DNA from: Natronorubrum tibetense GA33
GTDB lineage: Archaea; Halobacteriota; Halobacteria; Halobacteriales; Natrialbaceae
Assembly: GCF_000383975.1 (NCBI RefSeq)
Contig: NZ_KB913017.1
Coordinates: 2,469,527-2,533,526, forward strand
DNA length: 64,000 nt
Direction: 5' to 3'
The notes under the pieces are model-generated. The model saw nothing but the letters and a program-made list of their open reading frames with translations, did not search any database and was not told the origin of the DNA. Each line of letters begins with the position of its first letter. The stretch's first letter is position 1. The position numbers and the translations under genes are program-made. Of the stretch, positions 1 through 64,000 are shown in pieces.

Positions 1-502
1 TCTCGGCGTCGCCGTCCTCACAGACGCGGTCGATTTCTGTCTGGACGCCCTCTCGCTCGCCGGCGAACCCGACTTCCCAGTACTCCTGTCCGTTCTCGAT
101 TCGAACCGGCGCGCTGTGGACGAATCCGTGCTCGAGCAGCGTCGGACAGATCATGTCCTGCGGATCGTACTCGAGGAAAAACTCCCGAACGACGTTGCCC
201 GGAACCGACGAGGATTGCCGTCGTCCGAACCGCTCCTGCAATTCGAGTACTTCGCCGGCTAGGGGCGACTCGCGTATTTCCTCGATCAACCCTTCGACTT
301 CGTCGACCGTCTGTCCGAAGGCAGTGAACAGTCCGTTGACTGATTCCCCTTCCGTCGTCGGTGCCGTGTAAATCGCGTGTGCCAGAATGCCTCCGCCAAC
401 TCGATCGGTCGATTCAATCGCCCAGCAGTTCGGATGCCACAGTTCGAGTGTCACCCGAGTGCCGTGTACTGACTGGCTCTCCCCCATTGTGCTCTCTACC
501 AT
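1..502 (-). CDS. Probable HTH_10-type transcription regulator, N-terminal part (truncated by window edge)
   Basis: The gene runs off the left edge, so only about 167 N-terminal residues are visible. It starts at ATG 502, with a second in-frame ATG at 487. The visible part is soluble and acidic and opens with GTRVTLELWHPNCWAIEST. That resembles the N-terminal sensor-like region of haloarchaeal bacterio-opsin-activator (HTH_10) regulators. The DNA-binding helix-turn-helix would lie in the missing C-terminus, so the call rests on resemblance only. It is divergently oriented to the broken aldehyde dehydrogenase, about 100 bp away, and could regulate it (inference). Confidence 0.5.
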   Translation of the reverse strand, partial: MVESTMGESQSVHGTRVTLELWHPNCWAIESTDRVGGGILAHAIYTAPTTEGESVNGLFTAFGQTVDEVEGLIEEIRESPLAGEVLELQERFGRRQSSSVPGNVVREFFLEYDPQDMICPTLLEHGFVHSAPVRIENGQEYWEVGFAGEREGVQTEIDRVCEDGDAE

Positions 503-600
503 CGTCTGTGCCTATCACACCAAATAGTCGTCGTTGCACCAATCACCACCCTCCCATGGACGGGTCGCGTTATTCTATACCTGGCGACTGATCGATATCC

Positions 601-2152
601 ATGAGTCAGCAAACCACAGAGCAGGTGTACGGCCACCACATCGGCGGCGACTGGACCGACGGCGACGGCACTGAGACCTTCGCGAGCGAAAATCCGGCGA
701 CGGGCGAGGAACTCGCCCGGTTCCACCAGGGAACCGAGTCCGACATCGACGCCGCCCTCGAGGCCGCCGAAGACGCGACCGACGAGTGGCGCGAACTCTC
801 CTACATCGACCGCGCGGAGTATCTCTGGGACATCTACCACGAACTGCGCGAGCGCACCGACGAACTGGCCGAAATCGTTACGAAAGAGTGCGGGAAGGAG
901 ATCAGCGAAGGCCGCGCGGACGTTGTCGAAGCCTACCACATGGTCGAGTGGGCGGCGGGCAACGCTCGCCACCCCCACGGCGACGTCGTCCCGAGCGAAA
1001 TCGGGAGCAAGGACGCCTCGATGCGCCGCAAGCCCCGCGGCGTCATCGGCTGTATCACGCCGTGGAACTTCCCCGTCGCGATCCCCTTCTGGCACATGGC
1101 CATCGCCCTCGTGGAAGGGAATACGGTCGTCTGGAAGCCCGCCGAACAGACGCCGTGGTGCGGACAGATCATCGCCGAGATGATGGACGACGCCGGCATT
1201 CCCGACGGCGTCTTCAACATGGTACAGGGCTTCGGTGACGCCGGCGCGAGCATCGTCGACGACGACCGGGTCGACACTGTCCTCTTTACCGGCTCCGCGG
1301 AGGTCGGCCACGAAATTGCGGGGAAAGTCGGCGGCCAGCCCGGAAAACTCGCGGCCTGCGAGATGGGTGGCAAGAACGGCATCGTCGTCACCGAGAAGGC
1401 GGACCTGGACATCGCCGTCCACTCCGCCGTGATGTCGAGTTTCAAGACGACGGGCCAGCGCTGCGTTTCCAGCGAGCGTCTGATCGTCCACGAGGACGTC
1501 TACGACGAGTTCAAGGAGCGATACGTCGCCGTTGCGGAGGATATCAGCGTCGGCGACCCGCTCGAGGAGTCGACGTTCATGGGGCCGGCGATCGAGCCTG
1601 AGCACGTCGAGAAGATCCACCGCGCCAATCAACTCGCTCGTGACGAGGGCGCCGAGGTGCTCGTCGACCGCGCGGAGCTCGACGCCGAGGAGATTCCCCG
1701 AGGAGATTCCCGAGGGTCACGACGAAGGCAACTGGGTCGGTCCGTTCGTCTACGAGATCGAGTACGACAGCGACCTGCGCTGTATCAACGAGGAAGTGTT
1801 CGGGCCACACGTGGCCCTCATGAGTTACTCGGGTGATATCGAAGACGCCGTCGAGATCCACAACGATACACCGTACGGACTCGCCGGCGCGATCATTTCC
1901 GAGGACTATCGCCAGATCCACCACTTCCGAGACCACGCGGAACTCGGACTCGCGTACGCGAACCTGCCGTGTATCGGCGCGGAGGTCCAGTTGCCCTTCG
2001 GCGGTGTCAAGAAGTCCGGCAACGGCTACCCGAGCGCCCGCGAGGCTATCGAAGCCGTCACGGAGCGGACTGCCTGGACGCTCAACAACTCCAAGGATAT
2101 CGAGATGGCACAGGGGTTGTCGGCGGATATCGAGGTCTCGAGCGACGACTGA
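601..2152 (+). pseudogene. Aldehyde dehydrogenase family gene, frameshifted by a 13-bp tandem duplication
   Basis: NAD(P)-dependent aldehyde dehydrogenase, restored length about 512 residues, which is normal for the family. All catalytic landmarks lie before the break: Asn156 in TPWNF, Glu254 in CEMGGKN and Cys288 in TTGQRCVSS. The spacing of 34 between Glu and Cys is typical. At 1685-1710 a 13-bp unit is present twice in tandem. It shifts the frame, so the first frame ends at 1836 after a nonsense tail while the family-like C-terminus (NWVGPF to the end at 2152) continues in another frame. Removing one copy gives an uninterrupted protein. The C-terminal sequence is closest in feel to the ALDH7/ALDH11-like groups, so a small semialdehyde is a plausible substrate (inference). 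Either a recent inactivating mutation or an assembly error. Confidence 0.9.
1685..1710 (+). repeat. 13-bp perfect tandem duplication causing the frameshift
   Basis: The unit CCGAGGAGATTCC occurs at 1685-1697 and again at 1698-1710. A 13-bp insertion cannot preserve the reading frame. With one unit the local protein reads DAEEIPEGHDEGNWVGPF, which fits the aldehyde dehydrogenase family. Confidence 0.95.
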
Positions 2153-2217
2153 TCGGCGAGGTCGCGCGGGGCGACCGAGCTGCGGTCTCGCTCGAGTAAC
2201 GGCGACGACTGATCGGC
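2142..2217 (+). repeat. 16-bp direct repeat around the aldehyde dehydrogenase stop codon
   Basis: GCGACGACTGATCGGC is found at 2142-2157, covering the stop codon, and again at 2202-2217. Both copies are preceded by GGTCTCG at somewhat different distances, which suggests an imperfect local duplication of the gene end. Confidence 0.7.
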
Positions 2218-2233
2218 AGACTCACAGAAATGC

Positions 2234-2270
2234 AAGGAGGATGCCCACGACTTTAGTCGTGAATGCAATC
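2234..2270. mobile_element. Possible end remnant of an IS200/IS605 (TnpB-type) element
   Basis: A perfect 7-bp hairpin, CACGACT-TT-AGTCGTG (2246-2261), is preceded by AGGAGGATGCC. From memory, haloarchaeal IS1341/TnpB-type elements often end in a hairpin of this kind (CCCACGACTT.AGTCGTGGG next to GGAGGATG). No transposase or TnpB gene is present here, so at most this is a solitary end or a small derivative. The right arm is followed by AATGC rather than GGG, so it is degenerate. Confidence 0.35.
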
Positions 2271-2320
2271 CGACACGACAGAGACGATCGTCCCGAAGAC
2301 ACATCGAAGCGATCCGAACG

Positions 2321-2326
2321 GTTAAC
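2321..2326 (+). promoter_or_regulatory. TATA-like box for the small membrane protein gene at 2353
   Basis: GTTAAC centred about 29 nt before ATG 2353. This spacing would give a leaderless or nearly leaderless transcript. Confidence 0.4.
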
Positions 2327-2352
2327 CCCGACGGGTACCGAACGCCGCGCCT

Positions 2353-2772
2353 ATGAACTCGAAGAAGGCCGTCGTCCGACAGGGTCTCGTCGGTGGCGGC
2401 TTCGTCACCCTGTTGCTGGCGGGAACGCTCGTTGTCGCGCTCGGCGTTCCGACGACCCCGTCGATGCTCGGCGTGGTGTCGTGGCTCGTTTTCGTCGGCG
2501 CAACGATGCTCGCCGCGGGGCGCCGGGAGCGCGTTAGAATCGGCTCGAGAACGGTCGGCTGGCCGCGCGTCGCCGCCGTTGCCATCGCGATGATCGCCGT
2601 CGGCTGGGGCGCGATCAGCCTTGGAAGCCTGCTCGCGGGCGACGGCATCACCGGGCTCGGCCCGATCGAAGCCGTCCTCACGGTTGGGATGGTGGGCTAC
2701 TTCGCGTGGTTCGCCCGCGAGTGCTGGGTCGGCGGGGCACGAATCGACGCGGAGACGTTCGCAGTCGACTGA
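2353..2772 (+). CDS. Small hypothetical membrane protein (139 aa)
   Basis: Not recognised. The protein has about four hydrophobic segments: residues around 11-31, 36-54, 72-94 and 105-121. They are joined by short loops, one of them basic (RRERVRIGSR), and the protein ends in a short acidic tail. No catalytic motif or cysteine pair is visible. It is a stand-alone gene downstream of the broken aldehyde dehydrogenase and has its own TATA-like element. The start at ATG 2353 fits that element. Confidence 0.7.
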   Translation: MNSKKAVVRQGLVGGGFVTLLLAGTLVVALGVPTTPSMLGVVSWLVFVGATMLAAGRRERVRIGSRTVGWPRVAAVAIAMIAVGWGAISLGSLLAGDGITGLGPIEAVLTVGMVGYFAWFARECWVGGARIDAETFAVD

Positions 2773-2992
2773 GCGAGCGACGAGAGACGGACTGTTCCGA
2801 GACGGGGAGGGTGTCTTAGTTGTCTCCACGAGGGCTCGAGTCACTACACCGCGTATCGGCTCGATTCGACGACGATTGACGCCGATCGGGCAGTCCACCG
2901 AGCGAGCCGTCTGCGTGCTTTTCGGGCTCTTTTCACCGAGGCGGTAGCCGTCCGGGAGTACAACCAAGGCGAATGCGGTTGAACCGACGAGT

Positions 2993-3367
2993 ATGTCGGA
3001 CGACACCACGACCGATCGGCTCGAGGACGCGGATCGAGAGCGCGAACAGGCACCGATCGACGAGAAACCGACGGATTCGATCGATCTCGAGCACGCGGAC
3101 CGGGTTCAGGTGGGCGTCACGCGTGGTGAAACCGATCTCGAACTCGGCCCGCCACGGGACTATCCGGATCGGGCCGACGTTTCGGTCCGGCCCGAGTCGG
3201 CCGACGGTCATCATCTAATTCTGAGTATCGACGCGATGGCGGGCGATCACGGAACGGGCCACGCGGACGTCGAACTGACGCCGTCGGAGGCGCGTACGCT
3301 GTGTGAACAGCTCGACGAGACGGTCCGCTGGATGACCGAAGAGGACGGTCCGGAAGCCGATCGCTGA
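2993..3367 (+). CDS. Hypothetical acidic protein (124 aa)
   Basis: Not recognised. The N-terminal third is hydrophilic and probably disordered. The C-terminal half reads as a compact beta-rich domain (DHHLILSIDAMAGDHGTGHA appears in slightly different form) followed by a helix with SEARTLCEQLDETVRWM. There is no signal peptide or membrane segment. Codon use and acidity match neighbouring genes, so I accept it as real. It stands alone between the membrane protein gene and the convergent CBS gene. Confidence 0.6.
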   Translation: MSDDTTTDRLEDADREREQAPIDEKPTDSIDLEHADRVQVGVTRGETDLELGPPRDYPDRADVSVRPESADGHHLILSIDAMAGDHGTGHADVELTPSEARTLCEQLDETVRWMTEEDGPEADR

Positions 3368-3520
3368 GCCGTTTCGTCGGGATCCGTTCAATGGCCAGCC
3401 CGGACCGACGGCCGACTCGATCGATTTCTCGAGACGTGCACCGCTGGTCGGCGGCAGCGGTAGTCGGTGAAAATCGGCGGCTGCGACTCGTCTACTCCGG
3501 ACTCGCCTCCGCTGGAGTGT

Positions 3521-3925
3521 CTAGTCCGGGCTCGGCGTCTCTTCGCGCGAAAGGTATGCCGCCAGATCGGACGTCGTGACGATGCCGATAACGCCCTCGT
3601 CCTCGTCGACGACGGGGAGGTGGTGGAAGCCGTGTTCGACCATTAGATCCGCGGCGTCGCGGATGGTCTCCTGTGCCGTCGCCGTGGTGACGTTTCGGCT
3701 CATGTACGTCGAGACCGGCGTCTGATCTTTCGGCTTGCGTTCGGCGACGATCTGGACGAAGTCCGTGCTCGTCAGGATCCCCTCGAGTTGGTTGTCCTCG
3801 TTGACGACGATGACCGAGCCGATCTCGTTTGCGAGCATCTGTTGTGCTGCCTCCTCGACGAGCGTGTCAGCGCGGACCGTCTCGAGCGACGTGGACATGA
3901 CCCGCGCGACGAAAATATCCTCCAT
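3521..3925 (-). CDS. Two-CBS-domain protein (134 aa)
   Basis: The whole protein is a tandem CBS pair (Bateman module): the first covers about residues 8-62 (VEEAAQQML... GILTSTDF), the second about 72-128 (IRDAADLMVEHGFHHLPVV... GIVTTSDL). Such stand-alone modules bind adenine nucleotides or S-adenosyl ligands and act as energy or ligand sensors; the partner is unknown here. The start at ATG 3925 is preceded by a TATA-like CTTATAG (on this strand, 3947-3953) and by an inverted repeat at 3932-3948. That repeat lies where a repressor would block transcription start. Confidence 0.9.
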   Translation of the reverse strand: MEDIFVARVMSTSLETVRADTLVEEAAQQMLANEIGSVIVVNEDNQLEGILTSTDFVQIVAERKPKDQTPVSTYMSRNVTTATAQETIRDAADLMVEHGFHHLPVVDEDEGVIGIVTTSDLAAYLSREETPSPD

Positions 3926-3931
3926 ACGCCT

Positions 3932-3948
3932 GTGTATTCTTTATACAC
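3932..3948. promoter_or_regulatory. Operator-like inverted repeat in the CBS-protein promoter
   Basis: GTGTAT-TCTTT-ATACAC has perfect 6-bp arms. It lies between the likely TATA box and ATG 3925 on the minus strand. The same arms, with a 3-nt spacer, occur upstream of gltB at 19501-19515. Confidence 0.45.
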
Positions 3949-3995
3949 TATAAGAATTGCCGAAGCGGATATCACCGTCCAGCTGGGGAGACAAC

Positions 3996-4080
3996 GTGGC
4001 TATCGTAGCCACTGGAGCTGTTCACACACCGATCGCATAGCCGTCGTGCGATCTGGCGTGCACTGACTTCCAGTGGCTAC
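3996..4080. repeat. Nested inverted repeats in the CBS / helicase-operon intergenic region
   Basis: GTGGCTA-TCG-TAGCCAC forms a hairpin at 3996-4012. The 12-mer GTAGCCACTGGA (4005-4016) recurs as its exact reverse complement at 4069-4080, 52 nt away. The two pairings are mutually exclusive because they share the left arm. No gene is visible between 3926 and 4206. Confidence 0.6.
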
Positions 4081-4165
4081 TATCGGTTCCGAGTGGCCCG
4101 TATGGGCGTCCTCTCGACCCCGTCCAGCGCCGCAACCAACGACCAGCTTTGCACTTCGCCTCACA

Positions 4166-4173
4166 TTTAAATA
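4166..4173 (+). promoter_or_regulatory. TATA-like box of the helicase-nuclease operon
   Basis: TTTAAATA at 4166-4173 predicts a start of transcription near 4196. This favours ATG 4207 over the in-frame GTG at 4192, which would lie upstream of the transcript start. Confidence 0.5.
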
Positions 4174-4206
4174 CCAACCCGGCCATACTCCGTGACGTAT
4201 CATCCG

Positions 4207-6519
4207 ATGGCGTCCCCTCCATCAGGTCTCGACGGGACCTGCAAACTGCTCCCCCAACCTGTACCCAGCGACGAGCTATTCGACCGCGTTGCGGCGGAGT
4301 ACGCCACCCTCGCCGACGAGTACGGTCCCCGGAACGTACTGGTTCTGAAACGCCACCCTGCCGGTCTCGACTCACTCACCGAGGCCCTCGCCGACATCGA
4401 CGTGACGGACGGCTCGCCCCGGTCGCCGCGCGTCGAGTCCCTCCCGGAGCACGCCTCGAAGGTGCTCGAGGCGTTCGATCCGACGCTGGATCGACTCGAA
4501 TACGAGGAGCGTATCGAACTCATCTCGCTGGTGATCGACGGTGCCAGCCGCGACGTTCCGGACTACCTCGAGCGGGCGGCAAACCACGAGAGTTTCGCCC
4601 GCGACGTCGGGCAACTCCTGCTCGAGGCGACGCGCCAGCAGTTGCGACTCGAGGACGTTGCAGACGACGACCCACACGACTGTCTCGCTTTCCTCTACGC
4701 GATGAACGATCGGTTCCACGCGGAACTCGAGTCGCGGGGGTACGTCGAACGAGCCGAGGTGATCCCGCGGACCGTCGAACTGCTCGAGTCGGATGTGGAC
4801 GGCCTCCGAACGCGCATAACGGACTCGATCGACGCCGTCCTCGCCGTCGAGTTCGAGGAGTACCGCCGACTCGATCGACGCTACCTCGCGGCGCTCACCC
4901 GAGACGCGGAACTGGTCTGTTTCGGGGAGCGCCACGCCAGCGTCGAACGCACGCGCGTCGAACCGGGCCGTATCGAGGACCTCGTCGGGGACGGACTCGA
5001 CGTGAAAGTCGTCGATTCGCGGCTCGAGCGGCCCGACGAAGACCGCCGTACGACACCACCACACCACGCGATTACGCGGCTGTTAGCGACGGGAGCGCCG
5101 CTGGAACCGGCAAAAACCGGCGGACAACAGTCGACCGGGACCGGAAACCGAGTCGGACCAGCGGAGCGCGGACGGGCCCGACGCATTCGGACCCGAACCG
5201 CCCGCGATCAGGTCGGTGCCGTCGCGAGCGAGATTCAGGCGCTTCGGGATCGCCACGACTGGCGCTTCGACGCGTTCGCCGTCGCCGTCCCGCGGATCGA
5301 ACGCGTCCCCGAAACCAGACGACAGCTCCGCGAGGCCGGGATTCCGACGGCGACGATCGGCACTCCTTCGCTCGCCGAAGACCCGGTCGTCCACGAACTC
5401 TACGCGTTCGTGACTCTCCAGTGCGAACGCGAACGCGACCCCGACAGAATCGACGCCGAACTCGTCGACGCCGTCACCGATCACGCCGTTCGCGGTCGAG
5501 AGGGGACAGCGACGGCGGAACCGCGGGACGTCTCGCTCGAGCGACTTCGCGCCCGCGTCGACGACGTGACGCCCGAATTGCTCGCGTCGTGTACCGACTC
5601 GAGCGTCGCCCGGTCGCTCGAGCGCTGGATCCGGCTGACGGACCTGAAGGGGCGTATCGCCCGCGAGGAGGCGTGGGTCGACGCCCGCGAGCAGTACGCG
5701 AGCGTCCGTCGAGTGCTCGAGATCGCCCGGTTCGTCGAGGAGACGGACCTCGTCGGCCCGGACTGGCAGGGACTGCGGCGGATGCTCCGGCGAACCATCC
5801 AGTACGACGCGCCGTACGTCCACGCGGTTGAGGCCCAACCGCCGACTGGCGGCGTCACGGTCTGTGCCGTCGACGACTGCAAGTACGATTCCTGGGAGAC
5901 CGTCTTCCTACTCGACCTGCTCGACGAGAACTATCCCGGCGAGCAGTTTCTCACACAACTGTTCCCGACGGCGTGGCTGCGCGGAATGGACAGCTATCCC
6001 GCGGTCACCGATCCGTCCGTAAGCGACGTTACGCGGACGTTCGCCACTGTCGATGGCGATCCCGGCGACGATTCCGTCGGGGACCCGTTCAAAACGTATC
6101 ACGCCCAGCGATCCCGGCGACGGCTCGCCCTGGGCACCCGTGCCGCACGAACCCACCTCTACTGTTGTTCGTACGAACGCGGCTCCGGCGGCCTGCGACG
6201 GACGTACGACGAGTCACGCTATCTGCAGCTGATCGACGCGACCGACGGACTCGATCTGTCGAACGTCGAAACCGACACTGCGGCGGCGATCCACGGCGAG
6301 ACGAACGCGCTCGAGGCGCTGCTCGCCCAGCCTCACGGCGAACTCGAGCGAATCCTCCGAGAAGCGAGCACCGGCGGGGAGGCCGACCTCGGCGCAACCG
6401 AGGAGCTATTCGAGGAGATCGCGGTCGTGCTCGAGGACGGCGATATCGACACGGAACTGGCCGAAGCCGTCCGTTCGCAGTTCGAGTTCGCCGCGGGGGA
6501 GGTGGTCCGCGATGACTGA
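4207..6519 (+). CDS. AddB-like helicase-fold subunit lacking Walker A
   Basis: About 770 residues. The C-terminal two thirds keep the shape of the second RecA-like domain of SF1 (UvrD/AddB) helicases. A segment near residue 350 reads like motif IV (DAFAVAVPRIE followed by a GIP-type turn). Around residue 546, VTVCAVDDCKYDSWETVFLL sits where motif V belongs but lacks the usual KG. Around residue 630, SRRRLALGTRAARTHLYC resembles motif VI. The N-terminus (VLVLKRHPAGLDSLTEAL) has no GxGKT, so ATP hydrolysis is unlikely. This is how AddB/RecC-type scaffold subunits look. The gene overlaps the next by 8 bp and is the first of three. GTG 4192 is an alternative start. Confidence 0.65.
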   Translation: MASPPSGLDGTCKLLPQPVPSDELFDRVAAEYATLADEYGPRNVLVLKRHPAGLDSLTEALADIDVTDGSPRSPRVESLPEHASKVLEAFDPTLDRLEYEERIELISLVIDGASRDVPDYLERAANHESFARDVGQLLLEATRQQLRLEDVADDDPHDCLAFLYAMNDRFHAELESRGYVERAEVIPRTVELLESDVDGLRTRITDSIDAVLAVEFEEYRRLDRRYLAALTRDAELVCFGERHASVERTRVEPGRIEDLVGDGLDVKVVDSRLERPDEDRRTTPPHHAITRLLATGAPLEPAKTGGQQSTGTGNRVGPAERGRARRIRTRTARDQVGAVASEIQALRDRHDWRFDAFAVAVPRIERVPETRRQLREAGIPTATIGTPSLAEDPVVHELYAFVTLQCERERDPDRIDAELVDAVTDHAVRGREGTATAEPRDVSLERLRARVDDVTPELLASCTDSSVARSLERWIRLTDLKGRIAREEAWVDAREQYASVRRVLEIARFVEETDLVGPDWQGLRRMLRRTIQYDAPYVHAVEAQPPTGGVTVCAVDDCKYDSWETVFLLDLLDENYPGEQFLTQLFPTAWLRGMDSYPAVTDPSVSDVTRTFATVDGDPGDDSVGDPFKTYHAQRSRRRLALGTRAARTHLYCCSYERGSGGLRRTYDESRYLQLIDATDGLDLSNVETDTAAAIHGETNALEALLAQPHGELERILREASTGGEADLGATEELFEEIAVVLEDGDIDTELAEAVRSQFEFAAGEVVRDD

Positions 6520-7624
6520 GGAGCAAGTCGGCCCGGACTCGAGGATTGAGGAGTTCGGAACTGCCAGCCTCGACGTGGACGGTCTCGAAACCTATCTCCA
6601 CTGTCCCCGGCGGTACGAGTTCGCTCACGTCGACGGGCTTGAGGGAAGCGACGACGAGACGACGATCGACGACCGAATCACCCTCCTGCGAACGGCGATC
6701 TGCGACGCGCTGCGACGCGGCGAGACGGGCCGCGAAGCGCTCGCCGATGCCGCACGGGAGCGACTCGAGGTGCTGTGGGCCGACCACGACGAGCGCTTCC
6801 ACTCGAGGACGCAACGGCGACACGAACGACGGGTGCTCGAGGCGACGCTCGAGGCGTACGTCGAGACCGTCGGCGTCGACCACGCAGCGGGGATCGAACG
6901 GCTGGCGGCCGAGTCGACCGACGGCGAACTGATCGGTCCGGATCTCCCGCTCTCGAGTACGGTTTCGCTGCCGGAATTCGAGACGGGAGCGAGAGCGGCC
7001 GCGGAAACGAGCGCGGACTCGGGAACCGAAATCGACGTCGAATCGGTCACGATCGACGCCAGCGTTGACTACGTCTACGCCGACGGCCGGTCGATCGTCG
7101 GCGTCCAGTTCGTCTCGACCCTCAGGTCGCTCGGGCTCCTCCGATATCGGTCCGACTGGGATCGAGGGATCGCCGAACGGTTTACCGACCACTTCGATCC
7201 GGACGCGGACGTCTTCGATCCGTCGTTCGTCGCCTCGCTCTTCGAGACGGCCGTCGTCATCGACGGACTTCGAACCCGCTGTCAGCAGTTAGGACTCGAG
7301 GATCGAACCTGTCGGTACGTCCAGATCCCCCTCGCCGATCGCTCGCAGACCGATATCAACTGGGTTCGCGAGACGGTCGAGACGAGCCTCGAGACCAAGG
7401 ATCTGACTGACGGCTACATCGATCACCACACCTACGGAATGACCCACAAACACCGAAACCGAACGGTCGACGACCGACTCGCAGATGTCGTGAGCGAGAT
7501 CGCGGGTGGTGCGTTCGATCCGACCGATCGCTGGGACGACATCTCGAACGACGCCTGTCCGGACTGTGGCTACACGGTCTGCTGTCGGGACTACATCGCC
7601 GAGGAGGTGCGGTTCGATGGATAA
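6512..7624 (+). CDS. Degenerate Fe-S PD-(D/E)XK nuclease-like protein (AddB C-terminal-like)
   Basis: 370 residues. The N-terminus has LHCPRRYEF, the first-cysteine motif of AddB/Cas4-type nucleases. The C-terminus has CPDCGYTVCC, providing the remaining cysteines of a likely 4Fe-4S staple. The nuclease core appears damaged: VDYVYADGRSIVGVQFV occupies the place of the usual D...(D/E)xK strand, but the lysine and second acid are absent. I infer a structural or DNA-binding role rather than cleavage. With the preceding gene it would equal one AddB split in two. It starts at ATG 6512 inside the previous gene's stop (ATGACTGA), and its own end overlaps the next gene by 8 bp (ATGGATAA). Confidence 0.65.
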   Translation: MTEEQVGPDSRIEEFGTASLDVDGLETYLHCPRRYEFAHVDGLEGSDDETTIDDRITLLRTAICDALRRGETGREALADAARERLEVLWADHDERFHSRTQRRHERRVLEATLEAYVETVGVDHAAGIERLAAESTDGELIGPDLPLSSTVSLPEFETGARAAAETSADSGTEIDVESVTIDASVDYVYADGRSIVGVQFVSTLRSLGLLRYRSDWDRGIAERFTDHFDPDADVFDPSFVASLFETAVVIDGLRTRCQQLGLEDRTCRYVQIPLADRSQTDINWVRETVETSLETKDLTDGYIDHHTYGMTHKHRNRTVDDRLADVVSEIAGGAFDPTDRWDDISNDACPDCGYTVCCRDYIAEEVRFDG

Positions 7625-10600
7625 TCCGAATCGAGACCGGAATGTCGACACGGACGACGGTAATTCCGAGAGCGACTCGCTCGAGCCCCAGGGGAACCAG
7701 CCGGCCGTCATCGACAGCGACGCGGCCTGTACCTCCGTCGACGCCGGGGCAGGAACTGGAAAGACGACGACGATGCTCATGCGGATCGAGCGTGCGATCG
7801 AACGCGGCGACGCCGATCCCGAGGACGTGCTCGTCCTGACGTTCGCGAACGAGGCCGCGGGTAGCATTCGGGACGCGGTCGCCGATCGACTCGATCCCGA
7901 AGCCGCCGCGGCGATCGACGTCTACACCTACCACTCGTTCTGTTATCGGCTGGTCCGGGAGTACGCCTACTACCTCGGCTATTCGCCGGAGTTCGACGTC
8001 GTCACCGAGCGCAAGCGACGCCGGATCGTCGGTCGACTGCTCGCGACCAACGACTACGATTTCGCAACCGTCGGACAGGGCTCGCCGGACGATCTCGCCG
8101 CCGGCGTCGATCGATTCATCCAGGCCATGAGCCAGGAGGATATCACGCCCGAGCAGCTGGAAGCGCAGCTTCCGGCGGTACGAACCCTCGAGCTCTGTAA
8201 CGAGTTCGTCCTCTGGCTCGAGCGGACCGCCGGCGACGAGCTCTCTTTCGACAACGAGGCGCTGCGCTACTTCAACGCGGACGACCACCTCGAGGCGTCG
8301 CGCCAGTCGCTGGTCGGCTACGGGAAGCTCATCACCTACTGTCGCGAGAAGATCGCGGAAGCCCCGGCGGAGTTCCGCGACGAAGACGTCGTCCGTGACG
8401 TCGACCGCTACCTCCGGGTGCTCCAGCAGTGTGTGACGAACACGATCGACGTGCTGTCGCTCGAGGAGCCGACGACCAAACAGCTACCCCGAGCGCTGTT
8501 CGGCAACGAGATCTGGCGCACCGCGACGAGTCGGATCGAGCAGAGCCCGTTCGGTCGCCTGAAACACTACGTCGAGTTCATGCGCCTCGCGCGCCACTAC
8601 ACCGCGGTCTACGCCGACTACCACGAGCATCTCGAGGAGGAGCGGACGCTGGACTTCGACGAACTGGTTCGGACGGCGACCGAGCTACTGACGGACGACG
8701 ATATCGCGACCGAGATCACGGACCAGTGGACGCAGGTTTATTGCGACGAGTTTCAGGACACCGACGAGACGCAGTTCGCGCTGATCACCGAACTCACCGA
8801 CGGTCCCGACCGGCCCGACCTGCTCGCCATCGGCGACAAGGATCAGGCGATCTACGGCTGGCGAGGTACCGATCGGGAGGGACTCGACGGGCTCGCCGAC
8901 GCCTACGACGAGCACGAGGCGATCGAACTCGAACTCAACTTCCGCTCGCGCCAGGAGATTCTGGATCTCACCAACCACTGCGACTACGGGCCACAGTCGT
9001 CGAAGACGCTCCGCGAAGTCGGGAGAGCGTCGGGAGAGTACGGAAGCGGGGCGGACGGGGAAAACGAGAACGGAGACGACACCACGGACGAGAACGGAGA
9101 CGGCGACGCGGAACGGCTCTCGGACCGCGTCGTCAAAGTCGAGAGCGACGAGATCGACCGATCAACTGCCGAACAGGTCGCGACGACCGTCTCGCGGCTG
9201 TTGAACGACGAAGCCGAGAACGTCCCCAAACGCTCGCTCGAGGATATCGCGGTCATCGTCCGGACGAACCGTCACGCGCAGGCGGTGGCCGACGAACTCC
9301 GCAACCGACAGATCCCCTACGAGATTTCGGGTTCGCCGCGGGGCGAAATATCGCCGGGCATGCAGACGCTCCTCTCGTACTTTCGCGTGCTCGTCGATCC
9401 GACGGCCGATGCGCACCTTCGGCGCGTGCTGCTCTACCGGTACCGGTTCACCGAGAGCGATCTGGCAACGCTTCAACAGCGGGACGGTTCGCTGTACGAC
9501 GCGGTTCTGGACTGCGAGCAGGCCGAACTCGACCATCCTGATCGTCTCGAACGAGTGCGCGACCAGTTCATCGAACTGGAGACGCTGCGCGACGTCTACC
9601 CGCTTTCGGGCTTCGTTCGCCGGTTCCGCGAGGTGACTCGCCTCGAGTGGTTCCTCACGACCGACGAGCGCGAGGAGTTCCAGCGCATAGAGCGGTTCGT
9701 CGAGGCCTACACCGCCGATTCGGTTGTCCAGACGCTGACCCCGGCGTTCGTCGATGCGCTCGAGGGGACCCTCCGCGGGAGCGGGAGCGAACGGACCCGC
9801 GGCACCCAGTCGTCGGACTCGGTCGACGTGATGACCGTCCATCAGGCCAAGGGCCTCGAGTTCGACACCGTCCTCGTCCCGTACCTCTCCGACGAGGAGT
9901 GGTGCGTCGATCGCGATTACGCTGAACGCGCGCGCTACCGACTGCTTGCGGCGACGCTCGACGACGACGTTGACTCGCCGCTGCTCGCGGATCTCGCAGC
10001 CGAGACGGTCGGCGAGGAGTGGCGCGTGCTCCACGTCGCGCTCACGCGCGCCGAAAATCACCTGTTCATTTTCGGCGCCGAGTACGAGTACGACGGCGAC
10101 GAGACCGAACTCGGCGTGTCGACCGCCGAGTCGTGTTTGTCGACCGAGATCGAGTGGTCCGTTGCCGGCCAGCGAATGACTCTCTGGACATCGCTGATCG
10201 AGAGCTTCCGGCGTGTACGGGAGACCTATCCCAAAACCGTCGTCGACCGGACGGCCGAGATCGGTCGCTCTGCCGGCAGTAGCCCGGGAACGATCACCTA
10301 CTACGCCGGCTACGAGGATCGATTCGTCGAACCGCTCGAGACACGAGAGGCGATCGAGACGGTGCACCGCCTGGGGCGGCAGTTGCGCAGCGGGACGCTG
10401 TTGCCGGCGGCCGACGCGGCGAGCCACGGCGGATCCGCGACTGCCGGCTCTGTAGAGGGATCGACACGGCGGGTTCCGAGCGGCCGTCGGCCGTCGGCGC
10501 TTTCGACTGACACCGTCCGATTCCCCGTCGAGACGCTCTCGAACGCGACCGAGGTGCCGGCCGCGTTGCGTCACAGTTACACGGCAATGGAGACCCACGA

Positions 10601-11378
10601 GACCTGCGCGCGGAAACACTACCTCGATCACGTCGTGCGGGCGGTCGACGATGCGAACGGTTCGTCCGTGGCGTCGACGGACGAGGGGAACGAGGGTGAC
10701 CACAGGACGGGATCGAGGACCGTCGGCACAGTCTTCCACGACGTCGCCGAAGAGGCCTTCTACCGCGACTATCGAAGCCGCGAGGAGTGGCGCGAGGCGG
10801 CCGTTCGGCAGCTGACGGCCCGAGATCTGCTCGAGCACCGCGAGGCCGTCCTCGCCTGTGTCGATCGCTACTTCGAGGCCACCGCACCCGCGTTCGACGA
10901 ACGAGTTGCCGACTGGGAACAGCTCGCCGCGGAGCTCCCGTTCGCACTCGAGGATGTCTCCGGGGTAGACGGCGAGGTCGTCGGCTTCGTCGACTCCGTT
11001 CGGCGGACGCCCGAGGGCGATGTCGTGATTCTCGATTACAAGGCGACGGCCGATCGGATCGATCCCGGCGAGGCGACGCAGTTGGCGCTGTACGCTCGCG
11101 CCTGCGAGCGCCTGTTCGACGAATCGGTTGCTGCCGTCGGCTACGTCTACGTCGGCGCGGTCGATGGTCCCCGCGTCGACCTCGTCACACCAGCGGAACT
11201 CCCCGCCTGGTCGTCAGTACGCGAGACGCTCGAGGCGGTCGACGATCCGTCCTTCGACGAGACGACGCCCGGCGAACACTGTCGGTACTGTCCGCATCGG
11301 TCGCTGGGCTGTGGACCCGAAGCGGACACGGCTGATACGTTGGATATGTCAGGGAGCGATCCTGCTGCCGATGATTGA
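7617..11378 (+). CDS. UvrD/AddA-type helicase fused to Fe-S PD-(D/E)XK nuclease
   Basis: 1253 residues. All SF1A motifs are present: Walker A AGAGTGKTT (about 45), DEFQDTDE (about 376), GDKDQAIYGWRG, TVHQAKGLEFD (about 740) and HVALTRAENHL (about 805). The C-terminal nuclease has GFVDSV (about 1122) and ILDYKA (about 1138) as the D...DxK active site. CARKHYL (about 998) and CRYCPHRSLGC (about 1221) give four cysteines for an Fe-S cluster. Acidic low-complexity inserts occur near residues 475-505. It should be an ATP-driven, DNA-end-processing helicase-nuclease. I take ATG 7617, overlapping the upstream stop, rather than an upstream frame extension. In bacterial AddAB the Fe-S staple is in AddB, so its presence here in the active subunit is unusual. 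Confidence 0.85.
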   Translation: MDNPNRDRNVDTDDGNSESDSLEPQGNQPAVIDSDAACTSVDAGAGTGKTTTMLMRIERAIERGDADPEDVLVLTFANEAAGSIRDAVADRLDPEAAAAIDVYTYHSFCYRLVREYAYYLGYSPEFDVVTERKRRRIVGRLLATNDYDFATVGQGSPDDLAAGVDRFIQAMSQEDITPEQLEAQLPAVRTLELCNEFVLWLERTAGDELSFDNEALRYFNADDHLEASRQSLVGYGKLITYCREKIAEAPAEFRDEDVVRDVDRYLRVLQQCVTNTIDVLSLEEPTTKQLPRALFGNEIWRTATSRIEQSPFGRLKHYVEFMRLARHYTAVYADYHEHLEEERTLDFDELVRTATELLTDDDIATEITDQWTQVYCDEFQDTDETQFALITELTDGPDRPDLLAIGDKDQAIYGWRGTDREGLDGLADAYDEHEAIELELNFRSRQEILDLTNHCDYGPQSSKTLREVGRASGEYGSGADGENENGDDTTDENGDGDAERLSDRVVKVESDEIDRSTAEQVATTVSRLLNDEAENVPKRSLEDIAVIVRTNRHAQAVADELRNRQIPYEISGSPRGEISPGMQTLLSYFRVLVDPTADAHLRRVLLYRYRFTESDLATLQQRDGSLYDAVLDCEQAELDHPDRLERVRDQFIELETLRDVYPLSGFVRRFREVTRLEWFLTTDEREEFQRIERFVEAYTADSVVQTLTPAFVDALEGTLRGSGSERTRGTQSSDSVDVMTVHQAKGLEFDTVLVPYLSDEEWCVDRDYAERARYRLLAATLDDDVDSPLLADLAAETVGEEWRVLHVALTRAENHLFIFGAEYEYDGDETELGVSTAESCLSTEIEWSVAGQRMTLWTSLIESFRRVRETYPKTVVDRTAEIGRSAGSSPGTITYYAGYEDRFVEPLETREAIETVHRLGRQLRSGTLLPAADAASHGGSATAGSVEGSTRRVPSGRRPSALSTDTVRFPVETLSNATEVPAALRHSYTAMETHETCARKHYLDHVVRAVDDANGSSVASTDEGNEGDHRTGSRTVGTVFHDVAEEAFYRDYRSREEWREAAVRQLTARDLLEHREAVLACVDRYFEATAPAFDERVADWEQLAAELPFALEDVSGVDGEVVGFVDSVRRTPEGDVVILDYKATADRIDPGEATQLALYARACERLFDESVAAVGYVYVGAVDGPRVDLVTPAELPAWSSVRETLEAVDDPSFDETTPGEHCRYCPHRSLGCGPEADTADTLDMSGSDPAADD

Positions 11379-11396
11379 ACGGCGTCGTCAGGCACG

Positions 11397-11816
11397 TCAG
11401 AGGGACATCAGAACCACCGCGAGTACGGCAAAGCCGATCCCCGACAGTTTTCTGAACGTTAGCGACTCCTCGAGTACGAGAACGCCGATGACCGAACTGA
11501 CTGCGATGAATAGCCCGTAGAGCGGGACGACGACACTGACGGGACCGAGGGCGAGCGCTCGGTAGTACGCCAACAGACCGACGGCGAGCAACACGCCCCA
11601 GACGACGATATGTGGCAGTTTCGGATGCGAGAGATACTCCCGGGGGGACTGCCCCTGATGGACCAGCAGACCACCGAGGAGGACGAGCATAATCGTGTTC
11701 GACATGAAGACTGCCGTCGTACTCGGAATCGTCTCCATCGCGACCTTCAACAGCGGCGCGACCAGGCTGTACGCGACGAACGCGACGAACGAGAGCAGCA
11801 GATACCGTCGGCTCAT
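11397..11816 (-). CDS. Half-size EamA/DMT transporter subunit (139 aa), second of a pair
   Basis: About five hydrophobic helices with the EamA-type ending PVSVVVPLYGLFIAVSSVIG followed by a short LEESLTFRKLSG loop and a last helix. A standard EamA transporter has ten helices, so this is half a molecule. Its ATG (11816-11814) shares one base with the stop of the upstream homologue (TAATG). The two proteins are therefore probably made together and may form a heterodimer. The substrate is not predictable. It converges with the helicase-nuclease gene, which ends 18 bp away. Confidence 0.8.
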   Translation of the reverse strand: MSRRYLLLSFVAFVAYSLVAPLLKVAMETIPSTTAVFMSNTIMLVLLGGLLVHQGQSPREYLSHPKLPHIVVWGVLLAVGLLAYYRALALGPVSVVVPLYGLFIAVSSVIGVLVLEESLTFRKLSGIGFAVLAVVLMSL

Positions 11817-12235
11817 TACCGATCACCCGCGCTGCAGACGATCGCGATCACAGCACAGACGATACCGGCTGCCCGGGTCGCCGACATCGCTTCGCCGAGA
11901 AAGAGGATTCCGAGCACCGAACTTCCGACGATGAACATCCCGAATACCGGGACGACGACGCTTACCGGGCCGTTCTCGAGGGCGGCCGTGTAGGCCAGAA
12001 TACCGACCGTCAGAAAGGCGCCGGCGACGTAGACGTAGCCGGCTTCGACCGCCACCGCGTGAGCGGGATCGGCGGTTCCGGTCAGGACCATCACGCTGCC
12101 CCCGATCAGGAGAAAGACGCATGTCGAGAGAAACAGCCCGGGCGTCGCCGGGACGTCTTGCATGATAACGCTCGTGAGGGGTGCGACGAACGAGTAGGCG
12201 AGAAGCGCTATCAGCACCCACAACAGATACTCCAT
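11816..12235 (-). CDS. Half-size EamA/DMT transporter subunit (139 aa), first of a pair
   Basis: Same length and architecture as the downstream gene: about five hydrophobic helices and the matching core PVSVVVPVFGMFIVGSSVLG with GEAMSATRAAG as its final loop. The pair is clearly a tandem duplication. The start ATG 12235 is supported by a TATA-like TTAAAC at 12262-12267 on this strand. A longer frame upstream has no family-like sequence and is rejected. The pair is probably a drug/metabolite-type exporter or permease in the cytoplasmic membrane. Confidence 0.8.
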   Translation of the reverse strand: MEYLLWVLIALLAYSFVAPLTSVIMQDVPATPGLFLSTCVFLLIGGSVMVLTGTADPAHAVAVEAGYVYVAGAFLTVGILAYTAALENGPVSVVVPVFGMFIVGSSVLGILFLGEAMSATRAAGIVCAVIAIVCSAGDR

Positions 12236-12261
12236 ACTACGACGGTACTGGCGGTACGGGC

Positions 12262-12267
12262 TTAAAC
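12262..12267 (-). promoter_or_regulatory. TATA-like box for the EamA pair
   Basis: Reads GTTTAAG on the minus strand, centred about 29 nt before ATG 12235. It decides that start over an upstream frame extension. Confidence 0.45.
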
Positions 12268-12299
12268 GCCACGAGAACGTCGCCAATCGATACTGACAC

Positions 12300-12307
12300 T
12301 TTATTTT
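12300..12307 (+). promoter_or_regulatory. TATA-like box for the Nudix gene
   Basis: TTTATTTT centred 26 nt before ATG 12329, the spacing expected for a leaderless haloarchaeal transcript. Confidence 0.5.
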
Positions 12308-12328
12308 CCGTCGGCCGAACGAATTCGT

Positions 12329-12847
12329 ATGATCGAAGCGACATTGTGTTTTCCGAGGCGCACGCGCGGTACCGAGAGCGACCCCACGGAGGAGGTACTC
12401 CTCATCGAAAAACGACGCGGACTCGGCGACGGCTGGTACAACGGTCCCGGCGGGAAACTCGAGGACGGCGAAACGCCTCGCGAATGTGCAGTTCGAGAGA
12501 CTCGCGAGGAGGTGGGGCTCGAGATCGATCCCGAGACCCTCGAGAAGGCGGGCGAACTGACCTTCCTCCTCGACGGCGAGAGACACACGTTCTGTCACGT
12601 TTATCGGACGCGTTCGTTTTCGGGTGAGCCGACCACGACCGAGGAAGCCCGGCCGGAGTGGGTCCCCGTCGACGACGTGCCCTACGATCAGATGTGGGAG
12701 GACGACCAGTTCTGGTTACCCGGCGTCCTCGAGGGGGAGACGGTCGTCGGCGAGTTCCGCTTCGAGGGCGGCCAGCCGCTGGACGAAGCCGAGTTCGTGG
12801 GCCACGACCTCGAGTGGAACGAGCACCTCGAGACGACGGACACGTGA
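12329..12847 (+). CDS. Nudix hydrolase, MTH1/MutT-like (172 aa)
   Basis: A complete Nudix box (G-x5-E-x7-RExxEExG) starts in GGKLEDGETPRECAVRETRE and coordinates the divalent metal for pyrophosphate hydrolysis. The flanks GDGWYNGPGG and the tail with TEEARPEWVPVDDVPYDQMW (tryptophan-rich) resemble the MTH1 subgroup that removes oxidised purine nucleotides. That substrate is an inference. The start at ATG 12329 is leaderless. Divergent from the EamA pair. Confidence 0.9.
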   Translation: MIEATLCFPRRTRGTESDPTEEVLLIEKRRGLGDGWYNGPGGKLEDGETPRECAVRETREEVGLEIDPETLEKAGELTFLLDGERHTFCHVYRTRSFSGEPTTTEEARPEWVPVDDVPYDQMWEDDQFWLPGVLEGETVVGEFRFEGGQPLDEAEFVGHDLEWNEHLETTDT

Positions 12848-12922
12848 GGTGACAGATAATTCGTCACAGATGATCGGATAGAGCGCGTACAACATCGACG
12901 ATCGGCTGATTCGCTCCGCCCA

Positions 12923-12996
12923 GTACAGGACGATTACTCTTTTACCCCTTCGTGGTAGCCCGGGTCGACACGATGACCGATATGACTCGTCGGCGG
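12923..12996 (+). repeat. Duplicated promoter and signal-peptide segment, copy 1
   Basis: Positions 12923-12996 align without gaps to 13798-13871, with about 63 of 74 bases identical by eye. The segment contains the TATA-like TTTTA (12940-12944), CCTTCGTGGTAGCCCG, and the first codons of the lipoprotein. It shows that the two lipoprotein genes arose by duplication of their 5' ends. Confidence 0.8.
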
Positions 12997-13671
12997 ACGC
13001 TCGTCGCTGTGGGTACCGGAATTGTCGGCGCACTTGCGGGGTGTCAGGATCTGTCGGCCGACGGCGGTTCCGACGCCGAGACCGACACTGCGGAAGACAT
13101 ATTCTCGGACGAATCGGACGACGACGGCGTCGGGGACGGCGACATCACAGTGGCGGAAGATACCGACGGCGACATCTCGGTCGAGGGGACGGTCGAGGTC
13201 CTCGCCGATGTCGAGGTCGACGGTTCGGTCGAAGCCGCCGGCGTGGTTCTCGAAGAGGACGCCGAGATCGATGGCACGATCGACACCGGCGGTACCGTCG
13301 ATCTCGGTGACGATAGTGAGGTCGACGGCGACATTACTGCAGGCGGTGACGTGAGGACTGCCGAAGACGTCGAGATCGATGGCACGATCGATACCGACGG
13401 CGCCGTCGTTCTCGGCGACGAAAGCGAAGTCGACGGTGACGTGACGGCGGGCGGATCGGTGACGACCCGTACGGACGTGGAGATCGACGGCTCGGTCGAC
13501 GCCGGCGGAGAGGTATATCTCGGGAACGGCACCGAAGTCGACGGCGACGTGAGTGGCGAGTCGGTCGAGGAAGGTGACGACGTCGAAATCGGTGACGACG
13601 ACGATAGCGGCGATGACGACGATGATGACGGGTTGGGATGGTTCAGCTTCGGCAGTGATGACGACGAGTAA
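12973..13671 (+). CDS. Tat lipoprotein with bactofilin-like repeats (232 aa)
   Basis: The N-terminus MTDMTRRRTL...GALAGC is a twin-arginine signal with a lipobox, lipidated Cys24. Residues about 60-190 consist of seven 17-18-residue repeats of the form xE(V/I)DG(S/T/D)(V/I)xxxGxVxxxxx, the periodicity of a bactofilin or polymer-forming right-handed beta-helix. The tail is acidic and ends in a short aromatic segment (GLGWFSFGSDDDE). I infer a lipid-anchored, cell-surface, possibly self-assembling protein; bactofilins are normally cytoplasmic. ATG 12973 is chosen because it matches the paralogue at 13848. A GTG at 12952 is in frame but lies in the promoter. Confidence 0.75.
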   Translation: MTDMTRRRTLVAVGTGIVGALAGCQDLSADGGSDAETDTAEDIFSDESDDDGVGDGDITVAEDTDGDISVEGTVEVLADVEVDGSVEAAGVVLEEDAEIDGTIDTGGTVDLGDDSEVDGDITAGGDVRTAEDVEIDGTIDTDGAVVLGDESEVDGDVTAGGSVTTRTDVEIDGSVDAGGEVYLGNGTEVDGDVSGESVEEGDDVEIGDDDDSGDDDDDDGLGWFSFGSDDDE

Positions 13672-13797
13672 GTCGAGCGGTCTCCTCGATTGGCCGTCGG
13701 AAACACCGTTCGAGAGGGGTTAGCAAACACACAAAACGGGGTGGGTACGTCCGTAGCGGACCATTGTTTCCACGCAGCGGGAGAGTCATTCGCCTGA

Positions 13798-13871
13798 GTA
13801 CAGCACGAATACTCTTTTAACCCTTCGTGGTAGCCCGGCGGGAGAGCATGACCGATACGACTCGTCGTCGG
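13798..13871 (+). repeat. Duplicated promoter and signal-peptide segment, copy 2
   Basis: Second copy of the segment at 12923-12996, exactly 875 bp downstream. Its TATA-like element is TTTTAA at 13815-13820, about 30 nt before ATG 13848. Confidence 0.8.
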
Positions 13872-14408
13872 TTGATCCTCGCAGCGGTAGGTGGAACCGT
13901 CGGCACACTCGCGGGGTGTCTGGACGAAACGTTCGACGAGGACCCCGGTGAGGACAGTGGCGACGAAGAGGAAGAGATGTTCGGCGACGACACGGAAAAC
14001 GTCAGCGCCGACGAGAATGGCGACGACGAGGACGCCGGAGACGGTGACGACGATAGTGAAACTGAGGAGAGCGACGATGACGATACCGACGACGGTGAAG
14101 ACGATGATGGAGACGATAGCGACGATAACGGGGACGCGGATGATGACGACGGAAATGGCGAAGACGACAGGGACGATGACGACGAGGACAACAATGACGA
14201 AGGCGATGAAGATGATGACGAAGACGACGAGGACGATGAAGATGATGACGAAGACGACGAGGACGATGAAGATGATGACGAAGACGACGAGGACGATGAA
14301 GGCGATGACGACGAGGACGACAATGACGAAGGCGATGAAGATGATGACGAAGACGACGAGGACGATGAAGACGAAGACGACGAGGACGACAACGACGAAG
14401 ACGATTAG
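13848..14408 (+). CDS. Extremely acidic Tat lipoprotein (186 aa)
   Basis: The signal MTDTTRRRLIL...GTLAGC has a twin-arginine motif and lipobox (Cys24), closely similar to the previous gene. After it, nearly every residue is Asp, Glu, Gly, Asn or Ser. The last 70 are a DDEDDED-type repeat without hydrophobic positions, so no folded domain is expected. It would form a lipid-anchored polyanion on the cell surface, for example a cation-binding or hydration layer (inference). The repeat tract could vary in length by slippage. It shares promoter and signal with the bactofilin-like gene but not the mature domain. Confidence 0.75.
   Translation: MTDTTRRRLILAAVGGTVGTLAGCLDETFDEDPGEDSGDEEEEMFGDDTENVSADENGDDEDAGDGDDDSETEESDDDDTDDGEDDDGDDSDDNGDADDDDGNGEDDRDDDDEDNNDEGDEDDDEDDEDDEDDDEDDEDDEDDDEDDEDDEGDDDEDDNDEGDEDDDEDDEDDEDEDDEDDNDEDD
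14200..14400 (+). repeat. Coding tandem repeat, 27-bp Asp/Glu-codon unit
   Basis: The tract is built from GAAGATGATGACGAAGACG-type units of about 27 bp, three consecutive near-perfect copies between about 14205 and 14290 and further imperfect copies after an interruption. All are in frame, so length changes by whole units would keep the protein open. Confidence 0.85.
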
Positions 14409-14452
14409 GAACCGACCGGTTACCGATCGGCGTCACTCGAGTCGGTCCGCGA

Positions 14453-15424
14453 TCAGGGCTTCAGAACGATTTTCCCGGAACTCTTGCGATCCTCGATGTA
14501 CTGGTGAGCCTCGGCAGCGTCCTCGAGCGCGAACGATTTGCCTAAAATAACCTCGAGGTCACCGCTCGTCAGTCCCTCGGTGAGTTCGGGGACGGCCTTC
14601 ATCACCGTGCTCGGATCGTGATAGGAAGCCTGCCCGAGGTGGAACCCTTTGATCGTCTTGTTCTCGAAGAGGAGCCGTCGGTTCTCGATTTCGCCGGGGA
14701 CGCCGCTGGCGACGCCGTAGGTGACCATCCGGCCGAAGTGTTTCATCGCGTCGAGGCTGCGCTCGAAGACGTCGTCGCCGACGCTCTCGAGGACGAGATC
14801 GACGCCCTCACCGTCGGTTTCCTCGTCGACGGTTTCGCGGAAGTCCGTTTCCGTGTAGTTGATCGGGTGGTCACAGCCCAGTTCCTCGGCGAGGTCGAGC
14901 TTTTCCTGCGTGCTCGCGGTGCCGAACACCTCTGCGCCGTGGTTAGCGGCGAGCTGAACCGCAGCCGTGCCGACCCCGCCCGCGGCGGCCTGGATCAGGA
15001 CCGTCTCGTCTTCCTCGAGGCCGCCCCACTCGAACAGACAGCTGTGGGCGGTGAGAAACTGGACGGGGAAGCCGGCGGCTTCCTCGAAGCTCATCCCCTC
15101 CGGAATGGGAAAGAGCATCTGGGCGTTCGCGACGGCGTACTCGGCGTAGCCGCCGGTGTTGAGCATCGCGACGACGCGGTCGCCCTCGTCTAAGCCGACG
15201 CCCTCGCCGGTTGCGTCGATCGTTCCTGCGGCTTCCATGCCGGGGACGTAGCCCGCGTCGGGGCCGCCCGGATAGACCCCGCGGCGTTGCATGATGTCCG
15301 CGAAGTTGATCCCGGCCGCCTCGACCTCGATACGGACCTCGCCGGCGCCCGGTTCCGGGAGATCGGCGTCGGTGGCCTCGAGCTGATCGCTGTCGCCGTA
15401 CTCTGTTACCTCGATGACTCGCAT
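14453..15424 (-). CDS. Quinone oxidoreductase / zinc-independent MDR family (323 aa)
   Basis: NADPH-dependent quinone oxidoreductase of the medium-chain dehydrogenase family. The catalytic-domain start is GAGEVRIEVEAAGINFAD. The nucleotide-binding motif is AAAGGVGTAAVQLA. Length and the ending YIEDRKSSGKIVLKP match the family. No structural-zinc cysteine cluster is present. The start is ATG 15424 (MRVIEVTEYG); sequence upstream in this frame is not family-like. Cytoplasmic, probably detoxifying quinones or reducing unsaturated carbonyls. Confidence 0.9.
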   Translation of the reverse strand: MRVIEVTEYGDSDQLEATDADLPEPGAGEVRIEVEAAGINFADIMQRRGVYPGGPDAGYVPGMEAAGTIDATGEGVGLDEGDRVVAMLNTGGYAEYAVANAQMLFPIPEGMSFEEAAGFPVQFLTAHSCLFEWGGLEEDETVLIQAAAGGVGTAAVQLAANHGAEVFGTASTQEKLDLAEELGCDHPINYTETDFRETVDEETDGEGVDLVLESVGDDVFERSLDAMKHFGRMVTYGVASGVPGEIENRRLLFENKTIKGFHLGQASYHDPSTVMKAVPELTEGLTSGDLEVILGKSFALEDAAEAHQYIEDRKSSGKIVLKP

Positions 15425-15538
15425 ACGCTTCCATTTGTAACCCAGTCGCTTAAAGGTCAGAGAACGTGGAAGAACTGGTCGGCCGTTGTCGGCGGGCAAT
15501 CCGATGGGGACGGCCGATACCGGTTCCGACGGATTCGG

Positions 15539-17278
15539 CTACTCGTCCCAGCCCTGGTGGGTGGGGTGGAGGTCGGTCTCGTCGTGATTTGCTCCGTGCT
15601 CCCAGACGTCGCCGGTTTCGTCGCTTGGCCCGCGACGAGTCTTCCACTCGAACTCGCCGGGATCGTCGACGGTGAGTTCCCAGACGTTGCCCTCCGTCCA
15701 GGTCCCTTCGACGCCGCCGCCCCAGTTCGTGAGTTCGTCGGTACTGCCGGTGAAGTAGACGGAGTCGCCGTGACCGACGTCGACCGTCATCTGCAACGTA
15801 ATCTCGTCGGACTCGCCGTTGTCTTCGTTTTCATCGTCATCTTCGTCGTTTTCTCCGGGAACGTACATAACCCAGCCGTCGGCCGGAATCTCGATCGTGA
15901 CCTGTCCACTGCCGTCGGCGGTGACGGCTTCACCGCTGCCGGTCTCGTCGACGAGGGTCTCGCCGCTCCAAGGGGTTTCAACGGTGTGTGCTGCCGCCGA
16001 ATCGCCTTTGTTGATACCGGCCAGCAGATTGCCGTCGCGTTCGAAAATGTAGGTGTCGTAATCGACGTGGCGGTCGATCACGTCGCCGTGTGCGAACTCC
16101 TGCGAGACGGCGACGAGGTCTCGAAAGGCCTCGTCGTCGAGTTCGGTCCGGTCCTCGGGTCCGGAACGGTACACCATCGGCATCCCCGCGTACGCGAGGA
16201 TGAACGCTTCCGCGAGTTCGACCGCCCGGCCCTCGGGTTCGTCCGCCTCGACACCCGGACCGACGGTATCGTGGTTCTGTGCGAAGGTGACCGCGGCGTT
16301 CGGATCGTGGTGTGCGACGCCGTTGGCCGCGTCCTGAGAGAGCCCCTCCATGCTGCCGCCTTCGAAGGCGTCGACGATGGCGTCGTACAGCGGGAAGTCG
16401 AAGACGGTCATTCCGGTGTCGGCGAACTCGAGCAGGCGACCGATATCGTAATCCCAAACTTCGCCGACGCGCCAGAGGTCGAGGTCGTCCGCGAGCGCGT
16501 TGATCTCGGACTCGAAGTACCACGGCCAGACGTGACCAGCAGCGTCGTACCGGAGCCCGTCGGCACCCAGGTCGGCGATCCGCTGGAGATAGTCCCGATG
16601 GACATCCTGGACGTACGAGAGTTCGACGTCGAACGACGGTAATCCGAGGAGATCACACTCGTACTCCGCGGCCTCGCCGTCCAGTTGGCAGTCCTCGCTC
16701 AGCGTGCCGTTGTCGTGGAAGTGTTCGTCGCGGTCGAACTGCGGTAACTCGACGTGGCCGTCGGGACCGTCCGCGGCTGCCATGTGGTTCACCACGACAT
16801 CGACGATGACCTCGATGCCGTGGTCGTGGCAGGTCTCGATCAGCGACTCGAGTTCGCTTTCAGTCCCGAGCGTCGAGTCGAGATCCGTCAGGTCGACGGG
16901 CTGGTAGCCGACCGGCGGGTGCGGGTCGCGGAAGCCGAACGGCGACGTTTCGTCGTAGAAGCCGTACTCGCCGTCGTACGAGAGGTCGTCCCAGTCGAGT
17001 TTTCCCCGTGCCGGCTGCTGGATCCAGATCCCATCGACGCCGACTTCCTCGAGGCGGGGGACGTCGGCTTCGATGTCGGTCCATTCCGCGTGGAAGTACT
17101 GGTAGGCGACCGTTCCGTCCTCGGCCACCGGCTGATCCGGCAGCGAGTTCGCGTGGACTGCTCCCAGCGACGCGCCGGTGATCGCCAGCGTCCCGAGGGC
17201 TGCGCTGGTCTTCAACAGCGTTCGCCGTTCGATACCGTCCGCATGGGTATCCTCACCCCGTGTGTGGTTGTCTCCCAT
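15539..17278 (-). CDS. Secreted alpha-amylase, GH13, with C-terminal starch-binding domain (579 aa)
   Basis: A Tat signal (ERRTLLKTSAALG, residues 17-29) is followed by a GH13 barrel. Region I is DVVVNH, region II GLRYDAAGHV with the nucleophile Asp, region III RVGEVWDY with the general acid Glu, and region IV FAQNHDT. After an acidic linker (ENDEDDDENEDNGESDE) the last 90 residues (GDSVYFTGSTDELTNW...EFEWKTRRG) look like a CBM20-type starch-binding domain. It would hydrolyse starch outside the cell. TATA-like sequence GTATTATG (minus strand, 17313-17320) lies about 38 nt before the ATG. Confidence 0.93.
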   Translation of the reverse strand: MGDNHTRGEDTHADGIERRTLLKTSAALGTLAITGASLGAVHANSLPDQPVAEDGTVAYQYFHAEWTDIEADVPRLEEVGVDGIWIQQPARGKLDWDDLSYDGEYGFYDETSPFGFRDPHPPVGYQPVDLTDLDSTLGTESELESLIETCHDHGIEVIVDVVVNHMAAADGPDGHVELPQFDRDEHFHDNGTLSEDCQLDGEAAEYECDLLGLPSFDVELSYVQDVHRDYLQRIADLGADGLRYDAAGHVWPWYFESEINALADDLDLWRVGEVWDYDIGRLLEFADTGMTVFDFPLYDAIVDAFEGGSMEGLSQDAANGVAHHDPNAAVTFAQNHDTVGPGVEADEPEGRAVELAEAFILAYAGMPMVYRSGPEDRTELDDEAFRDLVAVSQEFAHGDVIDRHVDYDTYIFERDGNLLAGINKGDSAAAHTVETPWSGETLVDETGSGEAVTADGSGQVTIEIPADGWVMYVPGENDEDDDENEDNGESDEITLQMTVDVGHGDSVYFTGSTDELTNWGGGVEGTWTEGNVWELTVDDPGEFEWKTRRGPSDETGDVWEHGANHDETDLHPTHQGWDE

Positions 17279-17608
17279 CGTAGCCAGCGATATAATGTGT
17301 GTTGTAATGAAACATAATACTTTTACCCCACATTCGAAACGGGATACTATTGGTGAACAATAGCCGTACAGAATAACGACTGGTGAATTCCCGCAGCCGA
17401 TGGCTGGCGACGAGCGGGAGCGCCACTGAATACGAGGCTTGGGGCTGGGGGCTCGTTGCTGGGGACGGTAACCCGGACCGTGGGCGGGAGGAAGCCGTCG
17501 CCAAATCCGTACTGTTCACCGTTTGCGATACGCTCGGTCTCGAGACATCGATCGACGGCCAGATTCGCAACCGAACGTCGCGGGGTCGGCCACCGCACCT
17601 TCGTATCG

Positions 17609-17613
17609 TTTAA
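17609..17613 (+). promoter_or_regulatory. TATA-like box for proS
   Basis: TTTAA centred about 28 nt before ATG 17639. It supports that start rather than the long in-frame extension beginning near 17456. Confidence 0.45.
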
Positions 17614-17638
17614 GCGTGCGGTGGCAGTGAGTCGATGT

Positions 17639-19120
17639 ATGAGCGACGAGAGCCAGGAACTCGGGATCACCGAGTCGAAATCGCACAAACCCGGCGAGTG
17701 GTACGCCGAAGTCGTCCAGAAGGCCAATCTCGCGGACTACGCCCCGATGGGCGGCTTTATCGTCACGAAGCCGCGCGGCTACGCGCTGTGGGAGGCCATC
17801 CAAGACGCCCTCGACGGCTGGTTCAAAGAGACCGGCGTCGATAACGTCTACTTCCCGATGTTCATCCCCGAGAGCTTCTTAGAGCGCGAGAAGGACATCG
17901 TCGAAGGCTTCGACCCCGAGGTCGCGTGGGTAACCCACGGCGGCCACGAGGAACTCGAGGAGCGACTCGCCGTCCGGCCAACCAGCGAGTCGATCATCGC
18001 GCCCTTCATGGCCGACTGGACCCGCAGCCATCGCGACCTGCCGCTGCGGCTCAACCAGTGGTGTTCCGTCGTCCGGTGGGAAGCGACGGAGACGAAGCCG
18101 TTCTTCCGGACGAAGGAGTTCATGTGGCAGGAGGGCCACACGGCCCACGCGGACGACGCGGGAGCCTGGGAGGAGGTCTGGACCCGATTGAGCCAGTACG
18201 AGCGCGTCTACGAGGACGTGCTGGCGATTCCGGTCCTCCGCGGCAAGAAGCCCGAACACGACAAGTTCCCCGGCGCGGACACGACGACGACCGTCGAGGC
18301 GCTGATGCCCGATGGCAAGTCCGTCCAGGGCGCGACGAGCCACAACTTAGGCCAGAGCTTCGCGGAGGCGTTCGACATCACCTTCTCCGGCGAGGACGAG
18401 GAGGATCGAACCGCCTACACGACCTCCTGGGGGCTCTCGTGGCGGGCGATCGGGGCCTTGATCATGACTCACTCCGATGATCAGGGACTCGTGCTCCCGC
18501 CGACGGTCGCCCCCACACAGGTAGCGATCGTCCCCATCTGGCAAGAGGACACGAAGGAGGACGTCCTCGAGTACTCCGAAAACATCGCCGAAGAGCTCGA
18601 AGACGCCGGCTTCCGCGTCGAACTCGACGACCGTGACGAGCGCAATCCCGGCTTCAAGTTCAACGAACACGAACTCAACGGGGTCCCCCTCAGGCTCGAG
18701 ATCGGCCCCTACGAGGTCGAAGACGAGGAGGTTACGCTCGTCCACCGCCCGGACAACGAAGAGGCAGTCGAGGATCGCGACGAGATCGTCGATGCCGTCG
18801 ACGAGCATCTGGACGACATCTTCGACAAGTTGTACGACGCGGCCGAGGAGAACCTCGAGGAGAACGTACGCGAAGCCTACAGTCCCGAAGAGATCCTCGG
18901 CACGATCGGCAAACACGGTGGCTACGTGAAGACGTCGTGGTGCGGCGACGAGGCCTGCGAGGAGGCCATCAAGGAGAAGATCGCAGCCGAGATCGTCATG
19001 CAGCCGTTAGAGGACGAGGGCGGGACGACGGCCGCCGAGGTTCCCGAACCCGAGCATGACGAGTGTGGCGTCTGCGGCGAACCCGCAGATGAGATCGCGT
19101 ACTTCGCAAAATCGTACTGA
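17639..19120 (+). CDS. proS: Proline--tRNA ligase, archaeal type
   Basis: 493 residues. A class II aminoacyl-tRNA synthetase attaching proline to tRNA-Pro. Motif 2 region LRLNQWCSVVRWE and motif 3 region GLSWRAIGALIMTHSDDQG are clear. The anticodon-binding domain follows (QVAIVPIWQED). The C-terminal domain typical of archaeal/eukaryotic ProRS carries the four cysteines WCGDEAC and CGVCGEP and ends in a Tyr (FAKSY). Stand-alone gene. Confidence 0.96.
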   Translation: MSDESQELGITESKSHKPGEWYAEVVQKANLADYAPMGGFIVTKPRGYALWEAIQDALDGWFKETGVDNVYFPMFIPESFLEREKDIVEGFDPEVAWVTHGGHEELEERLAVRPTSESIIAPFMADWTRSHRDLPLRLNQWCSVVRWEATETKPFFRTKEFMWQEGHTAHADDAGAWEEVWTRLSQYERVYEDVLAIPVLRGKKPEHDKFPGADTTTTVEALMPDGKSVQGATSHNLGQSFAEAFDITFSGEDEEDRTAYTTSWGLSWRAIGALIMTHSDDQGLVLPPTVAPTQVAIVPIWQEDTKEDVLEYSENIAEELEDAGFRVELDDRDERNPGFKFNEHELNGVPLRLEIGPYEVEDEEVTLVHRPDNEEAVEDRDEIVDAVDEHLDDIFDKLYDAAEENLEENVREAYSPEEILGTIGKHGGYVKTSWCGDEACEEAIKEKIAAEIVMQPLEDEGGTTAAEVPEPEHDECGVCGEPADEIAYFAKSY

Positions 19121-19224
19121 ACGACGCGCCCCTCACGGGGGAACGCCCTCGATTTCGTCGGGTCCCAGTCTGACCCGCCGTAACTCGCCGCCATTTTCGA
19201 GTTTCGACGTCCGAACTCGGCCGG

Positions 19225-19253
19225 GGTTTGTGTACGGTTGACATACACAAACC
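19225..19253. promoter_or_regulatory. Perfect 10-bp inverted repeat, operator-like
   Basis: GGTTTGTGTA (19225-19234) and TACACAAACC (19244-19253) are exact reverse complements separated by 9 nt. The element sits directly before a TATA-like TTTAA (19260-19264), the classic place for an activator or repressor site of the transcript starting near 19288. Confidence 0.6.
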
Positions 19254-19284
19254 TAACTCTTTAACCCAATACTGCTTAGGGCTG

Positions 19285-19375
19285 GGGGGAAATAGAACAG
19301 ATGTGGTGTTCACTCTGGTGGGTGAGCACTACGTGCCTCTGACACTTCTGCCCTGGTCGGGCAGTTATTTGTTTC
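19285..19375 (+). ncRNA. Candidate structured small RNA upstream of gltB
   Basis: A TATA-like TTTAA at 19260-19264 predicts a start near 19285-19290. Hairpin 1 pairs 19303-19314 with 19321-19332 in a 12-bp stem around the loop CTGGTG; three of its pairs are G-U wobbles, which point to RNA rather than a DNA palindrome. Hairpin 2 is CTGCCC-TGGTC-GGGCAG (19348-19364), followed by TTATTTGTTT, a terminator-like end. No convincing ORF covers the region. It could be a trans-acting sRNA or a leader element. It is about 190 nt before gltB, which has its own TATA box. Confidence 0.4.
19348..19374 (+). terminator. Hairpin plus T-rich tail ending the candidate RNA
   Basis: A 6-bp GC-rich stem (CTGCCC/GGGCAG, 5-nt loop) is followed by TTATTTGTTT. 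Archaeal termination mainly needs the T-rich run; the hairpin is an additional cue. Confidence 0.4.
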
Positions 19376-19500
19376 CCATAACTCGACAGCACCGACGCCA
19401 TTCGGGATGAACGGTCGGCAGCGACGCTACTCTGGATCGGGACACACAGTAAGCGGCTGCTACGGATATGAGTCTTTATTGACCTTATATCCGACTATAT

Positions 19501-19515
19501 GTGTATATAATACAC
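19501..19515. promoter_or_regulatory. Operator-like inverted repeat in the gltB promoter
   Basis: GTGTAT-ATA-ATACAC has perfect 6-bp arms. It lies about 23 nt before the gltB TATA box, a position suited to an activator or repressor. The arms are identical to those at 3932-3948 upstream of the CBS gene. Confidence 0.45.
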
Positions 19516-19537
19516 TTAGTCATTATGGGACAACCTC

Positions 19538-19542
19538 TTATA
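19538..19542 (+). promoter_or_regulatory. TATA box of gltB
   Basis: TTATA centred 25 nt before ATG 19565, predicting a leaderless transcript and deciding the start over the in-frame TTG at 19550. Confidence 0.5.
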
Positions 19543-19564
19543 GCAGTTTTTGCTACGAGTGTGT

Positions 19565-22500
19565 ATGCCACAGCCACAGAGAGCGTCATCCACCGAGCGT
19601 TCGCGGGGGCTTGCAGACCCCACGGACGAACGGTCGAACTGCGGCGTCGGCGTCGTCATGGACCTCGATGGGGATGGGGGACACGATGTCGTCGCTGACG
19701 GATTGGAACTTCTCAAAAACCTCGAGCATCGGGGAACCACCGGCGCGGAGAAAAACACCGGCGACGGTGCGGGCATCATGTTACAGACGCCCGATTCGTT
19801 TTTCGATAGCGTTCTCGAGGCCGATCTCCCGGACACATACGCCGTCGGGTCGCTCTTTTTCCCGCAGGCGGAGACGGCGCGTACGGAACTCGTCTCGATA
19901 CTCGAAGACGTCCTCGAAACGTACGACCTCGAGGTCCTCGAGTGGCGCGACGTGCCGACGAACAACGAGGATCTCGGCGCGACGGCCGTCGACTCCGAAC
20001 CCGACGTCTGGCAGGTTGTCGTCACGCCCACCGAGGAAATCGACGACGAGACGTTCGACCGACGGCTCTACGTCGCCCGACGGGCCCTCGAAAACGCCGT
20101 TGAGCAACGCGCTCAACGAACCTCCGATCGCGATGCTCACGGAGATGCCGTCGAAGACGCTGACATCGACGGCGCGGAGCGCTTCTACGTCTGCTCGCTT
20201 GACTCTGACACGATCGTCTACAAGGGCCTGCTCAAGGGGGTGCAGGTTCCGTCTTACTACGAGGATCTGACCGACGAACGCATCGAGTCCACCTTCGCGA
20301 TGGTCCACGAGCGGTTCTCGACGAACACGCTCGGTGCCTGGCATCTCGCCCATCCGTACCGAAACATCATCCACAACGGCGAGTTCAACACCATTCAGGG
20401 CAACATCAATTGGATGCGCGCCCGCGAGACGGACATCGAGAGCGAGGTACTCTCCGATCTCGAGGCGGTCAAGCCGATCATCGACGATCCTGACCAGTCC
20501 GACACTGCGAGCGTCGACAACGCGCTCGAACTGCTCATGCAGGACGGACGCGATCTCGAGCACGCCCTCCGGATGCTCGTTCCCGAGGCCTGGCGCGGCG
20601 ACGACGCGATGGGCCAGGACCGCAAGGACTGGTACGACTTCCACGCCTCGCTCGTCGAGCCGTGGGACGGCCCCGCACTCGTTGCGGCGACCGACGGCGA
20701 ACGCGTCGGCGCCGTCCTCGACCGCAACGGCCTGCGTCCCTGCCGATACGACGTCACCAAGGATAACCGGCTGATCGTGGCCAGCGAGTCCGGCGCACTC
20801 GAGCCCGCACCCGACGAGATCGAAGAGCGCGGCCGACTCCAGCCCGGCCAGCTGTTCCTCGCCGATCCGAACGAGGGCCGCGTCATTCCCGACGACGAAG
20901 TCTTCGAGGACCTCACCGACGACCGCTACGGCGAGTGGGTCGAGGCCGAGCAGGTCTCCCTCGACGACATCCGCACCGCCGGCGACAGTTCGCCGCGCCA
21001 GCCCGTCGACGGCCTACGCAACCAGCAGGCCGCCTTCGGCTACACGCACGACGAACTCGAGAACATGATCGAGCCGATGACCCAGAAGGGGAAAGACCCC
21101 GTCGGCTCGATGGGCGACGACACGCCGTTGTCCGTCCTCACCGAGTTCAACCGCCCGCTGTTCTCCTACTTCAAGCAGCTGTTCGCACAGGTCACCAACC
21201 CGCCGCTGGACTACATCCGCGAGGAGCTGGTGACCTCGATGGAGAGCCGACTCGGCTACCAGCGCAACCTGCTCACCGAGTCCCCTGAGCACGCCCGCCA
21301 GCTCGTGCTGGACTCGCCGATCCTTACCGATGCCGAACTCGAGTCCGTCCGCGACTGTGATGCGAACGGGATCACAACCGCCACGATCGACATCACCTAC
21401 GAGGCGACGAGCGACGAAGCCGGTAGCGACCTCGAGGCGGCGATCGAACGCGTCCGGGAGGACGCCGTCGAAGCCATCGAGGCGGGTCACGACGTGCTCG
21501 TCCTCTCGGATCGCGGCGTCGACGCGGATCGCACGGCGATTCCGAGCCTGCTCGCGACCGGTGGCGTCCACCACCACCTCGTGCGCAACGGGCTGCGCAA
21601 CCACGTCGGGCTCGTCGTCGAATCTGCGGATCCGCGCACCGTCCACCACTTCGCGACGCTGGTCGGCTACGGTGCCGGCGCGGTCAACCCGTATCTCGCC
21701 TACCAGACGATCGAGGACCTCACCGCCGGTCCGGACGGCGCTGACACCGAGGTCGCCATCGACGCCTACGTCGGCGCGGTCGAGGACGGCCTGCTGAAGA
21801 TCATGGCCAAGATGGGGATCTCGACCGTCGAGAGCTACCAGGGCGCCCAGATCTTCGAGGCCGTCGGTCTCGACTCGGACCTCGTCGCGGAGTACTTCGA
21901 AGGAACCGAGAACCGCACCGAAGGGATCAGTCTCGCTGAAATCGAAGCGGACGTTCGCGAGCGCCACGAGTCGGCGTTCGGCGAGGAGGAGTCCACACTC
22001 GACCGGCAGGGCGAGTTCGAACACCGCTCGGACGGGATCTACCACCAGTGGAATCCACAAACCGTCGGCGCGCTCCAGCAGTCCGTCCGATCGAACGATT
22101 ACGAGCGCTACCAGGAGTTCGCCGAGTTGATCAACGACCAACAGCAGAACCTCCAGACGCTTCGGGGGCTACTCGAGTTCGATTCGGACCGCGATCCGGT
22201 GCCGATCGAGGACGTCGAGCCGATCAAGGACATCGTCCAGCGGTTCTCGACGGCCGCGATGTCGCTGGGCAGCCTGTCGCCGGAGGCCCACGAGAACAAC
22301 TCGATCGCGATGAACCGTATCGGCGCCAAGAGTAACTCGGGCGAGGGTGGCGAACCGCCGGAACGGTTCGACACCGAACGCGAGTGTAACGTCAAACAGG
22401 TCGCGTCGGGTCGTTTCGGCGTCACCTCGACGTACCTCTCTTCCGCCGACGAACTACAGATCAAGATGGCACAGGGCTCCAAGCCCGGCGAAGGCGGCCA

Positions 22501-24166
22501 CCTGCCCGGCGAGAAGGTCAACGAGATGATCGCCCACGTCCGAAAGTCGACTCCCGGTGTGGGCCTCATCTCCCCGCCGCCGCTGCACGACATCTACTCC
22601 ATCGAGGACCTCAAACAGCTGATCTTCGACCTGAAGGCGGCCAACGAGGAGGCAGACATCAACGTCAAACTCGTCTCCGAAGCCGGTATCGGCACGGTCG
22701 CCGCCGGCGTCGCGAAGGCCAACGCTGACGTGGTCCACATTTCGGGTCACTCCGGCGGCACGGGTGCCTCGCCGCGGACCTCGATCAAGAGCGCCGGACT
22801 CCCCTGGGAGCTCGGCCTCGCCGAAGCCAACCAGATGCTCTGTCAAACCGGCCTGCGAGACCGTATCCGCGTCTCCGCCGACGGCGGCATGAAAACGGGC
22901 CGCGACGTCGCCGTCGCCGCCTTACTCGGCGCCGAGGAGTACATCTTCGGCACCGCCTCGCTCGTCACCGGCGGCTGCGTGATGGCCCGGCAGTGTCACA
23001 AGAACACCTGTCCGGTCGGCGTCGCCACCCAGCGCGAGGACCTGCGCAAGCGGTTCCCCGGCGAACCCGAACACGTCATCAACTACATGACGTTCATCGC
23101 TCAGGAACTGCGCGAGATCATGGCCGAACTCGGCTTCGAAACGATCGACGAGATGATCGGACAGGTCGATGTTTTGGAGCAACGAACCGACGTCGACCAC
23201 CCGAAGGCTCGCAACGTCGACCTCTCGGACGTCATCGCGGACCCCGGTAGCGATGTCCGCCGCAAGATCCGCGAGCAGGATCACGAACTCGAGGACCAGC
23301 TCGACCGCGACTTAATCGAGGCCGCGGCCGACGCCATCGAGGACCAGGAACCGGTCACGCTCGCGGCCGACGTCTCGAACGTCGATCGCACCGTCGGTGC
23401 GATGCTCTCGAACCGCATCACCAGCCGCTACGGCGAGCCCGGTCTCCCCGAGGATACCATTACGGCCGACCTCGAGGGAACTGCCGGACAGAGTTTCGGT
23501 GCGTTCCTCGCGAGCGGCGTCTCGATGCATCTCGATGGCAGTGCCAACGACTACGTCGGCAAGGGGCTCTCGGGCGGGAAGATCACGATCCGTACCCCGG
23601 AGACGGCGACCTACGACCCGACCGAGAACATCTCGATCGGCAACGTCGCGCTCTACGGCGCGACTGACGGCCAACTCTACGTCAACGGCGTCGCCGGCGA
23701 GCGCTTCGCCGTCCGCAACTCCGGTGCCAAGGCCGTCGTCGAGGGCGTCGGCGACCACGGTTGTGAGTACATGACCGGCGGCGTCGTCGCCGTCCTCGGC
23801 GAGACGGGCAAGAACTTCGCGGCCGGGATGTCCGGCGGCGTCGCCTACGTCTACGACCCCGACGACGAGTTCGCGGCGAAGGCCAACACCGGAATGGTGT
23901 CGCTGCACGACGAACTCGAGGAGAAAGACGAGGAGATGCTGCGCCGACTGGTCGAGAACCACGTCGCCTACACCGGCTCCGAGCGGGGCGAACTCTTACT
24001 CGAGAACTGGGAACGCGCGCTCGAGGCCTTCGTGAAGGTCATGCCCGAGGCCTACTACGAGGCGATCACCGAGCAGGGATCGGACGACGTCCGCAGCGAA
24101 CTGCCGGGCACGCCCGAGGCGGCCGTCGAAGCCGATTCGGCCACCTTCGCGGCGAGCGACGACTGA
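19565..24166 (+). CDS. gltB: Glutamate synthase, large subunit
   Basis: 1533 residues. Transfers the amide of glutamine to 2-oxoglutarate. The N-terminal glutaminase nucleophile is Cys26 in NCGVGVV; the first 25 residues would be a cleaved propeptide, as in the family. The FMN-binding synthase domain contains GAKSNSGEGGE and HISGHSGGTGASP. The 3Fe-4S ligands are Cys1138, Cys1144 and Cys1149 (CVMARQCHKNTC). A C-terminal GXGXG beta-helix follows (NDYVGKGLSGGKITI). No small NADPH subunit gene is adjacent, so the electron donor may be ferredoxin or a remotely encoded subunit (inference). It works with glutamine synthetase in ammonia assimilation. Promoter with inverted repeat at 19501-19542. Confidence 0.96.
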   Translation: MPQPQRASSTERSRGLADPTDERSNCGVGVVMDLDGDGGHDVVADGLELLKNLEHRGTTGAEKNTGDGAGIMLQTPDSFFDSVLEADLPDTYAVGSLFFPQAETARTELVSILEDVLETYDLEVLEWRDVPTNNEDLGATAVDSEPDVWQVVVTPTEEIDDETFDRRLYVARRALENAVEQRAQRTSDRDAHGDAVEDADIDGAERFYVCSLDSDTIVYKGLLKGVQVPSYYEDLTDERIESTFAMVHERFSTNTLGAWHLAHPYRNIIHNGEFNTIQGNINWMRARETDIESEVLSDLEAVKPIIDDPDQSDTASVDNALELLMQDGRDLEHALRMLVPEAWRGDDAMGQDRKDWYDFHASLVEPWDGPALVAATDGERVGAVLDRNGLRPCRYDVTKDNRLIVASESGALEPAPDEIEERGRLQPGQLFLADPNEGRVIPDDEVFEDLTDDRYGEWVEAEQVSLDDIRTAGDSSPRQPVDGLRNQQAAFGYTHDELENMIEPMTQKGKDPVGSMGDDTPLSVLTEFNRPLFSYFKQLFAQVTNPPLDYIREELVTSMESRLGYQRNLLTESPEHARQLVLDSPILTDAELESVRDCDANGITTATIDITYEATSDEAGSDLEAAIERVREDAVEAIEAGHDVLVLSDRGVDADRTAIPSLLATGGVHHHLVRNGLRNHVGLVVESADPRTVHHFATLVGYGAGAVNPYLAYQTIEDLTAGPDGADTEVAIDAYVGAVEDGLLKIMAKMGISTVESYQGAQIFEAVGLDSDLVAEYFEGTENRTEGISLAEIEADVRERHESAFGEEESTLDRQGEFEHRSDGIYHQWNPQTVGALQQSVRSNDYERYQEFAELINDQQQNLQTLRGLLEFDSDRDPVPIEDVEPIKDIVQRFSTAAMSLGSLSPEAHENNSIAMNRIGAKSNSGEGGEPPERFDTERECNVKQVASGRFGVTSTYLSSADELQIKMAQGSKPGEGGHLPGEKVNEMIAHVRKSTPGVGLISPPPLHDIYSIEDLKQLIFDLKAANEEADINVKLVSEAGIGTVAAGVAKANADVVHISGHSGGTGASPRTSIKSAGLPWELGLAEANQMLCQTGLRDRIRVSADGGMKTGRDVAVAALLGAEEYIFGTASLVTGGCVMARQCHKNTCPVGVATQREDLRKRFPGEPEHVINYMTFIAQELREIMAELGFETIDEMIGQVDVLEQRTDVDHPKARNVDLSDVIADPGSDVRRKIREQDHELEDQLDRDLIEAAADAIEDQEPVTLAADVSNVDRTVGAMLSNRITSRYGEPGLPEDTITADLEGTAGQSFGAFLASGVSMHLDGSANDYVGKGLSGGKITIRTPETATYDPTENISIGNVALYGATDGQLYVNGVAGERFAVRNSGAKAVVEGVGDHGCEYMTGGVVAVLGETGKNFAAGMSGGVAYVYDPDDEFAAKANTGMVSLHDELEEKDEEMLRRLVENHVAYTGSERGELLLENWERALEAFVKVMPEAYYEAITEQGSDDVRSELPGTPEAAVEADSATFAASDD

Positions 24167-24206
24167 TCGGGGCGACGCGCGATTTCGACTGTTTTGCGGC
24201 CGGCGC

Positions 24207-24806
24207 TCACCGACCCAACGTGTGGAACTCGTCGTTCGGTCGCATCTCGGCGAACATCGCGAGTCGGTTGCTCAGGTTGTAGAAGGCCGTGACGGAGGCG
24301 ATGTCCCAGAGCGCCTCCTCGCTGAAGCCGGCTTCGCGGAGGGCCTCGAGATCGCTCCGTTCGACCTCGGTCGGCCGTTCGGTGAGTTTCACGGCGACGT
24401 CGAGCATCGTCCGGTGGGCGTCGCCGATATCCGCGGTCCGATAGTTCGCCACGAGTTGGTCGGCCAGTTGGGGGTCGTCGGCGTAGATCCGGACGAGCGC
24501 CCCGTGGGCGACGTTGCAGTAGTAGCAGTGGTTGACGCCGGAGACGGCGACGACGATCATCTCGATCTCCTCTCGCTCGAGGGCGGTGTCCTCGACCAGC
24601 GCGTCGTGGTAGTCGAAGAAGGCCCGGAAGTGAGAGGGTCTGTACGCCATCGCCGCGAAGACGTTCGGCGTGAACCCCGCCTGTTCGGTCTCCTCGACGA
24701 TGCGTTCGCGGAGGTCCTCGGGGAGGTCCTCGAGGTCGGGGACGGGGAATCGACCCATCGCGTCGTCGTTCAATGTCGGACCGTCGGCAGTCTCGTGTTC
24801 GGTCAT
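24207..24806 (-). CDS. AhpD/carboxymuconolactone-decarboxylase-like peroxidase-related protein (199 aa)
   Basis: The AhpD signature is present as VSGVNHCYYCNVAHG, with the CxxC and downstream His that form the redox relay of alkylhydroperoxidase-like proteins. The acid residues of the preceding helix (EREEIEM) and the all-helical remainder fit. I take ATG 24806 (MTEHETAD) as start; an in-frame ATG at 24833 adds nine residues. It converges with gltB. Probable role is peroxide or thiol-linked oxidative stress defence, but the substrate is unknown. Confidence 0.85.
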   Translation of the reverse strand: MTEHETADGPTLNDDAMGRFPVPDLEDLPEDLRERIVEETEQAGFTPNVFAAMAYRPSHFRAFFDYHDALVEDTALEREEIEMIVVAVSGVNHCYYCNVAHGALVRIYADDPQLADQLVANYRTADIGDAHRTMLDVAVKLTERPTEVERSDLEALREAGFSEEALWDIASVTAFYNLSNRLAMFAEMRPNDEFHTLGR

Positions 24807-24872
24807 AGCTACTCCTTCACGACGGTGGGTCATAACTCGTGGTGGGTGGGTCGTCGACCGACGACGGACCGT

Positions 24873-25286
24873 CTACTCGAACTCAAGGCGACCGCCTTCG
24901 GCCACGGCGGCGTCGCGAACCGTCACGAGTCCGGGTGCGTCGAGCAAATGGGCCGAACAGTCGCAGTCCGAGGCACCGAATCCGGCGACGCGCTCGCCGG
25001 GAAGTCGGTCGGCCAGTTCGCACTCCCGGTCAGCATCGGGGAACGTAATCGCGGCCTCGAGGCTTGTGTCGGGATGGCCGAGCAGGTAATCGACGTGCCA
25101 GTGGCGCGTGTCGCGATCGCCCGCGGAGAGTTCTCGATGTCGGTCGACGCGAGCGAAGCCGCCGGGACCGAACGCGCTGCCGACGTACGCGTAGGCTCCG
25201 GCGTCGAATTCGACCCAACCCAGCGCGCCGACCTCGATGGTCGTCGCTCGAGCGAGGTCGATACCGAGTACGTAGGTACCGCTCAT
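24873..25286 (-). CDS. DUF123 (GIY-YIG-related, Uri-like) protein (137 aa)
   Basis: Family landmarks: MSGTYVLGIDLA, GAYAYVGSAFGPGG, RVDRHR and HWHVDYLLGH. DUF123 proteins are compact relatives of GIY-YIG nucleases and are sometimes fused to endonuclease III. This one is stand-alone. Two cysteine-containing positions in ASDCDCSAHLL could bind metal. The start is ATG 25286; GTG 25304 is possible but adds only six non-conserved residues. Confidence 0.85.
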   Translation of the reverse strand: MSGTYVLGIDLARATTIEVGALGWVEFDAGAYAYVGSAFGPGGFARVDRHRELSAGDRDTRHWHVDYLLGHPDTSLEAAITFPDADRECELADRLPGERVAGFGASDCDCSAHLLDAPGLVTVRDAAVAEGGRLEFE

Positions 25287-25403
25287 AGCGGATGGGACGG
25301 CCACAGCGACAAAAACGGATGCGGTTCGTGCCTGGCGGAGCCGTGATCGCGATTCGACGCCGTCGACCGCTGGACCTTTCAGCCACAGCGACGAGGCTCA
25401 GGC

Positions 25404-26393
25404 ATGGACACGGCACTCGTCATCGGCGGCACGCGCTTTATCGGTCGGCATCTCGTCGAGGACCTGCTCGAGCACGGCTACGACGTCACGATACTCAACC
25501 GCGGGAATCACGAGAATCCCTTCGAGGGGAACGACCGGGTCGAACGCGTCGAGGGCGACCGAACGAACGACTCGGTGCTCGAGGCGGCCGCGAGCACGGT
25601 CGACCCCGACGCCGTCTTCGACTGCGTCGCTTACTACCCGAAAGATGTCCGCGCGGCCACCGGCATCTTCGCGGACTGCGAGGCGTACGTCTACATCTCG
25701 AGCGGCGCGGCCTACGGTTCCGAGGAGATCCCCAAACGCGAGGGTGAGACGGCGCTCGAGGCCTGTACGTCAGAGCAGGCCGTCGACGAGGATGGCGAGA
25801 CGTACGGCAATCGAAAAGCGGAGGGCGACCGCGCGGTCGTTGCGGCCGCAGACGAGGGGGTCAGGGCGATGAGCGTCCGTCCCTGTATCGTCTACGGCCC
25901 GCACGATTACACCGAGCGACTCGACTGGTGGATCGACCGGGTGAACCGGTTCGACCGCGTCGTCGTCCCCGGCGACGGGACGAACGTCTGGCACCGCGCG
26001 TACGTCGAAGACGTTGCGAGCGCGCTGCGGACCGTCGCCGAAGAGGGGACAGCCGGTGAGGCGTACAACGTCGGCGACCGACGGCTGGTAACGCTCGAGG
26101 AGATGGTGGAACTGATCGCGGCGGAGCTAGACGCGGACGTCGAGGTCGTCACCGCCGGCGCCCGCGAACTCGCGGCCGGCGACATCGCATCGGAGGACTA
26201 CCTCATCTATCGGGAGTATCCGCACGTCCTCTCGACGGCGAAACTCGCCGCGCTGGGCTGGGAGTCGACGCCGCTCGAGGCGGCGATGGAACGGGCGGTC
26301 GACTCCCACCTCGAGAGCGACCGCGACGGCAGCGAGCACGGGCCGGACCGGAAGGCCGAAGAGCGGGTGCTGGGAATTCTGGATACCTTTTAA
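25404..26393 (+). CDS. NAD-dependent epimerase/dehydratase (extended SDR, 329 aa)
   Basis: The Rossmann motif GGTRFIG is at residues 8-14, the catalytic YxxxK is in YGNRKAEGDR, and SSGAAYG supplies the catalytic serine. The pattern IVYGPHDYTERLDWW and the nucleotide-sugar-like C-terminus resemble haloarchaeal sugar-nucleotide or mRNA-binding-protein-like SDRs. The exact substrate is unknown. Divergent from the DUF123 gene and convergent with the MFS gene. Confidence 0.85.
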   Translation: MDTALVIGGTRFIGRHLVEDLLEHGYDVTILNRGNHENPFEGNDRVERVEGDRTNDSVLEAAASTVDPDAVFDCVAYYPKDVRAATGIFADCEAYVYISSGAAYGSEEIPKREGETALEACTSEQAVDEDGETYGNRKAEGDRAVVAAADEGVRAMSVRPCIVYGPHDYTERLDWWIDRVNRFDRVVVPGDGTNVWHRAYVEDVASALRTVAEEGTAGEAYNVGDRRLVTLEEMVELIAAELDADVEVVTAGARELAAGDIASEDYLIYREYPHVLSTAKLAALGWESTPLEAAMERAVDSHLESDRDGSEHGPDRKAEERVLGILDTF

Positions 26394-26445
26394 ACCGCGG
26401 CGCTCGGGCGCTCGAGCCCGCGTCGGGCTTGACCGGCTCCGTCAC

Positions 26446-27618
26446 TCAGTTCCGGCGGGCGATGGCGAGTCCGGCGACGGCCGCCACGAGGTTCAACGCC
26501 CCGATGAGGACGAACGCCAGCGTATACTCTCCCGTCACGTCGCGAACGTGGCCGGTGATCGCGGGCAGGGAAAGCGCGGCGACGTTCCCGACGGCGACGA
26601 CGAACGCGACCGCCGTGCCGTCGCGACTCGAGGCCGTGGAGGCGGTCTTGAATATTGCGCCGAACGGCAGCGAGACGGCTGCGAGCGCCACGATCGGGAG
26701 GACGACGAGAACGAGTCCGTCGCCGACGAGCAGAACGAACAGGCTGGCCGCGCCGACGGTCGCTGCGCCCGCGATCACCCGGCCGTCCGGGAGATCGGGT
26801 CGGAGCACCGCGATACCGCCGCCTAACCGACCGAGCGAGGCGATTCCGAGCGCGACCGCGCTTATCGGTCCGGCGATTCCGAGATCGCCGAAGTACGCCG
26901 CCACGAACGTCGAGAGGGTGACGTACGCACCCAGCGTCGCGAAGTTGCAGGCCGCCGCCAGGAGGACGACCGGTGAGCGCAGGATCTCGAGGGCAGAGAC
27001 CGGTTTCCCGCCGTCGGAGCGCTGCTGTGTCCCCGTGGGCTTCGAATCGGGACGGGTTCGATCGGCACGATTCCGGTCGATCCAGAGCACCAACAGGGCC
27101 GGGAGCGCGACGACCGCGCCCGCGGCGTGGACGCCGGCCCAGCCGCTGACCCCGACGAGCGTCGGCGTCACGAGGAAAGCGGCCGCTCCGCCGCCGGTGA
27201 ACATCCCGCCGTTGAGGCCCTGGTGCCACGTCGCCTGCGCCCCCTCGTAGACTCGAGAGATGTGGGTCGCACACACGGTCACCGCGAGCCCGCCAGCCAG
27301 CCCCCAGAGTCCGCGGAGGGCGAGCAGCGTCGAAAACGAGGACGTGAGGTCCATGACCAGCGCGAGCGCGATGTTGGCCGAGACGACCGCGAGGAGGATA
27401 GAAACCGTTTCGCGTCCGTCGACGAGTCGACCGCCCAGCGGCTGGACGACCACGAACGCGGCGAGTGCCGCGCTCATCAGCAATCCGACCGCGGTGTAGC
27501 CGACGCCGAACCGATCGACGACCGCGCCGGGAACCGACGCGTACGAGAAGAGGACGTAGCCGACGCTGAACGCCGCGAGGTGCGGTCCGTACCTGATTCC
27601 GGTGCCCTGAATTGCCAT
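26446..27618 (-). CDS. Major facilitator superfamily transporter (390 aa)
   Basis: About twelve hydrophobic helices with the MFS loop 2-3 motif as GGRLVDGRETV and a hydrophilic central loop (NRADRTRPDSKPTGTQQRSD). GLRGLWGLAGGLA-type glycine packing occurs in helix 4. It is likely a proton-coupled permease or efflux protein; nothing indicates a substrate. It is divergent from egsA, sharing a 127-bp intergenic region. Confidence 0.88.
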   Translation of the reverse strand: MAIQGTGIRYGPHLAAFSVGYVLFSYASVPGAVVDRFGVGYTAVGLLMSAALAAFVVVQPLGGRLVDGRETVSILLAVVSANIALALVMDLTSSFSTLLALRGLWGLAGGLAVTVCATHISRVYEGAQATWHQGLNGGMFTGGGAAAFLVTPTLVGVSGWAGVHAAGAVVALPALLVLWIDRNRADRTRPDSKPTGTQQRSDGGKPVSALEILRSPVVLLAAACNFATLGAYVTLSTFVAAYFGDLGIAGPISAVALGIASLGRLGGGIAVLRPDLPDGRVIAGAATVGAASLFVLLVGDGLVLVVLPIVALAAVSLPFGAIFKTASTASSRDGTAVAFVVAVGNVAALSLPAITGHVRDVTGEYTLAFVLIGALNLVAAVAGLAIARRN

Positions 27619-27715
27619 CCGGATCGTCGTTCGCCCGGACGAACAGTGTCCCCAAGTACGTCACTATTCCCGATGGGTCGGTCTTCCTGGACCGGCGTCC
27701 GATCGACGAGAACGA

Positions 27716-27722
27716 TTTTATG
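27716..27722 (+). promoter_or_regulatory. TATA box of egsA
   Basis: TTTTATG centred 27 nt before ATG 27746. It rules out the longer frame from GTG 27722, which lies inside the promoter. Confidence 0.5.
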
Positions 27723-27745
27723 TGTTCCCTTCCGTGATCAGCAGT

Positions 27746-28807
27746 ATGTTCGAGAAATCGACGTGGATTCGCCTGCCGCGAAACGTCGTCGTCGGCCACG
27801 GCGTCATCGATCAGGTGGTCGACGTCATCGACGACCTGCACCTTCAGGGCCGGCCGCTGTTCGTGACCAGTCCGACGCCGCGCGAGGTCGCCGCGGACCC
27901 CATCGCTGCTGATTTCGAGGCCGCGGGCATCGATCCCGCGATCGTCACCGTCGAGGAGGCGACGTTCGACGCTGTCGAGGACGTCATCGAGATCGCCGAC
28001 GCGGAGGAGGTCTCTTACCTCGTCGGCATCGGCGGCGGGAAAGCCATCGACATCGCCAAGATGGCGAGTCACCACCTCGAGATGGGCTTTCTGTCCGTTC
28101 CGACGGCGGCCAGCCACGACGGCGTCATCAGCAACCGCGGCTCCGTTCCGGACGGCGACACCCGCCACAGCGTCGCGGCCGAACCGCCGCTCGCGGTCGT
28201 CGCCGACACCGAGGTGCTGGCGCAGGCGCCGTGGGAACTCACGACTGCGGGCTGTGCCGACATCATCTCGAACTACACCGCGGTGATGGACTGGCGGCTC
28301 GCGAATCGGCTCAAAAACGTCGAGTACTCCGAGTACGCCGCCGCGCTCTCGGAGATGACCGCCGAGATTCTGGTCGACAACGCGGATCTCGTCCGGCCGG
28401 GACTCGAGGAGTCGGCCTGGATCGTCAGCAAGGCGCTCATGTCCTCGGGCGTCGCGATGAGCATCGCGGACTCCTCGAGACCCGCAAGCGGTGCCGAACA
28501 CCTCTTCTCGCACCAACTCGACCGGCTGGCACCGGGCGCGGCGCTCCACGGCCATCAGGTCGGCGTCGGCTCGATCATGACGGCCTACCTGCACGGCGGC
28601 GAGAAGGGGATCTGGCGCGATATCCGCGACGCCCTCGACAGCATCGACGCGCCGACGACCGCCGACGAACTCGGCATCGACGACGAAACCGTCCTCGAGT
28701 CGCTGACTACCTGCCACGCGATCCGTGATCGCTACACGATTCTTGGCGACGGGATGGACGAGCGGGCGGCCCAGGAGGTCGCGACGGTGACCGGCGTTAT
28801 CGACTGA
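27746..28807 (+). CDS. egsA: sn-glycerol-1-phosphate dehydrogenase
   Basis: 353 residues. Reduces dihydroxyacetone phosphate to sn-glycerol-1-phosphate, the backbone of archaeal membrane lipids. Family landmarks are GIGGGKAIDIAK (nucleotide binding), SVPTAASHDGVIS, and the zinc-binding residues in AGCADI and the later GAEHLFSHQLD and HGHQVGVGS segments. The leaderless start is ATG 27746. Stand-alone gene. Confidence 0.96.
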   Translation: MFEKSTWIRLPRNVVVGHGVIDQVVDVIDDLHLQGRPLFVTSPTPREVAADPIAADFEAAGIDPAIVTVEEATFDAVEDVIEIADAEEVSYLVGIGGGKAIDIAKMASHHLEMGFLSVPTAASHDGVISNRGSVPDGDTRHSVAAEPPLAVVADTEVLAQAPWELTTAGCADIISNYTAVMDWRLANRLKNVEYSEYAAALSEMTAEILVDNADLVRPGLEESAWIVSKALMSSGVAMSIADSSRPASGAEHLFSHQLDRLAPGAALHGHQVGVGSIMTAYLHGGEKGIWRDIRDALDSIDAPTTADELGIDDETVLESLTTCHAIRDRYTILGDGMDERAAQEVATVTGVID

Positions 28808-28843
28808 TCCTAAAATCCGGACCAGCCGGCTACACTTACGTTC

Positions 28844-29860
28844 TCACACCCAGGCGCGTTCCGTTCCCGTGATCGTGAGGTAGACGGCGGCGAGTCCGCC
28901 GACGCCGAGGTGGAGCCAGTAGGTCGTCAGCCGGTAGAGGATCGCTCCCGCAGTGGCGGCGTCGCCGGCGATCCCCGCAGTCGCGACGAGCAAACTCGCG
29001 AGCACGACTTCGATACCGCCGGTGCCGCCGGGAAGCGGGACGATCCCGCCGAAGGAGGCAAGTGGCGCACACAGCAGCGCCAGCGCGAGCGGCGCGTCGA
29101 CGCCGAGGGCGAGCAGGCAGAAGTAGAGGGGCAGTGCGTTGGCGACCCAGCCCGCGACCGCGATACCGGCTGCGGCCGCGAGCGTCCGCCGGGAGGCCTG
29201 AATCGTCTCGAGCGTCCCGAAGAAGCCGTCGATCCGTCCCGTGAGGGTTCCGTCGATGTCCGGCACTCGCGGGAGCTTCCCGACGACGGTTTCCACCCGA
29301 ACGGCGAACTCAAGGGAGGCGGTTCGCGCCAGTCCGCGGTTGAAGACGACGAGGAGTGCACCCGCCGCGAGGAGCCCGCTACCGCCGACGATGGCGACGG
29401 TCGTATCGGCTACATCGATCGCCCCGGCGGCGATCGTGAGGGCGAGGAGTCCGACGGTAGCGACGACGAGGCTGGCGACGAGGTTGAACCCCTCCGCGAC
29501 GGCGACGACCGCGAGGTTGTCCTCGAACTCCGAGTCGGAGTTCGCCGCGAGCAGGTAGGCCGTGATCGGCGTTCCCGTCGAGCGACCCCACGGAAGTGCA
29601 CTTCGAGCGAAATAGCCCGACAGGAACGCCGTGAGGAACCCGCCACCGCGTGCAGCGCCGTCGATGGGGTGGAGGAGTCGCTTGACGAGCGCGCCTCGCA
29701 GGGCCAACATGGCGAGACCGGTGCCGGCAGCCGCGGCGAGCATCGCGGGATGTGCGCCTCGGGCGTGCTCGAGAACGTCCCTCCAGCCGACACCGTAGAC
29801 GAACAGTGCGACTACGGCGACGGCAATGACGAGTCCGGCCACCGCTCGAAGGCGGCGCAT
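28844..29860 (-). CDS. Lysylphosphatidylglycerol-synthase-TM / AglD-C-terminal-like membrane protein (338 aa)
   Basis: About eight hydrophobic helices, with PF03706-like landmarks GYFARSALPWGRSTG and PLASFGGIVPLPGGTGGIE. These segments are typical of the flippase-like UPF0104 family, found alone or at the end of glycosyltransferases such as AglD. A role in moving or presenting lipid-linked sugars is plausible but not shown. ATG 29860 (MRRLRAV) is chosen, since upstream in-frame sequence is not family-like. It converges with egsA, 36 bp apart. Confidence 0.85.
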   Translation of the reverse strand: MRRLRAVAGLVIAVAVVALFVYGVGWRDVLEHARGAHPAMLAAAAGTGLAMLALRGALVKRLLHPIDGAARGGGFLTAFLSGYFARSALPWGRSTGTPITAYLLAANSDSEFEDNLAVVAVAEGFNLVASLVVATVGLLALTIAAGAIDVADTTVAIVGGSGLLAAGALLVVFNRGLARTASLEFAVRVETVVGKLPRVPDIDGTLTGRIDGFFGTLETIQASRRTLAAAAGIAVAGWVANALPLYFCLLALGVDAPLALALLCAPLASFGGIVPLPGGTGGIEVVLASLLVATAGIAGDAATAGAILYRLTTYWLHLGVGGLAAVYLTITGTERAWV

Positions 29861-30162
29861 ACAGGCCGTACAGTGAGAGGACGGGTTAACGACTCTGAAT
29901 CGGTAAGGCTGGCCGTTTGTTGAATTGTATACCTGTTGCTTATAGAAATATAACACGCAAGGTGTGTTCCGAGACCGTTTTTGTGGCGCTCTACGGTCGA
30001 ACGTGGAAAGTTCGCTGTTGAGCGTGGATTCGTTGCTATTAAACGCGAACTCCCGGCGTTCGTCGCCTCTCGATTCGTTTCGGTGCTCGCTGGTTCGGTC
30101 GTCTGCCGTGCAGCGACCCAAACAGTTATCGGCGGCATCGTAGCCAGTGTCTTGTGGTAGCA
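29861..30162. other. Divergent intergenic region, about 300 bp
   Basis: Shared promoter region of the flippase-like and cyclase genes. It is AT-rich around 29925-29955, with a TATA-like CTTATAGAAATATAAC at 29940-29955 and an imperfect inverted repeat AACAC/GTGTT beside it. No gene is visible in it. Confidence 0.5.
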
Positions 30163-31119
30163 ATGTCCAAAGGCATCGCCGAGATACTCGAGAATGCACC
30201 GAGCAACTGGGGCAAATGGGGAGACGACGACGAACTGGGCGCATTGAACTATCTGACAGAAGAGGAGGTGCTTCGGGGCGTACAGGCCGTCGAAGCCGGG
30301 AAGACGTTTACCCTCGGCGTCCCGATCGGCCGTCCCGATGGCGACCCGGTCTGGCCGGGACGGTCGGCGGCGGACCATTACATGGAGGTCGACAAGGGTC
30401 ACTTCGACTCCGGAAAGTTCGATTTGGAGGGCGCCGCGGGGCTTGAGTACGCCGACGACGTCATCTACATGTTCCTCCAGGGGTCGACCCAGTTCGACGC
30501 GCTCGGTCACGTCTGGTACGACGACCAGTTGTACAACGGCTTCGACGCGAAAACGACCATGGGCGGGCTCGAGAAGTGCAGTATCGAGCCGATGGCCGAC
30601 AACGGTGTGGTCGGTCGCGGCGTCCTGCTCGATATCGCCCGCCACCGGGACAAAGACTGGCTCGTCAAGGGCGAGCGGATCGAACTCGACGACTTGCTCG
30701 ACTGCGCCGACGAGCAGGGCGTGGAACTGCAGAAACGCGACATTCCGATCATCCGTACGGGCTGGATCGAACTCTACTACGAGGAGGGCGAGGAGGCGTT
30801 CTACGGCGACGAGTTCGACGAGCCGGGGATCACGTACTCCGAGGAGCTCGTCGAATGGTTCCACGAAATGGAGGTCCCCGCTTTCGGCACGGATACCATC
30901 GCTAACGAGCAGACGGTCTCCGACGAGACAGAGACGCTCCTTCCGCTCCACGGTGCGCTCCTGCGCGACCAGGGCGTGACGTTCAACGAGATCAACCGGC
31001 TGGACGAACTCGCCGACGACTGCGCCGAAGACGGGAAGTACGACTTCCTCTACGTCGGCGCGCCGCTGAAGATCGTCCACGGTAGCGGCTCGCCAGTCAA
31101 TCCCATCGCGATCAAGTGA
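30163..31119 (+). CDS. Cyclase family (kynurenine-formamidase-like) metal hydrolase (318 aa)
   Basis: The PF04199 metal-site region reads GSTQFDALGHVWY, corresponding to the family HxGTHxDxxxH with the first histidines replaced, as in many large bacterial members. NWGKWGDDDELGALNYLT at the N-terminus is also typical of this subgroup. It probably hydrolyses a cyclic or formamide-type substrate. It is followed after 9 bp by an acyl-CoA ligase, suggesting one catabolic operon in which the ring-opened acid is activated with CoA (inference). ATG 30163 preferred; GTG 30154 in frame. Confidence 0.85.
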   Translation: MSKGIAEILENAPSNWGKWGDDDELGALNYLTEEEVLRGVQAVEAGKTFTLGVPIGRPDGDPVWPGRSAADHYMEVDKGHFDSGKFDLEGAAGLEYADDVIYMFLQGSTQFDALGHVWYDDQLYNGFDAKTTMGGLEKCSIEPMADNGVVGRGVLLDIARHRDKDWLVKGERIELDDLLDCADEQGVELQKRDIPIIRTGWIELYYEEGEEAFYGDEFDEPGITYSEELVEWFHEMEVPAFGTDTIANEQTVSDETETLLPLHGALLRDQGVTFNEINRLDELADDCAEDGKYDFLYVGAPLKIVHGSGSPVNPIAIK

Positions 31120-31128
31120 TCCAAAGCA

Positions 31129-32871
31129 ATGACCGAGACACCACGACTCGATGCGTACCACTTCGACGAGGCGACTTGGGAGGACTACGACCATTTGCGC
31201 GAGGAATTCGAGTGGGAGGTACCGGACCGGTTCAACATGGCCGCGTACGTCTGCGATCGGTGGGCGACGACGGACCCCGTGGACGGCGGCGAGCGCGGCG
31301 ACGAACGCGTGGCGCTCTACACCGAAACGGCGGCCGGCGACCGTGAACAGTACACCTACGAAGAGTTCCACGAGGTGACGAACCGACTGGCGAACTGCCT
31401 CGCCCACGCCGGCATCGAGCGCGGCGACCGAATCGGCGTCAACGCACCGCAGACGGCCGAGACGGTGTTCACCCACGTCGCCGCCTGGAAGCTCGGCGCC
31501 GTCTCGATCCCGCTGTCGACCCTGTTCGGTCCCGACGCGATTTCGTATCGCCTCGACGACAGCGAGTCGCGCCTCTGCGTCGTCGACGAGTCCAACGTCG
31601 ACGCGGTTCGCGAAGCCGCCGGTGAGGTCCCCTCGCTCGAGCGGATTTTGACGCTCGGTGATACCGACGTCCACGGCGAACTCGAACGCGGCTTCTGGGA
31701 TGCGATCGAGGGCTGCTCGACCGAGTTCGAAACCGTCGACACCGAGGCCGAAGACGACGCGATCATCATGTACACGAGCGGGACGACGGGCGAACCGAAG
31801 GGCGTTCGCCACGCCCACCGGATGCTGCTCGGCCACCTGCCGTTATTTCTGACGACATTTTGTAACCTCGAGTTGGGCGACGACGACGTCTACTACACGC
31901 CTGCGGAGTGGGCGTGGATCGCCTCGCTGTTCGACGTCGTCGTGCCGGGACTGTACTACGGGAAGCCCGTCGTCGCCTACGACGGCGGCCAGTTCGATGC
32001 CGAGGAAGCGTTCGAGATCCTCGAGCGCTACGACGTGACGAACTTCTTCGCGCCGCCGACGGCGTTACGAATGATGATGCAGACCCCAGACCCGAGCGAG
32101 CGGTACGATATCGACTCGGTTCGCGTGATCCCCAGCGGCGGGGAGTCGCTCGGCCAGAGCATCGTCGACTGGGCCGAGGAGACGTTCGACGGCGCGGCGG
32201 TCCACGAGGGGTACGGCCAGACGGAAGCGAACCTGCTCGTCGGTGACTGTACGGCCCTCGCCGAGTTCCGGGAGGGGAAGATGGGGCTCGCTGCGCCGGG
32301 CCACGACGTCAGGATCGTCGACACCGAAACGGCGGAGCCGACCGTCGAGACGGGTGAGATCGGCGAGATCGCGGTCAGATACGAGGGGAACCCCGTCTGT
32401 TTCAAAGAGTACCTCAACAAGCCCGAACGCACCGAGCGGAAGGTCCGGAACGGCTGGCTGCTCACGGAGGACCTCGGAACGGTCGACGAGGACGGCTACT
32501 TCACGTTCAAGAGCCGCAAGGACGACGTGATTATCAGCGCGGGCTACCGTATCGGTCCCGAGGAGATCGAGGAGAGCCTGGCCGGCCACGAGGCCGTCGC
32601 CGACGCCGCCGTGATCGGGGTCCCGGACGACGAACGTGGTGAGGTACCGAAAGCGTACGTCGTCACCGCGACCGGAACCGATCTCGCGGACGGCGAGGGC
32701 GACGACGGAACCGGCTCGGCTTCGCTCGAGAACACCCTACAGGAGCACGTCAGAACCCGACTCGCCCAGTACGAGTACCCTCGAGAGATCGAGTTCGTCG
32801 AGGAACTACCGAAGACGGCGACCGGCAAGGTCCGACGGGCTGACCTTCGCGAGGAGGAGGGACTCGAGTAA
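31129..32871 (+). CDS. AMP-dependent acyl-CoA synthetase (580 aa)
   Basis: ANL-superfamily adenylating enzyme. The P-loop-like motif is MYTSGTTGEPKGV, the adenine-binding motif GYGQTE, the hinge SRKDDVIISAGYRIG, and the catalytic lysine is in KTATGKVRR near the end. The length is normal. It resembles medium-chain or benzoate-type CoA ligases (MACS); the exact acid is not predictable. It is the second gene of the cyclase operon, with a 9-bp gap. Confidence 0.92.
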   Translation: MTETPRLDAYHFDEATWEDYDHLREEFEWEVPDRFNMAAYVCDRWATTDPVDGGERGDERVALYTETAAGDREQYTYEEFHEVTNRLANCLAHAGIERGDRIGVNAPQTAETVFTHVAAWKLGAVSIPLSTLFGPDAISYRLDDSESRLCVVDESNVDAVREAAGEVPSLERILTLGDTDVHGELERGFWDAIEGCSTEFETVDTEAEDDAIIMYTSGTTGEPKGVRHAHRMLLGHLPLFLTTFCNLELGDDDVYYTPAEWAWIASLFDVVVPGLYYGKPVVAYDGGQFDAEEAFEILERYDVTNFFAPPTALRMMMQTPDPSERYDIDSVRVIPSGGESLGQSIVDWAEETFDGAAVHEGYGQTEANLLVGDCTALAEFREGKMGLAAPGHDVRIVDTETAEPTVETGEIGEIAVRYEGNPVCFKEYLNKPERTERKVRNGWLLTEDLGTVDEDGYFTFKSRKDDVIISAGYRIGPEEIEESLAGHEAVADAAVIGVPDDERGEVPKAYVVTATGTDLADGEGDDGTGSASLENTLQEHVRTRLAQYEYPREIEFVEELPKTATGKVRRADLREEEGLE

Positions 32872-32907
32872 CGGTGGAACCGAACTCCGAGGCGACTGTC
32901 GGGACGA

Positions 32908-34743
32908 TTAGACGTGCTCGTCGAGGAACGCCGCGATCGCGGAGTAGGCCTCGATGCGGTTCTCGAGTTTCGAGAAGCCATGACCCTCATCGTCGAAGAT
33001 CAGCTTGCGGACTGGAACGCCCTGCGCTTTGGCCTTCTCAACGATCTGTTCGGCTTCGCCGACCGGGACGCGGGGATCGTTCTCGCCGTGAAGGACGAAC
33101 AGCGGGGCCTCGATCTGCTCGATGTTGTTCGTCGGCGAAATTTTCTCGAGGAACTCGCGGTCCTCGGCGAGACTCCCGTACTCGGCCTCGCGGAGTTCGC
33201 GACGCCAGTCGCCGGTGTTCTCGAGGAACGTGACGAAGTTGGCGATGCCGACGATGTCGATCCCGGCGGCCCACAGATCGGGGTACTCGGTCAGCGCAGC
33301 GAGCACCATGAACCCGCCGTAGGAGCCGCCCTTGGCGACGATTCGGTCGGGGTCGACGGCCGGGTGGTCCTGTAACCACTCCACGCAGGCCTCGATGTCC
33401 GCGACCGAGTCCATGCGTTTCTCGACGTCGTCCAGCGCGGCGTAGTCGGCCCCGTAGCCCGCCGAGCCGCGGACGTTGGGTTCGAAGTAGGCGTAGCCGC
33501 GATCGGTGAAGTACTGCTTGACGCTCGAGAACGACGGCCGGCGCTGGCTCTCGGGCCCGCCGTGGATGTCGACGATGACGGGGACGTTCTCGCCCTCGTG
33601 ATTTCCGTCGGCATAGCTGTCGGGCAGCGTAAAGAAGCCGGGCACTTCCAGTCCGTCGAAGCTCTCGACGTGAACCAGTTCGGACTCGTCGAACGTCTCG
33701 CGTGGGATGCCCGCCGTCGGCGCGCTCGTCCACTGCTCGGTCTCGCCCGTCTCGAGATCGACCACGAAGACGTTCGTGTTGACCGCATCGCCGGTGGTCG
33801 ACAGCGCAAAGCACTCGGCGTCGGGATCGAAGCTTACGCCGCCGGAGATCCCGCCCGGAAGGTCGGGTTCGGGGAACGTTTCGAACGCGGTAGGGTCGTC
33901 GGCGTCGAACTCGCCGACCGTCAGTTCGGTGTACCCCTCGACGTTCCGGGAGAAGACGAACCGACCCGTTTCGTCGTCCAGCGCGATGCCGCCGACGTTC
34001 CAGCCGTCGCCGTCGGTGACGGTCTCGAGGTCGCCAGTTTCGAGGTCGAGGTACGCCAGATAGAGCGTGTCCGCGCTCCCCTCGTCCGTCGAGAGGTAGA
34101 TTCCCTCGCCGTCCGGTGCCCAGCTTGCACTCTGATAGCGAACGTCGCCTTCGTGGGGTGTGAGGTGCTCGAGCGTAGAATCCTCGTCGTCGAGGTTGAG
34201 CACGTAGAGGTCCTGATCGAAGTTGGAGTACGCTTGCGAGACGAGCAGTCGGGAGTCGTCTGGACTCCAGCCCGATAGCGAAAGCCAGCCGTCGCCCTCG
34301 TAGACCAGTTCGGCCGCGTCGCCGGTCTCTGTTCGGTCCTGGACGTAGAGGTCGAAGACCGACTCGTCGCGGCGGTTCGAGGCGAACGCGAACCGCTCGC
34401 CGTCGTGGCTCCAGCCGCCCCAGCGGTGTTTTGCGTCCGGTTTAGTGGTCAGGTTCTCGATCCGTCCGGTCTCCGCGTCGAGTTTGAAGAGCTGTGCACG
34501 TTCGTTGCCGCCCTCGTCCATCCCGAAGATCAGTTCCGGCCGTTCCGGTGACCAGGAGGCGAACGACACCTGTTCGTCGTAGAACGTTCGTTGCTCGGGC
34601 CAAGATTGGGCCTCCTCGAGCGTCCAGAGCTGTGCGGTACCGGTCGTGTTCATCAGAAACGAGAGTCGGTCGCCGTCGGGACCGAACGACGTGCCGTACG
34701 CGCTTCGGATGTTGAGATAGCGTTCGATTTCGTAGCTGTCCAT
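32908..34743 (-). CDS. S9 family serine peptidase (prolyl oligopeptidase-like, 611 aa)
   Basis: An N-terminal beta-propeller of about 340 residues has repeated W(S/A)PD blades. The alpha/beta-hydrolase domain follows, with HGGPESQRRPSF (oxyanion), GGSYGGF (nucleophile Ser), HGENDPRVP (Asp) and DDEGHGF (His). The order Ser-Asp-His and the propeller match acylaminoacyl peptidase or dipeptidyl-peptidase types. No signal peptide, so cytoplasmic peptide degradation is likely. It converges with the acyl-CoA synthetase gene, 36 bp apart. Confidence 0.94.
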   Translation of the reverse strand: MDSYEIERYLNIRSAYGTSFGPDGDRLSFLMNTTGTAQLWTLEEAQSWPEQRTFYDEQVSFASWSPERPELIFGMDEGGNERAQLFKLDAETGRIENLTTKPDAKHRWGGWSHDGERFAFASNRRDESVFDLYVQDRTETGDAAELVYEGDGWLSLSGWSPDDSRLLVSQAYSNFDQDLYVLNLDDEDSTLEHLTPHEGDVRYQSASWAPDGEGIYLSTDEGSADTLYLAYLDLETGDLETVTDGDGWNVGGIALDDETGRFVFSRNVEGYTELTVGEFDADDPTAFETFPEPDLPGGISGGVSFDPDAECFALSTTGDAVNTNVFVVDLETGETEQWTSAPTAGIPRETFDESELVHVESFDGLEVPGFFTLPDSYADGNHEGENVPVIVDIHGGPESQRRPSFSSVKQYFTDRGYAYFEPNVRGSAGYGADYAALDDVEKRMDSVADIEACVEWLQDHPAVDPDRIVAKGGSYGGFMVLAALTEYPDLWAAGIDIVGIANFVTFLENTGDWRRELREAEYGSLAEDREFLEKISPTNNIEQIEAPLFVLHGENDPRVPVGEAEQIVEKAKAQGVPVRKLIFDDEGHGFSKLENRIEAYSAIAAFLDEHV

Positions 34744-35043
34744 ATTACAGCCTCTCGACTCGGCGCGGTAGTGGTTTTGGTTGCGGAACGGTTGTTTTTC
34801 CCGTGAAAGACGGACTACGTTTACACTCTCCTACAACTGAAAATCAGTATGACAGAAATATTATGGTAAGCGTACTGGACTAAACTACTCTTAAAGTGCC
34901 TCTCGATTACGATAGCTGAATACAGTATTCGAGATTGTCAGGACGTGTTTGAGATTCGCACATCGTCAGGAACTGTGTCATCATGTGGCACGAGACGGTT
35001 TGCTACGCGTAACAAAACATCTCGGGGCGAGTAGTCCCGGGTA
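34744..35043. other. Divergent intergenic region, 300 bp
   Basis: Relatively AT-rich, with TATA-like stretches near 34855-34865 (AATATTATGG) and 34886-34893 (ACTCTTAA). No start-stop pair with haloarchaeal codon use and no RNA-like hairpin stood out. Confidence 0.5.
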
Positions 35044-35661
35044 ATGCAAGATACGGGTGAAGACAGTGGTGACGAACAGGGCGTCGCCTCGAGCGCGGCG
35101 GTCCTGGTGACGGTGTTGGTCGTGCTCGTCGCGTTCGGCGTGACCCTTGCCGTCGTCGGCACCGGGCTCTCGCCTGGAGAGATGTCGCCCGCCAACGATA
35201 GCGAGATCGAGACGCCCACGAACCTCACTGAGGAGGACAACGAACCGGTCAACCTCGGCGAGGAACTCATCGGTAACGAATCGAACGAGAGCGACGATCC
35301 GGATGACTTCGGAGACGAAGGCAACGCTACTGACGAGAACGAGGACGAAAACGGCGAGGACGATGCAGACGATGAAGACGTAACCGAGGACGAAGAGGGA
35401 AATGAGAGCGACGGGACAGACGATGACGCGACGGACGACGACGCCGATTCGGTGACCGACGATACCGAGTCGGACGACGCTGCGGATGAGGGCCTGGAGG
35501 AAGGGAGCGATACGGACGACACGTCCGACGGTGACGACGATATCGAAGACGCAGATGATGGGACTGCCGGCGGAGACGATGATACCGGAGACGACGACGG
35601 CATCGTCGATCGGATCACCGGCTTTTTCAGCGATATGCTCAACTTCGGCGACGATGACTAA
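35044..35661 (+). CDS. Acidic single-pass membrane protein (205 aa)
   Basis: Not recognised as a family. A short acidic N-terminus is followed by one hydrophobic helix (about 19-41, VLVTVLVVLVAFGVTLAVVG). Then come about 140 residues dominated by Asp, Glu, Gly, Ser and Thr with several N-glycosylation sequons (NLTEED, NESNES, NATDEN). The last 20 residues (GIVDRITGFFSDMLNFGDDD) form a hydrophobic or amphipathic tail. It is probably anchored in the membrane with an extracytoplasmic disordered domain. The sequons would suit archaeal N-glycosylation (inference). Confidence 0.65.
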   Translation: MQDTGEDSGDEQGVASSAAVLVTVLVVLVAFGVTLAVVGTGLSPGEMSPANDSEIETPTNLTEEDNEPVNLGEELIGNESNESDDPDDFGDEGNATDENEDENGEDDADDEDVTEDEEGNESDGTDDDATDDDADSVTDDTESDDAADEGLEEGSDTDDTSDGDDDIEDADDGTAGGDDDTGDDDGIVDRITGFFSDMLNFGDDD

Positions 35662-36076
35662 CTGATCGGCTGGCGAGCACCAGCGTCTCTCGACTCCGTT
35701 CGTCCATTCGAGAAGCCCGGCACGACGGTCCTGTTTTCTGCCGCTGAAAGCCGATTTTGGATCCGAGGTGCGGTGGTAATACTCGATATCCTGTTCGGAA
35801 ACGATAGAAACAGTCTGCCGATTCGGCGGGTGATTACGACACTCCATTGCCCTATCCTGACCCGCATTCGTCGTTTTCGCGGCTCTACAATGACTGAACG
35901 GTACTGAACTCGTGATAGTAACGCCCCGAAACCAAAGATTGCCTCCTCATTTATTTCCTATTATTCATAGGGGATTAAACCCTGCGAAAGAACGGCGCTA
36001 TCGGCTCTGAGCCGCCTGCTGTCTGCTTGTCATAACAAAGGGGTCTTCTCGCGTCTGCTCTCACCGTACCGAAGTT
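35662..36076. other. Intergenic region, 415 bp
   Basis: No gene supported. An AT-rich patch lies at about 35939-35980 (CTCATTTATTTCCTATTATT), and GTCATAACAAAGG lies at about 36028-36040, roughly 40 nt before ATG 36077; either could be a promoter for the repeat protein. Confidence 0.45.
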
Positions 36077-37217
36077 ATGAGAGACACGAGTACGAAACAA
36101 AACGGACGGATAGCGGGAGCTAAATCGAAACGAGTGTGGGGGGCGGTCTTGCTTGCCTTCCTGGTAGTAATTGGTCTCACGGTCGCGAGCGTTGGCGGCG
36201 TCGCCACCTCGCAGGAGACGGCGCACGATTCTCTGTTAATCGAGAGCGAGTGCGTGGACGACGCGGGAACGATCACGGTCACGAACCCGAATGACGCGGC
36301 AGCCGAGACGAACGTCATCTGGGAGGGTACGCAGTCTACGATTCAGGTGACTGCCGAAGCCGGATCACAGACTGACGGCACAGCGGATCGAGCGCTCGCA
36401 ACCGAACTCGATCCCGAGTCGCTGAACGTGACGATCCCGGCCGACGAGACCGTCACGATCAGCGGACTCGAGGACGGCACCTACGAGTTCGCAGCGGTCA
36501 TCGACGGGAAGGAGCTGACCCTCGACGGGAAGGAGCTGACCCTCGAGTGTGGCGCTGATCACGCAGATAAGACAACGACGACAACGACCGAAGAGGTCGA
36601 CAAAGCAGTGGCGGAGAAAGATGACAAAGTAGTGGCGGAGAAAGACGACAAGAAGGACGCCGACGAGAAGGACGAAAAGGACGACAAGAAGGACGCTGAC
36701 GAGAAGGACGAAAAGGACGTCGACGAGAAAGACGACAAGAAGGACGCTGACGAGAAGGACGTCGACGAGAAAGACGACAAGAAGGACGCTGACGAGAAGG
36801 ACGTCGACGAGAAAGACGACAAGAAGGACGCTGACGAGAAGGACGAAAAGGACGTCGACGAGAAAGACGACAAGAAGGACGCTGACGAGAAGGACGTCGA
36901 CGAGAAAGACGACAAGAAGGGACGCCGACGAGAAGGACGAAAAGGACGAGAAGGACGACAAGAAGGACGCTGACGAGAAGGACGAGAAAGACGACAAGAA
37001 GGACGCCGACGAGAAAGACGACAAGAAAGACGCCGACGAGAAGGACGAGAAGGACGAAAAGGACGACAAGAAGGACGCCGACGAGAAAGACGACAAGAAG
37101 GACGCCGACGAGAAAGACGACAAGAAAGACGCCGACGAGAAGGACGAGAAGGACGAAAAGGACGACAAGAAGGACGCTGACGCCGAAGACGATACGGAGA
37201 AGAAAGCTGCCCTGTAA
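36077..37217 (+). pseudogene. Secreted/membrane protein with Lys-Asp-Glu repeats, +1 frameshift in the repeat
   Basis: The N-terminus has a signal-anchor (about residues 19-42), then a beta-rich domain (about 50-160, AGTITVTNPNDAAAETNV... GLEDGTYEFAAVIDG) and a repeat domain of KDDKKDADEKD-type units. At 36919-36921 one copy has GGG where all others have GG; the extra base sends translation into an Arg-rich tail that stops at 36973. Deleting it restores repeats to a natural end at 37217 (DDTEKKAAL), about 379 residues. The shift is therefore either a sequencing error in a repeat or a slippage mutation. A lysine-rich surface protein is unusual in a haloarchaeon. No function known. Confidence 0.7.
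36600..37190 (+). repeat. Coding repeat array of GACAAGAAGGACGCYGACGAGAAG units
   Basis: About 590 bp of nearly regular 9- to 45-bp purine-rich units encoding KDDKKDADEKD(VDE/EKD). Base composition (A+G rich on the plus strand) and lysine content differ sharply from neighbours. It is prone to slippage and assembly error. Confidence 0.9.
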
Positions 37218-37359
37218 GCTCTAACCGGCTAATCACTGACTCTTTAGATCCGATGCTGCACCCGTCGTTTCGGGAGTCAGTTTCCCACCGCAGCGTCGGT
37301 CCGAACGCCAACTGGCCGAAAGAAGTGACTTTTTATCCCGGCGCTACGTTCCGCGCCAC

Positions 37360-38421
37360 ATGCGCATCGCGTTCGTCTCGATCGACACGGTACACCACCG
37401 CGATACCGAGACGAACCAGCGGTTTCAGACAATTCTCGAGGTCCTCCGCGATCACGGCCACGACGTTCACTGCTTCTGTGCCAGGTTTTGGAACGACGAG
37501 TCGCCGACGCTCGAGCGAGACGAGATTACGTACCACGCGGTGACGGATGACGTCGACGCACGCCGCTCGTTCTGTCTGCGACTGCCGTTCGATCTGGCGG
37601 CCGCGGGGGCCGACGTCGTTCACGCGAACGCCCAGCCCGCGACGGCGGTGCTCGCGGCCGGGTGGGGCGCGACGCTCGCTCGTGCGCCGCTGCTCGTCGA
37701 GTGGTACGGGGACGGCGGCGTCGCCGACGATCGGTGGACGCGACGAGCGACGAAACGCGGTGCCCGGCTCGTCACTCCGTCGGAACTCGTCGCCACGTGG
37801 GTCCGCGAGCGCGGAGCCGACGGCGACGACGTCGAGACCGTGCCGAACCCGATCGATATCGACCGAATCCAGTCGGTGACACCGGGGGACCGAGTCGACG
37901 TGGTCTACGCCCGCCGACTCGACGAGGGGGCGAATCTCGAGAGTTTACTGCTCGGACTGGCGGAACTTCGCGGCCGAGACTGGTCCACGACCGTCGTCGG
38001 TGACGGCCCGGAACGGGCGGCCTACGAACGCCTCGCGAGCGATCTCCGGATCGAGGACCGAATCACGTTCGTCGGCGACCTGTCGCTCGAGGAGCGCATC
38101 GCGGTCTACCGCGGCGCGCACGTCTTTGCCCAGACGGCCGAACATTGTGTGTTCCCGACGGAGATGTGCTGGGCGCTGGCGTCGGGCTGTGTCGGCATCG
38201 TCGAGTACCACGCCGACTCGAGCGCCCACGAACTCGTCGAGGGCTGGGACCGAGGCTTCCGGACGACGAGCGAGGAGGAACTGGCCGACGCGATACTCGA
38301 GGCCGGAAATCTGGAGTACCGCGAGTTCGACGACCGGTTCGCCGACTACGACGAGTCGGTGGTCGCCGATCGATATCTCGAGCAGTACCGGACGCTGCAG
38401 GACGAGCACGGACTGTTGTAG
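37360..38421 (+). CDS. Glycosyltransferase family 4-like protein (353 aa)
   Basis: A two-Rossmann GT-B fold is suggested by the N-terminus MRIAFVSIDTVHHRDTETNQ, PSELVATWVRERG at the inter-domain boundary and the C-terminal DRVDVVYARRLDEGANLESL with VVGDGPERAAYE. The usual EX7E donor motif is weak: TEHCVFPTEMCWALASG shows the second half, with Glu residues in the FPTEM segment. It transfers a sugar from a nucleotide donor, probably to surface glycan or glycolipid. It precedes the HIT gene on the same strand by 79 bp. Confidence 0.82.
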   Translation: MRIAFVSIDTVHHRDTETNQRFQTILEVLRDHGHDVHCFCARFWNDESPTLERDEITYHAVTDDVDARRSFCLRLPFDLAAAGADVVHANAQPATAVLAAGWGATLARAPLLVEWYGDGGVADDRWTRRATKRGARLVTPSELVATWVRERGADGDDVETVPNPIDIDRIQSVTPGDRVDVVYARRLDEGANLESLLLGLAELRGRDWSTTVVGDGPERAAYERLASDLRIEDRITFVGDLSLEERIAVYRGAHVFAQTAEHCVFPTEMCWALASGCVGIVEYHADSSAHELVEGWDRGFRTTSEEELADAILEAGNLEYREFDDRFADYDESVVADRYLEQYRTLQDEHGLL

Positions 38422-38471
38422 ACCGATGTTTCGAGGACGACTGGGCAGCGGACCGTTCGTACAGAGATACC

Positions 38472-38476
38472 TATAT
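38472..38476 (+). promoter_or_regulatory. TATA box of the HIT gene
   Basis: TATAT centred 27 nt before ATG 38501. It supports independent leaderless transcription. Confidence 0.5.
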
Positions 38477-38500
38477 GTTCGTTCGCGAGCAGAACCGGAT

Positions 38501-38911
38501 ATGGACGACGACTGTGAGTTTTGCCGAATCGCCGCCGGTGACCAATCGGTGCACGTACTCTACGAGGATGACCGAACGATCGCGTTTCTCGACGCCAACC
38601 CGGCGGTCCGGGGCCACAGTCTCGTCATACCCCGCGTCCACGAGCCGGAGTTGTTGGCGCTCGAGGACGGAACGTCGACGGCTATCTTCGAATCGGTTCG
38701 GACAGTCGCGGCCGCGTTAGAAGCGGCACTCGATCCCGACGGCTTCAGCGTCTTCCACACCAGCGGTCCGCTGGTTGGGACCGTCGATCACGCACACGTC
38801 CACCTCCTGCCGCGGACCGCAGACGACGACGTCTCGCTCTCGCTACCGCGGGACCGGCTCGAGTCCGACGATGCGTCGGAGCTGGCGACTCGCGTGCAAG
38901 AATTACTCTAA
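38501..38911 (+). CDS. HIT family protein (136 aa)
   Basis: The histidine-triad motif DHAHVHLLPR lies near the C-terminus, and CEFCRIAAGD at the N-terminus supplies the first two zinc-type cysteines common in this family. HIT proteins hydrolyse nucleotide phosphoramidates or dinucleoside polyphosphates; the exact substrate is not evident. Leaderless start. Confidence 0.92.
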   Translation: MDDDCEFCRIAAGDQSVHVLYEDDRTIAFLDANPAVRGHSLVIPRVHEPELLALEDGTSTAIFESVRTVAAALEAALDPDGFSVFHTSGPLVGTVDHAHVHLLPRTADDDVSLSLPRDRLESDDASELATRVQELL

Positions 38912-38971
38912 CTGCGACGTCGATCGTTGGTGGAGTGTCGTTTCTGGGGAGGAGTGACAGCGGTCGACCAA

Positions 38972-40123
38972 TTACAGATCGAACTTCGATGCCGCGGTCC
39001 CCATGTCTTTGTCGCCGCGCCCGGAGAGATTCACGAGGATGGTGTCGTGGTCGCCCTTTTCGGCGAGTTGGATCGCCCGTGCAATGGCGTGGCTGGACTC
39101 GAGGGCCGGAATGATCCCCTCCGTTTCGCTCAACTCGCGGAACGCGGCGAGCGCTTCCTCGTCCGTAATACCGGTGTACTCACAGCGGCCCACAGCGCGG
39201 AACATGGCGTGTTCGGGGCCGACACCGGGGTAGTCAAGCCCGGCGGAGACGGAGTGCACCTCGACGTTGTCGTCGATCACTCGAGTACGCATCCCGTGGA
39301 TGACGTCGTCTCGTCCCTGCGCGAGCGGGGCCGCGTGTCGACTCGAGTCGCTCCCCTCGCCGCCGCCTTCGGCACCGTAGAACTCGACCGGATCGTCCCG
39401 GAAGGCGTGGAAGAGCCCGATGGCGTTCGAGCCGCCGCCGACGCAGGCGACCGCGGCGTCGGGCAGGTCGCCCGTTCGGTCCTGAAACTGCTCGCGGGCC
39501 TCGCGGCCGATGACGCTCTGGAAGTCCCGGACCATCCGCGGGAACGGGTCGGGCCCGACGACGCTGCCCACGAGATAGTGCGTGTCGTCGACGTTCTGCG
39601 CGAAGTCCTCGAGCGCCGCGTCGACGGCGTCTGCCAGTCCTTCGTCCCCGCGGGTCACCTCGTTGACCTCGGCGCCCATCAGCCGCATCCGGAAGACGTT
39701 CATCTCCTGGCGGGCGACGTCTTTCGAGCCCATGTAGATCTCCGTCTCGAGGCCGAGCAGGGCTCCCACCATCGCTGTCGCGGTTCCGTGCTGGCCAGCG
39801 CCCGTCTCGGCGATGAGTCGATCCCGGCCGGCGTGTTTGGCGAGCAGCGCCTGCCCGAGACAGTTGTTGATCTTGTGTGCGCCGCCGTGAAGCAGATCCT
39901 CGCGCTTGAGGTAGATTTCAGCACCGTAGCGCTCGCTCAGATTCGCCGCGTGGTACAGCGGGGTCGGCCGGCCGGCGAACGTCTCGAGTACGTCGTCCAG
40001 TTCCGCCTGAAATGCGTCGCTTTCGGCGACGTCGTCGTGGGCCGCCGCGAGTTGTTCGAGCGGTTCCAGCAGCGGTTCCGGGACGTGTCGCCCGCCGTAG
40101 CCCTCGAATGCGCCGTCAGACAT
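38972..40123 (-). CDS. trpB: Tryptophan synthase beta subunit (TrpB1 type, not in a trp operon)
   Basis: 383 residues. PLP enzyme joining indole and serine. The PLP lysine is in KREDLLHGGAHKINN. The phosphate-binding loop is CVGGGSNAIG, and AETGAGQHGTATA is also conserved. The beta-type length and sequence identify TrpB1, which normally pairs with TrpA. Here no trpA or trpC is adjacent, so it is either a second copy or a dispersed gene. Start ATG 40123, with a TATA-like element about 27 nt upstream (near 40150, minus strand). Confidence 0.93.
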   Translation of the reverse strand: MSDGAFEGYGGRHVPEPLLEPLEQLAAAHDDVAESDAFQAELDDVLETFAGRPTPLYHAANLSERYGAEIYLKREDLLHGGAHKINNCLGQALLAKHAGRDRLIAETGAGQHGTATAMVGALLGLETEIYMGSKDVARQEMNVFRMRLMGAEVNEVTRGDEGLADAVDAALEDFAQNVDDTHYLVGSVVGPDPFPRMVRDFQSVIGREAREQFQDRTGDLPDAAVACVGGGSNAIGLFHAFRDDPVEFYGAEGGGEGSDSSRHAAPLAQGRDDVIHGMRTRVIDDNVEVHSVSAGLDYPGVGPEHAMFRAVGRCEYTGITDEEALAAFRELSETEGIIPALESSHAIARAIQLAEKGDHDTILVNLSGRGDKDMGTAASKFDL

Positions 40124-40295
40124 ACGTCGAGAGTGGAACGCCGGTGACAAATACGTTCTGTACGATCGGGGCGACAATCGGCGTCTCCTGCCAGCTTCAG
40201 CCTTATCCGACCGTTCGTGGTAGGGGGCGACCTGCATTAGCCATGTCTCCAGCGAGTCCCGACGCGAGTCGACGAGTGAGCGAGGTGACGGCAAC

Positions 40296-41723
40296 GTGAG
40301 AGTCTCGAGTCTCCTCGCGGGCGAGCGTTCAACGCCGCCCGCGCTGCCGAACTTCGATTCGACGACGGTGTTCGTCCGGGCCGCGGCCAGATACCTTCGG
40401 GGCGAGGAATTCCCGGGTCTCGGGATGATTCACCCCAAACTGACGCCGGTCGCGGCGCAGTTGAACCACCTGCCCCGGAAAGCGCGAACCGGAATCTACA
40501 CCCGGGGCGGCGCGAACGAGGGCGTCTCGCCCGACGACCTCGGCGACGTCGACGTCGAGACGTTTCGGGAGTGGGTCGTCGACCAGTACCCCGAGAAGGG
40601 CTACCCCGCAGTCGTCGTCGGCTCGAGCAACGGCGCGGCGGTCTATCTGGCGGCCATGCTCGGCGTCCCGTACCTGCCCCAGACGTTCCTCGTCCCGGTT
40701 CGTCGGGACATGGACCCCGACGCGATCCGCGAGGACATTCACTGGGGGATCGAACACGCCAAGCCGTTCCTCGAGGCGAACCCCGACGTCTCCGTCCACC
40801 AGATGCACGATCCGAATCAGGATCGGCTGATGGTCCAGAAGCTGGCCTACTTCCGGACGAAATCCCGCACGTTGGGCGACGCCTACGAGGCGTTCATCGA
40901 CACCGTGCTCTCGTCGGACGGGACGATCATCTCGCTCGAGTGCGAGTACGACTGGCCGAAGATCGAACTGGGCGACCGTCACAGCTTTCAGGTCGGCGGT
41001 CTCGGCGGCCTCGAGCCGGAGGAGTACTACGAGGGCAGCGAGAAAGTCGCTGGCTTCCTCGCACGACAGGACGCCGGGATCCGCGAGTGGGACGTTCCCG
41101 AGACCGACGGTCGACTGCCCGAAGCTGAGTGGGGGTTCGATACGGCACTCCGGGACGACCTCGAGCGAATCGCGGTCGAGCAGGGGTACGACCTGCGTCG
41201 GCTCTCGTTCGACGACCCGCGGGATCTGAGCCCGTTCGTCGCGGACTGGTACCGGGAGCGCTACGCCGAGCGGGACCGGCCGGTCGAACGCCTGTTGGTC
41301 CAGTCGTTCGCGTTAGTCGAGCCGTGGTGGACCATCCGAACCGGCTCGGTTCCCTACTGGGCCGCGTTCAACACCGAGTCCGACGCGGACTTTCTGGAGG
41401 AGTACCTCCACAACACCGACCCCTACGAGGAGGTCCGGGCGACGCTGTTCGGCCACGGTGTCGAGTCGGCCGGACTGGCCTCGACGGATCGTTGGTTGGA
41501 GGTCCTCTCGAACGCGCGGACCGACTACGGGTTCGTCGGCGTCGATACCGACGAGTTTCCCTACGACATCGAGACGCACGTTCGCTACCATCGGGATCTG
41601 CCCGAGGAGATCGAGGACAGACACCCACACTTGCCGCCGCTGTCGTTCGATCGTTTCGACTCGATCACGAGCGATATCGTCGACGAGTACGCGATCGAGT
41701 GGGACGAGAAATCGGAGTTCTGA
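40296..41723 (+). CDS. Unrecognised conserved-looking protein with a GxSxG-like turn (475 aa)
   Basis: I do not recognise the family. No signal peptide or membrane segment is seen. The stretch VVVGSSNGAAVYLA (Gly109-Ser110-Ser111-Asn112-Gly113) resembles the nucleophile elbow of an alpha/beta hydrolase, but I see no confident Asp and His partners. Many aromatic residues (QSFALVEPWWTIRTGSVPYW) and a well-distributed amino-acid composition argue for a folded enzyme. The start is GTG 40296; no in-frame ATG fits. It is divergent from trpB with 172 bp between, and converges with pstB. Confidence 0.7.
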   Translation: MRVSSLLAGERSTPPALPNFDSTTVFVRAAARYLRGEEFPGLGMIHPKLTPVAAQLNHLPRKARTGIYTRGGANEGVSPDDLGDVDVETFREWVVDQYPEKGYPAVVVGSSNGAAVYLAAMLGVPYLPQTFLVPVRRDMDPDAIREDIHWGIEHAKPFLEANPDVSVHQMHDPNQDRLMVQKLAYFRTKSRTLGDAYEAFIDTVLSSDGTIISLECEYDWPKIELGDRHSFQVGGLGGLEPEEYYEGSEKVAGFLARQDAGIREWDVPETDGRLPEAEWGFDTALRDDLERIAVEQGYDLRRLSFDDPRDLSPFVADWYRERYAERDRPVERLLVQSFALVEPWWTIRTGSVPYWAAFNTESDADFLEEYLHNTDPYEEVRATLFGHGVESAGLASTDRWLEVLSNARTDYGFVGVDTDEFPYDIETHVRYHRDLPEEIEDRHPHLPPLSFDRFDSITSDIVDEYAIEWDEKSEF

Positions 41724-41735
41724 GAAGCGGGCGCG

Positions 41736-42566
41736 CTATCGGTCGGCCGTCGCGGATTCCGTCGTCGACACACCGCCGGATTCGGTGTACTCGACGGCGG
41801 TGTGACCCTTGACAAACTCCCGTGTTCGTTCGTGTTGTGGGTTCTCGAAGAACGATCGGGTGTCGTTCGCCTCGACGAGTTCGCCGAGATAGAGGAAGAC
41901 GACCTCGTCGGCGAGCCGTTTGGCCTGATCCATACTGTGAGTGACCATGATGATCGTGTACTCCTCCTTGAGCGACTCGAGTGTTTCCTCGACCGACTCG
42001 GCCGAGATGGGGTCGAGCGCGGAGGTGACCTCGTCACAGAGGAGGACGTCCGGCTCGACGGCCAGGGACCGAGCGAGACAGAGGCGCTGAATTTGGCCGG
42101 TCGATAACTCCGCCCCGGGGGTATCGAGTCGGTCCTTGACCTCCTCCCAGAGGTTCACTTTCCGCAAGTAGGTCTCGACGAGGTCGTCGAGTTCCTCCTT
42201 GGAGTCGTACTCGCCGTGGATCTTCACCCCGTAGGCGACGTTCTCGTAGATCGACAGCGGCAACGCCGTCGGCGTCTGTGGCACGTAGCCGATCTGTTTG
42301 CGGATCTCTGGCACCGGATCGTCGGTGTTGTAGACCGACTGCTCACCCAGATGTACGTCACCGGAGACCTCGGCGTGGGGCTGGATCTCGTGAAGCCGGT
42401 TCAGCGACTTCAACAGTGTCGATTTCCCACAGCCCGAGGGGCCGATGATGGCCGTCAGCTGGTTCATCGGGAACTCGAGGGAGACGCCCTTTAGCGCGTC
42501 TACTTCGCGATCTCCGACGTACGTTACGGCGAGGTTCTCCGTGGTGAGTGCAGCGTTCGTGGTCAT
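41736..42566 (-). CDS. pstB: Phosphate ABC transporter ATPase
   Basis: 276 residues. Walker A GPSGCGKST, PstB-like Q-loop region GYVPQTPTALPLSIYENVA, signature LSTGQIQR and Walker B LLCDEVTSALDP are all present. The signature has Thr for the usual Gly and Val for Pro after DE. It is the last gene of pstS-pstC-pstA-pstB on the minus strand, overlapping pstA by 4 bp (ATGA). No phoU follows. The C-terminus is a short disordered Ser/Thr tail. Confidence 0.92.
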   Translation of the reverse strand: MTTNAALTTENLAVTYVGDREVDALKGVSLEFPMNQLTAIIGPSGCGKSTLLKSLNRLHEIQPHAEVSGDVHLGEQSVYNTDDPVPEIRKQIGYVPQTPTALPLSIYENVAYGVKIHGEYDSKEELDDLVETYLRKVNLWEEVKDRLDTPGAELSTGQIQRLCLARSLAVEPDVLLCDEVTSALDPISAESVEETLESLKEEYTIIMVTHSMDQAKRLADEVVFLYLGELVEANDTRSFFENPQHERTREFVKGHTAVEYTESGGVSTTESATADR

Positions 42567-43423
42567 GAGTGGCGACCTCCTGGGGCGTACCGTGCGTATC
42601 GCCCGGCGAGCAGTTTCGAGACGATGATCAGGCTCAATACGGCGACGATGAGGACGAACGACGCCGCGTAGGCATGCGACCGAACTTCGGCGTTGAACGA
42701 CATCGCCTGATCGAAGATGAGAACCGGCAGCGTCGTCGCCCCCTGGAATGGGCCGCCCGGCATGTTCGTACTTCGACCGGCGGTGAACAGCACCGTCGCG
42801 GCGTCGCCGATGCCACGAGCGAAGCCCATGATGATTCCGGCGATGACGCCCGGCAGTGCCGCGCGGACGGTCATAACTGCGGTCTCGAATCGCGTCGCGC
42901 CGAGTCCGTACGTCGTTTCCCGGACGGCGTCCGGTGCGGATCGCAACGCCTCGTCGGTGTACCGAGTCATGATCGGGTACTGGAAGATCGCGATGGCGAC
43001 GATCCCGAAGAACAGGCTCGTTCGGGCGCCGATCGCGATGATCACCGTCAGGACGAACACCCCGTAGACGATCGGTGGCGTCCCCCAGAGCACGTTCAGG
43101 AACATGTTCACCGCGTCCGAAAAGCGCTCGCTCGAGTAGTCGCTTTGGAGATACATCGCCGTCGAGACGGCGAGTACGGCCGAGACGACGGTCGCCGGGC
43201 CGACGATGAAGATGCTCCCGAGGACCGCATGGAGGAATCCGCCGTCACCCTCGAGCATGTATCGAGAGCCCGGCGGCGTGATCGCGATCGCCGGATCCGT
43301 GAGGAAGACGCGGCCGCCCCTGAAGATCGTCACGGCGACAACCAGTATCATCACGGCGACGACGAGCGCGGCGGCTCCGCGGGCGAGCGCACTGAAGAGC
43401 CGCTGCTCGGTGTAACGGTCCAT
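42563..43423 (-). CDS. pstA: Phosphate ABC transporter permease PstA
   Basis: 286 residues with about six membrane helices. The ABC-permease EAA-type loop is DAVRETTYGLGATRFETAVM, ending with GIIMGFARGIGDA. The start ATG 43423 shares one base with the pstC stop (TAATG). A GTG at 43435 is in frame but lies in pstC. It partners PstC in the channel for phosphate. Confidence 0.93.
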   Translation of the reverse strand: MDRYTEQRLFSALARGAAALVVAVMILVVAVTIFRGGRVFLTDPAIAITPPGSRYMLEGDGGFLHAVLGSIFIVGPATVVSAVLAVSTAMYLQSDYSSERFSDAVNMFLNVLWGTPPIVYGVFVLTVIIAIGARTSLFFGIVAIAIFQYPIMTRYTDEALRSAPDAVRETTYGLGATRFETAVMTVRAALPGVIAGIIMGFARGIGDAATVLFTAGRSTNMPGGPFQGATTLPVLIFDQAMSFNAEVRSHAYAASFVLIVAVLSLIIVSKLLAGRYARYAPGGRHS

Positions 43424-44352
43424 TAGAACTGCCACCTCTGTTGGAGTCGTTGCCGGAGGAGCATTGCGCCAAAATTGAACAGCCAGACGACGATAACCAG
43501 CATGAGACCGACGAAGATCAGTGCCGACTGGGTGAGCGGCAGCGACATCAGTTCACCGAAGTCGTTGACGATCAGCGTCGGGAGCGTTTGTCCCGTCGCG
43601 AACGGCGAACTCGGCAAGTGGGTCTGCCCGCCGATGAGCATCGCCGGAACGATGGTCGCACCGAAGACGCGACCGAAACCCAACAGAACGGCCGAGAAGA
43701 TACCGGGACCGGCGGCCCGCAGCAGGACGATTCTGATCGTCTCCCACTGCGTCGCGCCGACGCCGAGCGAGGACTCCCGGAGTTCGTCCGGCAGCGCCTC
43801 GAGTGACTCGACCGATAACGAGATCATAAACGGCGTGACGACGATCGCCATCACGAGACTGACGGTGAAGATGCCGAGCCCGGTCGCACTCGAGCCGACG
43901 GCCGGTGCGAGGTAGTCGCCGACGAAGGGGACGACCACGATCAGTGCGACCAGTCCGAAGATGACGCTGGGGATCGCTGCGAGGACGTCGATGAACGACG
44001 AGACGAGCGTCTTCGCCCGTCCCTCGGCGTATTCGGCGATGTAGATCGCTGCGAGGATCGCGATCGGCGTTCCCATGGCCATCGTGAGAATAGTCACGTA
44101 TATCGTGCCGACGATCGCCGGCAGGAAGCCGAACTCGTTCTGTGCGGGGTCCCAGTTCGACGACGTCAGCATCTGGACCAGCGAGTACTCCGAGAGCAAC
44201 GGCAGCGACTGGTAGAGCAGCGTCAGGACGATCAGGACGAACAGCCCGATAGCAAAGTATCCCGCACCCCGGAGCCAGTGGCTACTCAGCCGCTCCGTGA
44301 GCAGTCGCCGACCGAGGCGACCGTCGCTGCGTGATTCCGTCGTCTCCGCCAT
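43423..44352 (-). CDS. pstC: Phosphate ABC transporter permease PstC
   Basis: 309 residues with about six membrane helices. The EAA loop is DELRESSLGVGATQWETIRI and ends with LGFGRVFGATI. N-terminal cytoplasmic segment of about 25 residues. It lies 8 bp after the pstS stop. Confidence 0.93.
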   Translation of the reverse strand: MAETTESRSDGRLGRRLLTERLSSHWLRGAGYFAIGLFVLIVLTLLYQSLPLLSEYSLVQMLTSSNWDPAQNEFGFLPAIVGTIYVTILTMAMGTPIAILAAIYIAEYAEGRAKTLVSSFIDVLAAIPSVIFGLVALIVVVPFVGDYLAPAVGSSATGLGIFTVSLVMAIVVTPFMISLSVESLEALPDELRESSLGVGATQWETIRIVLLRAAGPGIFSAVLLGFGRVFGATIVPAMLIGGQTHLPSSPFATGQTLPTLIVNDFGELMSLPLTQSALIFVGLMLVIVVWLFNFGAMLLRQRLQQRWQF

Positions 44353-44360
44353 CGGTTAGC

Positions 44361-45341
44361 TTACGGCCCCTCGGCCAGGTTGTCCTGTGCCTCTTCGAGC
44401 CTGTCGTCCTCGAGCGGGACGTAGCCGTTGTCTCGAACGAACTCCTGTCCGTCCGAGAGGACCCACTCGACGAACTCGCGGGCGTCCTCGTCGAAGTCGC
44501 CGTTCGACGCGAGGAACATCTCACGGGCCGGTGGTGCGGGATACTGTCCCGCTTCGACGGCGGCGAGGAACTCGTCGCGGGTCTCGTAGAAGTCCTCCTC
44601 CTCGGAGAGTTCTCCGTCGCCGTCGCGGTCCAGCGGGATCGGACGAACGTCGCCCTCGAGTTCGCCGCTCTCGAGGTCGTAGACGTAGTTGATATTGTTC
44701 AGCGAGATCGCGTTCTCGTTGCCAGCGATGGCCTCGGCGACCTGCTGGTCGCCGTTGTGGTTTCCGTCCGAGAGGTTCTCGAGTTCGTTTTCGCTGTAGG
44801 CGTCGTCTTCGCCGCCGAGGAAATCGCCCCACTGTTTGTACGCGGCTGACGCATCGGAGCGACCGTAAACGGTGATCTCTTCATCGACATCGGCGTCGAC
44901 GACCTCGCCCCAGGTATCCACTTCCTTGGTGAAGATGGCCTCCATATCCGCTCGGCTGAGCCCGTTCTCCTGCAGTTCGTCGATGACCGGGTTGTCGGCA
45001 TTGACCGTTCCGACGACGGTGTCGATGAGCATCGGGACGGCGAACAGTCCTTGATCGACCTCTTCGCCTTCGGGTTCGCGCCCCATCATCGCAATGTCGA
45101 CCTGGTTGTTGAAAACGTCCGAGACGCCGACACCGGTCCCCCCGCCGGAGATATCGAACGATGTGTCGGTTTCGTCTCCGTAGATGTCCGCCCATACTTC
45201 GACCATCGGTAGCGGCCCGACTCCGCCGGAGATACGGACGGTGTCGCCCCCATCGAGAAACGACGTACAGCCGGCGAGCGACGCTGCCGAGCCTGCTCCT
45301 GCAAGTTGCAATACAGAACGACGTGAATAGGTTCGTTCCAC
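44361..45341 (-). CDS. pstS: Phosphate-binding lipoprotein PstS
   Basis: 326 residues. The signal peptide YSRRSVLQLAGAGSAASLAGC has a twin arginine and lipobox (Cys25). Ligand-binding landmarks are ISGGVGPLP, the GGGTGVG loop and the later GRSDASAAYKQWGDFLG. Periplasmic-side phosphate capture for PstCAB. The start is GTG 45341, since no in-frame ATG is near. First gene of the operon, so the promoter is in 45342-45500. Confidence 0.92.
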   Translation of the reverse strand: MERTYSRRSVLQLAGAGSAASLAGCTSFLDGGDTVRISGGVGPLPMVEVWADIYGDETDTSFDISGGGTGVGVSDVFNNQVDIAMMGREPEGEEVDQGLFAVPMLIDTVVGTVNADNPVIDELQENGLSRADMEAIFTKEVDTWGEVVDADVDEEITVYGRSDASAAYKQWGDFLGGEDDAYSENELENLSDGNHNGDQQVAEAIAGNENAISLNNINYVYDLESGELEGDVRPIPLDRDGDGELSEEEDFYETRDEFLAAVEAGQYPAPPAREMFLASNGDFDEDAREFVEWVLSDGQEFVRDNGYVPLEDDRLEEAQDNLAEGP

Positions 45342-45786
45342 AGTTATCCGGGATTGCCGCTAGGGGCTTGTATGCCCTCGTTAGTCAGCAATTCTTCGGA
45401 TTATCCCCCGAAGCCGGCAAAGCTCTCGATGTCGTGCGTGTGTAACTCACACAACCGAAATTACCACTCTTTTCAAACAGTAACCCGGGGATACAGACGC
45501 GTTATTCGCCGAATGACGGGGGCTCGCGAAGGGGACTAATCAATGCGCGAATGACTTCTCGAGGAGGTGATCGGCGAACGGCGTCCGGGAGGGTCGGCGA
45601 ATCGTCGCTTTCGCCACCGTCGGCCCGATACGCCGACGTGGAAGATATTGCCGACACCTTCGACACAGTTGAACCGGTTCCGAAGTCACAGGCTATCGAT
45701 CACCGATCGTCGCCCGAGACGAGAATTCGTCCCGCACACGATGCCGGTTTGCCACCTCGTCGTCTTGAACAGACGCCGATCGCCCC
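45342..45786. other. Intergenic region with the pst promoter, 445 bp
   Basis: It contains GTGTG-TAACT-CACAC (45438-45452) and A/T-rich stretches such as CGAAATTACCACTC at 45456-45469, both candidate elements for phosphate regulation. Between about 45540 and 45786 I see no gene; a plus-strand frame there lacks a convincing start and family-like sequence. Confidence 0.5.
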
Positions 45787-46770
45787 CTAAAATAGTACCA
45801 GTAACACCGCAAGCGAGAGGGAACTGGTGGCGATCAGCGCCAGTAGAACGACGAGAGCGGGAGTCATACCGGTGTTCCGGAGATCTGCGAGTCGAATTTC
45901 GGTCCCGAGGCCGACGAACGCGAGCATGAACAGCCAGTGGTAGGCGTTCTCGATCGAGGCCTGCTGTGCCGACGAGAGAACGCCCACACTCGCGACGAAC
46001 GCCAGCGCGAGAAAGCCGAGGACGAACTTCGGAAACTCGTCCCAGAGCGTTCGGGCGGAGGGGCGGCCGCTTCCCTGGCTCCGAGCGTAATAACTCGCGT
46101 ACACGAGCACGACAACGCCGATCAACGCGTTTCGGGAGAGCTTCGTTACCGTTGCCCACTGTCCAGCCAGGTCCGAATGGGCGAAACCGACGGCGACGAC
46201 CGGGCCCGTCGAGAACATGCTGATGCCGGCCCAGATCCCGAACACCGTTCCGGACAGCCCCAACAGATCGCCAAGGAACGGATAGACGACGATCGTGATC
46301 GCGTCGAACAGCAACACCGTCCCCGCCGCGTACGCGATCTGTTCCTCTCGAGCGCGGATCGCTCCGGCGACCCCGACGACCGCCGAGACGCCGCAGATGC
46401 TCGCTCCGGCCGCGAGCAGCGAACCTAATCGGTCGGGTAACCCGAAGACGTTCCGCGCGAGCAGTTCGACGGCGACGAGGGAACCCCCGACCGCGGCGAG
46501 TAGCAAGACGAGGACGGGTGCGCCGACCTCGAGGACGGTTTCGACCGAGATCGACGCCCCCATGAGAACGATGCCGGCACCGAGCCACAGGTTGTGCGTC
46601 GCGATCCCTGCCTCGAGTCGCGCGGGAATACCGACGGCGTTTGCCGCGAGAACACCGAGCGCGATCGCGAAGAGCAGGTGGTTGACGCCCAGCGCCGTCG
46701 CGAGCGTTCGCGCCACCAGCGCGCCCAGACAGAGCGCGAACAGTCCCGGAAGGAGTCGTCGAACGGCCAT
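45787..46770 (-). CDS. YeiH-family putative sulfate/anion exporter (327 aa)
   Basis: About ten membrane helices with the PF03601 landmarks GAGIVLMGASIS, AAGASICGVSAVVG and GTEIRLADLRNTG. Family members have been linked to sulfate or sulfonate export; the substrate here is not known. Start ATG 46770, 4 nt after the stop of a 46-residue gene, so the two are likely cotranscribed. Confidence 0.88.
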   Translation of the reverse strand: MAVRRLLPGLFALCLGALVARTLATALGVNHLLFAIALGVLAANAVGIPARLEAGIATHNLWLGAGIVLMGASISVETVLEVGAPVLVLLLAAVGGSLVAVELLARNVFGLPDRLGSLLAAGASICGVSAVVGVAGAIRAREEQIAYAAGTVLLFDAITIVVYPFLGDLLGLSGTVFGIWAGISMFSTGPVVAVGFAHSDLAGQWATVTKLSRNALIGVVVLVYASYYARSQGSGRPSARTLWDEFPKFVLGFLALAFVASVGVLSSAQQASIENAYHWLFMLAFVGLGTEIRLADLRNTGMTPALVVLLALIATSSLSLAVLLVLF

Positions 46771-46774
46771 CTCG

Positions 46775-46915
46775 TCACCAGGGGATCTGTAGCTCGAGCG
46801 CACCGATCAGCGCGACGATCACGCCACCGACGACGACACTCTTCCAGTCGCGCTCGAGCGCCGACCAGCGCGCTGTCAGCGAGTCGACGAACGACCGATA
46901 GTCATCGCTCGACAT
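46775..46915 (-). CDS. Small single-helix membrane protein upstream of the YeiH gene (46 aa)
   Basis: Reads MSSDDYRSFVDSLTARWSAL, then a short basic segment and a hydrophobic helix (VVVGGVIVALIGALEL), ending QIPW. The gene starts at ATG 46915 and stops at 46775, four bases before the YeiH ATG. Amphipathic N-terminus plus one membrane helix fits a small accessory or regulatory subunit of the transporter. That role is inferred from position only. Confidence 0.6.
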   Translation of the reverse strand: MSSDDYRSFVDSLTARWSALERDWKSVVVGGVIVALIGALELQIPW

Positions 46916-47132
46916 GTATTCGACCTGCACGGGCCGTCGCAGTTAACCGTTGTCTATCTCGTCGAAGATAGGAGCAAGCGTTTCTTCTTTCTGTGACGTG
47001 GCTCCCCGGATATTAATGAGGGATGCTGACAGGCACCAAGCATCGCGGCGATCTACAGACCCAGGGGGTGGGTTCCGGCTCGAGGCTGTTCGATCCAACG
47101 CTGCAGCCGATAGTGAACGGAATGGCGATGTC

Positions 47133-48257
47133 TCAGTTCGTTCGCCGGTGGTACTCCGTCCACAGCGCCGCGGCCACGGTGAAATCCTCGGCGCTCGCGT
47201 AGCCGCGCTTGACGTAGGGCTTGCCCTCGAGCGTACAGACCTCCAAAAAGTTCCCGTAGGGCTCGAGCAGCGCCTCGACGCGCTCGATCTCCTGCCGAGC
47301 GCGGTCGTCGTAGCCGTACCGTCGGAGCCCGACGGCGTACATGAGGCTGTTCCAGGGCCAGACGTGATAGTGGTAGTCCCGGTGGAGGACGAAGAAGGGG
47401 TGGACCGCCGCGTGCGAGAACGGTTCGGCGCGCATCGCCAGCCCGCGCGGCGTCTCGAGACGCTCGAGCGAGGAGACGATCGCGGCCGCGCGGTCGTCGT
47501 CGACGACGCCGAGATAGAGCGGGACGACGTTGGCGTCGCAGGCGAGGACCGACTGACCGCCGCTACGGTTATTGCCGTCGCCGGAACGGCGACCCGCGCC
47601 GCGACGTTCGTCGAAGTAGCGGCCGTTCCAGAGCTGCGAGTACAGCGCCGCTCGAATAGTCGACGACTCGCCCGTAAACGTCGTCTCGACGGATCGCTCC
47701 TCGAGTCGTTCGACTGCGGCGAGCAACATCGCGGTGTTGTACGCCTCCCGGGGGCCGGCGACCGAATCCCACCAGGAGCTTCCTGACCCGATGACGAGTC
47801 CATCGGTGACGAACCGCTCGCGGTGGACGGCCGCGAGGTCGGCGACGGCGTCGGCGTGCTCGCGAAGGCAGCCACACTCCGCGAGCAGTAAGACGAGCGC
47901 GGGGAACGTGTCGACGCCCTCCGCCGGCGACGCCGCGTGGAACCGATCGTGAAAGTCGGTGTAAAATACCGAGCTGTCGGAGAGCTGGTCGACGAGCCAC
48001 CGTCCGGTTTCGGCGACGGCCTCCTCGTATCCCGCCGCGGAGAGCCCGCGAACGCCGAACGCAAGGTCTCGCGGCCAGACGCCGCGGAAGTGGCCGCCCG
48101 CTTCGAACCCCCGTTCGGCCCGGTCTGCGAGGATCGTCTCGGCCGCGCGCTCGAGCGAGCCGTAATCTCGAAACCCGTATCGGCGTTTCTCGACGTAGTG
48201 GGCGAGCCGTCGCTGGAGCTCTCGAGCGTAGTAGCGGCCGGTCCGAACGGTCTCCAT
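47133..48257 (-). CDS. Glycoside-hydrolase-like (alpha/alpha)6-barrel protein (374 aa)
   Basis: GHFRGVWPRDLAFG, TDFHDRFHAA, GSSWWDSVAGPREAYNTAMLLAA and HYHVWPWNSLMYAV are the kind of aromatic and acidic clusters found in GH15/GH63/GH100-like barrels that act on alpha-glucans or disaccharides. An inserted basic low-complexity loop (RRGAGRRSGDGNNRSGG) sits in the middle. No signal peptide, so intracellular. The family and substrate are not certain. It is divergent from the hexapeptide acyltransferase with a 195-bp gap. Confidence 0.7.
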   Translation of the reverse strand: METVRTGRYYARELQRRLAHYVEKRRYGFRDYGSLERAAETILADRAERGFEAGGHFRGVWPRDLAFGVRGLSAAGYEEAVAETGRWLVDQLSDSSVFYTDFHDRFHAASPAEGVDTFPALVLLLAECGCLREHADAVADLAAVHRERFVTDGLVIGSGSSWWDSVAGPREAYNTAMLLAAVERLEERSVETTFTGESSTIRAALYSQLWNGRYFDERRGAGRRSGDGNNRSGGQSVLACDANVVPLYLGVVDDDRAAAIVSSLERLETPRGLAMRAEPFSHAAVHPFFVLHRDYHYHVWPWNSLMYAVGLRRYGYDDRARQEIERVEALLEPYGNFLEVCTLEGKPYVKRGYASAEDFTVAAALWTEYHRRTN

Positions 48258-48452
48258 GATCCGTCCAAGGGCATGCGTTCGGAAGTGCCACCCGGCTGCA
48301 CAGGATGGCGGTCCGCGACTCGAGCACCCGTCGCGGGCGGTGCGGTCACCGCGAGTACCGACGAAATCTGCGTCTACTGGTCGTCTGCACGCATCGGCAA
48401 GCCGTCCCCGTAACCGAATCCCCTATCAACACGGCGAGCAATACCTCGGGGT

Positions 48453-49340
48453 ATGACAAAGCGGTACGTCTCGCTTCCCGACGAGGCGGAAGCGGGAATG
48501 CGGGAGTTCATCGACGAGGTCGATCGACGGCTGTCGAGCGACGAGGACACGTGCGCCGTCGTCGAGGACGTCCTGATCGATCTCTCGGGGGATCGCGAGG
48601 CCTACGAACGCTGGCAGGCCGGCGAGTCGATGTCGGCCGCTGAGCGCGTTCGACTGCAGAGCTACGATCCCTGTAACACCACCCTCGAGAGCGAGTACTA
48701 CGCGGAGAAGGACGAAGAACGGTTCCGTCGATCGAAACATCTCCAATGGCTCTGGCGACAGTTCGACAGCCTGCCGATCGCGGACAACGTCGAGTTTGCG
48801 CTGCGGTTCCGTCGGATGCTCGCGAACCACCTCTTCGAGGAGTGTGGGGACGACTGCCGGTTCTTCAAGGGAATCACGTTCACCTACGGCCACAACATTA
48901 CGATCGGGGACAACACGGTCATTCACGACGAGGTCCACCTCGACGACCGCGGGAAACTCACCATCGGCGACCGCGTCTCGGTTTCGGACGGCGTCCACGT
49001 CTACAGCCACGATCACGACGTCGTCGACCAGACCGCGGTTCGCAACTACCACACGGTTGTCGAGGACGACGTCCGGCTCACCTACGACGCGATGATCCGT
49101 GCGGGCTGTAAAGTCGGCGAGAACGCCATCGTCGGCGCGCGCGCCATCGTCCAGCACGACGTTCCCGCCCATCACATCGCCATCGGCATGCCGGCCAAGA
49201 GCGTCAAGATCAAACCCGGTTGGGCGGACGCCGCGATCCCCATCGAGGACGCCGGCGTCAACCGTCAGGAGCAGCGACGCATCGAGTACGACCTCCCCGA
49301 CGATCTCGAGGTCTTCGACGAGTTTGGTCGCGATCTGTAG
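48453..49340 (+). CDS. Hexapeptide-repeat (LbH) acyltransferase (295 aa)
   Basis: The C-terminal half is a left-handed beta-helix of isoleucine/valine-rich hexapeptides (ITIGDNTVIHDEVH..., LTIGDRVSVSDGVH...) with the catalytic-type His in YSHDHDV. The ending VPAHHIAIGMPAKSVKIKPG is that of maltose/galactoside O-acetyltransferase-type enzymes. The N-terminal 130 residues are an additional helical domain I do not recognise. It probably acetylates a sugar or amine. Confidence 0.85.
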   Translation: MTKRYVSLPDEAEAGMREFIDEVDRRLSSDEDTCAVVEDVLIDLSGDREAYERWQAGESMSAAERVRLQSYDPCNTTLESEYYAEKDEERFRRSKHLQWLWRQFDSLPIADNVEFALRFRRMLANHLFEECGDDCRFFKGITFTYGHNITIGDNTVIHDEVHLDDRGKLTIGDRVSVSDGVHVYSHDHDVVDQTAVRNYHTVVEDDVRLTYDAMIRAGCKVGENAIVGARAIVQHDVPAHHIAIGMPAKSVKIKPGWADAAIPIEDAGVNRQEQRRIEYDLPDDLEVFDEFGRDL

Positions 49341-49487
49341 CGAGGAAGTCGCTTCCGACCTCGACCTCGTTTTCCCCGCCACTGTCGTTGCACACCCACC
49401 AGCAGACAGTATATTCGTCCCGACACGACTCTCTCCTTGCGGTGATGCAGGGAATATCCAAGTGCCTTGAGAACTAATACCACGGTG

Positions 49488-49838
49488 ATGGAGCTCTGGG
49501 GCTGGCTCATCGGCTACGTGGTGCTGTTCACCCTCTTACACCTGCTACTGTACTACGTGTATGCGAAAGGGGAGGACAGCGAGAACGCCGGCGCGCCCAG
49601 CGAGGGCACCGGATCGCCGTCGTTCGCGGATCCCGACCGCGCGAGCCCTCACAGCTCGCCCGGTCCCGACCGCTACCCCAACGCAGCGGACGACGTCGAC
49701 GACCCCGAGGAGTTCGAGGAGAGACAGGACCTCGAGTTCGACGGCGAGACGATTCAGTGTCCACACTGCGGCGCGCGCAACGAGGCCGATCAGACGTTCA
49801 CTTACTGCTGGAACTGCATCTCGACGCTTCGGCGGTGA
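49488..49838 (+). CDS. Membrane-anchored zinc-ribbon protein (116 aa)
   Basis: One N-terminal membrane helix (MELWGWLIGYVVLFTLLHLL), a disordered Ser/Pro/Asp-rich linker of about 55 residues, and a C-terminal zinc ribbon CPHCGARNEADQTFTYCWNC. This is a common haloarchaeal architecture (DUF7577-like, by memory); function unknown. ATG 49488 is chosen because it begins the helix. Confidence 0.8.
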   Translation: MELWGWLIGYVVLFTLLHLLLYYVYAKGEDSENAGAPSEGTGSPSFADPDRASPHSSPGPDRYPNAADDVDDPEEFEERQDLEFDGETIQCPHCGARNEADQTFTYCWNCISTLRR

Positions 49839-50021
49839 GTCGTCGCTCGAGTTCGGGAACCCGCGGGTCCCCTCGGCGATAACCGACCGACGAATGGTCG
49901 TAAATAGTAATAGTCAGCAAAACAGATTCGAATACCGAGGGGATCTCTCCACGTTCGGCCGGTAATGAACGGTTACGCTTTTGGTCTCCGAAGGGTGAGA
50001 GTGACACGACGACGAACAGGT

Positions 50022-50339
50022 ATGTACAGACAGAACTCCCCGCACGTCTCGCAGTCCCGCTCTCCACCGGTGTATCGCGCGATGCACGACCCGTCCGGTC
50101 CGGCGACGATCAGCACGACAGTCGTTCACGCGCTTTCCGACTGCCTGGGTGTCGATGTCACCGACAGCCGACTCTCGCTCTACGACAGCGTCGATCCCGA
50201 CGCGCTCGATGCCCTCTTTCGGCCGCGCCACGACGGCCGCCCGCGACACGGCGGCACGCTCTCGTTTACCGTCCGCGACCACGCCGTCACGGTCGACAGC
50301 GACGGCGAAATTCTGATCGAACCGCCCGTACGACGGTAG
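50022..50339 (+). CDS. HalOD1-type output domain protein (105 aa)
   Basis: The C-terminal half LSFTVRDHAVTVDSDGEILI fits the HalOD1 domain (PF18545), a haloarchaeal output module often tied to signal transduction. The whole small protein is this domain plus a 25-residue disordered start. Upstream sequence contains a T/A-rich promoter candidate near 49910-49925. Confidence 0.75.
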   Translation: MYRQNSPHVSQSRSPPVYRAMHDPSGPATISTTVVHALSDCLGVDVTDSRLSLYDSVDPDALDALFRPRHDGRPRHGGTLSFTVRDHAVTVDSDGEILIEPPVRR

Positions 50340-50412
50340 CGGTCGGCGGTTCGAGTTCTCATACTCTTACGTAGAACCAATCTCGACGACCCCCACGGAG
50401 CCGCGGCCGCGA

Positions 50413-51162
50413 TCAGTTCTCGAGTTCGTCCGCCAGTCGGGCGAGATGATCTACGCCGACGACGGCGACGACGTCGCCCTCGGTGGTCGCTTGGAGGTCC
50501 TCGAGGCGGTCGACCATACACCGCTCGCGGGTCTCGTCGCGGTAGGCGAGCGCGCTGTCGTCGGTTTGGACGCTGCTGAGCAGCGCCTGCACGCCGGCGA
50601 CATGCGAGCGCTCGTGGTCGGCCTGTCGCTCCGGCGAGTCGTCGTGATCGCAGTCGTACTCGATCGGATCGTCGCAGGTGATCGTCATCGACGTCGCGTG
50701 GGTCAGTGTCGCGGCGACCCGGCAGGTTAGCGCCTCTCGCGTCGCGCCGCCGAGACTCGAGATGACGCGTTTGGCCGTCGACGTCGAGACGCGGTCGGCG
50801 ACCAGGCGCGTTACGAGCCGGCGCAGGAACGACCAGTTCGGGGCGTCGATGCCGACGATGTCGGCGTCCGGCGCGGCGCGGATCGCCGCGCTCATTTCGC
50901 CGCCGAACCGCGGCGGCGCTTCGTCCGAGCCGTCGCGAGCGTAGGCCCGGTAGAGGGGAAGGGCGGCCGTCGGCAACTCGAGAGCGAGTGTGTCGGGCGC
51001 GACGGACTCGAGGACGCGCTCGACGCGAGCGATGCTTGCGGGGTGGTCGTGGACGACGCCGAGGAGGAGATAGTCACCCGACGGTCCGGTCACCCGCCGA
51101 CAGAACTGGGGGGTGATCCGGGGGTCGTCGAACGACGCGGCGACGGAGGGAGATTCGTCCAT
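50413..51162 (-). CDS. TraB/GumN-like protein, soluble (249 aa)
   Basis: Family landmarks: LLGVVHDHPASIARVERVLE and ALELP at the N-terminus, and YRDETRERCMVDRLEDL with VVAVVGVDHLARL at the C-terminus, the conserved ends of the TraB/PrgY/GumN fold. The C-terminal membrane domain of archaeal TraB proteins is absent, so this is a shorter soluble form. The fold is related to metal-dependent proteases of the TIKI/GumN type, but the function here is unknown. It converges with the HalOD1 gene. Confidence 0.72.
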   Translation of the reverse strand: MDESPSVAASFDDPRITPQFCRRVTGPSGDYLLLGVVHDHPASIARVERVLESVAPDTLALELPTAALPLYRAYARDGSDEAPPRFGGEMSAAIRAAPDADIVGIDAPNWSFLRRLVTRLVADRVSTSTAKRVISSLGGATREALTCRVAATLTHATSMTITCDDPIEYDCDHDDSPERQADHERSHVAGVQALLSSVQTDDSALAYRDETRERCMVDRLEDLQATTEGDVVAVVGVDHLARLADELEN

Positions 51163-51449
51163 TGATCGACTGGTAATACGTGACTACCGGCATAACCCTT
51201 CTGTTGTCGTCGACTACAGGCTGGCGTCAGACGCGCGTTCTCGGCAGTAAGGAGGACATACTCCTACGATCGTGGCGTGTTCCGGCGTAACTGTCGGATG
51301 GGAGACGGGAACGGTTTTGCCGCTTTATTGTTCGTGCATCCTTGCGACTGATATCCGGTTCGGCCACCGGCCTGCCGATCGTCGGCGGACTGCACTCGAC
51401 TGCACGACGCCCGATCGGTTCGGCGCGTGGGCGGACCGCTGGCTAACCA

Positions 51450-51701
51450 ATGACCAAGGAGACGCTCACCAAAACCGACGAGGGAAAACGGGTCCTGAAC
51501 GCCGACGGGACCGAAATCGGCCGACTCGTGGACGTCCACGATAATCGCGGCTACGTCGAACCGGATCCGGGCATCGCGGTGACGATCAAGGCGAAACTCG
51601 GCTGGGCGACGAAGAGCGAGGACGCCCACCCGCTTGATGAGGGTAGTATCGAATCGATCACCGACGATGCGGTCTATCTTCGGGGCACGCTCACCCGCTG
51701 A
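51450..51701 (+). CDS. PRC-barrel-like small protein (83 aa)
   Basis: KRVLNADGTEIGRLVDVHDN and GYVEPDPGIAVTIKAKLGW resemble haloarchaeal PRC-barrel domain proteins, small beta-barrels found in RNA processing and photosynthesis proteins and often of unknown role. The whole protein is one domain. Stand-alone gene preceded by a 287-bp region with no gene. Confidence 0.75.
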   Translation: MTKETLTKTDEGKRVLNADGTEIGRLVDVHDNRGYVEPDPGIAVTIKAKLGWATKSEDAHPLDEGSIESITDDAVYLRGTLTR

Positions 51702-51825
51702 GCGAGCGCCGTCTCCTCGCGAATCGGCTCGAGGATCGATCGCGGAGAACGAGTCGATAGTCAGGTTACGGAGAACGAGTCGACGACCAAGTCACGGAGT
51801 CACAGATCAGGAGGCTGATCGAGCT

Positions 51826-53085
51826 TTACACGCCGGTACTGTACCGCAGGATGCCGGCAAAGCCGCCGAAGGCGTTGTAGAGCTGTTCGCCCTTCTCGAA
51901 GTCCGTCGAAATGAACTTGGTTTCGGTACCGCGCTGTTCGGCAATCTCGATGAGGTGGTCGATGGCGTCCTCGCGGTCCTCCTCGGTCGCCTCGACGTCG
52001 GAGCCACAGTCGGTACAGGTGTGCGAGGGCGTATTCTTCCGGCGATCGACCACTTCGCGGTCGGTGTTGTCACACTCGCCGCAGTCGTAGGTGATGACGT
52101 CCTTCCGGAGGTCCTCGCTGATCAGAAGCCGATCGACCGCCCCCATCACGAGGTTTCGCCGAGTCTGCTCGAAGCCGTAGGTCGCGAGGTCGCCCGCGTT
52201 GAGTTGCTTGAAGAACTCCTCCATCTGCTTTTTGTCCTTCATCACCTCGGCGTCGGCCAGCGCCTCCTCGGCGTTGTCGACCAGATCCTTCAGGCCGGAC
52301 TCGTCGGTGTAAGCGACGTCGAATTTACCGATCACGCTGTCCTGAATCTCGTGGTGGAGATAGTCGCCGTCGAGGAACTCGTCTTTCGTGGGTGAGGGAC
52401 CGCCGACGAGGATGCCATCGATCTCGTGGCGTTTGGCGACGAACAGGTCGTTCGCCATGCCGGCCACCTCCTGATAGAAGTTGTCGATGGCCTCGAGTCG
52501 CAGACGAGCGAATCGCTGGGCAGACTGGCCACCCTTTCGCTGCTTGCCGGGGACGAGCGAGGAGGCGGATTTGACGGGTTCGATGCGTTTGCCCTTCAGC
52601 CAGCCGACGTTCGCCTCGCGTCGGTCGAGGACGATCAGGCCGTAGAGGCCCTGGTCCGCGAGCATGTGCTCGAGGGGCTCCGTCAGGAAGTCCGAATCGC
52701 AGTGATAGCGGAACGACTCGACGGGTTGTGGCGGACTCTCGAGGACTCGAGTGACCATCTCGGTTCGGCCGCCGCTGGAGTCGACCGCACCCGAAAACAG
52801 GACGAGTCCGTTCTCCGGCGGGTAGGTGTCGTAGTACCGGAGTCGGTCCTTGATACTCGTCAGCGCGTCCTGGACGGCCGTCCGGGTCTGCTTGGACTTG
52901 ATGTTGGCCGCCTCGCTGTGTTCCTGCGTGACGTGCTGGACGACGTCACTGATCTGTCTATCGTCGGGCACGTAGATCGTTACGAGCTGTGTCCCGGAGC
53001 CGTCGAAGTCCTTGAGATCCTCGATGACCTTCCGGAACTCGTATTTTTTCCGGTCGGATTGCTCCTGCTCGCCCTCCTGGCTCAT
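51826..53085 (-). CDS. prf1: Peptide chain release factor aRF1
   Basis: 419 residues. Terminates translation at all three stop codons. The stop-recognition motif ANIKSKQTR and the peptidyl-hydrolase motif RKGGQSAQRF are intact. The C-terminal domain carries a four-cysteine mini-domain (CGECDN and CTDCGS). Start ATG 53085 (MSQEGEQ); the longer in-frame extension is not conserved-looking. Divergent from the MinD-like gene. Confidence 0.97.
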   Translation of the reverse strand: MSQEGEQEQSDRKKYEFRKVIEDLKDFDGSGTQLVTIYVPDDRQISDVVQHVTQEHSEAANIKSKQTRTAVQDALTSIKDRLRYYDTYPPENGLVLFSGAVDSSGGRTEMVTRVLESPPQPVESFRYHCDSDFLTEPLEHMLADQGLYGLIVLDRREANVGWLKGKRIEPVKSASSLVPGKQRKGGQSAQRFARLRLEAIDNFYQEVAGMANDLFVAKRHEIDGILVGGPSPTKDEFLDGDYLHHEIQDSVIGKFDVAYTDESGLKDLVDNAEEALADAEVMKDKKQMEEFFKQLNAGDLATYGFEQTRRNLVMGAVDRLLISEDLRKDVITYDCGECDNTDREVVDRRKNTPSHTCTDCGSDVEATEEDREDAIDHLIEIAEQRGTETKFISTDFEKGEQLYNAFGGFAGILRYSTGV

Positions 53086-53278
53086 TGTCCGTACAAAACG
53101 GTGCTGTGGGTAAGAATCCTTTGACACACCTGTCGACGTGATACTGACTGGCGGGAAGCGAATCCGGGGCGATTGCGGTCAGGACTGTGTCACTATCGCA
53201 TCGATAGCGGGACACAACTCGCGTGCCGACGTGACGATTTAAGGTGCTCCCGTTCTACAGTCCGTACAGTACTTGAGT

Positions 53279-54199
53279 ATGTCTCACGAGACGGTCTATG
53301 CTATTGCGAGCGGGAAAGGTGGCGTCGGCAAAACGACGACGACGGTGAACCTCGGTACGGCCCTCGCGGAGGCCGGCGAGCGCGTCGCTGTCGTCGATGC
53401 CGACCTCGGAATGGCGAACCTCGCCGGGTTCGTCAGCCTGTCCCCCGACTCGACGACGCTTCACGACGTGTTGTCCGGTGGCGCATCGATCGACGACGCC
53501 ACCTACAGAATCACAGAGAACATCGTTGCGGTACCGAGCGGTACCAGCCTCGACGAGTACGCAGACACCTCTCCCGAGGGGCTCAGCGATGTCGTCGCGG
53601 AGCTTCGGGATCAGTTCGACTACGTCTTTCTCGACGTCGGCGCGGGTGTCAGCCACGAAACCGTCCTCCCGCTCGGGCTAGCCGACGCGGTCATCCTCGT
53701 CTCGACGCCCGAGCCCGCGGCCATCCACGACTCGAAGAAGACCCTCGAGCTGACCGAACGCGCCGGGGGCGCGGTCGCCGGACTCGTCCTCACGCGAACC
53801 CGACCGGACAGCGACGTCTCCTACGACGAGATTGCCGCCCGACTGGAGACGCCGCTGCTCGGAACGATTCCCGAGGATCCGGGGGCCCGCGAGAGCGTCT
53901 ACGCCGGCACGCCGCTGGTCGTCTACCGTCCCGACGGGCCGGCCGCCACCGCCTACAAACGGCTCGCGGCCGACCTGGCGGGAATCGAGATTCCGACCAC
54001 TGCGACCGAACCGAGTGTGGAGTCCGACGGCGACCAGTCGCCCGGCGATATCGACCAGTCCGACGACGATATCGACCCCGACACGGACACTGTCGACTCG
54101 AGTGACGGTTCGACGGCCGACGACGACGACTCCGGCGGTCGAGAGGCGGCTCACGACGATGTCTCGAGTGCGATCACCGAGGCGGAGTCGGATAGCTAA
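53279..54199 (+). CDS. MinD/ParA-family ATPase with acidic C-terminal tail (306 aa)
   Basis: Deviant Walker A KGGVGKTTT (with the signature Lys), switch I VDADLGMANLAGF and Walker B VFLDVGAGV are present. After about residue 240 a disordered Asp/Ser tail follows, with no amphipathic membrane-targeting helix of the bacterial MinD type. Haloarchaea encode several MinD paralogues involved in positioning of pili, chemotaxis arrays or division proteins; I cannot tell which this is. ATG 53279 fits a TATA-like TTTAA at 53238-53242. Confidence 0.88.
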   Translation: MSHETVYAIASGKGGVGKTTTTVNLGTALAEAGERVAVVDADLGMANLAGFVSLSPDSTTLHDVLSGGASIDDATYRITENIVAVPSGTSLDEYADTSPEGLSDVVAELRDQFDYVFLDVGAGVSHETVLPLGLADAVILVSTPEPAAIHDSKKTLELTERAGGAVAGLVLTRTRPDSDVSYDEIAARLETPLLGTIPEDPGARESVYAGTPLVVYRPDGPAATAYKRLAADLAGIEIPTTATEPSVESDGDQSPGDIDQSDDDIDPDTDTVDSSDGSTADDDDSGGREAAHDDVSSAITEAESDS

Positions 54200-54520
54200 G
54201 CGCAGAATCTGGATTTTCGCTCGGTTTCACGCTCACGAACGGTCCCGATCTCTCAGTAAGGGGCTCCTGTCCGATCGTATCACCGGGAAAACCGCTGGGA
54301 GACGGGCAACGGCGACCGTCTCGAAATCACGACATTCCGTCCAGTTAGTCTGTACAGAACGGAGTAATGACCGCCATCCGGAACGGTTTCTTCTTGATTC
54401 GACGGTGAGGCCACGTTACACCGGCTGTTCCGCCGTTTTCCGTTGGTATTCACCCACCATCACGCGCTGCAGACTATAACGAACTGATTACTAATCATAT
54501 GCGTTATCGATGGTTCGGCC
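54200..54520. other. Intergenic region, 321 bp
   Basis: Nothing gene-like. ATTACTAATCATATGCG at 54487-54503 is an A/T-rich promoter candidate for the lipoprotein at 54521. Confidence 0.45.
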
Positions 54521-55054
54521 ATGGAGCGACGAAAAATCCTCCTCGGCAGTGGCGCAGCGCTCGCAACCGCACTGGCTGGTTGTTCCGGTAGCGAAACAAG
54601 TGACGGATCGGATGACGATGACGACGGCTCCGATCCGGATCCCAACGGAAACGACAAAGAAAACGGCGACGACAACGGCGACCACGACACCGACGGAACC
54701 GACACGGACGACGTGCCCGGCTTCGACGGGAAGAAACTGGACGTCGACAGCGACGTGATATCGGTCAAAGCGATCGAGAAGAAAGGCGACAAACTCGAGG
54801 TCCTCGTCGAGACGGAGATCACCGACCACGAGAAACTGTACGCCGAACTGGAATCCATCGCGGACGACCACGACGACGCGGTCGTCGATCCCGAGGCGTT
54901 CGTGGCCGAAATCAAGACCGTCGAGTGGATCATCGAACACGACAAAACGACGGTCGCCGCGTTCTACGTTAGCGTCGACTGGATCATCAGCTACCTCCAG
55001 AACGAACTCTCGCAAGAGGAGTTCTACTACAAGGTCAAGCAGACGGCCGAGTGA
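54521..55054 (+). CDS. Lipoprotein with acidic linker and small alpha/beta domain (177 aa)
   Basis: The signal MERRKILLGSGAALATALAGC (21 residues, Cys21 lipobox, twin arginine) is followed by a 45-residue Asp/Gly/Asn linker. A folded C-terminal domain of about 100 residues follows (DVDSDVISVKAIEKKGDKLE...AAFYVSVDWIISYLQNEL). I do not recognise it with confidence; haloarchaeal DUF8159-type lipoproteins look similar. Probably surface-exposed. Confidence 0.72.
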   Translation: MERRKILLGSGAALATALAGCSGSETSDGSDDDDDGSDPDPNGNDKENGDDNGDHDTDGTDTDDVPGFDGKKLDVDSDVISVKAIEKKGDKLEVLVETEITDHEKLYAELESIADDHDDAVVDPEAFVAEIKTVEWIIEHDKTTVAAFYVSVDWIISYLQNELSQEEFYYKVKQTAE

Positions 55055-55340
55055 CGGAGCGCTCGAGCGACTCGCGGCCAGATACGGCGACTCGACTTTT
55101 TCGGACGATGACCCGACTAGCGGCGAGTACCGGCCGAGCCGGTCCGTCGACGGCCCGCGTGTACTCCATCGTGACGACTCGACGGCTGGTACCGGCGACC
55201 GACGTAGCGTTCTGATCGGTCGCGAGCGCTGTAGCCGCGATCGACGGCACGCAGTGTGGCGGCCGAACCCCGAGGCCCCCATCCGAACGGGGACTCCCGT
55301 GAGTACCGCGACCGATCCTCGAACTGCGAGGAAACTACTG
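55055..55340. other. Non-coding region downstream of argS, 286 bp
   Basis: Convergent ends of the lipoprotein and argS genes. GC-rich, with no supported ORF and no strong terminator hairpin. Confidence 0.4.
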
Positions 55341-57128
55341 TTACATCGAGCGCGGCGGTTCGACGCCGAGGATCGACAGCGCGTTCGCGACCGTGTGTTT
55401 CGAGGCGGCCACGAGCGCGAGTCGCGCCTCGCGGATCTCGGGATCGACATCGTCGGCCAGCACGGGACACTCCCGGTAGAAGCCGTTGAACCGGTCGGCG
55501 AACGTGCGCGTGTAGGTCGCGATCTGGTGGGGCTCGAGATCGTCGGCCGCCTCGTCGACGACCGCCGGGAATCGGGCGATCGTCTCGAGCAGGTCACGCT
55601 CGGCCTCGGTCGCGAGTAAGTCGGCCTCGAGCGACTCGAGTTCGATATCCTGCGTCGCGAGACCGGTTTCGGGATCGAGTCCGGCTTCCTCTAGAATACC
55701 ACAGCAGCGCGCGTGGACGTACTGGACGTACGGCGCCGACTGGGCCTCGAAGTCGAGGGCCTGCTCCCACTCGAAGGTAATCGCTTTCGTCGGCTGTTTG
55801 GAGACGATGTCGTACCGGACGGCACCGATGCCGACCTGGTGGGCGATTCGCTCGATATCGTCCTCGTCCAGATCGTCGTCGCGAATGCGGTCGTCCAGGC
55901 GGTCCTCGACTTCCTGTCGCGCGCGGTCGATCGCCTCGTCGAGCAGGTCGTCGAGGTCGACGCCGGTGCCGCGACGCGTGCTCATCTTCCCCTCGGGGAG
56001 GTTGACGTAGGAGTAGAGCACCTGCCGGAGATCGCTCGTGTCGTTGTCGAGGAGTTCGAGCGTCGTTTTCAACTGGCGGGCCTGCAACTTGTGATCCTCA
56101 CCGAGTACCGTGACGGCGCGGTCGTACTCCTCGAACTTCCACTCGTGGTGAGCCAGGTCGCGGGTCGCGTACAGCGAGGTACCATCCGACCGCAGGAAGA
56201 CGAGATTCTTGTCGATGCCCTGGTCCTCGAGGTCGAGCTGCCAGGCGTCCTCCTCGTAGACGGCCTCGTCGAGTTCTTTCAGGCGCGCGACGAGGTCGTC
56301 GGTGTCGCCGTTGCGCATGAACCGCGTCTCCTTGACGAACTCGTCGAACTCGGCGGGAAGGCGCTCGAGACAGCCCTTCATCCCCGAGAGCACCTGATCG
56401 ACGACCTCGCTGACGCGTTCGTAGGCCGACTCGTCACCGGCCTCGAGCCCCTGCATGATCGACTCGATTTCGGCTTCGGCGGCCTCGCGGTCGGCCTCCG
56501 AGGCGTTCTCGAGGTAGGCGTTGCCCTTCCGGTAGTAGCGCACGAGATCGTACTCGATGCGGTCGCGTTCCGGCTCACCGTCGAGATCCTCTTCGTCGAA
56601 GGTCTCGTAGGCCCACGTGAAGACGGCCATCTGCCGACCCGCGTCGTTGACGTAGTAGTGGCGGTCGACATCGTAGCCGGCGATATCGAGCAGATTCGCG
56701 ACGGCGTCGCCAATGATCGGGTTTCGCGCGCGGCCGACGTGAACCGGCCCCGTCGGGTTCGCGCTGGTGTGCTCAACGACGACGCTCTCCTCGCGGTCGG
56801 AGAGCGCGCCGTAGGACTCGTCCGTGCCGGCCGTTAGCGTCTCGGCGAAGTAGGCGTCGCTCGGCAGGAAGTTGAGATACGGGCCCTGCGTCTGGATCTC
56901 GGCGACGTAGGTCAGCTCGTCGGCGTCGATCACGTCGGCAATCTGGCCGGCGACCTGCGGCGGCGGCGCGCCGGCCTCGCTGGCGAGTCGGAATGCCACG
57001 CTCGAGGCGAGCACGCTCTCGACGTCTTCCGGCGGTTCTTCGATCCCGAGGTCGTCAGTCGGGAACTCGAGTTCGGAGAGCGCCCCCTCGAGGGCGGCCT
57101 CGACCTCCACGCGTAAAGAGAGGAACAT
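55341..57128 (-). CDS. argS: Arginine--tRNA ligase
   Basis: 595 residues. Class I synthetase with the N-terminal Add-1 domain, the HIGH-type motif in [14 protein letters not shown], and the KMSKS-type motif in EGKMSTRRG. Helical anticodon-binding domain ends with the family-typical [19 protein letters not shown]. Preceded on the same strand by udk, with a 130-bp gap. Confidence 0.97.
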
Positions 57129-57258
57129 ACCCGCTCGTATTCAGGGCTCGAGTAAAGGAATGTCGGGTTTCGCTCGCGTCGCGGGATCGTTCGTCTCCGT
57201 TTCGAGATGGACCGTCTCCGTTTCGAGGTCGCTCGTCACTCGCTTGCTGGATCGCCGG

Positions 57259-57939
57259 TCACTCCGTCCTCGATCCGTCGAACGAGAGTTCGGCGGGGAG
57301 TTCGGGCTCCGGTTTGGTCCCGTCGGTCACGAGTTCGGCCTGTACCTTCTCGATCAGCAGATCGACTGCCATCCGGTTCGCGCCCTCGGGAATAATAACG
57401 TCCGCGTTCTTCTTTGTCGGTTCGACGAACTGCTCGTGCATCGGTTTGACCGTCCCGAGATACTGTTCGATTACACCCTCCAGATCTCGCCCGCGATCGA
57501 TGACGTCGCGTTCGATCCGTCGCAGAATCCGGACGTCCGCGTCGGTCATTACGTACACCCGCAGATCGAGCATCTCGAGGATGTCGTCGTCGTACAGCGA
57601 GAGAATGCCCTCGAGGACGATCACGTCGGTCGGCTCGACCGTGACGCGCTCGTCCTTGCGGTTGTGGATCTCGAAGTCGTACTGGGGCATCTCGACCGCC
57701 TGACCCATGAGCAGGCTGTTGAGGTGCTCCTGTAGGAGTTCCCACTCGAAGGCCGAGGGGTGATCGTAGTTGATGTCCGCTCGCTCTTCGAAGGCGAGAT
57801 GCGAGAGGTCCTGATAGTAGTTGTCGAGCGGGATACGGGTGACCGCTTCGCCGACCGTTTCGGCGACGGTCCGCGAGACGGTCGTCTTCCCGGCCCCCGT
57901 CCCGCCGGCGATCCCGATGACGAACGACGGTATGCTCAT
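57259..57939 (-). CDS. udk: Uridine kinase
   Basis: 226 residues. Phosphorylates uridine and cytidine for pyrimidine salvage. Walker A GIAGGTGAGKTT, the lid/substrate loop PLDNYYQDLSHL, and the family FEIHNRKDERV and VLEGILSLYDD segments are clear. Archaeal homologues are sometimes annotated as phosphoribulokinase/uridine kinase family. Short disordered C-terminus. Confidence 0.93.
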   Translation of the reverse strand: MSIPSFVIGIAGGTGAGKTTVSRTVAETVGEAVTRIPLDNYYQDLSHLAFEERADINYDHPSAFEWELLQEHLNSLLMGQAVEMPQYDFEIHNRKDERVTVEPTDVIVLEGILSLYDDDILEMLDLRVYVMTDADVRILRRIERDVIDRGRDLEGVIEQYLGTVKPMHEQFVEPTKKNADVIIPEGANRMAVDLLIEKVQAELVTDGTKPEPELPAELSFDGSRTE

Positions 57940-58070
57940 CGTCCGATGCTGGGTCGGATCGCTATTGAATCCCCTGATCTCGAGTCGAGTCGGCTGAGAC
58001 AGTGTCTTTTCGATGACACACTGCAGCCTCGCGCGATCGCTACCGAATCACGCCACAGCTTCGCTAACCG

Positions 58071-58607
58071 TCACTCGAACCACACCGCAGCGTTGCGAAA
58101 CCGCTGCTCGTGGATCGGTCGGAACGTCTTCTCCGAGGCGTCGAACTCGGCTGGCGACCAGAACCGGGCCGCACTCGCGTCGCTGCCGGCCGTCGGTTCG
58201 CCCGTTGCGTCGGCCCGATCCGCGACGTAGTGAACCGTCAGCACGTGTTTGCCGTCCCGCGGTGGCATCGTCGTCGCGTCGAGGAGTTCGAGCGCACCGG
58301 GATCGACGACGACACCGGTCTCCTCCTCGAGTTCGCGAACCGCTGCGGTCTCTGGGTCTTCGCCGATCTCCATGTGGCCACCGGGGATCGTCCAGTCACC
58401 GACGCCCGGCGGGACGGCTCGCTCGACGCAGAGCACTGCAGGGGTTTCGCCCGACCGATCGACGACGGCAACGCTCGCACAGGGGACCGGGTTGTGCCAG
58501 ACCACGTCCTCGCAGGTCGGACAGCGCTCGCGCTCGCGGCCGTCGAACGCGGTCGTCTCGAGAGACGTGCCACAGTGAGGACAGAACTCGGCTGGACGGC
58601 TGACCAT
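58071..58607 (-). CDS. Nudix hydrolase with N-terminal zinc ribbon (178 aa)
   Basis: FCPHCGTSLE and RCPTCEDVVWHNP form an N-terminal zinc ribbon. The Nudix box is GGHMEIGEDPETAAVREL plus EEETGV. This architecture is close to NADH pyrophosphatase (NudC)-type and to haloarchaeal small ADP-ribose-type Nudix proteins. The substrate remains open. Confidence 0.9.
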   Translation of the reverse strand: MVSRPAEFCPHCGTSLETTAFDGRERERCPTCEDVVWHNPVPCASVAVVDRSGETPAVLCVERAVPPGVGDWTIPGGHMEIGEDPETAAVRELEEETGVVVDPGALELLDATTMPPRDGKHVLTVHYVADRADATGEPTAGSDASAARFWSPAEFDASEKTFRPIHEQRFRNAAVWFE

Positions 58608-58674
58608 CTACGATGGTGTCCGCACCGGGGGTATCAAAGCGTTTTCAATCCGAGACCAGTCAACGAACTGCTAG

Positions 58675-59778
58675 CTAGAGCGTCTTGAGTCCGCTTCCGG
58701 TCAGCGGCACGACGACGTCCGCGTCGTCCTCGAGGACACCCATCTCTCGGTACTTCTCCAGTGCTGCGGGCGCGACCGCACAGGTCGGTTCGACGTAGAA
58801 TCCGCGGCGATGAAGGCGGTCGAGCGCGCTCTCGACGGGATCCGAGCCGAGCGCGATGGCGTCGCCGTCGGTCGCCTCGATGGCGCTGAGAATTTCGTCC
58901 TTGCGAGCGGGTTCGGTGATTTTGATACCGTCTGCGATGTCCGTACCCTCACCGTCCTCGTCGGTTGTCGCGCCGCCGAGTTCGTCGACGATCGGTGCGT
59001 AGCCCGCCGCCTGTGCACCGAGCAGTCGGGGCATACCGTCGGTAATTCCAGCTTCCTCGAGCAGCGAGAAGCCGCGATAGGCACCGAGGAAGAGCGTCCC
59101 GTGACCGATCGGGAGCACGACCGCGTCGGGGACGGTCCAGCCCTGCTGGGCGGCGATTTCGAACGCGAACGTCATCGTACCCGCATAGAAGGCGGGGTTC
59201 CAGGCGTGGCTGGCATACCAGCCCTCACCGGCCTCCACAGCGTCGATACAGGCGTCGGTCACGTCCTGTCGGCTTCCCTCGATCCGAACCGGACGCGCGT
59301 CAGCCCGCTGGATCGTCATCAGCTTCGACTGCTTGACGTCCGCCGGAACGTAGATGTCCGCCTCGATTCCGGCGCGGGCCGCGTAGGTCGCGATGGCGGC
59401 CCCGGCGTTCCCCGAGGAGTCCTCGATGACCTTGTCGACGCCGAGTTCGACCGCTCGCGAGAGCGTCGTCGTCGCCCCGCGGTCCTTGAACGATCCCGTC
59501 GGGAAGACGTACTCGAGTTTGAACTGGGCGTCCCACTCGGGGGCCTCGACGAGGGGTGTAAAGCCCTCGTGGAAGGTTACGTGTTTCTCGATCGGCAGGA
59601 ACTCGAAGAACGTCCAGAGTCCGTCGGTGGTATCTAAGCTGTGCAGTGGGAGCGGGTCGCCTTGTGGATGCGGGCGTTCTGTGAACTCGAGGGCGTGGCC
59701 GCAGTTACAGCGCCACGGCTCGTTCGGTCCGGCTTCGTAGACGATGTCGCAGTTCGGACAGGTGAGATCTGCAGGCAT
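58675..59778 (-). CDS. Threonine synthase-like PLP enzyme (367 aa)
   Basis: An N-terminal zinc-ribbon-like segment CPNCDIVY and CNCGHALEF precedes a fold-type II PLP domain. The PLP lysine is in PTGSFKDRGATT, the asparagine loop SSGNAGAA, and the phosphate-binding glycine loop is near LPIGHGTLFLGAYRG. It resembles threonine synthase but has an unusual HG where canonical TS has GNxGN. It follows the aspartoacylase-like gene with a 1-nt gap, so the two form an operon. Both may act on an amino-acid substrate (inference). Confidence 0.88.
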   Translation of the reverse strand: MPADLTCPNCDIVYEAGPNEPWRCNCGHALEFTERPHPQGDPLPLHSLDTTDGLWTFFEFLPIEKHVTFHEGFTPLVEAPEWDAQFKLEYVFPTGSFKDRGATTTLSRAVELGVDKVIEDSSGNAGAAIATYAARAGIEADIYVPADVKQSKLMTIQRADARPVRIEGSRQDVTDACIDAVEAGEGWYASHAWNPAFYAGTMTFAFEIAAQQGWTVPDAVVLPIGHGTLFLGAYRGFSLLEEAGITDGMPRLLGAQAAGYAPIVDELGGATTDEDGEGTDIADGIKITEPARKDEILSAIEATDGDAIALGSDPVESALDRLHRRGFYVEPTCAVAPAALEKYREMGVLEDDADVVVPLTGSGLKTL

Positions 59779-59779
59779 G

Positions 59780-60739
59780 TTAGTAGTCGTCGATGTCAGT
59801 GGCGACGGAGCAGATGTACTCGCCCGTGGCGACCTGCGGGAGTCGTCGCGTGCGCCAGAGAATTCCGTCGCTGTCGGCTGTCACCTCGGCTTTCGGTTCG
59901 CCGAAGGGGGTTGTCACTTCGAACAGCGTCTCGCCGCTGCGGATCCGATCGCCCAGGTCCTTTCGGAACGAGACGAGTCCACCGCTCGGTGCGCCGTACT
60001 GTTCGAACCCGTGAGCGCGGGTCTGCGCTTCGATATCGACGCTCCCGTCGAGAAAGCCGTAGTGAGTGAGGACGTTGAAGACGCCGTCGACCCCCTTCTG
60101 GATGCTCGCCTCGTCCCAGCCGACGGCTCCGCCGAGTTCGGGGTCGACGGTCGGGATTCCCTCGTCCGGTGCCGCACGGGCGAGTTGGCCGTCCGGTCCC
60201 TTCTGATCTAAAATGTGGCCACAGCCGAACACCTTCGCCAGTTCGAGACAGTCCCTGTGGAGTCGATGGCGTTTGCCACAGCGAACTCGGACCTCGTCGA
60301 TCATTCGGCTGGTCGATCCCTGGTGAAGATCGAGGATCAGATCGGCTCGCGTCGCCGCCTCGTACGTCGCGGCCGCGATCCGCTCGCTCGAGGTACCGGT
60401 GTCGTTGCCGGGATAGGCCCGGTTCATTTTCGTGTCGTCGATCGGGTTGCGGTGTTCCGCGATCTGAAAGGCGTGGTAGTTGACGATCCCGGTGATCAGG
60501 ATCGTCCCCGCGAGTTCCGCGGGGTCGAGTTTCGGAACGACGCGCTGGATAACGCCGATCCCGTTGAGTTCGTCCCCGTCGCTCGCGGCCTGCATGTACA
60601 GCGTCTTTCCCGGCCGTTCACCGTTGATTACGGCGACCGGCAGACCGAACGGCGACCCGTCCCGAGTCTCCCCGACCTCGAGACGACCCGTGTCGATCTC
60701 GCCGGGAGCCGCGCTCGCCGTTCCGAGCGTCGTCGTCAT
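59780..60739 (-). CDS. Succinylglutamate desuccinylase / aspartoacylase family protein (319 aa)
   Basis: Zinc carboxypeptidase-like deacylase. The landmarks are MQAASDGDELNGIGV (first metal region), KMNRAYPGN, LILDLHQGSTSRM (the second His) and the C-terminal beta domain (GEPKAEVTADSDGILWRT, a biotinyl-lipoyl-like fold). The expected His of a typical H-x2-E metal pair is replaced by Ser-Asp-Gly-Asp in the first motif, so the metal site may differ. Start ATG 60739. First gene of a two-gene operon with the threonine-synthase-like gene. Confidence 0.85.
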   Translation of the reverse strand: MTTTLGTASAAPGEIDTGRLEVGETRDGSPFGLPVAVINGERPGKTLYMQAASDGDELNGIGVIQRVVPKLDPAELAGTILITGIVNYHAFQIAEHRNPIDDTKMNRAYPGNDTGTSSERIAAATYEAATRADLILDLHQGSTSRMIDEVRVRCGKRHRLHRDCLELAKVFGCGHILDQKGPDGQLARAAPDEGIPTVDPELGGAVGWDEASIQKGVDGVFNVLTHYGFLDGSVDIEAQTRAHGFEQYGAPSGGLVSFRKDLGDRIRSGETLFEVTTPFGEPKAEVTADSDGILWRTRRLPQVATGEYICSVATDIDDY

Positions 60740-60895
60740 GTGCCTGCAGACGGACCCGTTCGTCTTTATTGGTTCGGTGTCCACCAGCAAGCACTGGGTT
60801 CGAACGGCCGTCGTTCGGGATGGCTATCTGTCAGTTCACCTCGGCTCGGCCGACGACGAGAGCGGGCGGTCAGCGACGAGACGCGTTCGACGCTC

Positions 60896-62425
60896 TCAGA
60901 GGAACAATCGGAAGTAGTACGGACTCAGGAAGCCCTCGATGACCGCCGCGATCGCGAGCAGGATGCCGACGCCGACCAGGATCCAAAACGCGCGCTCGAG
61001 CGCGTCCGCGAACTCGGCTCGCGTCGCTCGGCCTCGGAACGCCCGCCAGCCGATACGTCCCAGCCAGATGCCGACCGCCGTCGCGATGAAGATGGCCGGA
61101 ATCTCGAAGATGCCGTGGGGGATTACGAACGCGAGAAGCTCCATCGGTTCGGCCTCGGTTCGGCCGTAGACGCCCATGAACACGCCGTTGAACAGGAGCG
61201 AGGCGACGGCCGGGAGGACGAGCGCGACGCCCGAGAAGGCCGTCGTCAGCGCGACCATCCAGTTGTTCCCGAAGAACTCCAGCGCTGCCGCCGGCGGAAT
61301 GTGACCCTCGAGGCGAGCAGAGATCGATGTCTCGAGGGTTCCTGCGATCGGTTCGGCGGCCTCCCAGCCGACCCAGAAGCTGGCGAACGCGAGGACGACG
61401 ACGAGCGCGTGGGTTCCAGGCGTTGCGCGGACGAACGCGACCATCTCATCCCAGCCGCGGCGAGCGCCGGCTCGGAACTGTCCCCGAGCCGATCGTTCCG
61501 GTTTCGCTGGCGGTCGCAGGCGCTTGCGGTAGTCGTTGTAGAGAGCCGTCTTCAGGAGGTCGAGGAAGGGGAAGACGAGCAAGGCGGTGACGAGCGACGT
61601 GAACGTCATCACGTCGACGAGCAACAACACGCCCGAAACGGCCGAGATTGCGAGCACCGTTCCGAGCGAGACGGCGTAGTAGAACCCCGCGCCGATCGGT
61701 CGGGCGCGGACGAACGCGAGGGTGTTGGAGAGCGATTCGAGCGCAGTCGCGTCGTCGACGACGACGGCCACCGGTGCGAACGCGAACAGCGCTCGCACGG
61801 CTGCGAGCGCGACGAGCAAGACGAGTGCCGCCACGAGCGCGATCAGTCCGGCGATCACCCCTGCTCCGGTCGCCGCCAGTGCGATCACGGCCACGACGAA
61901 CACCATCGTTCCGATCGTGAGCAATACCGCGATCCACGCCAAGAACTCGAGTACGTACAGACCGAGGAATCGCAGCCAGTAGCGGCGTGCACCAGCGATA
62001 CCAGCCGTCAGGCCGCGCCTGTCGATCAGTCGGGCGCTACAGGCGGTGAGCTGTCCGGCGCTGACGATCGGGAAGATGATAAGAAACAGTAAGACCGAGA
62101 GCACGATCGTCACGAGGATGAGCGCGGCTATTCCCGGTGTGAGCACTTGCTCGAAGACGGGTTCGAAGCCGCTCATCCACTCGTCGAACGCCTCCTGGTC
62201 GGCCTCGGGATCCGGTGGCTGACTCTCGATTCCCTGTAAGTGGTCCTGAATCGTTGCGAGTCGGCCGGTGGTCTCGAGGTAGACGAATCCGATGGCGACC
62301 GCAAGAAACGGAACGAGACGGACGATCGCGGGAACGGCAGCCCCGAGTACGTACCACGGGAGGAGATCCGACGGCCGGCGACGGAGCGCGGCGATAGCGG
62401 CAGTGACCGAGTCAGAGAGGGACAT
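60896..62425 (-). CDS. Large membrane protein with SpoIIM-type C-terminal domain (509 aa)
   Basis: About ten or more membrane helices. The C-terminal third has the stage II sporulation protein M pattern FFGNNWMVALTTAFSG and IPHGIFEIPAIFIATAVGIW. Archaeal SpoIIM homologues exist without sporulation. The N-terminal 290 residues form a separate six-helix domain (PSDLLPWYVLGAAVPAIVR..., ending in RSLLRPPAK-type basic loop) that I do not recognise. The start is ATG 62425. Likely role in membrane organisation or lipid metabolism (inference). Confidence 0.8.
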   Translation of the reverse strand: MSLSDSVTAAIAALRRRPSDLLPWYVLGAAVPAIVRLVPFLAVAIGFVYLETTGRLATIQDHLQGIESQPPDPEADQEAFDEWMSGFEPVFEQVLTPGIAALILVTIVLSVLLFLIIFPIVSAGQLTACSARLIDRRGLTAGIAGARRYWLRFLGLYVLEFLAWIAVLLTIGTMVFVVAVIALAATGAGVIAGLIALVAALVLLVALAAVRALFAFAPVAVVVDDATALESLSNTLAFVRARPIGAGFYYAVSLGTVLAISAVSGVLLLVDVMTFTSLVTALLVFPFLDLLKTALYNDYRKRLRPPAKPERSARGQFRAGARRGWDEMVAFVRATPGTHALVVVLAFASFWVGWEAAEPIAGTLETSISARLEGHIPPAAALEFFGNNWMVALTTAFSGVALVLPAVASLLFNGVFMGVYGRTEAEPMELLAFVIPHGIFEIPAIFIATAVGIWLGRIGWRAFRGRATRAEFADALERAFWILVGVGILLAIAAVIEGFLSPYYFRLFL

Positions 62426-62527
62426 ACGGAGACATCGTTCGTCTATCAAATAAATGAACCTCTATCGGTCGGGAGCGGAGAACATCGCGTTACGGCACCG
62501 CCGAGAGGCCACTCGTCGACCCGCTGC

Positions 62528-62806
62528 TCAGTTGAACGTTCGGTCGTCGAACGTATCGCTCGAGTCGTCCTCCGAACTCCCACCCGAGAGCCGCGGAGTG
62601 AACCCCCCGGTGAGGATAACGGAGACGACGACCAGTGCGGCCGAGAGGACGACGAAATCCGCGCTCGGATCGTAGCCCGCGAGACCGGCACCGGTCGAAA
62701 CGACGAAGATTGCGACGGTGAAGACGATGGTCGCAAGGAGTCCGATGACGACGATTCCGACGACGCTGGCCAGCAGCCCCCTCAGTATGCGGCGAATCGA
62801 TGACAT
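62528..62806 (-). CDS. Small two-helix membrane protein (92 aa)
   Basis: Two hydrophobic helices (about 10-42 and 49-67), a GGFTPRLSGG loop and an acidic Ser/Asp tail. Not recognised. It precedes the SpoIIM-type gene on the same strand by 102 bp, so the two may be cotranscribed. Confidence 0.65.
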   Translation of the reverse strand: MSSIRRILRGLLASVVGIVVIGLLATIVFTVAIFVVSTGAGLAGYDPSADFVVLSAALVVVSVILTGGFTPRLSGGSSEDDSSDTFDDRTFN

Positions 62807-62885
62807 TCGTTGCAGCCGGATTATCCTCGAGCGAACGTAATCATTGTGACATCGGCCTCGAGTCGATACTACCGTATTTGTCCGC

Positions 62886-63074
62886 TTACGATCTGCCGAG
62901 GAGATCCCGCAGTTGCGGTACCCGCTCGACGATCGGGTGCTGTTCGATGCAGCGGTCCACGCCGAGGATCCGGCCGGCCGCCAGTGCGCCCAGCGTCAGG
63001 AAAGCGTCGGCGTACAGGCGCTGATGGTGCCACTGTATGGTGGGGTTTATATGTCGATTCGGTGACTCCGCCAT
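62886..63074 (-). pseudogene. Possible C-terminal remnant of a DoxX-type membrane protein
   Basis: A 62-residue frame from ATG 63074 to a stop at 62886 ends in DAFLTLGALAAGRILGVDRC followed by a typical DoxX-like tail (VPQLRDLLGRS). DoxX proteins end with a helix plus AGR-type motif like this. The upstream part of such a protein is missing, and the frame begins at the start codon region of the rhodanese-MBL gene. It could equally be a chance frame. Confidence 0.3.
63046..63052 (+). promoter_or_regulatory. TATA box of the rhodanese-MBL gene
   Basis: TTTATAT centred 24-25 nt before ATG 63073. It decides that start over the internal ATG 63112. Confidence 0.5.
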
Positions 63075-64000
63075 GCTGAACCTTACGTCGCGCGGCGGCG
63101 TACGGACGAATATGGTTACGACGCTCTCTGCGGATCGACTCGCGGAACTCATCGACGACGACGCGGCGTTCACCCTCGTCGATACCCGTCCCGAAGACAG
63201 CTACGAGGCCTGGCACATCTCCGGGGCGCTGCACTTCCCGTTCGGTCCCGAGGAGGAACTGGACGGCCGCCTCGAGGAGTTCGAGGATCTGGTCGGCGAC
63301 GCCGACCGCGTGATCACCATCTGCGCGAAGGCAATCTCTTCCGGGAATCTGGCGACCCAACTCGAGTCGGCCACCGACGCCTACGACGTTCATATCGTCG
63401 ACGGCGGGATGAAGGGGTGGAGCGGCGTCTACAACCACGTCGAGATCGACGCCGGCGGCAACGCACCGACGATCGTCCAGATCCAGCGGCGCGCCAAGGG
63501 CTGTCTGGGATACGTTGTCGGCTGCGAGTCGACGGGTGAGGCCGTCGTCGTCGATCCGACCGGAGATGTCGACGAGTTCGAGATCGCCGCCGAAGAGGCC
63601 GGACTCTCGATTACGGGCGTGATCGACACGCACGTCCACGCCGATCATATCTCCGGCGGTCGCGACCTCGCCGATCGGCTCGAGGTGCCCTACTACCTCG
63701 GTGAGCGCGCCACGGAACGCGGCGTCGAGGTTTCGTTCACGCCGCTCGAGCGAAACGAGGTACTCCAGGTGGGCGAACGAGAGGTCAAGGCCGTCGTCAC
63801 GCCGGGGCACACGAGCGAGATGCTCACCCTGCTCGTCGACGACGCGGCGCTGCTGACCGCCGATACGCTGCACACGGAGTCGGTGGGCCGGACGGAACTC
63901 GAATTCAGTGAAGACGAGGGCGAAAGGGGCGCTCGCATGCTCTACGAGTCGGTCCATCGAACCCTGCTGGCCGAACCGGAGGGAATCACCGTCCTGCCGG
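63073..64000 (+). CDS. Rhodanese + metallo-beta-lactamase fusion protein (partial at right edge)
   Basis: At least 309 residues visible. The N-terminal rhodanese domain has its active-site loop CAKAISS preceded by the conserved start of VDTRPEDSYEAWHISGALHF. It is followed by an MBL-fold domain with the metal motif THVHADHISGG and later His and Asp ligands in TPGHTSEM and LLTADTLHT. Such fusions usually oxidise or transfer persulfide sulfur (ETHE1/CstB-like); the rhodanese is N-terminal here, the reverse of CstB. C-terminus is cut off by the window edge. Confidence 0.9.
   Translation, partial: MLNLTSRGGVRTNMVTTLSADRLAELIDDDAAFTLVDTRPEDSYEAWHISGALHFPFGPEEELDGRLEEFEDLVGDADRVITICAKAISSGNLATQLESATDAYDVHIVDGGMKGWSGVYNHVEIDAGGNAPTIVQIQRRAKGCLGYVVGCESTGEAVVVDPTGDVDEFEIAAEEAGLSITGVIDTHVHADHISGGRDLADRLEVPYYLGERATERGVEVSFTPLERNEVLQVGEREVKAVVTPGHTSEMLTLLVDDAALLTADTLHTESVGRTELEFSEDEGERGARMLYESVHRTLLAEPEGITVLP

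Follow-up and report, generated by a model that had tools for sequence, protein, structure and literature searches.

Three overlapping genes of the haloarchaeon Natronorubrum tibetense probably encode a three-protein, AddAB-like, ATP-driven helicase-nuclease for DNA ends with a resident chromosomal role in Natrialbaceae, a reading to which we assign a probability of about 0.7. The genes are located in the window, which is the whole stretch of 64,000 nucleotides analyzed here. The three open reading frames delimited in a preliminary description were recovered at the same coordinates and in the same direction, all with ATG as start codon and with overlaps of 8 nt (Table 1). That description had proposed an AddAB analogue in which AddB is split into two proteins; architecture, predicted folds and colinearity agree with this, but the curated AddA and AddB families were not reached.

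Table 1. Features of the three-gene operon and its context in N. tibetense (positions are those of the window, except where the prefix G000 marks genome coordinates).
Feature	Position	Strand	Description
Gene 1	4207..6519	+	AddB-N-like, predicted inactivated SF1 helicase fold, 770 aa, without Walker A
Gene 2	6512..7624	+	AddB-C-like, predicted PD-(D/E)XK fold, Fe-S-type C31/C349/C352/C358, D-x-K and Q-x3-Y lost, 370 aa
Gene 3	7617..11378	+	UvrD-type helicase and intact PD-(D/E)XK nuclease, Fe-S-type cysteines, 1253 aa, AddA-like position
Gene 1/gene 2 overlap	6512..6519	+	8 nt; translational coupling presumed
Gene 2/gene 3 overlap	7617..7624	+	8 nt; translational coupling presumed
Divergent CBS-domain gene	3521..3925	-	Marker of the conserved chromosomal position of the clade (56/65 loci); context, outside the machine
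NurA domain	G000:C1:1160362-1161306		Model match in the N. tibetense genome

Gene 3 had been described as a complete UvrD helicase with a D...DxK nuclease and four cysteines, and all of these motifs were found. The UvrD N- and C-terminal domains and PDDEXK_1 were matched in Pfam well above the cut-off, the Walker A motif (GAGTGKT) and all the UvrD motifs are present, and the nuclease residues D1126...D1140-Y-K1142 are intact. Cysteines C997, C1222, C1225 and C1232 are invariant, supporting the earlier suggestion that the active subunit may carry an Fe-S-type staple as well. Profile comparison with methanogen AddA produced an alignment along nearly the full length (E=1e-80). Against the curated models, gene 3 scored 142.8 bits for addA_Gpos (cut-off 707.65) and 124.3 for addA_alphas (cut-off 860.75), and its scores are nearer to PcrA/UvrD and AdnB than to AddA. 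The nuclease domain is nearest to AdnA/AdnB, its best PDB match, and then to Cas4, and by raw path length in a gene 3 tree, where branches are long, the protein is nearer to solo UvrD-Cas4-like fusions than to AddA. PADLOC matches to GajB and others were attributed to general UvrD similarity.

Gene 1, previously considered helicase-like and devoid of Walker A, lacks this motif in the window and in all of its 132 relatives, and a UvrD/AddB fold is predicted for it. Single sequences of gene 1 gave nothing useful against Pfam, NCBIfam, PADLOC and PDB, and the family profiles alone were informative, the best PDB match being AddB (E=6e-9), in an alignment that includes the degenerate motif II region; weak matches to SETD3 and ATP synthase were judged to be due to chance. 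Among the top 50 matches of the AlphaFold2 model, which is of fair quality (pLDDT 80.1), AddB has the highest query-normalised TM-score (0.58, with UvrD/PcrA/Rep at 0.46-0.52). Ranking by E-value puts plain UvrD structures on top, and the rmsd of the whole-chain superposition is large, about 10 Å.

The cysteine-rich and nuclease-like character attributed to gene 2 stands in what concerns the fold and the four cysteines, but the protein is nuclease-like in fold only, because the catalytic D-x-K and Q-x3-Y are missing. PDDEXK_1 was matched with 34.8 bits, above the cut-off, and the four conserved cysteines (Table 1) form the C...CxxCx5C motif of the AddB nuclease for a putative Fe-S cluster; these Fe-S-type cysteines are retained in all but one of the 75 distinct sequences listed. 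Since the gene 2 profiles lacked a PDB relative by sequence, the fold had to be predicted; matches to potassium channels and to a zinc-finger receptor were judged to be due to chance. The AlphaFold2 model is good (pLDDT 86.5), and in PDB it matches AddB first (prob 1.00, E=1.9e-4) and AdnA next.

Structure prediction therefore places genes 1 and 2 both on AddB. In the profile comparison with the fused AddB of methanogens from the same phylum, gene 1 covers columns 10-353 (E=2.6e-15), and columns 719-1024 are covered by gene 2 (E=5.8e-10), an alignment that supports a split AddB and would be compatible with either splitting or fusion having come first. As matches to SF1 helicase profiles and folds are partly generic, it is coverage, together with colinearity and gene order, that links the genes specifically to AddB, and the split AddB is supported as a predicted fold and an architecture. 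The curated AddB model found no match in gene 1, gene 2 or the whole genome. Given that the curated AddA and AddB cut-offs were missed and that the nuclease is nearest to AdnA/AdnB, we describe the system as AddAB-like by architecture and do not file it as AddAB.

The operon shares features with several known machines. As in AddA, gene 3 combines an SF1A helicase and a PD-(D/E)XK nuclease, both with active motifs; its partner is helicase-dead, with a C-terminal part of Fe-S-type PD-(D/E)XK fold, and the order is that of methanogen AddB-AddA pairs, addB and then addA. By contrast, AddB is a single chain whereas its counterpart consists of two genes in the 132 loci, the AddB-type nuclease is dead in the clade of the window and intact in the sister clade, and the methanogen AddA consensus lacks the Fe-S-type cysteines that gene 3 carries. 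Archaeal addAB genes are reportedly described in a study on AddAB/RecBCD phylogeny published in J Bacteriol in 2009. In RecBCD, RecC is the helicase-dead and nuclease-dead partner, and the operon resembles this complex in its three polypeptides and in a partner dead in both functions beside an active subunit. It differs from RecBCD in keeping Fe-S cysteines in the dead nuclease, and RecB is a more distant match of gene 3 than AdnB or AddA; no helicase match that could represent a RecD-type SF1B second motor was found among the neighbouring proteins scanned. The likeness to AdnAB concerns the gene 3 nuclease and also its helicase, for which AdnB is a better match than AddA. However, AdnA is one polypeptide with its own nuclease, whereas the operon has a partner made of two proteins with a helicase half that lacks Walker A, and helicase plus nuclease in both subunits was not observed, as gene 1 has no Pfam match and gene 2 shows a nuclease fold only.

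Conservation was studied in 132 retrieved haloarchaeal loci, some of them representing one genome fetched by two routes. The order 1-2-3 is kept in all 132. The start of gene 2 overlaps gene 1 by 4 or 8 nt in 129 of these loci, and that of gene 3 overlaps gene 2 by 1, 4 or 8 nt also in 129. Pairwise dN/dS values of 0.14-0.26 over all three genes indicate purifying selection, which is of the same kind in gene 2 (0.20-0.26) as in genes 1 and 3. Order, overlaps and dN/dS put this arrangement far from chance. Among 292 haloarchaeal genomes, 107 contain gene 1 and 106 contain gene 3 at full strength; the sole mismatch is one genome with a gene 1 fragment. A gene 3 occurring widely by itself had been named as an outcome contrary to the split AddB; not a single case without gene 1 appeared in these 292 genomes, and the survey thus refutes nothing. 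The gene family is present in 65 of the 75 Natrialbaceae genomes sampled and in 42 of the 217 sampled outside this family, and the gene 1 counterpart of N. texcoconense, 93% identical, is the nearest among named relatives. Neither phage records nor IMG/VR viral contigs gave any relative of the operon, and a viral origin was dropped.

It could also be argued that gene 3 works by itself as a helicase-nuclease of UvrD-Cas4 type and that genes 1 and 2 have an accessory, regulatory function and form no AddB-like subunit. Every motor, nuclease and staple motif is present in gene 3, which resembles by architecture the UvrD-Cas4 fusions (UvrD and an Fe-S Cas4-like nuclease in one chain), and such fusions are known from archaea and bacteria as stand-alone genes or in non-conserved contexts, with defence contexts reported (PMC5704561), and are present in methanogens of the same phylum. 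Gene 3 is nevertheless locked to genes 1 and 2, to the point of never appearing without gene 1 in the 292 genomes, and these two genes correspond in order to the N- and C-terminal parts of AddB; we regard a self-sufficient gene 3 as improbable. The methanogen proteins of this type (loci L197-L201) are solo UvrD plus Cas4-like nuclease proteins of 1018-1046 aa, separate from the AddB-AddA pairs of other methanogen loci.

Gene 2 divides the family in two. In the sister clade it shows the motifs G-x-x-D...D-Y-K and Q-x3-Y, whereas in the clade of the window the D-x-K site reads Q/R/K-F/Y and Q-x3-Y is missing, with all four cysteines retained. Neither the window nor any of the 65 loci of its clade keeps D-x-K. 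Judged from its residues, the gene 2 protein of the window is nuclease-dead with its Fe-S cysteines kept, and the complex would therefore contain one nuclease, against two in the sister clade. The motif table suggested repeated independent losses, which were ruled out by the gene 3 tree; this tree, which is independent of the gene 2 residues, has loci with an intact gene 2 in one supported clade and those with a dead gene 2 in another, separated by one change. It is a quick tree with long outgroup branches, for which its root is less sure, and the outgroup AddB proteins carry an intact nuclease motif, making loss the simpler direction.

The lost catalytic residues, and one genome in which genes 2 and 3 are missing and only a remnant of gene 1 persists, could be taken as signs that the operon of the window is decaying and the machine is disappearing. 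Against this, the gene 3 tree places one loss far back, before the clade diversified, the overlaps and the Fe-S cysteines of gene 2 are retained, and dN/dS of gene 2 is near 0.2, as in genes 1 and 3. The values of dN/dS and the conservation throughout the clade refute decay in the main, and we give it hardly any credit. Gene 2 has lost catalysis and yet is under purifying selection, supporting that it is kept for a non-cutting role. By analogy this role is plausibly DNA-end binding through the staple, since Fe-S staple binding of DNA ends is reported for AddAB according to Yeeles et al. 2009, as listed in PMC4824097.

Gene architecture, folds, motifs, conservation, linkage and phylogeny were computed here, and we infer complex formation, Fe-S occupancy, polarity, end processing and the cellular role. 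Gene 3 would be the only motor, a 3'-5' UvrD-type one, and in the clade of the window also the only catalytic nuclease, and genes 1 and 2 would jointly replace AddB. The gene 1 protein, with an ATPase-dead helicase fold, would keep hold of the other strand and might also scan it, and the gene 2 protein would contribute a nuclease-dead domain retained for the Fe-S-type staple and the binding of DNA ends. The copy in the window would most likely act as a resident chromosomal enzyme of Natrialbaceae that processes DNA ends, either broken or foreign, while the dual-nuclease sister operons would serve at least partly in defence, alongside Argonaute and PLD proteins.

The genomic setting differs between both clades. 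The CBS-domain neighbour is present in 56 of the 65 loci of the clade of the window, surrounded by metabolic and housekeeping genes, and neither Argonaute nor PLD was found within the flanks examined of any of these 65 loci; in Natrialbaceae this copy keeps to one fixed chromosomal position. In part of the dual-nuclease clade, the operon lies downstream of Argonaute and PLD-ATPase genes in one direction, in some copies as the final three genes of an Argonaute-PLD operon, and this placement, which is a new observation, implicates those copies in defence. The Argonaute corresponds to pAgo in PADLOC (>1000 bits) and to Pfam Piwi, and was matched upstream in 13 sister-clade loci from about eleven distinct genomes, one match being broken. 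The genome of N. tibetense carries itself a second, dual-nuclease copy (L042, G000:C1:3372000-3388000, 327-11611), where a long prokaryotic Argonaute (327-3008), the PLD-ATPase (to 5191) and genes 1-3 (from 5197) are consecutive and nearly touching. In a sub-clade found on plasmids, a related AAA ATPase and a PLD protein adjoin the operon, with a VirB4 gene near one example. Divergent copies are found beside proteins of DrmA/DrmB (DISARM) and PglZ (BREX) types (L152, 10818-14830; L163, 1657-3762).

These contexts have been partly noted before, as PMC11442185 mentions a helicase gene adjoining some haloarchaeal ago-agaP operons and PMC6299218 a UvrD/PD-(D/E)XK orthogroup near pAgos, and the available text of these two papers does not describe a three-gene AddAB-like unit. 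The likeness to pAgo-AgaP (APAP) systems is thus that some sister-clade operons come directly after ago and PLD genes; the copy in the window is not beside ago, whereas ago and agaP do accompany the second copy (G000:C1:3372000-3388000).

From such neighbours it could be proposed that the whole family is primarily an anti-plasmid and anti-virus defence, and that the copy in the window is a chromosomally settled degrader of foreign linear or nicked DNA and has no part in repair. The Argonaute just upstream in about eleven sister-clade genomes, the consecutive genes of the second N. tibetense copy, the plasmid sub-clade, the BREX and DISARM type flanks and the patchy distribution outside Natrialbaceae all favour this proposal. 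However, the clade of the window has neither Argonaute nor PLD in its flanks, shares a CBS-domain neighbour among otherwise housekeeping ones, and the family is carried by most of the Natrialbaceae sampled. We consider a purely defensive family a reasonable reading that falls somewhat short of even odds. More speculative, and rather doubtful, is the origin of both clades in a five-gene defence machine, in which Argonaute and PLD-ATPase would work with a dual-nuclease split AddAB that either supplies Argonaute with single strands or guide fragments or finishes off the DNA that Argonaute has cut. In one lineage the second nuclease would have been lost a single time and the association with Argonaute given up, and the machine would have become a fixed chromosomal end-processing enzyme of Natrialbaceae. 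If this were true, the lineage of the window would represent a RecC-like inactivation with the Fe-S staple kept.

The contrast drawn in the preliminary description with HerA-NurA end resection did not hold. Although HerA and NurA are stated to be absent from Haloferax volcanii in a review (PMC7776575), the NurA model was matched in 78 of the 79 haloarchaea sampled, including the N. tibetense genome, and in the H. volcanii control. The operon is therefore no simple replacement of HerA-NurA, and a missing role of this pair filled by it is not supported; with NurA nearly universal in the haloarchaea sampled, these organisms may already have what end resection requires. A matched domain is, however, in itself no proof of function.

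A split-AddB architecture in archaea would join the AddAB/RecBCD/AdnAB kind of machines, and its two clades offer a natural experiment, two nucleases in one and a single nuclease with an intact Fe-S motif in the other, where the role of the staple could be separated from catalysis. The helicase reported near haloarchaeal ago-agaP operons may be part of a three-gene end-processing unit, making the link between Argonaute and helicase testable in a haloarchaeon such as Haloarcula hispanica.

Two small contigs of the same genome contain further helicase-nuclease pairs (L220, G000:C3:78000-94000, 5672-11529; L221, G000:C5:150000-166000, 5161-10607). In both, a UvrD-type helicase, in a frame also matched in the genome search with PDDEXK_1, lies beside a PD-(D/E)XK protein of 862-1006 aa that has no NCBIfam match, and these pairs apparently represent a different, two-gene kind of AddAB-like system.
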